The notes below the pieces were generated by a model, which was not told the DNA's origin, ran no database searches, and saw nothing but the letters and a program-made list of their open reading frames with translations. From Spirochaetaceae bacterium (lineage in GTDB: Bacteria > Spirochaetota > Spirochaetia > Treponematales > Rectinemataceae): a stretch of DNA of 46,093 nucleotides. This document shows, piece after piece, positions 1 to 46,093 of this stretch (position 1 is the first letter of the stretch; the number at the start of each line of letters is the position of its first letter). A program made the position numbers and the translations under genes. Where the stretch lies: the NCBI GenBank assembly GCA_025355995.1, contig JANXYQ010000091.1, positions 1 to 46,093 of the forward strand. Direction: 5' to 3'.

Positions 1-62
1 CCCGTCTCCGCCTGCTTCAAGGCATAGGCGATCTGCTCGTCCGTAAACGCCGATTTCTTCAT
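1..62 (-). CDS. IS3-family transposase OrfA, N-terminal fragment (runs off the window)
   Basis: Read on the minus strand from the ATG at 60-62, the first 20 or so codons give MKKSAFTDEQIAYALKQAE, the typical start of an IS3-family OrfA, a helix-turn-helix DNA-binding protein made with the OrfB integrase. An AGGAGGGG ribosome-binding site lies just upstream (about 70-77 on the plus strand). The rest of the gene is beyond the left edge. It differs from the OrfA that starts at 115 on the opposite strand, so two different IS3-family elements lie back to back. Family known from the motif; subgroup not determined. Confidence 0.75.
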   Translation of the reverse strand, partial: MKKSAFTDEQIAYALKQAET

Positions 63-84
63 CCTTTCCCCTCCTGGCCAGTAT

Positions 85-119
85 GACATCAAAATGCAAA
101 AACTAACATTTTGAATGTC
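85..119. repeat. Imperfect inverted repeat between two divergent IS genes
   Basis: GACATCAAAATG (85-96) and CATTTTGAATGTC (107-119) are inverted copies that differ by one bulged base, separated by a 10-base A-rich spacer. The repeat lies between two divergent transposase genes. It could be a regulatory palindrome or remains of an IS end. It does not resemble the right-hand terminal repeat at 1330-1361. Confidence 0.5.
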
Positions 120-495
120 TACTTCTTCGGGGAAGGATCACCAAGAAGGGGCAGAAATTCAAAGGCACGGTCTCGAGTTCAAGCTGATGGTCGTCAGGCA
201 ACGAGTGGAAGGGTGCGTCAGCCTAAAGCAAGTATGTCGAACCCATAAACTGAGCTCGGAAAATGTAGTAAAATGGACGCGCAGATATTTGGCAGGAGAG
301 AACCTGGAAATGCCGCGCGGACGATCCCAAACCCAAATCGCCACGAATCCTACGCCTCCCCAGACTGAAGAAGGACTACGGGTCGAGAACGAAAGGCTCA
401 AAGCGGAGTTGGCCTTCAAAGACGGGCTGATCAAGCTCCTGGAGGAGCGCGCTGCCGTAAAAAAAAAGACAGATTCCAAATCATTCGGCGACTGA
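115..495 (+). CDS. IS3-family transposase OrfA
   Basis: 126-residue protein with an N-terminal helix-turn-helix region (about residues 20-60, containing EFKLMVVRQRVEG and VVKWTRRYLAGE) and a C-terminal leucine-zipper-like segment (RVENERLKAELAFKDGLIKL). This is the usual layout of OrfA, which binds the terminal repeats and dimerises. The first 20 or so residues look unlike the family and may have been altered with the left end of the element. The gene ends just past a run of nine A, where a -1 slip would fuse it to OrfB. The start codon is uncertain; the ATG at 115 lies inside the inverted repeat. Confidence 0.75.
   Translation: MSTSSGKDHQEGAEIQRHGLEFKLMVVRQRVEGCVSLKQVCRTHKLSSENVVKWTRRYLAGENLEMPRGRSQTQIATNPTPPQTEEGLRVENERLKAELAFKDGLIKLLEERAAVKKKTDSKSFGD
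459..467 (+). other. A9 slippery site for -1 programmed frameshifting (OrfA-OrfB)
   Basis: Nine consecutive A residues are read in the OrfA frame as part of Val-Lys-Lys-Lys. OrfB is in the -1 frame relative to OrfA. A slip here continues through an open frame that reads DRFQIIRRLSSRHRVSV into OrfB, which matches the usual start of an IS3 OrfAB fusion. A-run slippage for OrfAB synthesis is established for IS3-family elements. Confidence 0.75.
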
Positions 496-515
496 GCAGC
501 CGCCACCGCGTCAGC

Positions 516-1226
516 GTGCTGTGTGAAGTCGGCGGTGTCTCACCAAGCGGCTATTACAAATTCCTGCGCTCCCACGTCGAAGCCGACGCCGCGGATGTGG
601 AACTGGTCGCCCGGATAAGGCAGGTTCAGGGGCGGGTCATGCAGAGCTACGGCTACCGAAGGATGAAGATGGCGCTGGAGAACGAGTACCCCGCCTGCGT
701 CAACAAGAAGAAGATCGCCCGGCTCCAGAAAGAGCATCAGCTGCAGGCCCATATACGCCGCAGGCGCTACAACACGCCCTCGATGGTCTTCGCCGTCCCC
801 GAAGGCCCCAAGCCGAACATCCTGGACCGCGATTTCACTGCGACGGAACCCGACCGAAAGTGGGTGACGGATATCACCACCGTCCGGGTAGGGGACCAAA
901 GGCTCTATGTGTCGGCCGTGATGGACCTGTTCAACAGGGAGATCGTGTCGTACGGCATCAGCATGAGCATCGCGCTTCCCCTGGTCCTACAATCGCTCGA
1001 GGATGCATTCGCGATCAGGCGGCCTCGCAGCGTCTTGATCCTTAGCGATCAGGGGGGCCACTACACCTCGCCCAGCTATTGCAATCTATTGCGCCGCCAT
1101 AATGCGGTTCAAAGCATGTCCAGGAAGGGCAAGTGCTGGGACAACGCGAGCATGGAGTGCTTCTTCGGCCAATTCAAGTCCGAGTTGATCAACCGGCTCA
1201 AGCCCTGTTCGAAGCAAGAGTTGTAG
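516..1226 (+). CDS. IS3-family transposase OrfB (DDE integrase), interrupted by in-frame amber
   Basis: Integrase-type transposase. The three catalytic acidic residues are visible: D in DRKWVTDITTV, D in LSDQGGHYTS, and E in DNASMECFFGQFKSE. An IS3-type N-terminal region (GVSPSGYYKFL) precedes them. The protein stops at TAG 1224-1226 after SKQEL. The same frame then continues for 35 codons with typical family C-terminal sequence (YSYVGFYNTRRIQTKL) to TAA at 1332-1334. A C-to-T change from CAG, or a change from another sense codon, is the simplest explanation. Translation would normally come from the -1 frameshift at 459-467; the GTG at 516 is only a possible independent start. The missing tail makes activity doubtful. 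Confidence 0.8.
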   Translation: MLCEVGGVSPSGYYKFLRSHVEADAADVELVARIRQVQGRVMQSYGYRRMKMALENEYPACVNKKKIARLQKEHQLQAHIRRRRYNTPSMVFAVPEGPKPNILDRDFTATEPDRKWVTDITTVRVGDQRLYVSAVMDLFNREIVSYGISMSIALPLVLQSLEDAFAIRRPRSVLILSDQGGHYTSPSYCNLLRRHNAVQSMSRKGKCWDNASMECFFGQFKSELINRLKPCSKQEL

Positions 1227-1329
1227 GATTCCATCTACTCCTACGTCGGCTTCTATAACACCCGCAGGATCCAAACAAAATTGAAAGCGGCTCCAGTTGC
1301 ATACAGGAGCCGCTTCGTTCAGACTACCC

Positions 1330-1361
1330 GGTAAACCGTCCACTTTTAGGGGGGCAGTTCA
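1330..1361. repeat. Right terminal inverted repeat of the IS3-family element
   Basis: On the minus strand the end reads TGAACTGCCCCCC followed by TAAAAGTGGACGG, the usual form of IS3/IS150-type termini starting with TG. It begins in the last codons of the extended OrfB frame, as expected. No partner repeat is present on the left side. Confidence 0.65.
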
Positions 1362-1383
1362 AGGTGGCAAGGTTTTTTTCGTC

Positions 1384-1455
1384 AGCGCCGAATGGGAGTC
1401 GAACCCACGTCTCCAGCTTGGAAGGCTGGGGTAATAGCCGTTATACGACCGGCGC
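1384..1455 (-). tRNA. tRNA-Gly (anticodon TCC)
   Basis: On the minus strand a 72-base cloverleaf is clear. The acceptor stem GCGCCGG pairs with TCGGCGC (one G-U). The anticodon stem CCAGC/GCTGG encloses the loop CTTCCAA with anticodon TCC. The T arm contains GTGGGTTCGACTCCCAT. The discriminator base is U, and CCA is not encoded. It decodes GGA (and probably GGG) glycine codons. The IS element ends 22 bases beyond its 3' end. Confidence 0.93.
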
Positions 1456-1465
1456 GCAGGCTCTC

Positions 1466-1495
1466 AAGCTACCAGAAATCGACGGCCGCCGTCAA
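1466..1495 (-). promoter_or_regulatory. Candidate promoter of tRNA-Gly
   Basis: Minus strand TTGACG (1490-1495) and TAGCTT (1466-1471) with an 18-base spacer; the -10-like hexamer lies 10 bases before the tRNA. The -35 is a 5/6 match, but the -10 is weak (3/6). Confidence 0.45.
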
Positions 1496-1552
1496 TGGCG
1501 CGGGAGTCGCGGCCGCGCTCGGCAGGCCTTTCCCCTCGGGGTTCGGCATCGC

Positions 1553-1580
1553 TATATTCAATTCAGGACAGGAATGTCCT
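1553..1580 (+). promoter_or_regulatory. Candidate -10 box and small palindrome upstream of ldh
   Basis: TATATT at 1553-1558 is a possible -10 element with no good -35. It is followed by the inverted repeat AGGACA-GGAA-TGTCCT (1565-1580), placed where a repressor would cover the transcription start. It does not match the known redox (Rex) operator pattern. Function inferred only from position and symmetry. Confidence 0.35.
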
Positions 1581-1608
1581 AATTAACGGCGATCGGAGGG
1601 GTGGGAGC

Positions 1609-2580
1609 ATGAAAGTCGGGATCGTCGGAGCCGGTTTCGTAGGCGCCACTGCCGCCTACGCCATCGTATTGAGGGGAATAGCCCGCGAGGTCCTTCTCGT
1701 CGACAGGGACGAGAAGCGGGCGCAAGCGGAGGCCGACGACATCCTGCACGCGGTGCCTTTCGCGAGCCCGGTCGATGTGCGCTCGGGCGGCTACGCCGAC
1801 TTGGCGGGCAGCGATCTCGTCATCATAACGGCGGGCGTCGGCCAAAAGCCCGGCGAGTCGAGACTCGAGCTCCTCGGGCGGAACGCCGCGGTGCTCCGGT
1901 CCATCGTGGTCGGTGTGGTCGCGGCCGCGCCTGGCGCGGTGATCCTCGTCGCATCGAATCCGGTCGACGCCTTGACGCATATCGCCGCGACCTATGGGGC
2001 GGAGGCAGGGCTGCCGGCGGGCCGAGTCCTGGGCTCGGGCACGACGCTGGACACCGCCCGCTTCCGTTCACTCCTCGGTCGCAGGCTCGGCGTCGATGCG
2101 CAACATGTCCACGCCTACGTGCTCGGCGAGCACGGGGATTCCGAGGTCTTCAACTGGTCCCAGGTCTCGGTGGCGGGGATGCCCCTCTCAGCCTTCCGGA
2201 TCCCGGACGGCTGCGAACCCCTGTCGGGAGCGGCGAGGCTGGAGATAGAGGACCAGGTACGAGGGGCGGCCTACAGGATAATAGAGGGGAAGAAGGCGAC
2301 TTACTACGGAATCGGCTCGGCCCTGGCGCGCATCGCCGAGGCGATCCTCCACGACCAGCGCTCCGTGCTAACGGTCTGCGCGCCCGTGGTACCCGATCCC
2401 TGCGTCGACGAGCCTCGCGCCCTCGCGGAATTCGAGGGCCTCACCCTATCGCTGCCGCGGATAATCGGCGGTTCCGGAGTGCTCGAGACCATGTCCCCTT
2501 CCCTGGACGATTCGGAGCGCGAAGCCCTCAGGGCCAGCGCCCTCGTCCTCCGGGCGGCCATCGGATCAGTCTCTGCCTGA
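1609..2580 (+). CDS. ldh: L-lactate dehydrogenase
   Basis: Reduces pyruvate to L-lactate with NADH in the cytoplasm, regenerating NAD+ in fermentation. 323 residues, normal for the family. The Rossmann motif GAGFVG is at residues 7-12, with Asp32 after the second strand for NAD preference. The active-site loop GQKPGESR carries Gln79, which marks lactate rather than malate dehydrogenase, and Arg85. SNPVD holds Asn117, Arg151 binds substrate, and the catalytic His175 lies in GEHGDSE. The ATG at 1609 is preferred because a GGAGGGG ribosome-binding site precedes it and the protein then starts directly with the nucleotide-binding strand. It is separated from the following kinase gene by its own small gap and is probably transcribed from the region at 1553-1580. 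Confidence 0.93.
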   Translation: MKVGIVGAGFVGATAAYAIVLRGIAREVLLVDRDEKRAQAEADDILHAVPFASPVDVRSGGYADLAGSDLVIITAGVGQKPGESRLELLGRNAAVLRSIVVGVVAAAPGAVILVASNPVDALTHIAATYGAEAGLPAGRVLGSGTTLDTARFRSLLGRRLGVDAQHVHAYVLGEHGDSEVFNWSQVSVAGMPLSAFRIPDGCEPLSGAARLEIEDQVRGAAYRIIEGKKATYYGIGSALARIAEAILHDQRSVLTVCAPVVPDPCVDEPRALAEFEGLTLSLPRIIGGSGVLETMSPSLDDSEREALRASALVLRAAIGSVSA

Positions 2581-2594
2581 GCGGCCCGCCGCCT

Positions 2595-2623
2595 TTGCCG
2601 CCCTCGCGCGCATGCGCTATAGT
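2595..2623 (+). promoter_or_regulatory. Promoter of the histidine kinase gene (leaderless arrangement)
   Basis: TTGCCG (2595-2600), 17 bases, TATAGT (2618-2623; 5/6 match). The ATG at 2630 follows after only six bases, so transcription would start at or next to the start codon. No Shine-Dalgarno sequence is present. Confidence 0.6.
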
Positions 2624-2629
2624 AATAAA

Positions 2630-3652
2630 ATGCGCGATTCGAGACGGATCCGGCCCTACATCTACGCCCTTGCCTTGATCGCCCTGGCCGCGGCCTGCGT
2701 GACCTCGATGCTCCTCGCATTCGGGAAGGCGAGATCGGAGGCGGTCGAGCAGCTTTTCGCGCAGGAGCGGATACTCGCGACCCAGGCGGTAGTCGGCATT
2801 TCCGACTATTTCGATTTCTACGAGCGCTCGCTCAGGTTTCTGGCCTCGCTCGGCGAAGTCGCCGATTCGACCGAGACGGGCAAGAACGTACTCCGCGGCT
2901 TCTTCGACGAGCAGGCGCCGGGCATCGCCTCCGTGAGCAGGGTCGACGAGGGCGGCATCCTGACCTTCACCTATCCCTTCGAGGGGAACGCGGGGCGCTC
3001 CATCCTCTCCCAGGAGCACGTTAGGCGATTCCTAGAGACGCGGCGCATTACCCTCAGCGGGGTGTTCCCCTCCGTCCAGGGTTTCCCGTCCATCGCCCTG
3101 TACGTCCCCGTCTACCGAAGGGGCATTTTCGCGGGGGGGCTCGCGATACTGATTCCCTTCAAGGAGATATCGAGCCGATTCGTTCGCAAGATCTCCATCG
3201 GGCGCTCCGGCTACGCCCTCCTCGTGGACAAGGACGGCACCGAGCTATACTCGCCCGCTCCCGATCGAGTAGGCAAGCGGATAGAGGAAAGCCCGCGGGC
3301 GCCGAACGCCTACCTCGAAACCGCCAGATCGATGGCGGCCGGCAGGGAGGGCCGCGCGAGCTATTCATATCCGACGGATACAGGGTCTCTGCCATTCACC
3401 TGGCGCGGGTACTACCTCCCCGTGCGCCTGGAGGACGCATCCTGGTCGATCCTGGTAACCGCACCCGAGGCCGAGGCGGTGAGTTCGTTGGTGGATTTCC
3501 GCAATTTCTGGTTCCTCGCCCTCCTTCTCCTCGCGGCGAGCTTTTGCCTATGGGCTGCGCTGATGGCGGCTGCGCTCAAGCGGCTCGGAGCCTCGAACTC
3601 TTCGCTGACGAAGGTGAACGGCGACCTCGAGCGCGCCCTCTCCGACATCTAG
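2630..3652 (+). CDS. Sensor histidine kinase, sensor half (ends at in-frame amber)
   Basis: 340 residues. A membrane helix at about residues 9-31 and a second at about 293-316 enclose a roughly 260-residue extracytoplasmic domain of the dCache/PAS-like type (features such as FPSIALYVPVYRRG, GRSGYALLVDKDG). A short coiled segment follows (KVNGDLERALSDI). The frame is stopped by TAG at 3650-3652, and the very next codons in the same frame (STQSQLIASEKM) are the normal linker to the H-box of a histidine kinase. The protein is therefore the sensor part of a kinase whose catalytic part follows at 3686. The ATG at 2630 is chosen over 2612 because the likely -10 box lies at 2618-2623. The ligand is unknown. 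Translated alone it would be a membrane sensor without kinase output. Confidence 0.8.
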   Translation: MRDSRRIRPYIYALALIALAAACVTSMLLAFGKARSEAVEQLFAQERILATQAVVGISDYFDFYERSLRFLASLGEVADSTETGKNVLRGFFDEQAPGIASVSRVDEGGILTFTYPFEGNAGRSILSQEHVRRFLETRRITLSGVFPSVQGFPSIALYVPVYRRGIFAGGLAILIPFKEISSRFVRKISIGRSGYALLVDKDGTELYSPAPDRVGKRIEESPRAPNAYLETARSMAAGREGRASYSYPTDTGSLPFTWRGYYLPVRLEDASWSILVTAPEAEAVSSLVDFRNFWFLALLLLAASFCLWAALMAAALKRLGASNSSLTKVNGDLERALSDI

Positions 3653-3685
3653 AGCACCCAGTCTCAGCTCATCGCCTCGGAGAAG

Positions 3686-4675
3686 ATGGCCGCGCTCGGA
3701 CAGGTGGCGGCGAGCATAGCGCATCAGTTCGCCACGCCCCTCGGCGCCATGACCTCTTCCAACGAGAACATCATCGCGGTCCTGGGCGACGACCTGCCCC
3801 AAACCCTCAAGGGATTCGCCGCGCTCGGTCCCGAGGACCGCGGGACCTTCCTCTCGCTGGTGGCCAAGGGGCGGGGTGGATCGGCCTCGTCGGCCCGTAG
3901 CGCCGATTCCCGCGCCGATCGCGCGATGAAGCTAGCCGCGAGGGCTAGGCTTGAAGAGCTCGGGGCCTCCGATCCGGAGTCGACCGCCGAGGACCTCTCG
4001 GACCTCGGAGTCTTGGACGATATCCCCGCCCTCGCCCCGCTGCTCGCGACCGAGGCGGGGCGTACCATGATAGGCTTCGCGCGCAGGCTGTCGAGCGCCT
4101 TCGGATCGGCCCACATCATCCGTCGCTCCGCGGAAAAGGCCGCGGCGGTGATCACTTCCCTCCGCACCTACGTGCGAGGCGATCGATCCTCCGCGGCCGC
4201 GACCATCGACCTCGGCCTGGAGCTGGACCTGCTCATCGGGCTCTACGTCGAGGGCGCGCATCCCGAGGTCGAGATCCGGAGGCGCTATTCTCCGGGGATT
4301 TGCGTCAACGGAAACCCCGATCGCCTCGCTCAAGTCTGGGTGAATATCATAAACAACGCCGTCCAAGCCATGGAGGGGCGAGGCCTGCTCGAGGTCGCCA
4401 TCGAGTCGGAGGGCGAGACCGCGATCGTATCGATCGTCGACGACGGGCCCGGCATCCCCGACGCGATTCAGGGAAGGATGTTCGAGCCCTTCTTCACCAC
4501 GAAGGCCCCCGGCATAGGCAGCGGCCTGGGCCTCGATATCGCGCGCTCCATCATGGCCGAGCACGGGGGATTCTTAGGTTTCACCAGCCGCCCCGGCCGG
4601 ACATCCTTTATCGCCAGGCTCCCCCGCCTGCGCCCCGACGACGCGGCTTCTCAGGCGGCCTCGCAGCCCCTATAA
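3686..4675 (+). CDS. Sensor histidine kinase, catalytic half (in frame with the preceding gene)
   Basis: 329 residues from the ATG at 3686, in the same frame as the sensor half. The phosphoacceptor His13 lies in the H-box IAHQFATPLG. The N-box is VNIINNAVQAM (219-229), the G1 box VDDGPGIPD (251-259), the F-box MFEPFFTTK (265-273) and the G2 box GSGLGL (278-283). All kinase motifs are intact. A charged, Ala-rich insert of roughly 120 residues (about 26-145) splits the dimerisation domain. With the amber read through, the whole gene (2630-4675) would encode a 681-residue membrane kinase. No response regulator gene is adjacent; a TetR regulator follows after six bases. The real start of a separate product, if any, is uncertain. 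Confidence 0.8.
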   Translation: MAALGQVAASIAHQFATPLGAMTSSNENIIAVLGDDLPQTLKGFAALGPEDRGTFLSLVAKGRGGSASSARSADSRADRAMKLAARARLEELGASDPESTAEDLSDLGVLDDIPALAPLLATEAGRTMIGFARRLSSAFGSAHIIRRSAEKAAAVITSLRTYVRGDRSSAAATIDLGLELDLLIGLYVEGAHPEVEIRRRYSPGICVNGNPDRLAQVWVNIINNAVQAMEGRGLLEVAIESEGETAIVSIVDDGPGIPDAIQGRMFEPFFTTKAPGIGSGLGLDIARSIMAEHGGFLGFTSRPGRTSFIARLPRLRPDDAASQAASQPL

Positions 4676-4676
4676 T
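4648..4676 (+). promoter_or_regulatory. Promoter of the TetR-family gene (leaderless arrangement)
   Basis: TTCTCA (4648-4653), 17 bases, perfect TATAAT (4671-4676). The ATG at 4682 begins five bases after the -10, so the mRNA would start at the start codon. The box overlaps the stop codon of the upstream kinase gene. Confidence 0.65.
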
Positions 4677-4681
4677 GCGAT

Positions 4682-5359
4682 ATGCACGAACCGGGAGAAT
4701 CGCGCCCCGCCTGGACGCCGATGTTCGACCGCATCTCGGCGGACAAGCGCCAGCGGGTCCTCTATAGCGCGAAGAGAGCCTTCGCGGAACGGGGTTTCTC
4801 GGGCGCGAACGTCAATGATATAGCTAAGGAGGCCGGCATCAGCGTCGGCGCGCTATACAAGTACTTCCGCTCCAAGGAAGACATCTTCCTCGCGATCATC
4901 GAGGCGAGCCGCGAGCAGCTGGAGTCCATGCTCGACGCGATCCTCGCCGCCGAACCGACCTTCTACGGTAGGGTCGAGGCGATACTGCGCGCGGCCGTGG
5001 ATTCCTCCTCCGCGGACCCGGATATGGTAAGGATATACATCGCCTGCACGACCCAAGAGCTCACGCCCCTCGCGGCCGAGCTGGCCGCCCGCATCGAATC
5101 CGCGGCGGCGACGAAATACAGTGCGATGGTAGCCCGAGCCAGGGAAACGGGGGAGATTTCGCCGCCCTGCGACGATCGCGCGGCCGCGCTCTGCCTGGAC
5201 GACCTATTCCTGGCGCTGCAGTTCGCGTTCGGCTCCGCCTATTACCGGGAAAGGCTGCGGGTCTTCCTGGGCGAGAGCGCCGAAGACGGCCCCGACGCGG
5301 CTGTAGCCTCCATGCTCTCCTTCATACGAGCGTCGTTCGGGGGCTCCGGCGTCCTTTGA
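4682..5359 (+). CDS. TetR/AcrR-family transcriptional regulator
   Basis: 225 residues. The N-terminal helix-turn-helix spans about residues 25-70, with the typical pattern AFAERGFSGANVNDIAKEA followed by GISVGALYKYFRSKEDIF. The C-terminal helical domain for ligand binding and dimerisation has no recognisable specificity. Members are usually repressors that act on their own or a neighbouring promoter. The ATG at 4682 fits a leaderless transcript; an internal ATG at 4721 would give a 212-residue protein that still holds the whole DNA-binding domain. The gene ends one base from the stop codon of the convergent pyridoxal kinase gene. Target genes are not evident. Confidence 0.85.
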   Translation: MHEPGESRPAWTPMFDRISADKRQRVLYSAKRAFAERGFSGANVNDIAKEAGISVGALYKYFRSKEDIFLAIIEASREQLESMLDAILAAEPTFYGRVEAILRAAVDSSSADPDMVRIYIACTTQELTPLAAELAARIESAAATKYSAMVARARETGEISPPCDDRAAALCLDDLFLALQFAFGSAYYRERLRVFLGESAEDGPDAAVASMLSFIRASFGGSGVL

Positions 5360-5360
5360 C

Positions 5361-6215
5361 CTAGACCTTTTTCGCCTCGAAGCGCCTTTGGGGCACCGCG
5401 ATCGACTCCTGAGCCTGTACGATGCGCAGTTCCCTCCCTCCGTCGGAGTAACTCCTCTCGAAGACCGAGTATACCGAATCGGCCATCGACTCGAGGGCGG
5501 ACACCGGGTCCTTGCAGGCCAGGTAGTGCCCGAGGAATAGGGCTGAGCTCAGGTCTCCCGCCCCGCTCAGCGGCGGATCGAGGGGGAACTCCGGCGTCGA
5601 GAGGATATGAAATCCCTCTTTCGAGGATAGGAACATCGATATCGCGGAGTCGCCTTGGTCGGCCGGCTTGAAGCTGGTCATCAGGACTATGGATGGACCC
5701 ATTTCATGGATGGCCTCGCAGGCCCGCTTGGCCTCGTCTATGCTCTCGATCACGGAATGGGATATAGCCTCAGCTTCGAATTGATTGGGAGTGACGATAT
5801 CCGCGGAGCGGATCGCATGGCCGATGATGAAATCGGATATCGCCTCGTCGACGAAAAACCCCGTGCCGAAGTCTCCCATGACGGGGTCGCAACAATAGAG
5901 GGCTCCCGGATGGGCGGCTTTCACGTCGTCGACCGCTTGAAGGATGAAGTGGCCTACCTCGGCCGCGCCCAGATAGCCGGTTAGGACCGCCTCGCAATCC
6001 CCGACGCGGCCTCGCGCCTTTACCCCGCTCCATACGAGGGAGAGATGGGCGGAGGTGAAGACCTCCCCCGTCCATGAGCCGTAGCCGGTGTGGTTGGAAA
6101 ACTGGACGGTATTGATCGGCCATACATCATATCCCAATCTTTCGAGGGGGAAAACGGCGGCCCTATTTCCGACATGGCCGTATGCAACGTGGGACTGAAT
6201 AGAAAGAATGGCCAC
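5361..6215 (-). CDS. pdxY: Pyridoxal kinase (PdxY type)
   Basis: Phosphorylates pyridoxal with ATP in the vitamin B6 salvage pathway. 284 residues, as usual. The N-terminus (SIQSHVAYGHVGNRAA) and INTVQFSNHTGYGSWTG (about 34-50) are characteristic of PdxY. DPVMGD lies at about 110-115, and the ribokinase-fold catalytic motif GAGD at 218-221 contains the catalytic Asp. The start is GTG at 6215, preceded by GGAGG at the right distance. An isolated TATACT lies about 20 bases upstream without a convincing -35. Its 3' end is one base from that of the TetR gene on the other strand. Confidence 0.92.
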   Translation of the reverse strand: MAILSIQSHVAYGHVGNRAAVFPLERLGYDVWPINTVQFSNHTGYGSWTGEVFTSAHLSLVWSGVKARGRVGDCEAVLTGYLGAAEVGHFILQAVDDVKAAHPGALYCCDPVMGDFGTGFFVDEAISDFIIGHAIRSADIVTPNQFEAEAISHSVIESIDEAKRACEAIHEMGPSIVLMTSFKPADQGDSAISMFLSSKEGFHILSTPEFPLDPPLSGAGDLSSALFLGHYLACKDPVSALESMADSVYSVFERSYSDGGRELRIVQAQESIAVPQRRFEAKKV

Positions 6216-6274
6216 TCAAAGCCTCCGATAAAGTATAACTCGGATACAAAGCCGCATCCTTATGCGAAGCCGAT

Positions 6275-7543
6275 TTATTCGCGCGTTTCGGGCAGCTTCG
6301 ATTCCATTTCTCCCATGCACACGAGCAAGAAGCGGTTCAGGAGGTCGAGTCCCCTTCCATCGAGGGCGGGCCCTCGACTCGCCGAAGCGCCAGGCAAGGG
6401 TTCGCCTGCGACGATCCGCGCGCTCCAGGCACGGAGGCTGTCGCCGATGAGGTCCTCGGCCTCGCGTCCGAAACGCCTCCGGAAGGATTCGAGCTCGAGC
6501 CCGAAAGAAGTACGAAAGGCCATCATGAGGGCTTCGAAAGCGGAATCGCGCAGCCCGACCCGTGTCTCCTTCGCCTCCGCGCCGGCTAGGCGGCGGTAAT
6601 CCTCGATTCTCTTCCGTTCCTCGATCCTAAGCGATGTCCCTGAGTTCGTTCCTATGGTCGAGACGGCTCCCGGCCCCGCGCCGACATAGGAGTCCATCCG
6701 CCAATACGCGAGGTTATGGAGGCATTCGTCCCCCTTCCCGGCGTAATTTGAAACCTCGTAGCGGCGCATCCCGATAGCCCGAATGCTGGCTTCGAGCCTT
6801 TGCCGAGCCTCCCAGTCCTCATCCTCGCCGGGGAAGCGATACCTGTCCTTGGCTGCGGCGAGCGGGGTGCCCTCCTCTACCGTCAAGTCGTAGACCGACA
6901 GGTGCTTGGCGCCCGCTCCGATAAGCTCGAGGGCGAACCGCGCGAGCTTTCCCGAATCGCCGTAATCGCGGGCGGAATCCCTGGCCGCCGGAATCCCCGC
7001 AATCAGGTCGGCCGAAACGGCCATTCCCGCATTGGCCCCGAGCCGGACCGCGCCGAGTGCGGCCTCGGGTCCATGTCTCCTGCCCAGAGCCCCGAGCTCG
7101 TCCGGGTCGAGGCTCTGCACGCCGATGCTGAGCCTGGTGACGCCGAAGCTCCGCATCAGCTCCAGGTTTTCGGCGTCCAGGCTGTCGGGATTCGCCTCCA
7201 CCGTCCATTCCTTCGGAGGTATCGAGCGTGAGCCCATGGACAATCGGCCTAGGCCCTCGAGGAGCCTGGCCAAGGCATCCAGCGAGAGAATGGTCGGAGT
7301 CCCTCCGCCAATATAAACCGTTTCATAGCCGTCTGCGCCGAATCGCTCCGATAGGATCGAGGCTCGCTCAAGGATGGCGTCGACGAGCTCGATGTGGACC
7401 GCATCGTAGTCAGGACTCCGAGGCGAAGCGGCTACCGAGAAAAAATCGCAATAGGCGCATTTCGAGGCGCAGAGCGGGATGTGGATATAGAGGGATCGTG
7501 GGGTTACGAAGTCCGGCGACGCATCGTAGCCGCGAAGGTCCAT
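6275..7543 (-). CDS. hemW: HemW-type radical SAM protein (heme chaperone; coproporphyrinogen dehydrogenase-like)
   Basis: 422 residues. The radical SAM motif CASKCAYC (Cys25, Cys29, Cys32) lies close to the N-terminus, with the family signature SLYIHIPLC before it and FFSV after it. YIGGGTPT, VEANPD and RLSIGVQS follow in the usual order. The HemW family was long annotated as oxygen-independent coproporphyrinogen III oxidase but is known to bind and deliver heme. No HemN-specific features are obvious. The ATG at 7543 overlaps the TGA of the upstream signal peptidase-like gene (TGATG), which suggests translational coupling. An open frame extends upstream of this ATG but overlaps that gene and is not needed. 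Confidence 0.9.
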   Translation of the reverse strand: MDLRGYDASPDFVTPRSLYIHIPLCASKCAYCDFFSVAASPRSPDYDAVHIELVDAILERASILSERFGADGYETVYIGGGTPTILSLDALARLLEGLGRLSMGSRSIPPKEWTVEANPDSLDAENLELMRSFGVTRLSIGVQSLDPDELGALGRRHGPEAALGAVRLGANAGMAVSADLIAGIPAARDSARDYGDSGKLARFALELIGAGAKHLSVYDLTVEEGTPLAAAKDRYRFPGEDEDWEARQRLEASIRAIGMRRYEVSNYAGKGDECLHNLAYWRMDSYVGAGPGAVSTIGTNSGTSLRIEERKRIEDYRRLAGAEAKETRVGLRDSAFEALMMAFRTSFGLELESFRRRFGREAEDLIGDSLRAWSARIVAGEPLPGASASRGPALDGRGLDLLNRFLLVCMGEMESKLPETRE

Positions 7544-8325
7544 CAAGGCGGACCGAAGCGCTTCAGCGGCCAGTATCGAAGCAGGACCTTCGCGTCGAAG
7601 CGATCCAAGCGCACGGGACCCCAAAGCCGAGAATCGCTCGATGAGGAGCGGGCGTCGCCCGCGAGGTAGTACTCGTCCTTGCCGAGGACCCTCTCCTCCA
7701 TCTGTCCCGACCCGGGCAGGTCGGCCTTCCACCCAATGGGCGCATCCTCGTGGGAAATGTCATATCGATTGGACGAAAGCTCGAATTCGGTCAGGAACTG
7801 GTCGCTTCCGGCGATCTTGACCTTGAAGACGAAATCGTCCATCCGGATCGTATCTCCCGGCAGGCCGACGACCCGCTGAAGCGTCGGTGCGGAGGGAATG
7901 CCGTCGCTCTTCGCGGAGCCGCTGGTCGTCGGTTTCTTCGTTTCCGGTCCGGTTGCGGGCGCGTAGGCAGGAGAGACGAGTTGGAAGGTCACGAAGCGAA
8001 CGAGGGAGTCGGAGAGGAGGGCCCAGAAGCCCAGTCGCTTGGCATAATTGGGTTCGACCACGACGACGTCTCCCCTCGCGGGGCGCGAGACACCCCGGAG
8101 CTTGCCGAAAAGCGTGCGCGGTCCGAAGGCGAGCGGCGTCGCCAATAAGCGATCGCCCGGCAGGACGGTCGGAGCCATAGCCTGGGATCTCATGGAGTAC
8201 GTGGCGAGGAAAAAACCCGAGAGGAATTCGTAGCACAGGAAGACGAGGAGAAGTACGGACAGGCGCTTCGCTGTCCTGCGCCTACCCTGTACGGCCTCCG
8301 CGTAGGATCGTCGCTTACCGGCCAA
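7543..8325 (-). CDS. Signal peptidase I-like membrane protein lacking the catalytic Ser/Lys dyad
   Basis: 260 residues if started at TTG 8325 (GGGGA upstream); the frame stays open beyond but would run into smpB. One membrane helix lies at about residues 22-43. Box B reads RSQAMAPTVLPGD where active enzymes have SGSMxPTL: the nucleophile Ser is Ala49. Box D reads LQRVVGLPGD where active enzymes have the general base Lys: here Gln150. Box E (GDARSSSSDSRLWGPV, about 223-238) is well kept. About 55 residues are inserted between boxes C and D. The fold is clearly S26 signal peptidase, but both catalytic residues are absent. It should not cleave signal peptides by the known mechanism; a binding or chaperone role is possible. 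It is coupled to hemW by the TGATG overlap. Confidence 0.82.
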   Translation of the reverse strand: MAGKRRSYAEAVQGRRRTAKRLSVLLLVFLCYEFLSGFFLATYSMRSQAMAPTVLPGDRLLATPLAFGPRTLFGKLRGVSRPARGDVVVVEPNYAKRLGFWALLSDSLVRFVTFQLVSPAYAPATGPETKKPTTSGSAKSDGIPSAPTLQRVVGLPGDTIRMDDFVFKVKIAGSDQFLTEFELSSNRYDISHEDAPIGWKADLPGSGQMEERVLGKDEYYLAGDARSSSSDSRLWGPVRLDRFDAKVLLRYWPLKRFGPP

Positions 8326-8394
8326 GATCGTCCCCGAAACGTGGTTTGAACATCGCGCAAGGACACTAGCATGATCGCGCCGCGCAGAGCTAGC

Positions 8395-8435
8395 CTTTCC
8401 CCCGCGTTGACAAGCGGGAAAGCGGTTCCTATAAT
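8395..8435 (+). promoter_or_regulatory. Consensus promoter of smpB inside an inverted repeat
   Basis: Perfect TTGACA (8407-8412), 17 bases, perfect TATAAT (8430-8435). The -35 box sits in the centre of an inverted repeat, CTTTCCCCCGC (8395-8405) against GCGGGAAAG (8414-8422). The GTG start of smpB follows eight bases after the -10, and no Shine-Dalgarno sequence is present. The promoter is very strong by sequence; the repeat may be an operator. Confidence 0.8.
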
Positions 8436-8443
8436 CGTTTCGC

Positions 8444-8917
8444 GTGAGCATACCCGAGGGCGTCAAGGTCGTGGCCGTCAATAGGCGAGCTCATTTCGAC
8501 TACGCGATAGACGAGACCTTCGAGTGCGGCGTATGCCTCCTCGGCACCGAGGTCAAATCCATAAAAGAGAACAGATTCTCCTTCCCGGACGCCTTCGCCG
8601 AAGTCCGCGACGGAGAGGTATGGATGAGGAATTTCAACGTCTCCGAATACCCTTTCTCCTCGGCCGCGTTCCAGCATGAGCCCGAGAGGAAGAAGAAGCT
8701 CCTCCTCCATGCCCAAGAGATAAAGCGCATAGATCGTCGAGTCCGGGAGAAAGGCTATACCCTCGTCCCCCTATCGGTCTATCTCAAAAAAGGACTCATC
8801 AAGATCGAGCTCGGCCTCTGCAAGGGAAAGAAGATGTACGACAAGCGCTCCGACATAAGGGAAAAGGAATTGGATAGGGAGATGCACCGCGCCCTCAGGC
8901 GCAGGAACGAAGGCTGA
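8444..8917 (+). CDS. smpB: SsrA-binding protein SmpB
   Basis: 157 residues. Binds tmRNA and delivers it to stalled ribosomes for trans-translation. Family features: VAVNRRAHFDYAIDETFECGV at the N-terminus, GTEVKSIKENRFSF, and the C-terminal KGKKMYDKRSDIREKE preceding a basic tail that enters the decoding centre. The GTG start at 8444 is supported by the protein alignment pattern and by the promoter placed immediately before it. rsmD follows six bases after the stop. Confidence 0.95.
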   Translation: MSIPEGVKVVAVNRRAHFDYAIDETFECGVCLLGTEVKSIKENRFSFPDAFAEVRDGEVWMRNFNVSEYPFSSAAFQHEPERKKKLLLHAQEIKRIDRRVREKGYTLVPLSVYLKKGLIKIELGLCKGKKMYDKRSDIREKELDREMHRALRRRNEG

Positions 8918-8923
8918 GCGCAG

Positions 8924-9466
8924 ATGCGCATAACCGGCGGCAAGTACCGAGGCAGGAGCGTCGACGTCCCCAAGGGCGGCCTGGAGATCCGGCCGGCCAT
9001 GGATCGCATGCGCGAATCGGTCTTCGCCGTGCTCGGCGACCTAACCGGGCTCTCCTTCCTCGATCTTTTTTCGGGTTCGGGAGTCATCGCGCTCGAGGCC
9101 GCGAGCAGGGGCGCGTCTCCCGTGGCCTGCGTCGAGAAGGACCCGGGAAAATTCGCGCTCCTACTTCGCAATGTCTCGATAGCCACCGAGAGGATCGACT
9201 GCAAGTCCATGCCCGTCGAGAGGTTCATCCTGCGGAACAAGACCGGCTTCTCGGTCGTTTTCCTCGATCCGCCCTTCCCGTACCGCTATCGGGTCGAGCT
9301 CCTGTCGAGCCTCGCCGACGGGCCCTCCGCAGCTCCGGGTGGCCTGGTCCTCGTGCATTATCCCGCGGAAGATGCGCCTCCGGACGCGATAGGCGCACTA
9401 GCCCTTGAGGACGAGCGGGAGTACGGCAGGTCGCGCGTGAGGTTTTACAGGAAATCGCGCCCCTAA
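8924..9466 (+). CDS. rsmD: 16S rRNA (guanine(966)-N(2))-methyltransferase
   Basis: 180 residues. Methylates G966 of 16S rRNA in the 30S subunit using S-adenosylmethionine. MRITGGKYRGR is the typical start. The SAM-binding motif DLFSGSGVIALEA lies at 47-59, with the acidic strand end VEKD at 70-73. The catalytic N-methyltransferase motif DPPF is at 115-118. It follows smpB by six bases and is probably cotranscribed with it. The C-terminus overlaps the end of a doubtful small minus-strand frame by four bases. Confidence 0.93.
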   Translation: MRITGGKYRGRSVDVPKGGLEIRPAMDRMRESVFAVLGDLTGLSFLDLFSGSGVIALEAASRGASPVACVEKDPGKFALLLRNVSIATERIDCKSMPVERFILRNKTGFSVVFLDPPFPYRYRVELLSSLADGPSAAPGGLVLVHYPAEDAPPDAIGALALEDEREYGRSRVRFYRKSRP

Positions 9467-9663
9467 GGGTCCCTGGAGCGCAGGCAGGCAGCGACTCTCT
9501 CGGCCGCGGAGAACGATACGCATTGTTCGGTAGAAACAACCGCGAGGAATGGCGGCGATTTATCGCTCGGCTGCCGCGAAGCCGCGGGCGGGGCCTGGGC
9601 CGCGCCGATCGCGGGTGACGAGCCTTTCGTAGGCGCTTTCGCCATATTTCGCCCATTCGCCAT
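9463..9663 (-). CDS. Small hypothetical protein (doubtful)
   Basis: An open frame of 66 codons on the minus strand from ATG 9663 to TAG, the only candidate gene in the 310-base gap between rsmD and the next gene. The second half (FLAVVSTEQCVSFSAAERVA) looks protein-like; the first half is rich in Ala, Pro and Ser. No Shine-Dalgarno sequence precedes the start, no family is recognised, and high G+C makes chance frames likely. Low confidence. Confidence 0.25.
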   Translation of the reverse strand: MANGRNMAKAPTKGSSPAIGAAQAPPAASRQPSDKSPPFLAVVSTEQCVSFSAAERVAACLRSRDP

Positions 9664-9701
9664 GCGACGAAATTAAAAGTATCGCGCGCATCACCGTAAA
9701 A

Positions 9702-9728
9702 CAACCCGGTACGACTAATCGCGGGTTG
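9702..9728. repeat. Inverted repeat upstream of the TPR operon, overlapping the -35 box
   Basis: CAACCCG (9702-9708) and CGGGTTG (9722-9728) are perfect 7-base inverted copies with a 13-base spacer. The right arm overlaps the first three bases of the predicted -35 element (9726-9731). It may be an operator or the terminator stem of the rsmD transcript; no T-run follows. Confidence 0.45.
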
Positions 9729-9754
9729 ATTATTGGATGCTTATCCTATATATT
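9726..9754 (+). promoter_or_regulatory. Promoter of the TPR gene pair
   Basis: TTGATT (9726-9731), 17 bases, TATATT (9749-9754), in a locally AT-rich segment. The predicted transcription start near 9761 leaves a leader of about 16 bases without a clear Shine-Dalgarno sequence before the ATG at 9777. Apart from this promoter, the inverted repeat and the doubtful small frame, I see nothing in 9467-9776. Confidence 0.65.
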
Positions 9755-9776
9755 TTTATGAGTACGGCAGCATATT

Positions 9777-10118
9777 ATGGATAAAAACCTATTCGATCGC
9801 TTCCCGGCTGATTGCCTCATCAAGACGGCCGACTTGCCTACTCCCGGCGTCGAGGGCGACCGAAAGGTCAAGCTCAACCGCAAGGGGAACGAGCTTTTCA
9901 ATCGCGGCGACGTCGAAGCGGCGCGGCGCATCTTCCAAACCACCGGTTATTCGGACGGCCTCATCCGCGTAGGCGACAAGTACCTGTCCGATAGGAAGCC
10001 GATAGACGCGCTGAAGATGTACCGCCTCGCGCGAGACGACAAGCGCTCGGAAGGCATCATCAACACCGCCGCGCTGGTTATCCAACATTTACTTAATGAG
10101 GAAGAGGAAGCGAAGTGA
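9777..10118 (+). CDS. Conserved-looking small protein with a TPR-like helical segment
   Basis: 113 residues, charged and soluble. Residues about 40-110 form helix pairs of the tetratricopeptide type (GNELFNRGDVEAARRIFQTT, KYLSDRKPIDALKMYRLAR). No enzyme motif is visible. Its TGA overlaps the GTG of the next gene (GTGA), so the two are translationally coupled and likely to act together. Pairs of a small protein followed by a long TPR protein next to rlmN are, as I recall, seen in treponemes; no function is known to me. Confidence 0.75.
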   Translation: MDKNLFDRFPADCLIKTADLPTPGVEGDRKVKLNRKGNELFNRGDVEAARRIFQTTGYSDGLIRVGDKYLSDRKPIDALKMYRLARDDKRSEGIINTAALVIQHLLNEEEEAK

Positions 10119-11254
10119 GCGACAATAACATTCCCGAGTCCGTCCGCAAGGAAGGCGAGCACGATGCTCCGAACCAAGAGCTCGCCGAGATCGCGGAGCT
10201 CTCCAAGAAGGGATACCAATACCTCAAAGAGAACCGCATCGAGGAAGCCGAGGAATGCTTCGCCCGGATCCTCGAGCGGGATAGGGAGAACAATTACGCC
10301 CTCGTAGGCCTCGGCGACGCCGCTCGAAAGCGAGGTGCGTTTCGCGAGGCCGTGGACCACTACAAGAAATGCCTCGTCTACCATCCCGGGAATAACTACG
10401 CCCTCTTCGGCCTGGCCGACTGCTACAAGGCCCTCAACCAATATCAGAAGGCGATCGAGATCTGGGAACAGTACCTCCTCCACGACAACAAGAACATCAC
10501 GGTGCTCACGCGCGTCGCCGACGCGTATCGCAAGGTCAGGGACTTCCGGAAATCGAAGGCCATCTACCTGCGCGTGCTCGAGATGGAGACCGACAATCCT
10601 TACGCGCTGATCGGTCTCGGGCATCTCCATTACGATTTCAAGGAGTACAAGGACGCCCTCGGCTATTGGCAACGGATGGTCGACCTCCAAGGCGACGAGG
10701 TCGACATCCGCGTCCTCACCTCCATAGGCAATTGCTACAGGAAGCTCAAGCAATTCGAGCTGGGCGTCCCCTACTTTGAAAAGGCCCTGGGCAAGGAACC
10801 GGACAACTTCTACGCCCTGTTCGGCCTGGCCGACTGCTACCGCGGCACCGGCACCCCCGAGGGCTCCCTGGACTTCTGGAACCGCATACTCGTGAAGGAC
10901 CCCAAGAATAAGGTGATCCTCACGCGCGCGGGCGACGCCTACCGGAGCATGGACGACTACGAGAAGGCCGCCGACTACTACGAGCGCGCCCTGAATATCG
11001 AGTTCGACGTGTACGCCGTGCTCGGCCTCGCGGTGATCGCCCGCATGCAGGGCAAGACCCAGGACGCGATCGTGTCGCTGCGCAAGCTCATCCAGAACGA
11101 CCCCAAGAACTACCGCCTCTATCTAGAGCTTTCGCTGTGCTACCAAGCCACGGGGGATCGCCAAAAGGCCCTCGAGGTGCTCACGGACTTCCAGCGCATG
11201 GGCATCCGCAATATCTACGTCCAGGACGCCGCCGCGAAGCTTCAGCGTTCCTAA
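10115..11254 (+). CDS. Tetratricopeptide repeat protein
   Basis: 379 residues made almost entirely of about nine TPR units in tandem from residue 25 to the end, with clear repeats such as YALVGLGDAARKRGAFREA, YALFGLADCYKALNQYQKA and VLTRVADAYRKVRDFRKS. There is no signal peptide or membrane helix, so it should be cytoplasmic and serve as a scaffold for protein binding. The GTG start at 10115 overlaps the stop of the upstream gene and has an AGGAAG sequence before it. The partner is unknown. A hairpin spans its stop codon. Confidence 0.88.
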   Translation: MSDNNIPESVRKEGEHDAPNQELAEIAELSKKGYQYLKENRIEEAEECFARILERDRENNYALVGLGDAARKRGAFREAVDHYKKCLVYHPGNNYALFGLADCYKALNQYQKAIEIWEQYLLHDNKNITVLTRVADAYRKVRDFRKSKAIYLRVLEMETDNPYALIGLGHLHYDFKEYKDALGYWQRMVDLQGDEVDIRVLTSIGNCYRKLKQFELGVPYFEKALGKEPDNFYALFGLADCYRGTGTPEGSLDFWNRILVKDPKNKVILTRAGDAYRSMDDYEKAADYYERALNIEFDVYAVLGLAVIARMQGKTQDAIVSLRKLIQNDPKNYRLYLELSLCYQATGDRQKALEVLTDFQRMGIRNIYVQDAAAKLQRS

Positions 11255-11273
11255 AGCTTCGCTGACGCTTCGC
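11234..11273 (+). terminator. Hairpin across the stop codon of the TPR gene (possible terminator)
   Basis: GCGAAGCTTCAGCG (11234-11247) and CGCTGACGCTTCGC (11260-11273) form a 14-base-pair stem with one mismatch and a 12-base loop that holds the TAA stop. The T-run (five T at about 11294) is 20 bases away, so it is not a classical intrinsic terminator; it may slow or end transcription, or protect the 3' end of the mRNA. Confidence 0.5.
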
Positions 11274-11310
11274 CAGGCCTGCGGAGAGCATCCCTTTTTA
11301 TTGAGGTTCC

Positions 11311-12336
11311 ATGGATTCCTTATATGGCATGTCCCCGGCCGAATTGGCGCTCGCCTGCGCCTTTCGAGCTCCCTTCCGCTCCAGGCAGGTCCATAGCTGG
11401 CTCGCGCGCGGCGCGACTTCCTTCGACGAAATGACCGACCTCCCCCTCCTGGAGAGGGAGAGACTAAAGGCGCTAATCCCGCGCATCGCCTCGTCCGAGC
11501 CGGCGACCGAGTTCGAGGATCCCGACGGCTCGCTCAAGCTCCAGCTTCGCCTGACCGACGGCGCGGCCGTGGAGTGCGTGATGCTCGAGGACATCGAGGG
11601 CCGAAAGACGGCGTGCCTATCCTCCCAGGTCGGCTGCCCGATGGCCTGCGCCTTCTGCAAGACGGGGACCCTGGGCTACCTCCGCGACCTCTCCGCAGGG
11701 GAGATCATGGAGCAGTTCCATTTCCTCTCCGCCCGCCGCGGCCCGGCGTCCAACGTCGTGTTCATGGGCATGGGCGAGCCCTGCTCCAACCTGGGCGCGG
11801 TTCGAAAGGCTATATCGATACTATCCGGGACTGTCGGCATTTCCCTTCGCAAGATCACGATATCGACGAGCGGCCTGGTGCCCGGCATCCTCGAGCTCGC
11901 GGAGAAGGGCCCTCCGGTCCGCCTCGCGGTATCCCTTACATCGGCGAACGAGGAGCTGCGCAGCCGCCTCATGCCCGTGAACAGGAGCTGGGGGCTCGCC
12001 GCCCTCAAGGACGCCCTGACTCGCTATCAAGTCACGACTGGCGAGCGCGTCACCCTCGAGTGCGCGATCATGGGCGGGGTCAACTCCTCGCCCGCGAGCG
12101 CACGCGAGCTGGTGGACTGGATCGGCGGCCTGCAGGTCCAGGTCAACGTGATTCCTTGGAACAAGGTGCCCGGGCTGCCCTTCGTCGAGCCGACGCGCGA
12201 GGAGCTCGAGGCCTACATGGCCGTCCTCGACTCGGCCGGAGTCGTCGCGAGCCGCCGGATGAGGCGCGGGCGAGGCGTAATGGGCGCCTGCGGGCAGCTC
12301 GGGGAAACGCTGCTGGTTCCTCGGAAAGTCGAATAG
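11311..12336 (+). CDS. rlmN: Dual-specificity RNA methyltransferase RlmN
   Basis: 341 residues. Radical SAM enzyme that methylates C2 of A2503 in 23S rRNA and A37 in some tRNAs. The motif CPMACAFC gives the iron-sulfur ligands Cys109, Cys113 and Cys116. GMGEP, KITISTSGLVPGI and LAVSLTSANEELR follow as in the family. The methyl-carrying Cys327 lies in GACGQL near the C-terminus. It ends nine bases from the stop of the convergent mrfB gene. It may be read from the TPR promoter or its own; none is obvious. Confidence 0.94.
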   Translation: MDSLYGMSPAELALACAFRAPFRSRQVHSWLARGATSFDEMTDLPLLERERLKALIPRIASSEPATEFEDPDGSLKLQLRLTDGAAVECVMLEDIEGRKTACLSSQVGCPMACAFCKTGTLGYLRDLSAGEIMEQFHFLSARRGPASNVVFMGMGEPCSNLGAVRKAISILSGTVGISLRKITISTSGLVPGILELAEKGPPVRLAVSLTSANEELRSRLMPVNRSWGLAALKDALTRYQVTTGERVTLECAIMGGVNSSPASARELVDWIGGLQVQVNVIPWNKVPGLPFVEPTREELEAYMAVLDSAGVVASRRMRRGRGVMGACGQLGETLLVPRKVE

Positions 12337-12345
12337 GGACAGCAC

Positions 12346-13539
12346 CTAGCCCAGCTTCTGCTCTATCCTCGCCAGTCTCGCGATGGCGGCCTCGCGATCC
12401 GCGTCCTTCTGGGCCAGCCGAAGCGCCTCTTTCGCCCAGCGCGCCGCCGCGCTCAGGTCTCCCGAAAGCCTCTCGTGGAGCTTGGCCCTCTCGATCGCGC
12501 AGCGATAGGTCCCCGGCAGCATTTCGGATACACGCAGGCAATCCTCGGCTCGTCTCTCCCTGCGGTAGCGCAGGGACAGGAGGAGCCCCGCCGCCTCGTC
12601 GCCCTCGCCCGCCGCCGCCTCGAGCAGCTCCTCGCCTTCCTCCACCCTGCCGGCCAACAGGAGGGTGCGGCCCAGCCCATAGAGATCCAGGTCCGAGGCG
12701 CAGGATCGGGCCCTCGGGTCGTCGAAGATCGCCTGCGCTCGAGCCGTCAGCCGGGCGAGGCCTACTACGTCCTCTGCGTTGTGCGATAGCACGAGGCGCA
12801 TCAGGGGGTGGTCGCCCTCCCGAGCGAAGGAGAGCCAAACCTCCGGTATCATCGCGCCGGGCAGATCCTCGCCGCGCTCGACGCCGAGGACCTGGCGCTC
12901 GAGGAGTCCGAGCGAGGCGCCGCCGTGCACTCGCTTCCATAGCCTCCTGGACGCGAAGAGCGCGTCGATGTGCATCTCCGGCTCGGGCGGTACGATGCCG
13001 TTCATCACGCAGCGGGTCCTGAGGAGGGGCAGGTCGAAGGCCCTGCCGTTATAGCTCACGATGCAGGCATCGCCTTGGAGGAGGCTCACTAGGTGCTCGA
13101 TGAAGGCGCCCTCTCCGGGATAATCCTCGAGGAAGAGCTGCGTCAACTCGAATTCGCCGTCAACCGCCCGGCCGACTGCGGCGAGGAAGGCGACGGTTCC
13201 CGTGCCTCCCGAGAGACCCGTCGTCTCGAGGTCGAAGAAGCGGAACCGGTCGATCAGGACGCGCTCCGAGGCCCCGCCCATCGCCCGGAGGCGCTTAAGC
13301 GGTGCGAAAACCGTCGGGTCTAGGCTCTCCGGAAGCCCGAGAGAGTAGCGTAGGGTCCGCGCCCAGGCCAGCTCCCCGATCTTGTCCCAGCCGCCCAAGA
13401 ATGAGGCCGTTCCTCGCGCCGCGCCGGACGCGCGGGAGCGCCCCGCCCGCCCGGGATCCGCGGCCTCGCCCAGCTCGGCGGCCTTGACGAGGCCGAGCTT
13501 CCGTATCCTGGCCAGGCGGCCTTTGAGGTTAGGCGCCAC
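12346..13539 (-). CDS. mrfB: MrfB-like DEDDh exonuclease (YprB family) with C-terminal TPR region
   Basis: 397 residues. The ribonuclease H-like exonuclease domain (about 95-270) has FFDLETTGL (Asp103, Glu105), SYNGRAFD (Asp169) and SHNAEDVV (His253, Asp257), a complete DEDDh active site. The C-terminal 120 residues form TPR-like helix pairs. In Bacillus subtilis, MrfB (YprB) is a metal-dependent exonuclease that works with the MrfA helicase in repair of mitomycin C damage independently of UvrABC. The start overlaps the end of the mrfA-like gene by 11 bases, the same helicase-then-nuclease order as in Bacillus. The assignment rests on motifs and context. Confidence 0.87.
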   Translation of the reverse strand: MAPNLKGRLARIRKLGLVKAAELGEAADPGRAGRSRASGAARGTASFLGGWDKIGELAWARTLRYSLGLPESLDPTVFAPLKRLRAMGGASERVLIDRFRFFDLETTGLSGGTGTVAFLAAVGRAVDGEFELTQLFLEDYPGEGAFIEHLVSLLQGDACIVSYNGRAFDLPLLRTRCVMNGIVPPEPEMHIDALFASRRLWKRVHGGASLGLLERQVLGVERGEDLPGAMIPEVWLSFAREGDHPLMRLVLSHNAEDVVGLARLTARAQAIFDDPRARSCASDLDLYGLGRTLLLAGRVEEGEELLEAAAGEGDEAAGLLLSLRYRRERRAEDCLRVSEMLPGTYRCAIERAKLHERLSGDLSAAARWAKEALRLAQKDADREAAIARLARIEQKLG

Positions 13540-15907
13540 CGCCCAGGGCTCCCAGCAGCTCCAGCACCCGCGCCTTGACCTCCGGGCCGGACGCGGGTCC
13601 GCCGCCGCCCCTCCCCGAGTCGGCGAAATCGACGCCTATGCAGGAGGGGCAGCCGCCGCCGCAGGGGCAGGCGACGAGCCGCTCCCTCGCCGCGGCGACC
13701 GAGGGACCGAGGAGCCGCGCGAGTCCCTCGGCGAGCCCGGTCCCTCCCGGGTACCGATCGAAGAAATACAGGGCGCCGCAGCCGAAGTGGGGATCGCGGA
13801 CGCGCTCCACCCGCCCGAGGTCCCGTCCATCGCACATCAGGAAGGCGGGCGCGATGTCGTGGAGCAGCCGCCCGGCGCCCGAGAGCACCGCCGCCTTGAA
13901 CGCCTCGCTCGAGCTCGCCGCGAGGGCGTCGCCTGCCTTCGTCCCCGCCTGGAAGAGTATGGCGATCGCGCGGGTCTGCATCTCCTCCGATGGAAGGTTT
14001 ATCTCGCCGTAGCCTATGTTCTCATGGCTGTGGAAGCGGAGTTTCTTGTATTTCTCGGCCTGGGTCCGGACGAGGACGTCGCCGAGGACGCACTCGGCGA
14101 CCGCCTTCGACCCCTCGGCGCCGAGGAGGAAGCGCTCGTCTTCCGTGAGCACCTCGATGTCGGTCTTGACGACCGCATCCGTCCAATACTCCAGGTCCTT
14201 TTCGGCGACGTGGCATATCCTGTTATCTATGTCGAGCTTCCTCACCATGAATTGCCTTCCGAGGTGGATGTAGACGGCGTTGTCGAAGATGAGCTCCTTC
14301 GCGCTCGGCCGATCCATCTCGCCGATCACCCTAGCCCCGCCCCCGGTCTCGTCGACGATGACGACGTTGTCGGCGGTGGCCGATCGCAGGGATATCCTCT
14401 CGCTCGGGTAGCCCTGGTCGGACCAGTACCAACGGCCGCCCGTGCGCCGCACGATGCCCTCTTCCTCGAGAAGGGAGAGGCCTACCTCGGTAGCGGAGCC
14501 TTCAGAGTCCTCGACGGCCTCCCCCGCCGCGCCGAGAACCTCGCCCTCCGCGAAGGGCAGTTCGAAGGCGGCGCATTTGAGGTGGTCCATGAAGATGTAG
14601 GGATTGTCGGGATCGATCCGGGCCTTCTCGGGGCTGCGGCCGAAGAAGTATTCGGGATGGGAGATGATGTATTGGTCCAGGGGCGAGGAGGAGGCTACGA
14701 GGATCGCGAGCGAGACGGAGCCCCGCCTGCCCGCCCTGCCCGCCTGCTGCCAGAAGCTCGCGAAGGCGCCGGGGAAGCCCGCGACGACGGCCGCGTCCAG
14801 GCCGCCTATGTCTATGCCGAGCTCGAGAGCGTTGGTCGAGACGACGCCGTGTATCGAGCCTTCGCGGAGGCCCTTCTCGATAGCCCGCCTCTCGCTCGGC
14901 AGGAGGCCTCCCCTATAAGGGCTCACGCGGATGCCCTCGTTGCGGTTGTAGGGATTGGCGAGGGCCTCGGTGATGTACGAGGCGATAAGCTCGACCTTGA
15001 GCCTGGAGCGGGCGAAGAGGATGGTCTTTACCCCGGCCCGGAGGAGCTTCAGCGCGAGCGACTCGGACTCGGTCGCGGTGCTCTTGCGTATGCCCTGCAC
15101 CGGATCGACGAGGGGCGGGTTATAGAAGACTACGACGCGCTCGCCGCGCGGGGCGCCGTTCTCCTCTATCTCCTCGACCTCGCGGCCTATGAGCGAATGA
15201 GCGAGCTCCCCGGGGTTGCCTATCGTCGCCGAACAGAGGATGAAGCGGGGAGAGGCGCCGTAGAAGGAGGCTATTCGCAGGAGCCTGCGCAGGACGTTCG
15301 CGACGTGGCTGCCGAAGACCCCGCGATAGGCGTGCATCTCGTCTACCACGACGTAGCGGAGGTTCGAGAAGAAATGTATCCACTTCGCGTGGTTGGGCAG
15401 GACCCCGGAGTGGAGCATGTCGGGATTCGAGATCACGATGCGCCCGGTGTCGCGAGCCGCCACGCGCAGGGAATCCGGCGTGTCGCCGTCGTAGGTATAC
15501 ACGCGGAGGGGCAGCTGCCCGCCCAGTGCCAGCTCGTTGAGCTCGGCCTGTTGATCCTGGGACAGGGCCTTCGTTGGGAAGAGGTATAGCGCCCTCGCCG
15601 TGCCCTCCTCGAGGAGCGTCTGGATGACGGGAAGGTTGTAGCACAGCGTCTTGCCGCTCGCCGTGGGAGTCACTACTACGAAATCCTTCCCGTCGCGCGC
15701 GAGCTCGTAAGCCCTCGCCTGGTGAGAATAGAGGCGGTCTATGCCGCGGGACGCCAGCGCTCCGGCGAGGGAGGGAGCCAGGTCGTCGGGCAACGGGGCC
15801 CACACGGCCTCGCGGAGCGACATGCGCTCGACGTGGGCCACGCGCGGCCCGATTTCCGGATCCGAGAGCAGATCCTCGATGAACGACGTGGCAGAAGGCC
15901 TGATCAT
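13529..15907 (-). CDS. mrfA: MrfA-like DEAD/DEAH-box DNA helicase with C-terminal DUF1998 zinc-binding region
   Basis: 792 residues. The Walker A motif TPTASGKT is at 80-87, motif II DEMH at 189-192 (a DExH variant), motif III SAT at 226-228, and motif VI QQAGRAGRRG in the second RecA domain. The C-terminus carries four closely spaced cysteines (CPCGGGCPSC), the metal-binding feature of the MrfA/YprA group. In Bacillus this ATP-dependent 3'-5' helicase acts with MrfB in a nucleotide excision-like repair of interstrand crosslinks. The ATG at 15907 begins seven bases after a possible -10 box, with no Shine-Dalgarno sequence. A long open frame on the opposite strand is a composition shadow. Confidence 0.92.
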   Translation of the reverse strand: MIRPSATSFIEDLLSDPEIGPRVAHVERMSLREAVWAPLPDDLAPSLAGALASRGIDRLYSHQARAYELARDGKDFVVVTPTASGKTLCYNLPVIQTLLEEGTARALYLFPTKALSQDQQAELNELALGGQLPLRVYTYDGDTPDSLRVAARDTGRIVISNPDMLHSGVLPNHAKWIHFFSNLRYVVVDEMHAYRGVFGSHVANVLRRLLRIASFYGASPRFILCSATIGNPGELAHSLIGREVEEIEENGAPRGERVVVFYNPPLVDPVQGIRKSTATESESLALKLLRAGVKTILFARSRLKVELIASYITEALANPYNRNEGIRVSPYRGGLLPSERRAIEKGLREGSIHGVVSTNALELGIDIGGLDAAVVAGFPGAFASFWQQAGRAGRRGSVSLAILVASSSPLDQYIISHPEYFFGRSPEKARIDPDNPYIFMDHLKCAAFELPFAEGEVLGAAGEAVEDSEGSATEVGLSLLEEEGIVRRTGGRWYWSDQGYPSERISLRSATADNVVIVDETGGGARVIGEMDRPSAKELIFDNAVYIHLGRQFMVRKLDIDNRICHVAEKDLEYWTDAVVKTDIEVLTEDERFLLGAEGSKAVAECVLGDVLVRTQAEKYKKLRFHSHENIGYGEINLPSEEMQTRAIAILFQAGTKAGDALAASSSEAFKAAVLSGAGRLLHDIAPAFLMCDGRDLGRVERVRDPHFGCGALYFFDRYPGGTGLAEGLARLLGPSVAAARERLVACPCGGGCPSCIGVDFADSGRGGGGPASGPEVKARVLELLGALGGGA

Positions 15908-15914
15908 GGTCTAT

Positions 15915-15944
15915 ACTGTACCCGTTATCGCCACCTTTCGTAAA
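15915..15944 (-). promoter_or_regulatory. Candidate promoter of mrfAB (leaderless arrangement)
   Basis: On the minus strand TTTACG (15939-15944), 18 bases, TACAGT (15915-15920), then seven bases to the ATG. Both hexamers are 4/6 matches, so this is weaker than the other leaderless examples in the window. It lies in the 60-base gap shared with the divergent glgC gene. Confidence 0.4.
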
Positions 15945-15967
15945 CGGCGGCGAGAGAGGAGATTCAG

Positions 15968-17239
15968 ATGCCCAAAGTCCTTTCAATCGTGCTCGGAGGA
16001 GGCAAGGGAACCCGTCTTTTCCCCCTTACCAAGGATCGAGCCAAGCCCGCGGTTCCCTTCGGGGGCAAGTACCGCCTCGTCGACATCCCTATTTCCAATT
16101 GCATCAACGCCGGCTTCAACCAGATCTATATAGTCACGCAATTCAACTCGGCCTCCCTGCATCTCCACGTCGGCAGGACCTACAATTTCGACAGCTTCTC
16201 GAAGGGCTTCGTGCAGGTCCTCGCGGCCGAGCAGACGCTCGTGCACTCGGGCTGGTTCGAGGGAACCGGCGACGCCGTGCGGAAGAACCTCGTCCATTGC
16301 AGGCCCCAGAATCCCAGCCACTACATCATCCTATCGGGCGACCAGCTCTACCGGATGGACCTTGCGGACATGTTCGAGAAGCACGTCGAGTCCGGCTGCA
16401 GGCTCACGATAGCCTGCACGACGGTGAGCCGCTCGGAGGCGAGCGCCCTCGGCATCCTGGCCATCGACAAGGACTCCCGCATCGTCGACTTCCAGGAGAA
16501 ACCGGGCCCCACCAAGGCGATAGACTCGTTCAAGATCCCGAAGGAACTCCAGGGCGACCGCCGCGGGGGCAAGGACTACCTCGGGAGCATGGGCATCTAC
16601 ATCTTCGACGCCGAGCTTATGGAGAAGGCGCTCTCGGGCTCGGAGAACGACTTCGGTAAGGAGATCATCCCCACCATCCTCACCCAGGAGAAAGTGAACG
16701 CCTATGTCTTCGACGGATACTGGGAGGACATCGGGACCATCAAGTCCTTTTACGAGGCCAACCTTGATCTCACCGCCATCAATCCGAAATTCAATTTCTA
16801 CGAAGAAGACAGGCCCATACACACCCACAAGCGCAATCTGCCCGCCTCCAAGCTCAACTATTGCTCCATCAACCAGGCCTTGACCGCCGAGGGCTGTATC
16901 ATCACGAACGCGTCGATCACGAGATCGATCGTCGGAGTGCGGACGGTCATCGAATCGGGGGCGAGCTTGGACGGAGTGGTATGCATGGGCGCCGACTATT
17001 ACGAGATCCCCGCGCAAAAGGCGGCGAATAAGGCCGCCGGCAGGCCCGACGTAGGCATCGCTCAAGGCTCGATCATCAAGGGCGCAATAATCGACAAGAA
17101 CGCTCGAATCGGCGAGAACTGCCGCATCGGCATCGATCCCAAGGAAAGACCCGACGGCGACTTCTCCATGTATTATATTGTAGACGGGATAATAGTCATC
17201 CCCAAGAATGGGATAATTCCCTCGGGCACAGTTATTTAG
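15968..17239 (+). CDS. glgC: Glucose-1-phosphate adenylyltransferase
   Basis: 423 residues. Makes ADP-glucose from ATP and glucose 1-phosphate, the committed step of bacterial glycogen synthesis. The nucleotidyltransferase motif GGGKGTRL (10-17) is followed by AKPAVPFGGKYRLVDIPISN. The glucose-phosphate binding region includes FQEKP and ILSGDQLYRMD. The C-terminal left-handed beta-helix has hexapeptide-type repeats (GSIIKGAIIDKNARIGENCRIG). The ATG at 15968 has GAGAGGAGA upstream. No other glycogen gene is in the window. Its 3' end overlaps the convergent lipoprotein gene by eight bases. Confidence 0.95.
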   Translation: MPKVLSIVLGGGKGTRLFPLTKDRAKPAVPFGGKYRLVDIPISNCINAGFNQIYIVTQFNSASLHLHVGRTYNFDSFSKGFVQVLAAEQTLVHSGWFEGTGDAVRKNLVHCRPQNPSHYIILSGDQLYRMDLADMFEKHVESGCRLTIACTTVSRSEASALGILAIDKDSRIVDFQEKPGPTKAIDSFKIPKELQGDRRGGKDYLGSMGIYIFDAELMEKALSGSENDFGKEIIPTILTQEKVNAYVFDGYWEDIGTIKSFYEANLDLTAINPKFNFYEEDRPIHTHKRNLPASKLNYCSINQALTAEGCIITNASITRSIVGVRTVIESGASLDGVVCMGADYYEIPAQKAANKAAGRPDVGIAQGSIIKGAIIDKNARIGENCRIGIDPKERPDGDFSMYYIVDGIIVIPKNGIIPSGTVI

Positions 17240-18863
17240 TGTATAGCCTAAAGCGCGTGGGCGTGGCTTGGAACGTCCAGCCGGCCACTACCCAGTATCG
17301 CTTGCCCTTTTCCATATAGGCTCCCGCGCTCGAGCTAGAGCCCACCTCGTCTATGCTGGCCGCGATTTCGCGGCCGGCATCGTCGTAGATGGCGACCACC
17401 GTGCCGGCAGCCCCGGGCTTGGCGCCGAAGCTGCGTTTCCCGCTCGCCAGACAATCGTAGCGAAATGCCGTGAAGGCGACTTCGGTATCCACGGGCATTC
17501 CTTGGGAGAAGAGATCGAACCGAAGGTAACGCTTCGGTTCGGCCAGGTCGCCGGGCTTGAAGCGGCCCAGGGCGGTCTCGAGCGCAGCAGCCGCATCGGG
17601 CGGAGCCGAGATGGCGGCGTCTAGGGCCGATATCGCCGAACCCCTATCCCGGTCCTTTCCGACTAGCACCAGGGATCCATCTATGAGGAGGAGGAGGAGC
17701 CCTCCCCTCGCACCGGGAACGGCTTGAGGCGAGTCGAAGGCGGGAGAGCCGAGCTCGGCCAGGGAGCTCGCCGCGTCGCCCGCCCTCGAGTTGAGCAGGA
17801 TGCCTCGCCCCGTCCGCCCGTCGATCCCGGCGTAAAGCGTATCCTTGTCCGCGGCGATGAACGAGGTGACGCCTTCCCAGGCCCAGGATCGCAAGACCTG
17901 ACCGCTCTTCGTCTCGATTTCCGAGGCGCCGCCGCCGACGAGGGCGACTATCGCGCGCGAGCCGTCGGCTATCGGCCGGATCGAGGGATCGAAGGGGCCG
18001 GGCGAGGCTCCGATGCCCTTGCCGTCGGCGAGGGAAAAGACGGAGAGGCTGCCGCTGTCGGCGAGGACGAGGGCGACGCCGTTGCCCGCCGATATCGAGC
18101 GGGCCCGGGCAGTCAAAGCGGCGCTCCAGACCGCGGTTCCGCTCGATTCGTCGAAGGCATCGAGCATGGAACCCGCCGCCGCGACGATGATTCCCGGCGC
18201 ATAGGCGATATCCGCGGCCCCCGCCGCCAGGCTATGCGACCACAGCTGGGCTCCCGTCGAGGCGTCGAGGAGGCGAAGCCACCCGGCCTCGTCGGCGACG
18301 GCGATTCGCCCCCCCGGAACGGCGAGGAGACGACTAGCCGGCGGACCTTCGCTTTTCCAGGCTTCGGTCAGCCTCTCCCCCTCGCGTTCGGCCAGCAAGC
18401 CGCGTAAAGAACCACGGCCCGGGGCGAGGGCATCGGCACAGGCGGCGATCACCCTCTCCCCCGCGGAGGCTAAGGCCAGGATCGGTCCGGGTAGGCTCGC
18501 TCGCGCGCCCGAGGCAAGGACGAGCTCGTAGCCCTGACGCTCCGAAGCGGACCGAGGGTCGAGGCGCCGCGCGATCGCGGCCGTCGAAAGCCCGCCGCCG
18601 AGTGCCAGTGAAACGCCGGCCTCGGGCAGGCCGGAGGCGGCGATGAGGGCCACCGGCGATTCCGGGCTCGCCGCGATCCCGCCGAGCAGGCCCGAACTCT
18701 CGAAGGCAGCGCGCGGATCGGGCCCCTTCGTTTCGAGGGCGCCCTCCGCCGATCCTGCGCCCTGGCCGCCGCCCTTGGTCGCGCCTTCGCGCGCAGGGCA
18801 GGAGGCGAAAGCCAGGGCGGCTACGAGCGTCAGCGCGAGGGCCCCGCGTTTCGAGGCTCTCAT
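17232..18863 (-). CDS. Lipoprotein with a PQQ/WD-like beta-propeller domain
   Basis: 543 residues. A type II signal peptide (basic start, hydrophobic stretch, lipobox AFASC with the acylated Cys at about 21) is followed by a low-complexity linker. Repeats of four-stranded type follow, with patterns such as GRIAVADEAGWLRLLDASTGAQLW and IIVAAAGSMLDAFDESSGTAVW, typical of PQQ-like beta-propellers. A C-terminal region of about 120 residues (YLRFDLFSQGMPVDTEVAF) is not recognised. It should be anchored in the envelope facing the periplasm or outside. The ATG at 18863 overlaps the TGA of the upstream gene. Last gene of the envelope cluster; its role is unknown. BamB is also a propeller lipoprotein, but this gene is not clearly BamB. 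Confidence 0.8.
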   Translation of the reverse strand: MRASKRGALALTLVAALAFASCPAREGATKGGGQGAGSAEGALETKGPDPRAAFESSGLLGGIAASPESPVALIAASGLPEAGVSLALGGGLSTAAIARRLDPRSASERQGYELVLASGARASLPGPILALASAGERVIAACADALAPGRGSLRGLLAEREGERLTEAWKSEGPPASRLLAVPGGRIAVADEAGWLRLLDASTGAQLWSHSLAAGAADIAYAPGIIVAAAGSMLDAFDESSGTAVWSAALTARARSISAGNGVALVLADSGSLSVFSLADGKGIGASPGPFDPSIRPIADGSRAIVALVGGGASEIETKSGQVLRSWAWEGVTSFIAADKDTLYAGIDGRTGRGILLNSRAGDAASSLAELGSPAFDSPQAVPGARGGLLLLLIDGSLVLVGKDRDRGSAISALDAAISAPPDAAAALETALGRFKPGDLAEPKRYLRFDLFSQGMPVDTEVAFTAFRYDCLASGKRSFGAKPGAAGTVVAIYDDAGREIAASIDEVGSSSSAGAYMEKGKRYWVVAGWTFQATPTRFRLYTK

Positions 18864-20536
18864 GGGCGCCAGCCCCTTAGGAGGGCAAGCTCGAGGTCGG
18901 CCCTATCGAGTGGGTGAAGGAGGCGGGCGGGGCTCCCTTCCTTCGGGAAGGCATCGATGGCGAAGGCCAGTCTCGAGCCCTCGGGGTCGTAAGCCGACAC
19001 GACGACTTGATCGTATTTGGCCAAAACCTGGGCTCGCTCGACCTTCGTCAATTCGGCTTTCTGCGTGAAGCCTGCCGCGCGCGCGAATTCGCCGGCGTAC
19101 TCCGCGGCCGCTAGGTCGGCGCGGACGGGAAAGGATATGGATTGACCGGCGGCGTCGGTCGCGGTGGCGAAGAAAGCCAGTTCGCGGCCGAAAGCCTCGG
19201 GCGGGGGCTGTAGATCGATCATCCTTACGAGTAGGCTCGCTGGGGCCGAGCCCAAGGCCTGCGCGGCAGCCTTGGCTACCTGGGGCGAGCCTTCAAGCCG
19301 GGCTTGGGCGCCCTCGGCCGCCTGAGCGTAAATTGCGGAGATGCGTCGTGAAGCCTCAGCGAATAGGCTCGCATAGCGGGACTCCCGCCTCGCGACCTCG
19401 GCGAACCCCCGTTTTTCCAATAGTAGGAGGGCCGGCTCGGGGCCGCGCCGCGTCGCGCCCGGCTCCTCCTCGTCAGCGATCGCCACCTCGAGGCCGTTCA
19501 GCGCGGCGATCGCGGCGAGAGGCTCAGTCGCTGCGCTGGGCGCCTGGGCGAGGGGGATCGCCCGCCCCGCCGCGGAAGCGAAGACGGACAGCACGGACTC
19601 GCTCACCCCGCACAGCGAGGCGAGGTAGCGGCGACCGGCTGCCGGGGATCCGGCCCAGGCCGCCGATAGGCGGCTAGCGGCCTCGGCCGCGGCGCATTCG
19701 CGAGGGCCGCGAGTCGACATGGCAGCGAGTAGGGCCGCCATCCGTTCCTGCCCGATGGCGTCGAGGGAAGCGATGCCCTCGCCGAGGGATGAGATTTCCA
19801 CGGCCGTCGCAGCGGCGAGATCGCCGGGGTACGAGGCGAGATAGGATGCCGAAATCCACGCCTCGTACGCAGCCGCGGCGCCCTCGAGGCGCTCGAGCGG
19901 ACCGGCCGCGGTGGGGGACAGAGCGAGAATTCGCGCCTTGGCCGCGACGAGCGATCGAGCGATCCTCTCGGGCTCCCTGCGCGCCATCGAAGCGGCGGCT
20001 TCGCGCGCTCCCGCGGCTCCTTCCCTGCGCAGGAGCGTCACCAGCTCGGCGATCTCCGGAAAAAAGGCGAATGCGTCCTTGGATTTCCCCTCGAAGTACC
20101 GTTCGAGGCCGATGGAGGACTTTTCCCCGATCCCGGATGCGAGTATGGTCTCGGCCAGGGATTCTGCTGCTGAGGCCATGCCCTCTTCGATGGCGGAAAG
20201 GAGCCGCGCGGACGCGGCGGCCCTCGTCCGCGCCGCCGCGAAAACCGCGGGCGCATCGGCGGACTTGCCCGAGCCGTCCGCCCTGACCCACGAAATTCCG
20301 CTCGCCTTCGAGGAAGCGATGCGCGCGAAGGCGTCGAGCGCTTCGTCCTCCGCCTTGAGCTGGGCCTCCCTCGCGGCCCTGCGCCTCGCGTCCATAGCGG
20401 CCGAGGCTTCGTCCATCGTCGCAAGCAGCCTTGCGGCCTTGGCGGCGGACTTGGCCGGCAAGTAGGCCGTCACGCCCTGGGGATAGGCTGCGGCGGAGGA
20501 GAAAAAGGCCGCGAGCAGGAGGACCGAAATCTTCAT
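18860..20536 (-). CDS. Secreted Ala-rich helical protein of unknown function
   Basis: 558 residues with a cleavable signal peptide (MKISVLLLAAFFSSAAA, cleavage probably after AAA or nearby). Most of the remaining chain is very rich in Ala, Glu, Arg and Ser with long predicted helices. The last 120 residues are more varied (ERAQVLAKYDQVVVSAYDPE, SRLAFAIDAFP) and may form a beta-rich module. I do not recognise a family. It is placed between a secreted beta-helix protein (8 bases upstream) and a propeller lipoprotein (4-base overlap), so the three are likely made together in the envelope. Confidence 0.78.
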   Translation of the reverse strand: MKISVLLLAAFFSSAAAYPQGVTAYLPAKSAAKAARLLATMDEASAAMDARRRAAREAQLKAEDEALDAFARIASSKASGISWVRADGSGKSADAPAVFAAARTRAAASARLLSAIEEGMASAAESLAETILASGIGEKSSIGLERYFEGKSKDAFAFFPEIAELVTLLRREGAAGAREAAASMARREPERIARSLVAAKARILALSPTAAGPLERLEGAAAAYEAWISASYLASYPGDLAAATAVEISSLGEGIASLDAIGQERMAALLAAMSTRGPRECAAAEAASRLSAAWAGSPAAGRRYLASLCGVSESVLSVFASAAGRAIPLAQAPSAATEPLAAIAALNGLEVAIADEEEPGATRRGPEPALLLLEKRGFAEVARRESRYASLFAEASRRISAIYAQAAEGAQARLEGSPQVAKAAAQALGSAPASLLVRMIDLQPPPEAFGRELAFFATATDAAGQSISFPVRADLAAAEYAGEFARAAGFTQKAELTKVERAQVLAKYDQVVVSAYDPEGSRLAFAIDAFPKEGSPARLLHPLDRADLELALLRGWRP

Positions 20537-20544
20537 GCCATGAC

Positions 20545-23500
20545 CTAGTCGGCTAGTTCTTCCGCGCCGATATCGGGGCCCGCGTTTCCGGGGACCTCTC
20601 GACCCGGTCCGGGCCGGCGATGCCCGCTGAAGTCGACATCGTATCCCGAGCTGAGGGGAAGGGCGCCGCTCACGCAGGCGGAGTCCGGGCGAAGGGGAGC
20701 CTGGGCCTTGACTGCTGCGGCGAAGGTACGCTCGGGCGCTTCCGATATGATCGGCCTCGCCGAATAGAGCGCCTGGTCGGCGTTGAGAGCATTGAGGGAG
20801 TCGAGGTCGCTCGCCTCATACGCTCCCGAAAGAAGCCTGTCGAACCCCCAGACGCAATCGGCGACCAGCACGCCCTGCCCCGGGGCGGAGCCGGATCGAT
20901 ACAGCTCGGAGCCGCCGCCGGAGCACTCGAGTATGCAATTCCAAACCTGGGGGGGCGTGCCCTGCACGTCGAAGAAGCGAAGGCCTCCCTTGTCGGAATC
21001 CGCGACGATCGTATCGTGCCTGAAGGCGGGGCCTCCATCGGAGATCTCGAAGAGCACACCGGGTCCCTTCCACAAGACGAGGGCCTTGCTGTTCTTAATT
21101 TCCCCTTTTACGCTCTTGAAGGAGCCGAGGCGCAGGAAGCCCGAGCCGCCCTCGGCCTTGATGAGGCTGCGGTCGACGAGGAGGGAGGCGGACCTCAGGG
21201 ACAGCAGATTCAAGCCGAGGTCCGAGCCGCTGTCGATGAGGGACTGGCTGATCGACAGGGAACCTCCGTCCATGTCGAAGGCGCCGAAGATACGGACTCC
21301 CTTCGCCCCCGCGACGGTGCTCCCGGAAATGGAGATATCGCTCGAATCGGAGGAGAAGGCGGTGCCCGACATCGCCCTGGTAGCCTTGATCCGCGAGCCG
21401 CTGAAGGCGATCCTCGAACGAAGCGCGGAGACGATCAGGAGGTCCCCGTCGGCTCCGGCGACAATCGAGGAATCGGCGACGGCCAGGGAGGCGTTCGACA
21501 GTGAGATGAGGGGACCGGGTCCTGCCGAATCCGCGGAGAGATCCACTTTATTGAAGGAGAGCGAGCCCCCCTTTTGGGTGAAGGCGGTCTGCCCCTTCAG
21601 CAGCGAGACGCGGACCGTCGCGCGCGCGGAAGGATCCTTCGCCCATAGCTTGCCGAAGCCGCCGGCCAAGCTTATTTCCGCGTTGCCTACGACCGGCGCG
21701 CGCATCTCGAAGGCGCCACGCAGGTTCACGCTCCTCCTGCCGGACTTCAGGGCCGACGCGAGCGCGGCGTCGATGCTCTTGAACGGCCGGTCGGGCGAGC
21801 CGTCGCCCTTGTCCCCGCCGTCCTCTGCCGCGTAAACCGATGAGCGGTCCACGATGATCGTTAGGCTCTTCATCTCGGTCGATTTGTTCCCGGCCGCATC
21901 CAAGTCGTAGGCGCGCACGATGTAGGTCACCGGGCCGGCGTCGGAGCCCGCGAGCTCGAGGTTAGCCTTGACCGGCGCAAAGGGGCCGTTGATGCCGTCG
22001 GCGGAGACCGAAGCGAAGACATCCTTCCCGCCTGTGCCGGGCACTAGGGAAAGGCTCACCGCCTTGTCGGAATAGGCTGTCGGCGTTTCCGCCGGCCTGG
22101 GCGGGTCTGGGGGCTTGCGGTCCAGGGAAAAGCGCAGGACCCGTCCCTCCCCGCCCGAGCCTCCCGAGAAGGCCCGATAGCGCAGCACGACGGCTCGCTC
22201 CTCTCCTGCGGGACAGGAGAGCGCGAGGGAATCGCCGAGGAGCGGGGAGGAAAATGTGGGCTCGGGCGGAATCGTGCCGTCGAGGCGTATCTCGTATCGC
22301 AGGGTCGCCTTCGCCGCAGGCTTGAGCGTTACGTCGCCTGCGATCGCGGCGCCATCCGCGACGCCCGTCAACGCGATATCGGGAAGGAGCTCGGGCAGGG
22401 CGAGGAGGATCGAGCTCGAGGCCGAGCGCTGGCCGAGGTCGTCCTCGCCGTACCAGCTTATCTTGACCGAGCTCCTCTCTCGGGGCAGCGCGATCGGCGC
22501 GGCATAGAGCGAGGGCGCGGAACCGTCGACCGAGGCGAAGAGGGCTCCGTCGTAGGAGGGAAAGGCGGCGAAGGCTCCCCTGCCGGCGGGATCGGCGGCG
22601 AGGGTCGGCGCCTCGGGCGCTGCCGGCAGGGGGACTTCGTCGGCGGGATTCGACAGGTGGACGCCGAGGGGCTTCGTGGAATACGTGGCCACGCCGTCCC
22701 TGAGCAGGCCGTAATATACGGTCAGGTCCCCCGCCCAACCGTAGGGACAGGGCAGGCGCAGCTTGGCGACGCCGCCGTCGGCCGAGATCCTCTCAAAGTC
22801 GCCGAGATAGGACGGGGGCGATTCGGGATCGACGTCGAGGAGGAGGGCTGCTCCCGGCGGGACGGCGAGCCTGAGCTCCGAGTAGCCGCGCGCGGCCTCG
22901 AGCTCTGGCTTGGGAAGGGAGTCGTCGACGGCTATGGCCAAGGAGTCGGGTTGGGGGGCGGCCGCGGGCAGGCCCGCCTCCGCAAGTCGATACACGAATC
23001 GCGAGGGATAGCTCCGATTGCCCGATTGGTCGACCGAATAGGCGAGGACCGTATAGGTCGCCGTGCCGGAGGCAGGGGGTCGCAGGCTCGGCCGCGAATC
23101 CTCGCCGTAGCGGGAGAAGGAGGGAGAGCCGCCGTCGGGGCCGACGAGGGTCCAGAATATGTCAGCACCCTCCTCTCCCGTGAGGACGGGCTTGAGGGCC
23201 TCGCGGAAAAGCCCCGTCGCGGGCTCGGCGCTCGGCGCTCGGGGCCGAGTCTTGTCGATGACGTAGCCGGTGACCGGCGCCTCCGCGGATCCCCCCCGAT
23301 CCGTCGTCACTTGCATGAGATAGGCGCGGGTTTCCCCCGGGGTCGCGGAAAGGGTAAGGCTGCGATCATAGGGTATATATTGGCCGTCGGGCAGGAAACG
23401 GAAGAACGAGGTCCCGTGGTCCGGCGGATAGACTACCAGGTCCTTGCCCGAGACGAAGGATTGGTCAGGCGCGGGCAGGGCCGAGGGCTCGCCGGCGGCC

Positions 23501-23586
23501 TGCGCCGGAGCCGAGGAAGTAGCCAGCGCCGCGAGCATGAGGAATGCGGAGAATGCCCGCCAGGCATTGCGGTCGGGACGCGTCAT
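20545..23586 (-). CDS. Large secreted protein with Ig-like modules and a right-handed beta-helix
   Basis: 1013 residues from ATG 23586. A signal peptide ends near AQAAG. Residues about 40-640 hold several Ig/FN3-like modules, with linkers such as YVIDKTRPRAPSAEP and FSLDRKPPDPPRPAETPT and chitobiase-like ASVDGSAPS. After VYAAEDGGDKGDGSPDRPFKS, the typical entry to a DUF1565/pectate-lyase-like parallel beta-helix, come many short repeats with alternating Ser/Ile/Val strands (IAFSGSRIKATRAMSGTAFS, ISISGSTVAGAKGVRIFGAF). The C-terminus (GNAGPDIGAEE) is the usual end of such helices. No catalytic residues are obvious, so binding to polysaccharide or surface display is likelier than lyase activity. 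The open frame extends 53 codons upstream but would overlap the phosphoribosyltransferase gene. Confidence 0.85.
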   Translation of the reverse strand: MTRPDRNAWRAFSAFLMLAALATSSAPAQAAGEPSALPAPDQSFVSGKDLVVYPPDHGTSFFRFLPDGQYIPYDRSLTLSATPGETRAYLMQVTTDRGGSAEAPVTGYVIDKTRPRAPSAEPATGLFREALKPVLTGEEGADIFWTLVGPDGGSPSFSRYGEDSRPSLRPPASGTATYTVLAYSVDQSGNRSYPSRFVYRLAEAGLPAAAPQPDSLAIAVDDSLPKPELEAARGYSELRLAVPPGAALLLDVDPESPPSYLGDFERISADGGVAKLRLPCPYGWAGDLTVYYGLLRDGVATYSTKPLGVHLSNPADEVPLPAAPEAPTLAADPAGRGAFAAFPSYDGALFASVDGSAPSLYAAPIALPRERSSVKISWYGEDDLGQRSASSSILLALPELLPDIALTGVADGAAIAGDVTLKPAAKATLRYEIRLDGTIPPEPTFSSPLLGDSLALSCPAGEERAVVLRYRAFSGGSGGEGRVLRFSLDRKPPDPPRPAETPTAYSDKAVSLSLVPGTGGKDVFASVSADGINGPFAPVKANLELAGSDAGPVTYIVRAYDLDAAGNKSTEMKSLTIIVDRSSVYAAEDGGDKGDGSPDRPFKSIDAALASALKSGRRSVNLRGAFEMRAPVVGNAEISLAGGFGKLWAKDPSARATVRVSLLKGQTAFTQKGGSLSFNKVDLSADSAGPGPLISLSNASLAVADSSIVAGADGDLLIVSALRSRIAFSGSRIKATRAMSGTAFSSDSSDISISGSTVAGAKGVRIFGAFDMDGGSLSISQSLIDSGSDLGLNLLSLRSASLLVDRSLIKAEGGSGFLRLGSFKSVKGEIKNSKALVLWKGPGVLFEISDGGPAFRHDTIVADSDKGGLRFFDVQGTPPQVWNCILECSGGGSELYRSGSAPGQGVLVADCVWGFDRLLSGAYEASDLDSLNALNADQALYSARPIISEAPERTFAAAVKAQAPLRPDSACVSGALPLSSGYDVDFSGHRRPGPGREVPGNAGPDIGAEELAD

Positions 23587-23591
23587 ACGCC

Positions 23592-24200
23592 TCACTTCTT
23601 TATCGGGCCGAAGGCCTCGCGGAGATCGGGATCCTCGGAGTAGTAGTGCGATTCGAGCTCGGCCTCGGAGAGGCCGACGAGCTCGTGGCTCATATAGTGG
23701 ATCCATACCTCGTCCGAGGGGTCCTCGAGTACATGCTTGCGGCACCAGTAGTCCGGGACGATGGGCAGCTTCTCGCGGCGGTATTCGCAGACCTTGTAGT
23801 CGTGCACCGCGATCTTGACGTCCTGCCGAGGCAGTCCCTTGGCGAGGATGACTTCGGCCAAATGGTTTATCGTGCGCCCCGAATCGTAGATATCGTCGAC
23901 GAGGAGGACCTTGTCGCCGCTCCTGAGGTACTCGGGGCTGTAGGTCCAGCCGTCGATCCTCACCTGCTCGCGCTGGTTTATCCCGGCGTAGGAGCGGGCC
24001 ACGACGGCGGCGTAGAATACCGGTCGGGCCGCCTCCTTGCGGACGATCTTGAAGTACTCGCTCATCACGTTGCCGATATAGGCGCCGCCGCGAAGGGAGA
24101 CGTAGATCACGTCCGGTATGAAGCCCTCGCTGTAGATCCTGTACGCCATCTTGATCGCGTTGTTCCGAATGACGTTATACGGGACGAATTCCTTCTTCAC
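23592..24200 (-). CDS. Phosphoribosyltransferase (type I, purine/uracil-type)
   Basis: 202 residues. The PRPP-binding motif VLLVDDIYDSGRT lies at 98-110. An early IYVSLRGGAYIGNVMSEYF (about 32-50) resembles the hypoxanthine/xanthine phosphoribosyltransferase hood and PPi loop. The exact base is not clear; purine salvage is the best guess. The start is GTG at 24200 with AAGGGG before it. The stop is five bases from the ATG of the secreted beta-helix gene, so it heads the envelope cluster, probably by shared transcription rather than shared function. It is separated from htrA by a strong terminator. Confidence 0.88.
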   Translation of the reverse strand: MKKEFVPYNVIRNNAIKMAYRIYSEGFIPDVIYVSLRGGAYIGNVMSEYFKIVRKEAARPVFYAAVVARSYAGINQREQVRIDGWTYSPEYLRSGDKVLLVDDIYDSGRTINHLAEVILAKGLPRQDVKIAVHDYKVCEYRREKLPIVPDYWCRKHVLEDPSDEVWIHYMSHELVGLSEAELESHYYSEDPDLREAFGPIKK

Positions 24201-24240
24201 GGGCTACCCCTTACGATAGATATATCGGCGCCGGAGGGTC

Positions 24241-24274
24241 AAAAAAATAGAGCCCGTCCGGGCGGGACGGGCTC
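24241..24274 (-). terminator. Rho-independent terminator of htrA
   Basis: Minus-strand stem GAGCCCGTCC (24265-24274) pairs with GGACGGGCTC (24250-24259), ten perfect base pairs with a five-base loop. The transcript continues into a U-rich run (TATTTTTTT). It ends transcription after htrA and before the phosphoribosyltransferase gene. Confidence 0.92.
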
Positions 24275-24313
24275 CGGTCGCCGGCTGGAAGCCAGCGCAC
24301 CTAGACTATAATT

Positions 24314-25837
24314 TCACTTCTTGACATAGGCAAGCGTCGAAACGGTCTCCCCATCCCTATTCACCGTGAAAGAGAGCTTCTTCGCGCTCGGATCATTGAC
24401 CGCGGCGTAGAATTCCCTGACGTTGCTGATGGCCTTGTCGTTGACCTCCGTGATTATGTCCTGCGGCTTCAGTCCGACGATGGAACCGGGCGATTTGTCG
24501 CTGACGCTCAGGACGAATACGCCCTTGACGCCTTTGGGCAGCTTGCCCTGGTCGATATCCTCGAATTGCAGGGAGCGGATGGTGACGCCCGGATAGTAAT
24601 TGCCCTGGTTCGCAGCCGTGCTGTCCTTACGAACCTCTATGCTGACCGAGAGGGTTTGCTTCTTCCCGTTCCGGAGCACGTCGATCGAGGCGGACTTGCC
24701 CACGGGCAGGTCGCCGACGAGGCGGACCAGCTGATCCATGCCTTTTATCTCCTCGCCGTTCACCTTGAGTATCACGTCGCCCGGGAGAATGCCGCCCTTC
24801 TCGGCGGGGCTCGACTTGAAGATCGAGGATGCTATGACGGCCTTCTTAGGATCGGCGCCGAGATCCTCGGCGCTGGCCTTGTCGGGGGCGTCGAGGCCTA
24901 CGCCCATCCAGCCGTACTCGACCTTGCCCTTGCTGACGAAGTCGTCTATCGCCTTCTTCATGTTGTTGATCGGGATGGCGAAGCCGAGGCCTATGCTCCC
25001 GCCCGTCGACGAGGCGATCCAGGTGTTCATGCCGATGACCTCGCCCCTGATATTCACGAGGGCCCCTCCCGAGTTGCCCTTGTTGATCGAGGCGTCGGTC
25101 TGGATGAAGTCGTTGATGTTGCCGTCCGGCCCGCCCGAGCGGTTGACGGCGCTCACGATGCCCGCGGTGACCGAGGACACGAGGCCAAGCGGGCTGCCGA
25201 TCGCGATCGCCCAATCGCCGACCCTCACGCTCGACGAGTCGCCGAGGGCGGCGACGGAGAAGCCCTGCGAATCGGATTCGAATTTCACGAGAGCCATATC
25301 CTTGCGAGCGTCGCTCCCAACCAGGGTCGCCTTGTACTCCTTCTCGTCCTGGGTGATCACCGTGATCTCGCTGGCGTTCCCGGCCACGTGGTTATTCGTG
25401 AGGACGTAGACGGTCTTGCCGTCCTGCCGGACGATGATGCCCGAACCGAGGCCCTTCTCGGCGTAGGGCTGCTGAGGCTGGCCCGAGCCGTCGTCGGGGT
25501 TGTTGAAGAAGAAGCGGAAGGGCAGCTGGTCCTGCGGCGCGGCCTTGGGCGCCTGGGCCTTCTCGACGACGTTGATCTCGACGACCGAGGGCTGAACCTT
25601 ATCAGCGACGTAGCGGAAGGCGTTCTGCACCGCCTCGGCCTGGCTGAGGGCGGCCTTCACGTCCGCCGGGAGCGGTGCCGCCGGGGACTCGGCCCTGATT
25701 AGGGCGGAGGGGAGAGCGGCGCTGCGCGCCCCCCTGGAAAGCCCGAGATAGGTAGCTCCGCCGCCGATGAGGGCGCCGACCAGGATTAGGTTAAGGATGA
25801 AAAAATTACGCGAGTAGAGTTTCTTTACGAACGACAT
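24314..25837 (-). CDS. htrA: HtrA/DegP-family serine protease
   Basis: 507 residues from ATG 25837, which has AAGGAG seven bases upstream; frames upstream lack support. One N-terminal membrane helix (about 11-33) is a signal anchor or an uncleaved signal peptide. The trypsin-like domain has the triad His150 (LTNNHVAG), Asp180 (ARKDMALV) and Ser256 (NKGNSGGAL). Two PDZ domains follow (about 310-395 and 420-500). Family members degrade or refold damaged proteins in the periplasm. The gene is followed by a strong terminator. It follows map by 108 bases and may have its own promoter there. Confidence 0.94.
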   Translation of the reverse strand: MSFVKKLYSRNFFILNLILVGALIGGGATYLGLSRGARSAALPSALIRAESPAAPLPADVKAALSQAEAVQNAFRYVADKVQPSVVEINVVEKAQAPKAAPQDQLPFRFFFNNPDDGSGQPQQPYAEKGLGSGIIVRQDGKTVYVLTNNHVAGNASEITVITQDEKEYKATLVGSDARKDMALVKFESDSQGFSVAALGDSSSVRVGDWAIAIGSPLGLVSSVTAGIVSAVNRSGGPDGNINDFIQTDASINKGNSGGALVNIRGEVIGMNTWIASSTGGSIGLGFAIPINNMKKAIDDFVSKGKVEYGWMGVGLDAPDKASAEDLGADPKKAVIASSIFKSSPAEKGGILPGDVILKVNGEEIKGMDQLVRLVGDLPVGKSASIDVLRNGKKQTLSVSIEVRKDSTAANQGNYYPGVTIRSLQFEDIDQGKLPKGVKGVFVLSVSDKSPGSIVGLKPQDIITEVNDKAISNVREFYAAVNDPSAKKLSFTVNRDGETVSTLAYVKK

Positions 25838-25945
25838 GATACGCTCCTTGTGGTTCGTTGTCATAGCATGAATATAATAAAGCCCATCGCGTAAGGTTAC
25901 GTTCCAGCCGGCCATCGGCGGGGAAACAGGAAGATTTTACGCAGT

Positions 25946-26713
25946 TTACGCCCGCGATGCCGGCATCGCCCACGAAGTGAGGACCTCAACTCCATCGGAC
26001 AGAACGGCAATGGTGTGCTCGTAGTGAGCTGATATTTTTTTATCCAACGTGACCACCGTCCAATCGTCGTCCAGCACCTTCACGTCGCCCTTGCCGAGGT
26101 TGATCATCGGCTCGATGGCGAGCACCATGCCCGGCACGATGCGCGGATTCGGCCCCGGGCTCACGTAATTCGGGACCTGGGGATCCTCGTGAGCCTCGAA
26201 GCCGACGCCGTGCCCGCAGTATTGGCGCACGACACCGTAGCCGTTCGCCGTCGCGTGCGCGAATACGGCCCTCGATATGTCATGGATCCGGGCGCCCGGC
26301 TTGATCGCGGCGATGGCCCTATCCAGGCATTCCCTGGTAACGGTCATGAGCCGATCGGCCTCCTCGGATACCTTCCCGACCGGAAGCGTGATGGCGGCGT
26401 CGGAGAAATAGCCCTCCAGCTCGATCCCGCAATCGAGGCCGACGATGTCGCCCTCCTTGAGGCGGCGCTTGCCGGGAATTCCGTGGATGACTTCCTCGTT
26501 CACCGACACGCAGATGCTCGCGGGGTAGTCCCCGTATCCGAGGAACCAGGAGCGGGCTCCGCGGGCCCCGACATAGCGGCGTACCGCCTCATCGAGCTCG
26601 CCCGTGCTTACGCCCTCCTTCACCATCGGGATTACGTGCGCGAAAAGCTCCGAGAGCATCGCGCAGGACTTGCGGACGCCGGCCAGCTGCTCCTCATTCT
26701 TAAGTCGTATCAA
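25946..26713 (-). CDS. map: Methionine aminopeptidase, type I
   Basis: 255 residues. Removes the N-terminal Met from nascent proteins. All five metal ligands are visible: Asp94 (GLDCGIE), Asp105 (FSDAA), His168 (GHGVG), Glu201 (AIEPM) and Glu232 (YEHTIAV). The substrate-side His is His175 (EAHEDPQ). The start is an uncommon TTG at 26713, chosen because a GGAGG ribosome-binding site precedes it at seven bases and the protein then begins with the usual IRLKNEEQL. It lies 19 bases after the TPR lipoprotein gene. Confidence 0.94.
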   Translation of the reverse strand: MIRLKNEEQLAGVRKSCAMLSELFAHVIPMVKEGVSTGELDEAVRRYVGARGARSWFLGYGDYPASICVSVNEEVIHGIPGKRRLKEGDIVGLDCGIELEGYFSDAAITLPVGKVSEEADRLMTVTRECLDRAIAAIKPGARIHDISRAVFAHATANGYGVVRQYCGHGVGFEAHEDPQVPNYVSPGPNPRIVPGMVLAIEPMINLGKGDVKVLDDDWTVVTLDKKISAHYEHTIAVLSDGVEVLTSWAMPASRA

Positions 26714-26732
26714 TGCGATGCCTCCGTACCAT

Positions 26733-28370
26733 TTATTTCGAGCCGGTCGCCGCGCGGGCCAATATCGACGCCTCCGGATCTCTCGGGTCGGCCAGGGAAG
26801 CCGACCTGTAGGCCCTCGCCGCGCCGGCGGCGTCGCCGAACGCGCCGAGCGCGCGCCCGAGGGCCTTGAGGGACTCGCACCTATCCCGGGGCGACCGCGC
26901 CGAGGCGGCGGCCTCGGAAAACGCCTGGGCCGACTTCGCCGAGTCGCCCATCGAGGTGTAAAGGCTGCCGATCGCGTAGCCCCGCGGCGACAAATAGTCG
27001 CCCGACGTATAGTCGCCCGACGAATTATCCGCCGACGGAGCCGCCCTTAGCGAGATGACTGCGGCCGGGAAATCGCCCCGCGCGGCGAGCATGAGCGCAT
27101 CGTAATACTGGCCGTAGGCCAGGGCGACTTTCCTTCGAGCGGCGCTCTCCCTGAGCACGGCCATCTCGCCGTACATTCCCCGTATCGCCAGCTCGCGGAG
27201 CGCGGCTCCGATGACCTCGGGATCCTCCGGTCGCGCGGCCGCGAGCCCCTCGAGCTCGGCGACGTAGCGGCCCTCGCTCTCGGCCCTGCCCTTGATGAGC
27301 ACCGCCAGGATCGCGAGATAGCCGGAACCCCGGCCATCGGTAGAGGCCGCGCCCTCGAGGGCCGCCAGGGCTTCGGCCTCGCGTCCGCGACGCGCGAGGT
27401 TCAAGGAGTACGCCGCGAGGGCGCCGTCGCGATCGGCCGAATCGGGGCCCGATAGGAAAGCGGCCTTGAGCCTGGCCCAATAGCTATCGCCGGCCTCACT
27501 CGACGCCGACACATATGCCAACTCCGCGTAGGGTTTCCAGGAGCGCCGGGGCGAGAGGGAGATCGAACGCTCCCAGCGACGCTTCGCCAAATCCCTGTCG
27601 CCGATGATCCACGCCGCGTCGCCCATCAGCGCCAGCTCGCCCGACGCGGAGGCCGCATCCGGCAATGCGGCAAGGGCCTCGTAGAGGCCGCAGTCCCAGA
27701 GGAGAAGGGGCGGCGCGCGTACACCGGCGGCGAGGCCCTTCGAGAGCCAGGCTCGGGCGGAGAGGGCGTCCCCCGAGGCCAGGGCCGCCGCAGCCGCGCC
27801 GAGGAAGGCCCGGGGATCCCCGATGATCTCGGCGAGCCTCCCGTAATCGGCGCTTTGCGCGCGCGCTCCCCGGGACGCGATGAAGGCTTCGGCCCATAGC
27901 GATGGCCGACCGTCGGGCGAAAGCGGTTTTGGGAAGAGGGCCAGGGCATCCGCAGGGCGGCCCGAGCCCAAGTACGCATGCGCGGCGACGGCGGCGATCG
28001 GCTCGGAGGCGGGGAAGGCTTTCCGCGCCCTATCGGCCGTCTTCGCGTAGCGGCCGCCGTCCCCGGCGGCCGCAGCCGCCCTCGCCCTCTTGAGCAGCGA
28101 CAGCCAGTCCGAGCTCTCTCGCGCGTACGACGAGGCGGCCGAAAAGGCTCTCTCGAATTTGGACGCGGCTCGCGAGCCGATGAGGTAGTCGAGGGACCGC
28201 AGGGATGTCGAGAAAGCCGCTATTCGGCGTCTTTCGGACGCGGCGCCGCAGGAGGAGAGGCAGGTCGAGAGGGTGATGGCGAGGAAGGCGGCGGCGAGAA
28301 GGGCCGTCGCTCGCGGGGGCCGCGGAGCGGCTCGCCTAGCCCTTTGCGATCTCGGTTTTCCAAATACCAT
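26733..28370 (-). CDS. TPR-like lipoprotein
   Basis: 545 residues. A long basic N-region and hydrophobic stretch lead to the lipobox LSSC (Cys at about 41). The rest is Ala-rich helix pairs of TPR type, clearest near the C-terminus (LGRALGAFGDAAGAARAYRSA). A short internal duplication, SGDYTSGDYLS, is encoded by a direct repeat near 26995-27025. The ATG at 28370 lies inside the 3' end of nusB (35-base overlap) and has GGAG upstream. Probably exposed to the periplasm and engaged in protein contacts. No specific function recognised. A lipoprotein of outer-membrane assembly type (BamD-like) is possible, but the TPR number is larger. Confidence 0.78.
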   Translation of the reverse strand: MVFGKPRSQRARRAAPRPPRATALLAAAFLAITLSTCLSSCGAASERRRIAAFSTSLRSLDYLIGSRAASKFERAFSAASSYARESSDWLSLLKRARAAAAAGDGGRYAKTADRARKAFPASEPIAAVAAHAYLGSGRPADALALFPKPLSPDGRPSLWAEAFIASRGARAQSADYGRLAEIIGDPRAFLGAAAAALASGDALSARAWLSKGLAAGVRAPPLLLWDCGLYEALAALPDAASASGELALMGDAAWIIGDRDLAKRRWERSISLSPRRSWKPYAELAYVSASSEAGDSYWARLKAAFLSGPDSADRDGALAAYSLNLARRGREAEALAALEGAASTDGRGSGYLAILAVLIKGRAESEGRYVAELEGLAAARPEDPEVIGAALRELAIRGMYGEMAVLRESAARRKVALAYGQYYDALMLAARGDFPAAVISLRAAPSADNSSGDYTSGDYLSPRGYAIGSLYTSMGDSAKSAQAFSEAAASARSPRDRCESLKALGRALGAFGDAAGAARAYRSASLADPRDPEASILARAATGSK

Positions 28371-28761
28371 CGAGCACTCCGTTGATGAAACGGTAGGAGT
28401 CCTCCGAGCCGTACTCCTTGGCTATCTCGATGGCCTCGTCTATCGTGATCTGGGCCGGTATGTCCCGCTGGAATAGCAGGGAGTAGGCCCCGATCCGAAG
28501 CACGGCGAGGTCGACGCGCTTTAGCCGCTCGAAGGACCAATTCTGGAGATGGGATCGTATCGCCTCGTCGACGACGGCGACACACTCGAGGGTCCCCGCG
28601 ATGAGGAGTCGAGCGAAGGCCGAGACCTCGTCGTCGAGGGCGATGCGCTTCTCCTCGTCGAGCCAGTCGAAGTCGAGGAGGCCTTCGGCCTTGCCTCCGG
28701 ACGAATCCCAGGCATAGATGGCCTGGAAGGCGAGTATACGCGCTTTCCTCCTGGATGCCAC
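28336..28761 (-). CDS. nusB: Transcription antitermination protein NusB
   Basis: 141 residues. Binds boxA RNA with NusE (S10) to support rRNA antitermination. The N-terminus SRRKARILAFQAIYAWD, the internal RLKRVDLAVLRIGAYSLLF and the C-terminus PAQITIDEAIEIAKEYGSE with FINGVLDGI are diagnostic. The start is GTG at 28761, eight bases after the SurA-like gene. The last 35 bases overlap the start of the TPR lipoprotein gene. Confidence 0.95.
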   Translation of the reverse strand: MASRRKARILAFQAIYAWDSSGGKAEGLLDFDWLDEEKRIALDDEVSAFARLLIAGTLECVAVVDEAIRSHLQNWSFERLKRVDLAVLRIGAYSLLFQRDIPAQITIDEAIEIAKEYGSEDSYRFINGVLDGIWKTEIAKG

Positions 28762-28769
28762 TTCCCGGC

Positions 28770-29945
28770 CTACTGCAGCACGATGTTGTAGCCGCTGCCC
28801 TTGAGGGCCTTGAGGGCGGTCATCTCCGCGTCGTCCAGGACGCCGACGAGATTGGCCGGGGAAATCGTGATCATACCCTCCTTGCGGAGCCTGGCATTGA
28901 GGGCATCGCGGGTGGTTTTCTGGAGATCTGCGTATTTAGTCGTCCTGAGGTCGTTCACGACGAGGGCCAATACCGTCGCCGAGGGGTTGGCCTGGGCGGC
29001 CTTGGCGCTGGACAGGCCCTCGATGAGATCGTCAAAGCCGAGGACCTTCTCCGGAAGGAAGGCCCCTGCCCTCACGATGCTGTAGCCCGAATCGTCCTCG
29101 ATCAGGTCGCTTACCTCGCCTTCCTTGAGCTTGAAGACGGCGTCGTATAGGGCGGGGTACTGCTTCTTCGACTCAGGGGTCTTGGCCAGGACGAGGTTCA
29201 TCATGGTCTGGTAGCCAGACCCGGTGGGATCCATGGCTCCTCGCACGAGGTAATCGTCGAAGTCGGTGGCGTTGACTTTGAGCTTGGAAGCGATGGCTCG
29301 CATGGCGTCCCCGGCCTTCTTCTTATCGGCGTCGCTCTTGCCCTGGGTCCGCGCCAGGATCATCGTGAAGCGATAGGAGCTCGGGCGGCGCAAGTTGAAT
29401 TTCATGTCGTCGTAGGCCTTGAGCACGTCTGCGGGGCTGGGGTTGCCGATAGCCTTGACCTCGTCCGCTTTCTTAGTCCGTAGGTAGGCCGCGAAGAGCA
29501 GGTCCTGCTTGACGTAGGTCTTGACGTCCGTGAACACACCGTTTCGCCTGAGGGTCGCCTCGACCATGGCGTCGGTGGCTCCGGCCCCAATGCCGTTCTT
29601 GTATTGGGCTATTTGCGCGGCGATGTCGGCGTCGGAGACTTTGAGTCCCTCGCGCTCGCAGAACTGGCGGAATAGGATCATGTCGATAGTGTCGAGCAGG
29701 ATGTTGTACTTGTCCTTCGAGGCGAGCTTGTAAGGCTGCGCTGAGATGGCGCTGAGGCCGGACTCGAGCCTATCGATATCGGCCTTGAAAGTCTCCAGGT
29801 AATAGGGCTCGTTAGTCTTCAGGTTGACCATGACTACCGGCTTGCGCGTCGGCAGGGGGGAGGCGGCCTGGGCCGAGAGGCTGAATACGGAGAGAAAAGC
29901 GAGGAGGGATACCGCGAGGGAGACCCTCGCCAAGGAATTGCGCAT
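28770..29945 (-). CDS. SurA/parvulin-like periplasmic protein
   Basis: 391 residues from ATG 29945 (AAAGGA upstream). A signal peptide ends at SAQA. The N-terminal helical domain (about 35-190) with NILLDTIDMILFRQFCEREGL resembles the SurA chaperone core. Residues about 200-320 look like a parvulin-type prolyl isomerase domain (SSYRFTMILAR, then FKLKEGEVSDLIEDDSGYSIVRAG). The active-site pattern is not fully certain, so chaperone rather than isomerase activity may dominate. The C-terminal segment of about 60 residues could complete the N-domain as in SurA. First gene of the nusB-TPR-map string. A longer upstream frame exists but lacks support. Confidence 0.83.
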   Translation of the reverse strand: MRNSLARVSLAVSLLAFLSVFSLSAQAASPLPTRKPVVMVNLKTNEPYYLETFKADIDRLESGLSAISAQPYKLASKDKYNILLDTIDMILFRQFCEREGLKVSDADIAAQIAQYKNGIGAGATDAMVEATLRRNGVFTDVKTYVKQDLLFAAYLRTKKADEVKAIGNPSPADVLKAYDDMKFNLRRPSSYRFTMILARTQGKSDADKKKAGDAMRAIASKLKVNATDFDDYLVRGAMDPTGSGYQTMMNLVLAKTPESKKQYPALYDAVFKLKEGEVSDLIEDDSGYSIVRAGAFLPEKVLGFDDLIEGLSSAKAAQANPSATVLALVVNDLRTTKYADLQKTTRDALNARLRKEGMITISPANLVGVLDDAEMTALKALKGSGYNIVLQ

Positions 29946-30070
29946 CGAATTGTCCTTTTTAGGGTTCTTCAAAAGCCGGGAGACTTCCGAATAATCCTTT
30001 TGCATGATAGGTAAACAACCGCCGCAGACGAAAGTAAACGAAAAATGGGCTTTACGCAAGCATTCCGGCG

Positions 30071-30886
30071 TCATGCCTGTATGCCGGCCCGCCGCCGCAG
30101 CGCCGAGAGGCCTGCGAGCCTCGGCTCGAGGTCGAAGGCCCTCCTCAGCGATTCCAGCGCCGCTTGCGTGTCGTGCAGGCGGAGCTGAACCTCTCCCTTC
30201 TTCCGCAGGATCTGGGCGACGTCGCGCTTGGGAAGCCCCAGGCCGGCCGCCTCCTCGAGGGTGTCGACGTAATCCTCGTCGTCGAGCGCCCTCTGCAGTT
30301 TGAGGAGCACGAGGCTCCTGAACCGGAGGATGACCACCTCGAAAAAATACCGGAACCAGGGCTTTTCCAGCTCCATGGAAATGAGGCGCTTGTAAAGGGA
30401 ATAGGACTTCAGCCATCGCTCCCGCTTCTCGTACTCCTCGGCGATGCAGAACTCGGCGTCCATGGCCTCGCCCCGCTCGAGGTAGCGCTCGAGGCGGAAA
30501 TCGCTGAAAGTCTTGGCTCTCTGGTAGACGTCGAGGGCCTCGTCCTCGAGCCCGTGGAGGAGGTCGAAGACGATGAGCTTGGCCTGGCTCTCCGGGTCGT
30601 CGGGCCTGGCCTTCAGGAAGAGGCGGTAATCGAAGCCGCCTTCCTCGGCCGCCCTCCTCCGGATGCTGCGGTCGTAGGCCCTGCGCTTCTCGGGATCGGA
30701 GAGCACGCGGTACGCGACGAGGAGGAGTCGCATGGCCGCGTCCGCCGCCCTGGCGCTCGCCGCGCGAGAGCCGTCCTCCCGCCTAAGGTCGGGGTGATGC
30801 TTCTTCGCTTGGCGCCTGAAGGCGCTTTTTACGTCCCTAGTGCCTGCCTCGGGCGGGATCCCGAGGACATCGTAGTAATTATCCAC
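30071..30886 (-). CDS. DnaJ-domain protein with a long helical C-terminus
   Basis: 271 residues from GTG 30886, which has GGAG nine bases upstream; a TTG at 30892 is the alternative. The J domain (residues 1-75) has the HPD motif (KKHHPDLRRED) needed to stimulate DnaK ATPase, and ends with DPEKRRAYDRS. No Gly/Phe region or zinc fingers follow. Residues 90-271 are helical with TPR-like pieces (AEEYEKRERWLKSYSLYKRL, HDTQAALESLRRAFDLEP). It is therefore a specialised (class C) J protein that probably brings DnaK to a particular client. It is the last gene of the V/A-ATPase operon, about 26 bases after the flavodoxin-like gene. Confidence 0.85.
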   Translation of the reverse strand: MDNYYDVLGIPPEAGTRDVKSAFRRQAKKHHPDLRREDGSRAASARAADAAMRLLLVAYRVLSDPEKRRAYDRSIRRRAAEEGGFDYRLFLKARPDDPESQAKLIVFDLLHGLEDEALDVYQRAKTFSDFRLERYLERGEAMDAEFCIAEEYEKRERWLKSYSLYKRLISMELEKPWFRYFFEVVILRFRSLVLLKLQRALDDEDYVDTLEEAAGLGLPKRDVAQILRKKGEVQLRLHDTQAALESLRRAFDLEPRLAGLSALRRRAGIQA

Positions 30887-30912
30887 GCCCAAACGCTCCG
30901 CTCGGCCTTCGG

Positions 30913-31329
30913 CTAGTACCGCTCCACCGGAGCCTCGCGGGCGGCCGCGACCGCGCTCGCCTCGTTCGAGACGACCTCGGCGCAGTTGACGATCATGCCC
31001 TCTGCCTCCATCGCCTTCATGAGCCGGGCGAGGGCTTTCTCCGGCCTGAATCCGCTCTTTCGCAGGAAGGCCATGCTCCTCTTGCCGGTCACCATGCCCG
31101 CCTGGGCCAGGTACTGGGCTACGCGCGCCGGGATCTTCCCGAGGAGGGTATCGCTCTCCGTCCCGATTACCACGTAATCGTAGCCCGTGAGGCGGGGGGA
31201 TTCATCGGCCCTCGCCTGGGAGAGGTCGACGAAATGGCCGGCCGATTCCAGGGCTCGAGCCATGTTCTTCGAGACGGCGGCGAGGGCCTCGGGGGCCTTG
31301 GCCGGGATATAGACGAGGGCGACGCGCAT
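30913..31329 (-). CDS. Flavodoxin-like fold protein of unknown function
   Basis: 138 residues from ATG 31329 (GGAGGA upstream); a longer open frame exists but has no start support. It opens with a strand (MRVALVYIP), followed by a helix NMARALESAGHFVDLSQA, then YDYVVIGTES and a final helix/strand region, an alternating alpha/beta order like flavodoxins. The FMN phosphate loop (TxTGNT-like) is absent: the residues after strand one are AKAPEALAA. It may bind another ligand or none. It follows the universal stress gene by 11 bases within the V/A-ATPase operon. Confidence 0.7.
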   Translation of the reverse strand: MRVALVYIPAKAPEALAAVSKNMARALESAGHFVDLSQARADESPRLTGYDYVVIGTESDTLLGKIPARVAQYLAQAGMVTGKRSMAFLRKSGFRPEKALARLMKAMEAEGMIVNCAEVVSNEASAVAAAREAPVERY

Positions 31330-31340
31330 TGATCCTCCGG

Positions 31341-31823
31341 TTACAGGTTGTCGTAGGCACGCTCGGCGTCCCTGCTCTTGACCAGAAGGACCGAGCAGGG
31401 GGCGAGATTCGCGATTTCGCGATTCGCCTCGATGATTATATCCCGAAAATCGCCGTTGTGCTCCCACCCCCCGAGAAGTATGCAGTCCGCCCCGGTTTCC
31501 TCGGCCACGAGCACGACCTCGCCCGCGATCGAGCCCTTGAGGAGCCTGGTCGAGACGACGGCGCCCTTGGTCCGCGCCAGCTCCTCGACGAGGGCGAGTC
31601 GCCGCCTCCCCGTCTCCTCGAGGCTCCGCTCGTATTCCTCGCTCTCCTCGTCGATGAAGATTCGGCTCCTGGATAAATGCCGGATGGCGGCCGTGTCGAC
31701 GGCGTATACGGCGAGCACCTCTGTACCGAAAAGCTTGGCCAAGGCTATCGCGTACTTGACCGGGGCGGAGGAGGAATACAGGCCCTCGGCCAGGACGACT
31801 ACCTTGGAAAGCAGTCCCCTCAT
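31341..31823 (-). CDS. Universal stress protein (UspA family)
   Basis: 160 residues. The first strand SKVVVLAEGLYSSSAPVKYAI, the middle TRLLKGSIAGEVVLVAEETGAD and the ATP-binding-type tail LLGGWEHNGDFRDIIIEANREIANLAPCSVLLV fit the Usp fold. The ATP motif Gx2Gx9G(S/T) is altered, with polar/acidic residues in place of the second glycine group, so nucleotide binding is uncertain. The ATG at 31823 overlaps the TGA of atpD, so it is translated together with the ATPase stalk gene. A role in regulating the enzyme is possible but only inferred from position. Confidence 0.8.
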   Translation of the reverse strand: MRGLLSKVVVLAEGLYSSSAPVKYAIALAKLFGTEVLAVYAVDTAAIRHLSRSRIFIDEESEEYERSLEETGRRRLALVEELARTKGAVVSTRLLKGSIAGEVVLVAEETGADCILLGGWEHNGDFRDIIIEANREIANLAPCSVLLVKSRDAERAYDNL

Positions 31824-32452
31824 CGGCCGGCCTCCCTCTCCTTCCTGGCCTTTAGGCGCTTGGTCGAGAAAACGGCCTCGCGCTCCCTCTCCTCCAGGCT
31901 GTCCTCGATGAAGGTCTTTATCGCCTTGGACTCCGGTATGACCATCTTCTCCAGGGCGTTGACCCGCCTCTGGGTCTTGCGGACCTCCTTGGCGAGCCGC
32001 CACACGATGGCCCGCAGCCCGGCCATCGAGGCCACGAGCCCGAGCAGCGCAGAGAACTCCGCCACGGTCTCGTCCGAGTCCGCGAAGGAGTTCATGAAGG
32101 AGGATTGCAGGCGCCGCTCCGGCGCGACCGCCTCCAAGGCGGGCATGGAGATGCCCGTGACCTGCACCCTCCTCTCCCTCGCCTGGAACTCGGCCCTGAC
32201 GCCCGAGGCGAGGTCGCGGGCGTTGTCGCGTCCCGCGGCGAGGAGCATCCTCCGGAGCACAGGGTAGGCGGCGTCCGCCCGCCTCCGCATCTCGCGCTCG
32301 AGCACCCGCGCCTCGTTTATGCGCTTCATCAGCTCGAGCATGAGTATCTCGCGTTTTTGCTCGAGGAGGTCGTAGCCCTCCTCCGCGAGGGCGAGCCTCT
32401 CCTTCTCGCGGAGGAGGTTCGACTTAGTCGGGGCGACGTTCTGCGCCGGCAT
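31820..32452 (-). CDS. atpD: V/A-type ATPase subunit D (central stalk)
   Basis: 210 residues, mostly two long antiparallel helices. The N-terminus [31 protein letters not shown] and the C-terminal [19 protein letters not shown] are diagnostic of subunit D, the rotor shaft that links catalytic A3B3 turnover to the membrane ring. The start at 32452 overlaps the end of atpB by 29 bases. It overlaps the universal stress gene by four bases at its end. Confidence 0.94.
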
Positions 32453-33851
32453 CGCCGTCCTCCTTCGGCAGGTACTTCTCGATCATCGCGCGCGACGCGC
32501 GCACGAGCTCCTCCGTGGGCAGGACGGCGAGAAGCCTCCAGCCGAGGTCGAGCGTCCGCCCTATGCTCCTGTCATCGTCCTCTCCCTGGGAGACGAATTC
32601 GGACTCGAAGCGCTCGCCGAAGCGGAGGTATTTCTTGTCCAGGGGTGCGAGCTCCTCCTCTCCGATGATCGCGGCGAGGTTGCGCACGCTCTTCGTCCGC
32701 GCGTAGGCCGCGAAGAGCTGGCTGGAGACTTCCTTGTGGTCGTCGCGCGTCATGCCCTCGCCGATGCCGTCCTTCATCAGCCGTGAGAGCGAGGGAAGCA
32801 CGGCTATCGAGGGGTAGGCTCCCCGCTGGAAGAGCTCGCGGTCGAGCACTATCTGCCCCTCGGTTATATAGCCGGTCAGGTCCGGGATGGGATTGGAGAT
32901 GTCGTCGTTGGGCATGGAGAGGATCGGTATCTGCGTAATGGATCCCGCCGAGCCCTCGATGCGTCCCGCGCGCTCGTAGAGCGAGGCCAGGTCCGAGTAG
33001 AGGTAGCCCGGATATCCCTTGCGCGAGGGCACCTCGCCGCGGGAGGCGGAAACCTCGCGCAAGGCTTCGCAGTAATTGGTCATGTCGGTCAGCACGACGA
33101 GGACGTGCATTCCCATGTCGTAGGCGAGGTACTCGGCGGCGGTGAGGGCGCAGCGCGGGGTCACGAGGCGCTCGATCGTCGGGCTGTCCGCCAGGGACTG
33201 GAACATGACGACCCGCGACAGCACGCCGGAGCGCTCGAAGGAATCGACGAAGAAGCGCGCGACGTCGTACTTGATGCCCATGCCGGCGAACACGATCGCG
33301 AAGGACTCGTCGGCCCCTTCGCGAGCGCCGGAGGAGAGTATCTTCGCCTGCCGCACTATCTGGGCGGCCAGCCTGTTATGCGGGAGGCCGTTGCCGGAGA
33401 AGATGGGCAGCTTCTGCCCCCTGATCAGCGTGTTCATCCCGTCTATGGCCGATACTCCCGTCTGGATGAAGTCCCTGGGGTAGACTCGGGCGGAGGGATT
33501 GATGGGCGAGCCGTTCACGTCGCGCTTGTCGGAGGAGAGTATCTCGGGATAGCCGTCCGAAGGCCGCCCGAGTCCGTCGAAGACGCGGCCGAGGAGGTCC
33601 GGACCGACCCTCAGCTCCAGCGGCCCGCCCAGGAGCTCGATCCGCGTCTCGTCCAGGGAGAGGCCCGTATTGGTCGTAAATAGCTGGACGGCGATGGCGG
33701 AATCGGAGCTGTCCACTACTTTCCCCATCCTCCGCGCCCCGTCCCGGCCGTACACCGCGACGAGCTCGCCGTAGCCGGCGGTCTCGCGCCTGCGCGCGAT
33801 AATGATCGGCCCCTCGGCGCGCTCGAGCCCGCGATGCTCGAGTCCCCTCAT
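32424..33851 (-). CDS. atpB: V/A-type ATPase subunit B (non-catalytic)
   Basis: 475 residues. The N-terminal beta-barrel region includes [18 protein letters not shown]; the middle has [34 protein letters not shown], where a true P-loop is replaced, as expected of the regulatory B subunit. [10 protein letters not shown] near the C-terminus is typical. It alternates with subunit A in the soluble head. The ATG at 33851 overlaps the TGA of atpA (ATGA). Confidence 0.96.
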
Positions 33852-35641
33852 GTCGCCTCCTCTCGCGAGTATACGCGGGCGAGGCCGTCGAAGGCGGCTG
33901 CCATCTCGCGCTCTGCCGCCCTGATCTCCTCGATCCTGTCGTTGGCCACCTCGCTTTTCAGGCGGGATAGGCGCTCTCGCGCGGGCATGGCGACGATCTC
34001 CGTCAGCGGCACGCCCGCCTTAATCGCCTCCTCGGCCCTGCGATGGAATTCCATGATCGTGTGCAATATCAGGATCTGCTTTTCGGGCACGCAATACTTG
34101 TCCACATCGTCGAAGGAGCTCTGCTGGAGGAAGCCGTTCTTGACCATCTCCGCGGTAACGAGTATGAGGCGCTGCTCGTCTGGCAGCGCGTCCGGCCCGA
34201 TGAGCCTGACTATCTGCTCAAGCCTCTGCTCGCGCTTCATGAGGTCGAGGGCCTGGGCCCGAAGGTCCTTCCACGCGGGATCCTTGCGGTCCCACCATTC
34301 CCTCAACTCCTCCGCGTACTCCGAGTAGGAGTCGATCCACGAGATCGCCGGGTAATGCCGAGCGTTCGCCAAGTCGCGGTCCAGCGCCCAGAAGCAGCGG
34401 ATGAAGCGCTTCGTATGCTGGGTCACCGGCTCCGAGAAATCGCCGCCCGGAGGGGAGACGGCTCCGATTATCGAGATCGAGCCGCTCCGGCCGCCGAGGG
34501 TCTCCACGCGCCCGCCGCGCTCGTAGAACTCCGCGAGCCTTGTGGGCAGGTACGCAGGGAAGCCCTCCTCCGCCGGCATCTCCTCGAGCCGGCCCGAGAG
34601 CTCCCGAAGGGCTTCCGCCCATCGCGAGGTCGAGTCCGCCATCACGGCGACGTCGTAGCCCATGTCGCGGTAATACTCGGCGAGGGTGATCCCGGTATAT
34701 ATGGATACCTCGCGCGCCGCCACGGGCATGTTGGAGGTGTTGGCGATGAGGATGGTACGCTCCATGATAGAGCGGCCGGTCCTGGGATCGACGAGCTTGG
34801 GGAATTCGGTGAGTACGTCGGTCATCTCGTTGCCGCGCTCGCCGCAGCCGACATAGACGATGATGTCCGCGTCGCAGAATTTGGCGATCGCGTGCTGCGC
34901 CATGGTCTTGCCGGTGCCGAAGCCCCCGGGTATGGCCGCGCAGCCTCCCTTGGAAAGGGGGAAGAGGAGGTCGATCACCCGCAGGCCCGTCATCAGGGGC
35001 TCATTGGGCGGAAGCCTTTTGCGCGAGGGCCTGGCTCGCCGAGCCGGCCACTCCTGCGCCAGGGTCAGCGACTCCCCCGCCTCGGTCTCGAGCACGGTAT
35101 CGCGCAAGGTGTATTCCCCCGCAGGCACGGACCTGGAGACCTTGCATGGGACGGTACCTGGGGGAGCGATCACGCGATGCTCGACGAGCTCGGTCTCGCG
35201 CACCCTTCCGACGAGCGTCCCGGGCCCTATTTCGTCCCCGGGCCCGAGGGCCGGAGCGAAGGCCCACATCCTGTCGAGCGGAAGCCTCTCGCCTCGCACG
35301 CCGGCGCGGATGAAGGAGCCGGAGCTCTCCTTCAGGCGCTCGAGGGGCCTCTGGATGCCGTCGTATATCGTGCCGATGAGCCCGGGCCCAAGGCTGAGGG
35401 AGAGGGGCTTGCCGAGGGATAGGACGCTCTCGCCCGGCCTCATGCCCGTGTTCTCCTCGTAGACTTGAATGGTTGCCCCGCCGCCGTCGACGCGGATGAT
35501 CTCGCCGGCGAGCCTGGCTTCGCCGACCTCGGCGACGTCGAAGAGCCCGGCGCCGCCCAGGCCCTCGGCCAGGACCACCGGTCCGGAAACGCGCGTTATG
35601 CGGCCCCTGATGACCTCGGGGGGGCTCGGGCGAGCGCTCAT
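33848..35641 (-). CDS. atpA: V/A-type ATPase catalytic subunit A
   Basis: 597 residues, normal length. The Walker A loop GGFGTGKT is at 239-246, preceded by the family's non-homologous region (about 110-200). [19 protein letters not shown], a signature of A subunits, follows, then [24 protein letters not shown]. Hydrolyses or makes ATP in the cytoplasmic head. The ATG at 35641 overlaps the stop of atpE by four bases. Seven of the nine subunit genes overlap or touch their neighbours, so the operon is tightly coupled in translation. Confidence 0.97.
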
Positions 35642-36246
35642 AGTCGCCTCGCCTCTGCGCAGAGCGCCTGAGAGAGCTCACTGCGATGCCTATCGAGGAG
35701 CCTCTCCTCCACGAGATCCATCGTCGCCCGGAGTACTAGACTCCCCTCGCCATCGCGTGCGACCAAGCCCCGCGCTGGCAGGGTTTCGTCCTGGACCACT
35801 TCCACCGATGCGGCAGAGGCGAGGATTCGTCCCGCTATCGCCCGAGCCGCCCCCTCGGATAGCCCCCTTCGCCCGAGGATGACGTCCTTGGCCGCGAGGA
35901 AGGCGGCACCGCGCGCCAGCATTCCCTCGGCGAGCCGGGCGACGCTCGCCTCTCCCAGGCCGTCGAGATATGAGCGGAGGCTCTCGCTCAGCCGTTTGTC
36001 GACGAAGACCGTCCGCATCCTTGTCCGCTCAAGGGGAAACCGGGCCATCGTCTCCATGCGGAAGCGCCGGGAACGGGCCTCGCTTGCCCTCATTATCTCC
36101 TCCACCACAGATACGGCCTTCGCCTCGATCGCGGCGACGGTTCGCGCCGACTCCTCGGCGCATTCCACGAGCAGGCGCGCCGCCTTCTTGCGGGCGTCCT
36201 CCAGTATCTCGACCCGGATTGCATCAGCGCCTACGATCTCTTCCAT
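35638..36246 (-). CDS. atpE: V/A-type ATPase subunit E (peripheral stalk)
   Basis: 202 residues. The N-terminal half is a long charged helix ([22 protein letters not shown] onward) that pairs with subunit G. The C-terminal globular part (about 110-202) holds the head contact, with [20 protein letters not shown] and [22 protein letters not shown]. Sequence conservation is low, as usual in this family, and position in the operon supports the call. It starts nine bases after the atpF stop. Confidence 0.85.
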
Positions 36247-36255
36247 GGATGCTCC

Positions 36256-36597
36256 CTAGATGCCCACGCCTACCGCCTCGCGGACCGCGTCCTCGAGGCT
36301 CTTGCGGCCCGCCTTGGCCGGTCCCCGCGAGGGGATCTCCACGATGAGGGGAAAGCCGCCGCCCAGCTGCCACTCCATCGCCTCGGCCGAGACCAGGTCC
36401 GCGACCTCCTCGGTGAGGATAAGCACCTTGGCGGCTATGCCCCGGTAGGCGCGGCCGGAGGGATCCGCCCCGGTACCCGTCGCGTAACGGAAGGCGTCGA
36501 CCGCTTCCTCCCTATTCGACGCGGCTCGGCCCTCGACGCCGACCATGCGGAAGGCGAGCGCGATCTCCTCCTCCGCGACCACGAAAAAATCGGCCAT
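36256..36597 (-). CDS. atpF: V/A-type ATPase subunit F
   Basis: 113 residues. Small alpha/beta protein of the central stalk. MADFFVVAEEEIALAFRMVG and ILTEEVADLVSAEA are the usual F-subunit strands and helix, and PLIVEIPS is typical of the third strand. Placed between the proteolipid and E subunit genes. The start follows the TAG of atpK by one base. Confidence 0.9.
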   Translation of the reverse strand: MADFFVVAEEEIALAFRMVGVEGRAASNREEAVDAFRYATGTGADPSGRAYRGIAAKVLILTEEVADLVSAEAMEWQLGGGFPLIVEIPSRGPAKAGRKSLEDAVREAVGVGI

Positions 36598-36598
36598 G

Positions 36599-36910
36599 CT
36601 AGAGCATCAGGATGAGCAGGGCGACGAGGAAGCCCCAGAGACAGATGCCCTCGGCGAGGCCCAGGTACGGGATCGCCTTGCCCGAGAGGCTGGGATCCTC
36701 GGCCATCGCACCCATGGCCGCGGCGCCGACCTTGCCTACGGCTATGCCTCCGCCTATGCAGGCGACGCTCACGGAGAAGGCGGCACTCAGGTACCTCCAG
36801 GCGGCGAGCGGCACGCCGGCCGACGAGGCGGCCTGCGCAGACTCCTGGGAGAAAGCGGACAGGACGAGCCCGGCTAGGAAGAGATAGACCGCGATGGCGC
36901 GTTTACTCAT
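36599..36910 (-). CDS. atpK: V/A-type ATPase proteolipid subunit K (c-ring)
   Basis: 103 residues. An N-terminal hydrophobic segment resembling a signal peptide (about 5-27, ending AQA) is followed by a two-helix hairpin, helix one about 40-68 (SVACIGGGIAVGKVGAAAMGAM) and helix two about 78-102. The ion-binding Glu87 lies in LGLAEGICLWGF. This is the short, 2-helix kind of c subunit with a leader, similar to the Thermus type rather than the duplicated 16-kDa NtpK of Enterococcus. Whether H+ or Na+ is used cannot be told from what I can see. The ATG overlaps the atpI stop; AGGAG is upstream. Confidence 0.93.
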   Translation of the reverse strand: MSKRAIAVYLFLAGLVLSAFSQESAQAASSAGVPLAAWRYLSAAFSVSVACIGGGIAVGKVGAAAMGAMAEDPSLSGKAIPYLGLAEGICLWGFLVALLILML

Positions 36911-38994
36911 GGCTGCTCCTTTCGAAACTGGAATTTAAAGGGAAGGAAGGGGCTTCCCGTTATCGTCAGGAATTTAGAGAGGAATTCGTAGTACTGGAGC
37001 CTTACGATCTGGATGGCGACGATGAGGCCCTCGAGGAAGACGATGATGGCGTTCCCGGCCAGGACGATAAGGATCTGCCCGACGAAGCCGGCGGGAGAAC
37101 GCTGCCTGACCAGGTCGCCCATCGTGAAGACGATGAAGGAGAGGACCGCGTGCGAGAGCGCGAAGGCCCCGACTCGGAGGAAGCTCAGGGAAGTCGAGAG
37201 GAAATAGGAGAGGGCCTCGAGCACGGCGACGAAACCCTTCACCGTTTCCGCGATCGCGCCGTCCCCTCGCTTCGCGCTTTCGAGCTCGGCGTCGCTTTCG
37301 CGCTCGGCCCCGCGCCCGTAGCGCTTTTCCGCGAGCGCGGAGAACGGTCCCTCGAGCATCAGGGCGAGCAGGGGAAGGCCGAGGCCCACGGCGTCGAACC
37401 AGGCCGGCCGCGAGCCCAGGAAGGCGCGGACGCCCATTCCTGCCGCCCACCAGAAAAACAGGGCGCCCGCGAGGCCGGTCTTCGCGAAGATCGCCTCGCC
37501 CGGCCTCCCGGCGCGAAGCCTGTCGACGATGTTGATTACGAGCCCCGTCGAATTGACTATCACTCCGAGGGCGAGGGTGAAGCCGAAGAAGACGAGGATC
37601 TTCCCCGAGCCTCCCTGGGGCATGAGCGAGAGGAAGCGATCGACGGGAGCGCCGAATAGCGCAGAGCTCACTACACGCGTGAGGGGAACGAGGGCGCTTT
37701 CGAAGGTAAAGCAAGAACCCGAGAGGAAGCCCATGAGCATCGAGCCGGCGCCGCAGGCGATGCCTATCGGGGTGAAGGCCCGCCATTTCAGGAAGGAGGG
37801 TAACAACCCCAAGTATAGCGCCAGGGCCGAGGCGAAAATGAGGAAGCCCTGTCCGAGGTCGCCGAACATTATAGAGAAGAACAGTACGTAGGAAACGCAC
37901 ACGAAGGGCGTGGGATCGACGCTGCCGTATTGCGGCGTCCCGAAGGAGAGGACCATCCGCTCGAAGCTCGAAACGAAGGGCCGCCGCTTGAGGAGGACGG
38001 GCACCTCCTCCGCGCCCCTTCGCACGCTCTCGAGCTCCTCGGGCGCGAAGGACCTTAAGGCCACCCGTCCGGCCGTCCGCTCGGCTATCGATCGGGCCAG
38101 GCGTCCTACCTCGTCCCTGGGCGCCCAGCCCTCGAGGCGATAGGCTTGGGCGGAGGACTCGAGGGACAGCCTCGCCTCTTCCACGGACGAGGCGACCGCG
38201 AAGGACGCGGCGAGCCGACCCCAGGGAAGGGACAATTCCTCGCGCAGGCCGGCCCGCTCGCGCTCTATCGCCGTCCTTTCCGCGTCGAGCTCGGCGAGGC
38301 CGCGCTCCAGGGCAGCCGGCAGCTCCGGCGGAACCCCCTGGAAATCCTGGGAGAACTGCCTCGGCGAGAAGCCAGCCCTCGAGAGCTCGGTATCCAGGGC
38401 GAAGCGGCCCTTGCGCGAGGCGACGGCCACTATATCGCCCTTCTTGCCCACGGCCTCGACGATAGCCCTCTCCCCGAGGGCGCTCCTGATCGCCGGCAGC
38501 ACCTCGGGGTCGACTCGCCCGATACGGACCGTCATATAGGACAGCCGATCGAGCTCGCGGAAAGGCAGGGTAAGGCCGGCAAATACGCTCGCCTCCTCGA
38601 GCCCTTCCCGAGCCTTGGCCGCGCGCTCGGCGTTGGACCTGGATGCGTCGTCGATGGCCCGCGCCCTCGCGAGCATAGCCGCAAGGGCGGCCTCTTCCTC
38701 GGGCCCGGGGAGGCGCGTCCCCTCGGGGATGCTCTCCGGATACCCCAGGTCCAGGGACAGCCTGAGCTCCTCGAGGGCGTCGAGGCTCGGCCTATAGCGA
38801 GAGGCTCCGCCCTCCTCCTCGGGCGTAGCCGGAGAGTTCGCCGATGGACTCGCCGCCGCGTTCGCCCCCGCGCCTGCGGCCGTGCCGGGCGTCGCGATCT
38901 GGAAGCAGCCCGCATGGCCCAGGCGCTCGAGCACCGCGTTCATGTCCCGCTTGAGCGCGATGAGCTCTAGCTTCCGCATCGGGACGGTGCTCAC
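36907..38994 (-). CDS. atpI: V/A-type ATPase subunit I (membrane stator subunit a)
   Basis: 695 residues. The N-terminal cytoplasmic half (about 1-350) is alpha-rich with coiled regions. The C-terminal half has seven to eight membrane helices, starting near FVCVSYVLFFSIMFGDLGQGF. The essential stator Arg lies in SLSFLRVGAFALSHA, opposite the ring Glu. A linker rich in Ala, Pro and Ser at about residues 41-60 is unusual and may be a lineage-specific insert. The GTG at 38994 overlaps the atpC stop (GTGA); an ATG five codons downstream (38979) is also possible. Confidence 0.95.
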   Translation of the reverse strand: MSTVPMRKLELIALKRDMNAVLERLGHAGCFQIATPGTAAGAGANAAASPSANSPATPEEEGGASRYRPSLDALEELRLSLDLGYPESIPEGTRLPGPEEEAALAAMLARARAIDDASRSNAERAAKAREGLEEASVFAGLTLPFRELDRLSYMTVRIGRVDPEVLPAIRSALGERAIVEAVGKKGDIVAVASRKGRFALDTELSRAGFSPRQFSQDFQGVPPELPAALERGLAELDAERTAIERERAGLREELSLPWGRLAASFAVASSVEEARLSLESSAQAYRLEGWAPRDEVGRLARSIAERTAGRVALRSFAPEELESVRRGAEEVPVLLKRRPFVSSFERMVLSFGTPQYGSVDPTPFVCVSYVLFFSIMFGDLGQGFLIFASALALYLGLLPSFLKWRAFTPIGIACGAGSMLMGFLSGSCFTFESALVPLTRVVSSALFGAPVDRFLSLMPQGGSGKILVFFGFTLALGVIVNSTGLVINIVDRLRAGRPGEAIFAKTGLAGALFFWWAAGMGVRAFLGSRPAWFDAVGLGLPLLALMLEGPFSALAEKRYGRGAERESDAELESAKRGDGAIAETVKGFVAVLEALSYFLSTSLSFLRVGAFALSHAVLSFIVFTMGDLVRQRSPAGFVGQILIVLAGNAIIVFLEGLIVAIQIVRLQYYEFLSKFLTITGSPFLPFKFQFRKEQP

Positions 38995-40004
38995 GGGCGG
39001 CCTCCCGTGGTCCTGGCGGCGAAGGCCATCATCTCGGCCGCGGGAGCCTCGAGCTTGATGCCTTCGATGATTCCGTGGATGGCGGTAGTCTCGAACTCCT
39101 TGATTCTGAAATAGCAGTAGAGCGGGACATAGCTATCGAGCTCGAAATGGAGCCGGTGATAGAGCCTTTGAAAAAGGAAGTCATGAGCGGCAGCCTCGAA
39201 GCCGCGCACGTCGAAATACCATTCGCCACCGTCCTCCCTCCGAGCGTCGGGGATGAGCCGCTCCCATTTCCAGAGCGCCCATTCCGAGCGCGCATCCGCC
39301 CTTCGGCCGATGGCCCGGAGGGTCTGCGATACCGCGTCGACGCCCTTGAGCCGGATGAGGAGGGGCTCGATCTCGTCGGCGCCCATCGAGTAATAACGCT
39401 TGAGCCTGAGACCCCAGAGCAGGTTCTGGAGCTCCGCTTCGAGCCTGAGCAGGTAGGGAATGGAGCCGGCGAGGCCGGCCGGGAGCTCCCGGAGGGCCGC
39501 CCATAACTCCGTGTAATACTGGCGATCCAGGCGGTTCTTGACCGCGGGGAGATCCTCGAGGCCCGCCTCGACCACCCATCCGTATCGTCCGTCCTTCAGC
39601 ATCGCCTCGAGATCGGGGTAGGCCGAGGCGTGGAAGCCCGGCTCGAGCTCCGGATCGCCGGTTCCGGGCGCCTCGGTAGAGCGATCCGCGACCGCGGCGA
39701 GGACGTTTTTCAGGTAGGCGAACTCCCACCTTCGCGTCAAGGACTCGAAGAAGGGCACGGCCCGGATCAGGGAGCCGGCGATGCCGCGCAGGGCCTTCAC
39801 CGCCCGCGCCCGGACGGCAAGCTCGGCCGCGGTCGCGAGCTCAGCCTCGGGCAGGGCCGGGGGCGGCTCGCCGAAAATCGACCTCCAGGCCTCGCCCACG
39901 CGGGAGCTCATAGCCAAAGCGGCGGTACGTTCTCCTAGATAGCTTCGAGCGAGCGATCCGCAAACCCTCGCGTAGGCGTACGCGCCCTCGAAGCCGTCGG
40001 GCAT
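38991..40004 (-). CDS. atpC: V/A-type ATPase subunit C (V0 d/AC39 type)
   Basis: 337 residues, all-helical. YAYARVCGSLARSYLG at the start, WEFAYLKNVLAAV in the first third and ELQNLLWGLRLKRYYSM further on are features of the funnel-shaped C subunit that joins the central stalk to the c-ring. The ATG directly follows the TAG of the preceding gene, and the end overlaps atpI. The place before I and K is not the common bacterial order (where C usually follows E). Confidence 0.9.
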   Translation of the reverse strand: MPDGFEGAYAYARVCGSLARSYLGERTAALAMSSRVGEAWRSIFGEPPPALPEAELATAAELAVRARAVKALRGIAGSLIRAVPFFESLTRRWEFAYLKNVLAAVADRSTEAPGTGDPELEPGFHASAYPDLEAMLKDGRYGWVVEAGLEDLPAVKNRLDRQYYTELWAALRELPAGLAGSIPYLLRLEAELQNLLWGLRLKRYYSMGADEIEPLLIRLKGVDAVSQTLRAIGRRADARSEWALWKWERLIPDARREDGGEWYFDVRGFEAAAHDFLFQRLYHRLHFELDSYVPLYCYFRIKEFETTAIHGIIEGIKLEAPAAEMMAFAARTTGGRP

Positions 40005-40313
40005 CTAGCTGCCCTCCCCCAAAGCGGCCGCGCAGGCCGCCGCGAAGGCGTCCGCGTCGAGGCGAGAGGATTCGAGCTCATTTCGGTATGTCAGGGTCGC
40101 GGCCTCGTACTCCTCGCGGGCCGCCTTCTCGGACTGCTCGCGGGCCGTGACCGCCTTGGCGAGGGCCGCGTCGTAGGCCTCGGTGTAGTATTCCTGGGCC
40201 CGGGTCTTTGCCGCGTCGAGGCGCCTGCCCGCTTCCTCGCGGGCCTCGGACACCAGGGCTTCGGCCTCGCGCTCGACGTCGAAGAGCTTCTCCAGCAGAT
40301 CCTTCGAAGGCAT
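40005..40313 (-). CDS. V/A-type ATPase subunit G/H-like protein (peripheral stalk)
   Basis: 102 residues, almost entirely a charged helix likely to form a coiled coil (LLEKLFDVEREAEALVSEAR, then EEAGRRLDAAKTRAQEYYTEA). Identified from its helix pattern and from its place as first ATPase gene. In related operons a G/H subunit binds E to form the stator stalk. The ATG at 40313 has GGAG seven bases upstream. It lies 43 bases after ptsN. Confidence 0.82.
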   Translation of the reverse strand: MPSKDLLEKLFDVEREAEALVSEAREEAGRRLDAAKTRAQEYYTEAYDAALAKAVTAREQSEKAAREEYEAATLTYRNELESSRLDADAFAAACAAALGEGS

Positions 40314-40356
40314 GCCACGCTCCGATGCGGCGAGGTCCGCCGCCTCTCTCGCTAAG

Positions 40357-40842
40357 CTACCGCCCCGGGTTTAGGTCTACCAGCCTCGATTCGTAGTTCC
40401 TTATTATCGAGCTGGCTCGCTCGGGAGAATCCGATCGGAGGAGATCCGTGTAGAATTCCGGGTCGTCGAGCAAGACTGCGAGGCGCTTGAGCGCGGCAAG
40501 GTGGAGCTCGGAATCCTTGGGGGACGAAACAAGCATGAAGACGAGGTAGACGGGCTCGCCGTCCAGAGAAGAGTACTCGATGCCGCGCTTGGATATGCCG
40601 AGCGCCCCCGAGAGACCCGAAAGGCCTTCGGCCTTGCCATGGGGCAGGGCGATGCCCTTTTTTATCCCGGTGGACATCTTGTCCTCGCGATCCCGTACGG
40701 CCGCGAGGACGGAAGCTCTGGGGAAGTCTTTGCCGTCTTGCTTCGCGAGGAGGTCCACGAGTTCCTCGAAGAGCTCGTCCTTGTCCTCGCTCTCCAGCCC
40801 GATCTTGATGCTGGAGGCAGCGAATACGCGCTGAAGAAGCAT
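40357..40842 (-). CDS. ptsN: PTS IIA-like nitrogen regulatory protein (fructose/mannitol IIA family)
   Basis: 161 residues. The phosphorylatable His68 lies in KKGIALPHGKAEG, and the flanking STGIKKGIALPHGK and SSPKDSELHLAALKRLAVLL patterns fit the IIA-Ntr/fructose domain. No IIB or IIC domain is attached and no sugar PTS genes are nearby, so a regulatory role (PtsN-like) is likelier than transport. The ATG at 40842 has a strong AAGGAGGGG. It lies 30 bases after secG and 43 bases before the ATPase genes, in the same direction, so the three parts are probably one transcription unit. Confidence 0.87.
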   Translation of the reverse strand: MLLQRVFAASSIKIGLESEDKDELFEELVDLLAKQDGKDFPRASVLAAVRDREDKMSTGIKKGIALPHGKAEGLSGLSGALGISKRGIEYSSLDGEPVYLVFMLVSSPKDSELHLAALKRLAVLLDDPEFYTDLLRSDSPERASSIIRNYESRLVDLNPGR

Positions 40843-40872
40843 TCAGGCCCCTCCTTGCGCCCTAGCGAAGCG

Positions 40873-41283
40873 CTATTTTGTCCCCGTCGCGGGAACGGGA
40901 ACGGGAACGGGCTGGGCCGGAGGCTGCACCGCCCCGTCGGCGCCCTTTAGGGAGTCGGGCGCGGCCGATTGGGGCTTCGTATTCCACCAGTCGGTAGCGG
41001 TCGAATCCTTTGCCTGATTCTGCGCGGCGGCCTTCTCGACGTTTCCCAGCGAGGACTTGTTGATTATGGCCAGGGAGAAGGCGCACACGAAGAATATCGC
41101 GCCGAGGACGTAGGTGAAGCGCACCACGACGTTCGTGGAGCGGGACCCGAAGGCGCTGCTGCTGCCGCCCGCGAATACGCCGCCGAGGGAATCGGAGTCA
41201 GAGTCTTGAATTATCACCATCAGTATGAGGAGGAGGCAGGCGATCACGAAAAGCACGAGAAGGATGATACCGAGTATGCCCAT
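40873..41283 (-). CDS. secG: Preprotein translocase subunit SecG
   Basis: 136 residues. Two membrane helices (about 3-26 and 54-76) with the conserved linker containing GGVFAGGSSSAFGSRSTNVV, diagnostic of SecG, which supports SecYEG during protein export. A C-terminal extension of about 55 residues ends in a Pro-Val run (PVPVPVP), encoded by three copies of a GGGAAC hexamer (40891-40908 on the plus strand); the family is usually shorter. The ATG has GGAG upstream at spacing of nine bases. The 176-base gap to tpiA contains a stem-loop at 41308-41354. Confidence 0.92.
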   Translation of the reverse strand: MGILGIILLVLFVIACLLLILMVIIQDSDSDSLGGVFAGGSSSAFGSRSTNVVVRFTYVLGAIFFVCAFSLAIINKSSLGNVEKAAAQNQAKDSTATDWWNTKPQSAAPDSLKGADGAVQPPAQPVPVPVPATGTK

Positions 41284-41459
41284 TTAATCGACTCCAAGTT
41301 TACAGTAACGCCCTCCGCGCCGGAACCCCGCTCCACGCGGCGGCTCGAGGGCGTAAGACGATGTATAAGCATCCTATCCGTAAAACTCGCCCTTGCGCAA
41401 GTCCCGAAAGCCGGCTCCGAGCGGTCGATTCGCGCCTCCCGGAGTCGTCGGGAGCACCT

Positions 41460-42209
41460 TTACCTGAAGAGGGCGATGGGCGCGAAGGTATCGACCTTGA
41501 GGCTCGCCCCGCCCACCAAGGCCCCGTCGATGTTCGGCTTGGCCATCAGGGATGCGGCGTTGTCGGCCTTGACCGAGCCGCCGTACTGTATGCACATGGA
41601 CTTGGACGCCGTCTCGCCGTAGAGGCTCGCGAGGACCTTGCGAATGTAGGCATGCACCGCGTCGGCGTCCTCGGGAGTGGCGGTCTTGCCGGTGCCGATG
41701 GCCCATACGGGCTCGTAGGCGATCGTGACGCTTTTGAGAGCCGCGGCCTCGACGCCCTTCAGGCCCTCTCGGACTTGCATACCTATTACCGCCTCGAGCG
41801 TGCCGCCCTCCCTTTCCTCGAGCGTCTCGCCCACGCAGAGAATGGGCTCGATGCCGTGCTTGAGCGCGAGCAGCACCTTCTTGTTGATGAGGGCGTCGCC
41901 TTCGGAATAGCTATGCCGCCGTTCGGAATGGCCGAGGATCACGGCCTTGACGCCGAGGTCCTTGAGCATCAGGACGGAGACCTCCCCGGTGTGCGCGCCC
42001 TGCTCCTCCGGACCCATATTCTGGGCCCCGAGCAGGATATTGGAGCCCTTGAGGGCCTCGGCGACGGCGGCGAGGGCGGTGAAGGCCGGGGCGACGAGGA
42101 CCTTCTCCCCGCACCCGGCCAGCTTTTCCTTGAGTTCCTTGGCGAGGGCGACGGACTCGGCGACAGTCTTGTGCATCTTCCAGTTTCCGGCGATATAGTA
42201 CGAACGCAT
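41460..42209 (-). CDS. tpiA: Triose-phosphate isomerase
   Basis: 249 residues. Interconverts dihydroxyacetone phosphate and glyceraldehyde 3-phosphate. Lys11 in GNWKMH, His94 in ILGHSERRH and the catalytic base Glu166 in AYEPVWAIGTG are all present, as are QYGGSV and GALVGGASL at the phosphate-binding end. The ATG at 42209 has AGGAGAGG upstream. Transcription is likely separate from the SDR gene upstream (106-base gap, with a CGTCGA-TT-TCGACG palindrome at 42264-42277 that may be an operator). Confidence 0.96.
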   Translation of the reverse strand: MRSYYIAGNWKMHKTVAESVALAKELKEKLAGCGEKVLVAPAFTALAAVAEALKGSNILLGAQNMGPEEQGAHTGEVSVLMLKDLGVKAVILGHSERRHSYSEGDALINKKVLLALKHGIEPILCVGETLEEREGGTLEAVIGMQVREGLKGVEAAALKSVTIAYEPVWAIGTGKTATPEDADAVHAYIRKVLASLYGETASKSMCIQYGGSVKADNAASLMAKPNIDGALVGGASLKVDTFAPIALFR

Positions 42210-42315
42210 GGCCTCTCCTATGCCGAGCCGCGGGCCGCGCTGGGCCGATGGCGGGCTCGCCCTCGTCGATTTCGACGATATCCTACATAATCGCGGGCGT
42301 CAGAGTAAAGTGCCC

Positions 42316-43166
42316 CTACTCGGCCTTCATTTCCAGCAGCTTCTTCCCGCTTATCGTCTCGAGGCTCGAGCGCACGGATTCGCCTATCGCCGCCTCTATG
42401 TCGTCCTCCGCGACTTCAAGCTCATCGCGCATCGCGGCGGGGTCGATGAAGAGCCGCGAAGTCTGGATGTCGACGAGGCGCTCGAGGTCGAGGCCGCCCT
42501 CGACGCCCCTGCGCCTGTACTCCCTCCCGACGCGCCTCGCGTTGAGCGTGTACATGAAATCGGGAACCGTGAGGATTAGCTTGCGCGGCTGGCCCATGTG
42601 CCGATACATGATCGCGAGCATCTCCCGCCATTCCATGTTGTACCAACCGACAGGGTAGCAGGTCCCTCCCCTGCCTCTTTCTATCGAGCCCACCACGCAT
42701 TGGGCCACCTGGCGCACCGTGACCATGGTCGTGCCGCCCCTGGTGTACAGGCAGGGCCCATTCATGGCGAGGAGCTGCTCGACCAGGAAGACCCACACGC
42801 TCGTGCGCCCCGGCTGGGCGCCGAAGATGTACGGCAGCTCGAGCACCATCGAGGCGAATTCTGGGGCGTCATGCGACATCGCGACCGCTTCCTGCTCGAG
42901 CCTCGCGCGGATATACGGATGGTGCCTCTCGAGGGCGAGCTCGGGCCTCGCCTTCGCGTAATAGGCAAAATAGGAGCCGAGCACTACCGCCTTCTTGAGC
43001 CCGGACCTCTTGGCTGCCGAGAGGAATCGGTCGACCGGAACGACGTTGTATTTCAGGTACCTATCGTACACGGGAGGCGGGAACTCAACGCGCTCGTCGA
43101 CCCCGGCGGCGAACACCGCGGCGGCGGAGCCCAGCAGCCCGTGCCTCCGACCACGTAAACCCTCAT
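42316..43166 (-). CDS. NAD-dependent epimerase/dehydratase (SDR) with a frameshift near the N-terminus
   Basis: The frame from the GTG at 43116 downward encodes 266 residues of an extended SDR without the N-terminal Rossmann motif. Upstream, an ATG at 43166 that overlaps the TGA of the cyclase gene opens MRVYVVGGTG in another frame. Adding one C near 43134-43138 (GGGCTG to GGGCCTG) joins the two frames into GGTGLLGSAAAVFAAG, a normal GxxGxxG motif. A one-base deletion has therefore broken the gene, or the consensus sequence has an error. YFAYYAKARPEL and ELPYIFGAQPGRTSVWV fit an extended SDR, though the usual YxxxK catalytic motif is not clear. Substrate unknown; likely a nucleotide-sugar or isoprenoid-type substrate. 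Confidence 0.75.
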
Positions 43167-43852
43167 TCGAAGTCCTCCGGCGCGATGATGAATATCCCTC
43201 GTGTCATATCCTCGGGTATGCCCTTGAGGGCGGCGGTCACCGCCAGAGTGCGGTTCGGCTGACTCTTGAGTAGGCCGAGAGTGGCGTCGGTCATGACTAT
43301 CTTGGAGCCCTGCGCGACTCCGCCGCCCGCGCCGACCTTGATGACCTCGTGCAGCCTGAAGGCGAGGTTGACCAGGGTGCCGAAGTAGTCCTTGTAGCCC
43401 AAGCCCCGCACCGCGGGAATCTCGTACTTGAATACCTCCCCGTGGACGACCGAAAGCCCGATGCCGTCGATGAGCGACAGCCGCTCGTCGCCCTCGAATG
43501 AGGAGATCAGGTTCCTATACGAGGAAAGGAGCTCGGCGAATACCTCGTCGAGCTGCCCCTCGCCGATGAAGAGGACACCATCGCCGAGAGTCTTGACGTA
43601 GTCGCAGAAGGGGCAAAGCGAGATCTCCAGGGCGGAGAGCACGAATTCCTTGATTATCTCGCAGATGGTATCGGAATCGACGCGGCTGCAGAGCCCCGTG
43701 AAACCGCGGATGTCGAGGACCATCACGGTCGCGTCGACTTTGGTGATCTCGTACTTCTCCGGGCTCAGGTTTATCGAGCATTTGCGCAGGTATTCTATGG
43801 TAGTGGCGTCGATGACGGCGCTTTCCGCCTCTACGCGGTCGGTATTGCTCAT
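43163..43852 (-). CDS. Class III adenylate/guanylate cyclase, catalytic domain only
   Basis: 229 residues, a nearly bare cyclase domain with no membrane, GAF or HAMP part. The metal-binding Asp47 lies in VLDIRGFT and Asp91 in KTLGDGVLF. Lys87 and Asp156 fit adenine recognition (ATP rather than GTP). Asn162 and Arg166 in VNLAFRLHE are the transition-state residues. All catalytic positions are kept, so it should be active, as a homodimer. The ATG at 43852 follows six bases after a -10-like TATCAT and sits in a perfect 14-base palindrome. The last four bases overlap the start of the epimerase gene. Confidence 0.88.
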   Translation of the reverse strand: MSNTDRVEAESAVIDATTIEYLRKCSINLSPEKYEITKVDATVMVLDIRGFTGLCSRVDSDTICEIIKEFVLSALEISLCPFCDYVKTLGDGVLFIGEGQLDEVFAELLSSYRNLISSFEGDERLSLIDGIGLSVVHGEVFKYEIPAVRGLGYKDYFGTLVNLAFRLHEVIKVGAGGGVAQGSKIVMTDATLGLLKSQPNRTLAVTAALKGIPEDMTRGIFIIAPEDFE

Positions 43853-43887
43853 CGTACGATGATACCGGCTCAGGCTGGAGGGAACAA
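43849..43887 (-). promoter_or_regulatory. Promoter of the cyclase gene with a palindrome over the start codon
   Basis: Minus strand TTGTTC (43882-43887), 17 bases, TATCAT (43859-43864), then six bases to the ATG at 43850-43852. TCATCGTACGATGA (43849-43862) is a perfect 14-base palindrome covering the -10 box and the start codon. The arrangement predicts a leaderless mRNA and a possible self-regulatory operator. Confidence 0.5.
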
Positions 43888-43944
43888 GCCCGACTCGCGG
43901 CGACCGTCATACCGGCGTCGAGGCCCACTAAATTAACTTAGCGA

Positions 43945-44051
43945 CGGACTTCGATTCCTTTTCCCCGCCGCGCGGATTCCATTGCGCGGGGCACAGCTGC
44001 CGGGAATCGAAGTCCGCCGTTACGAGCTATCTGCAGACTTCTATTCCCGGC
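43945..44051. repeat. Cluster of three related inverted repeats at the 3' end of pgk
   Basis: Copy A CGGACTTCGATTCC (43945-43958), copy B GGAATCGAAGTCCG (44003-44016) and copy C GACTTCTATTCCCGGC (44036-44051) are the same motif in alternating orientation. A and B are perfect over 14 bases. B extended (43999-44014) pairs with C over 16 bases with one mismatch. Copy C is the last coding part of pgk, and the B-C stem encloses its stop codon. A further GC-rich palindrome lies between A and B. Strong RNA structure is expected, so it may act as the terminator of pgk, though no T-run follows directly. Confidence 0.7.
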
Positions 44052-45286
44052 AACTTCTTCCCCTCGAGGAGTTCGAGGCTGGCGCCGCCGCCCGTGGAAA
44101 CGTGGCTCATCTTGTCTGCCAGGCCGAACTTGTTGACCGCCGCCACGGAGTCGCCGCCGCCCACGACCGTCGTCGCGCCGCGTGCCGTCGCCTCGGCCAC
44201 TAGCTTGGCGACAGCCTCGGTGCCCGCAGCGAAGGCGTCGAATTCGAAGACGCCGACCGGGCCGTTCCATACGATGGTCTTCGCGGCGGCGAGTACCGCC
44301 GTGTACTTGGCGAGGGTCTTGGGCCCGACGTCCATGCCCATGAGATTATCGGGGATGTCGATGCCGTCGACGGCGACAGGCGCGGCCGCGGCGTCGAACT
44401 TGTCGGAGCAGACGTGGTCGACCGGCAGGATTATCTCGGCGCCGAGCTTCTTCGCGGCCGCGAGGATGGACTTCGCCGTGTCGAGCTGGTCGTCCTCGAC
44501 GAGGGACTTGCCGATCGTATGCCCCTGGGCCTTGAGGAAGGTATAGGCCATGCCGCCGCCGATCACGAGGGCCGCCGCGTTCTTGAGCAGGGACTCGAGG
44601 ACGGCGATCTTGGAGGAGACCTTGGCGCCACCAATGATGGCCACGAGGGGCTTGGTCGGATTGGTGACTATGGGCTCGAGGTATTTGACCTCCTTGTCCA
44701 TGAGGAAGCCGCCGACCGAGACCTTTAGGAACTTGGCTATGGAGGCGGTCGAGGCGTGGTCCCTATGGGCTGTGCCGAAGGCGTCGTTGACGAATACCTC
44801 GCCGTAGGTGGCCAGCTCCTTGGCCAGCTTGTCGCGCTCGGCCGGATCCTCACTCGTCTCTTCCTTATGGAAGCGCGTGTTCTCGAGCATCACGATCGTT
44901 CCGTCCGGCTGCCCCTCGATGAAGGCCCTCTTGCCGTAGCAGGAGTCCTCTCCGGCGAATACCACCGGCTTCCCGAGCTTTCCTGCGAGGTAGGCGGCGA
45001 CTGGCGCGATGCGGTGCTTGCCAGCGATGTACGCGGTCTCGTCGAAGGCCTTCCCGTCCTTCTCGGCCTTCTCCTTCGCTTTCTTCATGTCCTTCTTGGG
45101 GTCGCCCAGGTGGCTCATGAGGACCAGGGACTTGGCGCCCTGCTCCATGACGTACTTGATGGTGGGTATCGCGGCGACGATGCGGGTATCGTCCTGAACC
45201 TTCCCGTCCTTCATGGGTACGTTGAAGTCCACACGCATGATCACGCGCTTGCCCTTGAGCTGGATGTCCTTGACCGTCTTGATCAT
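44027..45286 (-). CDS. pgk: Phosphoglycerate kinase
   Basis: 419 residues from ATG 45286; GGAGG lies six bases upstream, so this start is preferred over the ATG four codons earlier. Transfers phosphate from 1,3-bisphosphoglycerate to ADP in glycolysis. RVDFNVP (substrate binding) near residue 20, LENTRFHKEET, FVNDAFGTAHR, the nucleotide-binding IGGAKVSSKI and the C-terminal VVGGGDSVAAVNKFGL are standard. Length and order are typical. The C-terminal codons lie inside the inverted-repeat cluster. It follows gap, with an intrinsic terminator in the 66-base gap. Confidence 0.96.
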   Translation of the reverse strand: MIKTVKDIQLKGKRVIMRVDFNVPMKDGKVQDDTRIVAAIPTIKYVMEQGAKSLVLMSHLGDPKKDMKKAKEKAEKDGKAFDETAYIAGKHRIAPVAAYLAGKLGKPVVFAGEDSCYGKRAFIEGQPDGTIVMLENTRFHKEETSEDPAERDKLAKELATYGEVFVNDAFGTAHRDHASTASIAKFLKVSVGGFLMDKEVKYLEPIVTNPTKPLVAIIGGAKVSSKIAVLESLLKNAAALVIGGGMAYTFLKAQGHTIGKSLVEDDQLDTAKSILAAAKKLGAEIILPVDHVCSDKFDAAAAPVAVDGIDIPDNLMGMDVGPKTLAKYTAVLAAAKTIVWNGPVGVFEFDAFAAGTEAVAKLVAEATARGATTVVGGGDSVAAVNKFGLADKMSHVSTGGGASLELLEGKKLPGIEVCR

Positions 45287-45307
45287 ATCTGCCTCCATGG
45301 TGAACCT

Positions 45308-45336
45308 AAAAAAAGGGCCGCCCTTGCGGACGGCCC
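45308..45336 (-). terminator. Rho-independent terminator between gap and pgk
   Basis: On the minus strand GGGCCGTCC pairs with GGGCGGCCC (nine pairs, one G-U) around a GCAA tetraloop, directly followed by TTTTTTT. It stands between the gap stop codon and the pgk start, so pgk must use its own promoter or rely on partial read-through. Confidence 0.93.
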
Positions 45337-45352
45337 TTCGGGCTTTTCAAGC

Positions 45353-46093
<741 letters not shown>

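Follow-up and report, generated by a model that had tools for sequence, protein, structure and literature searches.

The gene at positions 7543-8325 of the window, a 46,093-nucleotide stretch of DNA from a Spirochaetaceae bacterium, most likely encodes a catalytically dead paralogue of signal peptidase I, judging from its sequence. This protein, here termed L2, is a pseudo-signal peptidase with the S26 fold. It belongs to a family whose catalytic dyad appears to have been lost repeatedly across the spirochaetes, including the lineages of syphilis and Lyme disease, while selection kept the protein. As to its role, we lean, with reservation, toward a non-catalytic accessory in signal-peptide processing.

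Fold and catalytic positions of the window protein

The L2 gene lies on the minus strand, as do all of the L2 features given below, and encodes 260 amino acids. Direct reading places its TTG start at 8325, with GGGGA approximately 5 nt upstream, and its TGA stop at 7545-7543. The protein scores 77.8 bits against Pfam PF10502 (cut-off 22.9) and 71 against the NCBIfam model TIGR02227 "signal peptidase I" (cut-off 47). In the AlphaFold2 model (pLDDT 84.8), a single N-terminal helix is predicted at residues 8-38 (8212-8304) as a membrane anchor, and a conserved basic cytosolic tail, KRRSYAEAV, stands before it. The best PDB match of the model is E. coli LepB (1b12; Z 16.1, rmsd 3.5 over 162 residues), followed by the inactive SipA of Streptococcus pyogenes (4n31; Z 14.0, rmsd 2.3 over 123 residues). 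The S26 fold and the membrane anchor are thus predicted to be kept. Boxes C and E are shared with LepB, and box E (GDARSSSSDSR, residues 223-233; 7627-7659) carries the equivalents of Gly272, Ser278, Asp280, and Arg282; sequence and model agree with an earlier note that had described this box and the helix as retained. Two further segments are characteristic of the family: the L2-specific motif RFVTFQ (residues 110-115; 7981-7998), which has no counterpart in standard LepB, and the conserved FLTEFEL segment (residues 177-183; 7777-7797), in which Thr179 and Glu180 are near-invariant. A low-confidence insert at about residues 125-143 (7897-7953) is missing from nearly all orthologues, including that of the same genus, and is probably disordered, given the low model confidence.

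The fold and N-terminal anchor of an active S26A signal peptidase such as LepB are accompanied in L2 by the absence of both catalytic residues. Box B reads ATG AGA TCC CAG GCT ATG GCT CCG ACC (MRSQAMAPT) and box D reads CTT CAG CGG GTC GTC (LQRVV). Upon alignment to E. coli LepB structures, RSQAMAPT falls opposite PSGSMMPT and LQRVVGLPGD opposite IKRAVGLPGD, which places Ala49 (GCT, 8179-8181) at the position of the catalytic Ser90 and Gln150 (CAG, 7876-7878) at that of the catalytic Lys145. Codon reading and alignment thereby confirm the two substitutions that the earlier note had proposed. With the equivalents of Ser90 and Lys145 both missing, NCBIfam probably misannotates the protein as "signal peptidase I."

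The relatives speak to how this state arose. In the window's family (f1), none of the 15 full-length L2s has the Lys (Tyr 6, Glu 3, Leu 2, Gln 2, Val 2), the dyad positions read Ser/Leu in G001, a genome of the same genus, and Ala recurs at the Ser position in six other genomes (G015, G043, G232, G109, G221, and G033). Sequencing errors in codons 49 and 150, which the earlier note had raised as a possible refutation, are unlikely in light of these comparable replacements. Although both residues are indeed replaced in the window protein, as that note held, the replacement was not one event: because G001 retains Ser, the Lys would have been lost first, in an older, family-wide change, and the Ser only recently in the window lineage. 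A substitute catalytic pair was also considered and rejected, for no Lys or His column is more than 60% conserved in f1 except residue 75 (13/15), which falls outside every catalytic box. Residual peptidase activity is accordingly unlikely on sequence grounds, no substitute base being conserved.

A whole-genome search with PF10502 returned three further S26 proteins, all with Ser and Lys, so that the intact LepB sought elsewhere in the genome is present. Contig C57 carries two neighboring LepBs of 626 and 632 aa (L063:2962-6764 in G000), each with an intact LepB domain (SESM/VKR), and contig C71 carries one S26 protein of 172 aa. These paralogues are presumably active, as their sequences suggest. 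The long LepB type is kept across the order, with a length of 612 aa in genome G039. A standard LepB of approximately 330 aa was not found in the window genome, which is 95% complete and in which gaps of the metagenome-assembled sequence could conceal further LepBs. Cutting in this organism would be carried out by the LepBs of approximately 630 aa and possibly by the 172-aa protein as well.

Conservation, synteny, and repeated erosion of the dyad

Immediately downstream of L2 is hemW (6275-7543, minus strand), whose start codon overlaps the L2 stop codon (TGATG). The overlap that the earlier note regarded as an oddity is real, but it is ordinary operon structure: the adjacency is conserved across the order, and hemW follows L2 in the extracted loci. 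As a clue to function, hemW was set aside; it is a constant neighbor, yet no mechanism follows from it. Upstream of the window L2 stands a divergent smpB (8444-8917), with no LepB adjoining. The surrounding translations, read by eye over 3686-12336, include histidine-kinase-like (3686-4675), TetR-like (4682-5359), pyridoxal-kinase-like (5361-6215, minus strand), and rsmD-like (8924-9466) genes, TPR proteins (9777-11254), and rlmN (11311-12336). L2 adjoins an intact LepB in 35 of 78 relatives, a standard LepB being upstream of it in families f4 and f5 and in part of f1; no adjacent standard LepB occurs in the window genome or anywhere in the Treponema family.

Searches of 59 relatives and subsequently of 221 genomes from the order gave full-length L2 orthologues in nearly all, and in essentially all surveyed genomes the frame is intact and the position fixed. 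L2 is also present in named records, among them Treponema bryantii and further Treponema and Spirochaetota genomes; the 80 loci of one wider search include many unrelated LepBs from other phyla. Among 78 full-length L2s, the Ser position is occupied by Ser (35), Thr (30), Ala (7), Asn (2), Gly (2), Val (1), and Asp (1), and the Lys position by Lys (36), Arg (24), Tyr (8), Glu (3), Leu (2), Gln (2), Val (2), and Phe (1). Only 14 of the 78 have both residues, versus 37 of 37 adjacent standard LepBs (Fisher p 7e-19). The patterns are family-specific. Lys is absent from all 26 L2s of f3 (Arg 23, Tyr 2, Phe 1), which we take to be the Treponema family, as named Treponema loci share its Ser/Arg state. 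Conversely, all 20 L2s of f5 (loci L162-L181) have Lys; their Ser position holds Thr (16), Ser (3), or Ala (1), and every one of the 20 carries Ser at the Gly272 position. The L2s of f4 are mostly Ser/Lys, and some from f4 and f2 retain Ser, Lys, Gly272, and Ser278; these sequences may still cut, in which case the family function is not non-catalytic everywhere. No L2 of the order retains the box B Pro (IPSxSM) that is invariant in LepB, and box E is less well preserved in the relatives than in the window protein.

On a maximum-likelihood tree built without the two dyad columns, the minimum number of changes by parsimony is 17 for presence of Ser, 3 for presence of Lys, and 7 for the intact dyad, counts that are blind to gain versus loss. 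Dyad erosion was repeated in L2 and never seen in the neighboring LepB. Across the order, a tandem LepB is no predictor of a broken L2 dyad, and the candidate association of tandem-LepB loss with an intact dyad in L2 was not significant (p 0.16 within f2 and f4; 1.0 overall).

Despite this erosion, L2 is kept by purifying selection and is not a dying gene. Pairwise NG86 estimates gave dN/dS of 0.07-0.18 for nine L2 pairs and 0.05-0.20 for four LepB pairs; for the window L2 against G001, dN/dS was 0.15 at a dS of 1.7, near saturation. These values and the intact frames rule out a pseudogene and bear out the earlier suggestion of selection for structure rather than for Ser/Lys chemistry. Columns conserved in L2 and not in LepB include Ser7, Pro52, Phe111, Gln115, Pro156, Thr179, and Trp199; L2 therefore has constraints of its own.

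Genus g12, which falls within the window's family, has an extreme form. Here, L2 is only 183-193 aa long and is missed by Pfam, boxes D and E are unrecognizable, and the LepB beside it is intact (short L2 loci L076:4120-4698, L269:2182-2760, L270:1106-1684, L272:1040-1618, L268:1062-1640, L271:1081-1659, and L072:4374-4922). The basic tail, the membrane helix, a C-terminal strand, and the RFVTFQ region, as RFxTxQ, survive even in these shrunken proteins. Their dN/dS is about 0.17-0.3 in most pairs, with higher values for the frame-broken G025 row, and the model (pLDDT 74.5) is nearest to SipA (Z 9.4). Going by what is left of the sequence, the role of L2 in this genus cannot need the dyad.

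Outside the order, a LepB-L2 pair recurs in class families f6, f8, f9, f10, f14, f15, f16, f18, and f19, in some cases followed by hemW; in these pairs LepB is intact, whereas L2 is broken to varying degrees. For example, the 0.91-Mb genome G373, labeled Borrelia-like partly on gene order, encodes a 335-aa LepB (Ser/Lys) followed by a 212-aa L2-like protein whose sequence has Glu in place of the Ser and Ala in place of the Lys (pair at L245:835-1470 and L245:1477-2481); NCBIfam would still name this homologue signal peptidase I. Two genomes of family f13 with a single LepB show no L2 at Pfam sensitivity. In the distant phylum families f20 and f32, the pairs are intact and adjoin hemW or a long LepB; on a weak deep tree, this suggests that the ancestor of L2 was active. 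Support for the deep tree that joins L2 to outgroup families is weak, so that synteny is the basis for calling orthologues beyond the order.

Possible roles of L2

Two characterized Gram-positive proteins provide points of comparison. The gene spsA adjoins spsB in Staphylococcus aureus, an arrangement like that of L2 and lepB in many spirochaetes and unlike that of the window genome. SpsA, reviewed as inactive and dispensable (PMC12445088), is a homologue of the active SpsB and shows that the two kinds can exist side by side; like L2, it is a type I signal peptidase homologue without either catalytic residue in a species that has an active paralogue. SpsA is, however, a genus-level case, whereas the range of L2 covers a didermal class, in which it has been eroded many times. 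In SipA of S. pyogenes, Ser/Lys is replaced by Asp/Gly, peptidase activity is absent, and the cleft is retained (PMC4049620); such S26 proteins can therefore act by binding. SipA, the second fold match of the window protein, resembles L2 in having the S26 fold without the dyad, but it is encoded within a sortase pilus cluster and functions in pilus assembly, whereas the lepB-hemW operon that holds L2 has no neighboring pilus genes. The window protein accordingly shares with SpsA and SipA a fold without a dyad that is kept by selection.

We somewhat favor an accessory role in signal-peptide processing for the window L2, because LepB recurs as its neighbor in the family and almost every genome of the order has the gene. 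L2 would sit in the inner membrane with its S26 domain in the periplasm and would act as a non-cutting subunit or adaptor, its cleft and surface binding preproteins, intact LepB, or the translocon. The catalytic residues, once dispensable, would then have drifted differently in each spirochaete family. Considerably more tentative is the stronger proposal that the spirochaete signal peptidase consists of two subunits, an intact LepB and a non-catalytic L2 that selects or presents substrates, with the L2 site re-used or discarded independently in each family. The lack of an adjacent LepB in the window genome and in the Treponema family weakens the reading of L2 as a one-to-one partner.

The main rival to the accessory role is that L2 is a dedicated non-cutting chaperone in the manner of SipA and pilin, holding one class of clients in its cleft and unrelated to LepB. 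SipA keeps its cleft without the dyad and is essential for pilus polymerization (PMC4049620), the shrunken L2 resembles it most closely, and L2 persists where the tandem LepB is gone. We nonetheless consider this explanation rather unlikely, since the conserved neighbor in several families is a housekeeping lepB, no client gene is linked to L2, and near-universal presence in the order fits a housekeeping role better. Decay of a redundant paralogue heading for loss would account for boxes B, D, and E being degraded to varying degrees, for the absence of much of the S26 domain in g12, and for the two f13 genomes in which L2 was not detected; it is already disfavored by the selection test, by intact frames at a fixed position, and by conserved columns that LepB does not have, and even the short form mostly shows constraint, which leaves it improbable. 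Least probable of all is a peptidase with alternative catalysis, using Thr/Lys in f5, Ser/Arg in the Treponema family, and another pair in the window protein. The invariant Lys and dominant Thr of f5 and the prevalent Arg of f3 do indicate that these sites are constrained within families, but the window protein and f1 have neither Lys nor a consistent substitute, and every f5 protein has Ser at the Gly272 position, where a side chain would clash with the catalytic Lys according to PMC4049620.

Implications for spirochaete protein export

No earlier description of inactive spirochaete signal peptidases was found in the open-access papers searched. Since standard annotation labels L2s "signal peptidase I," export models and drug-target lists for spirochaetes, including Treponema and relatives of Borrelia, probably count a non-cutting enzyme. 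Beyond annotation, the repeated, family-specific loss of the dyad beside an untouched LepB constitutes a natural experiment on the roles of signal peptidases besides cutting. L2 thus makes testable the question of whether a bacterial signal peptidase needs a non-catalytic partner.
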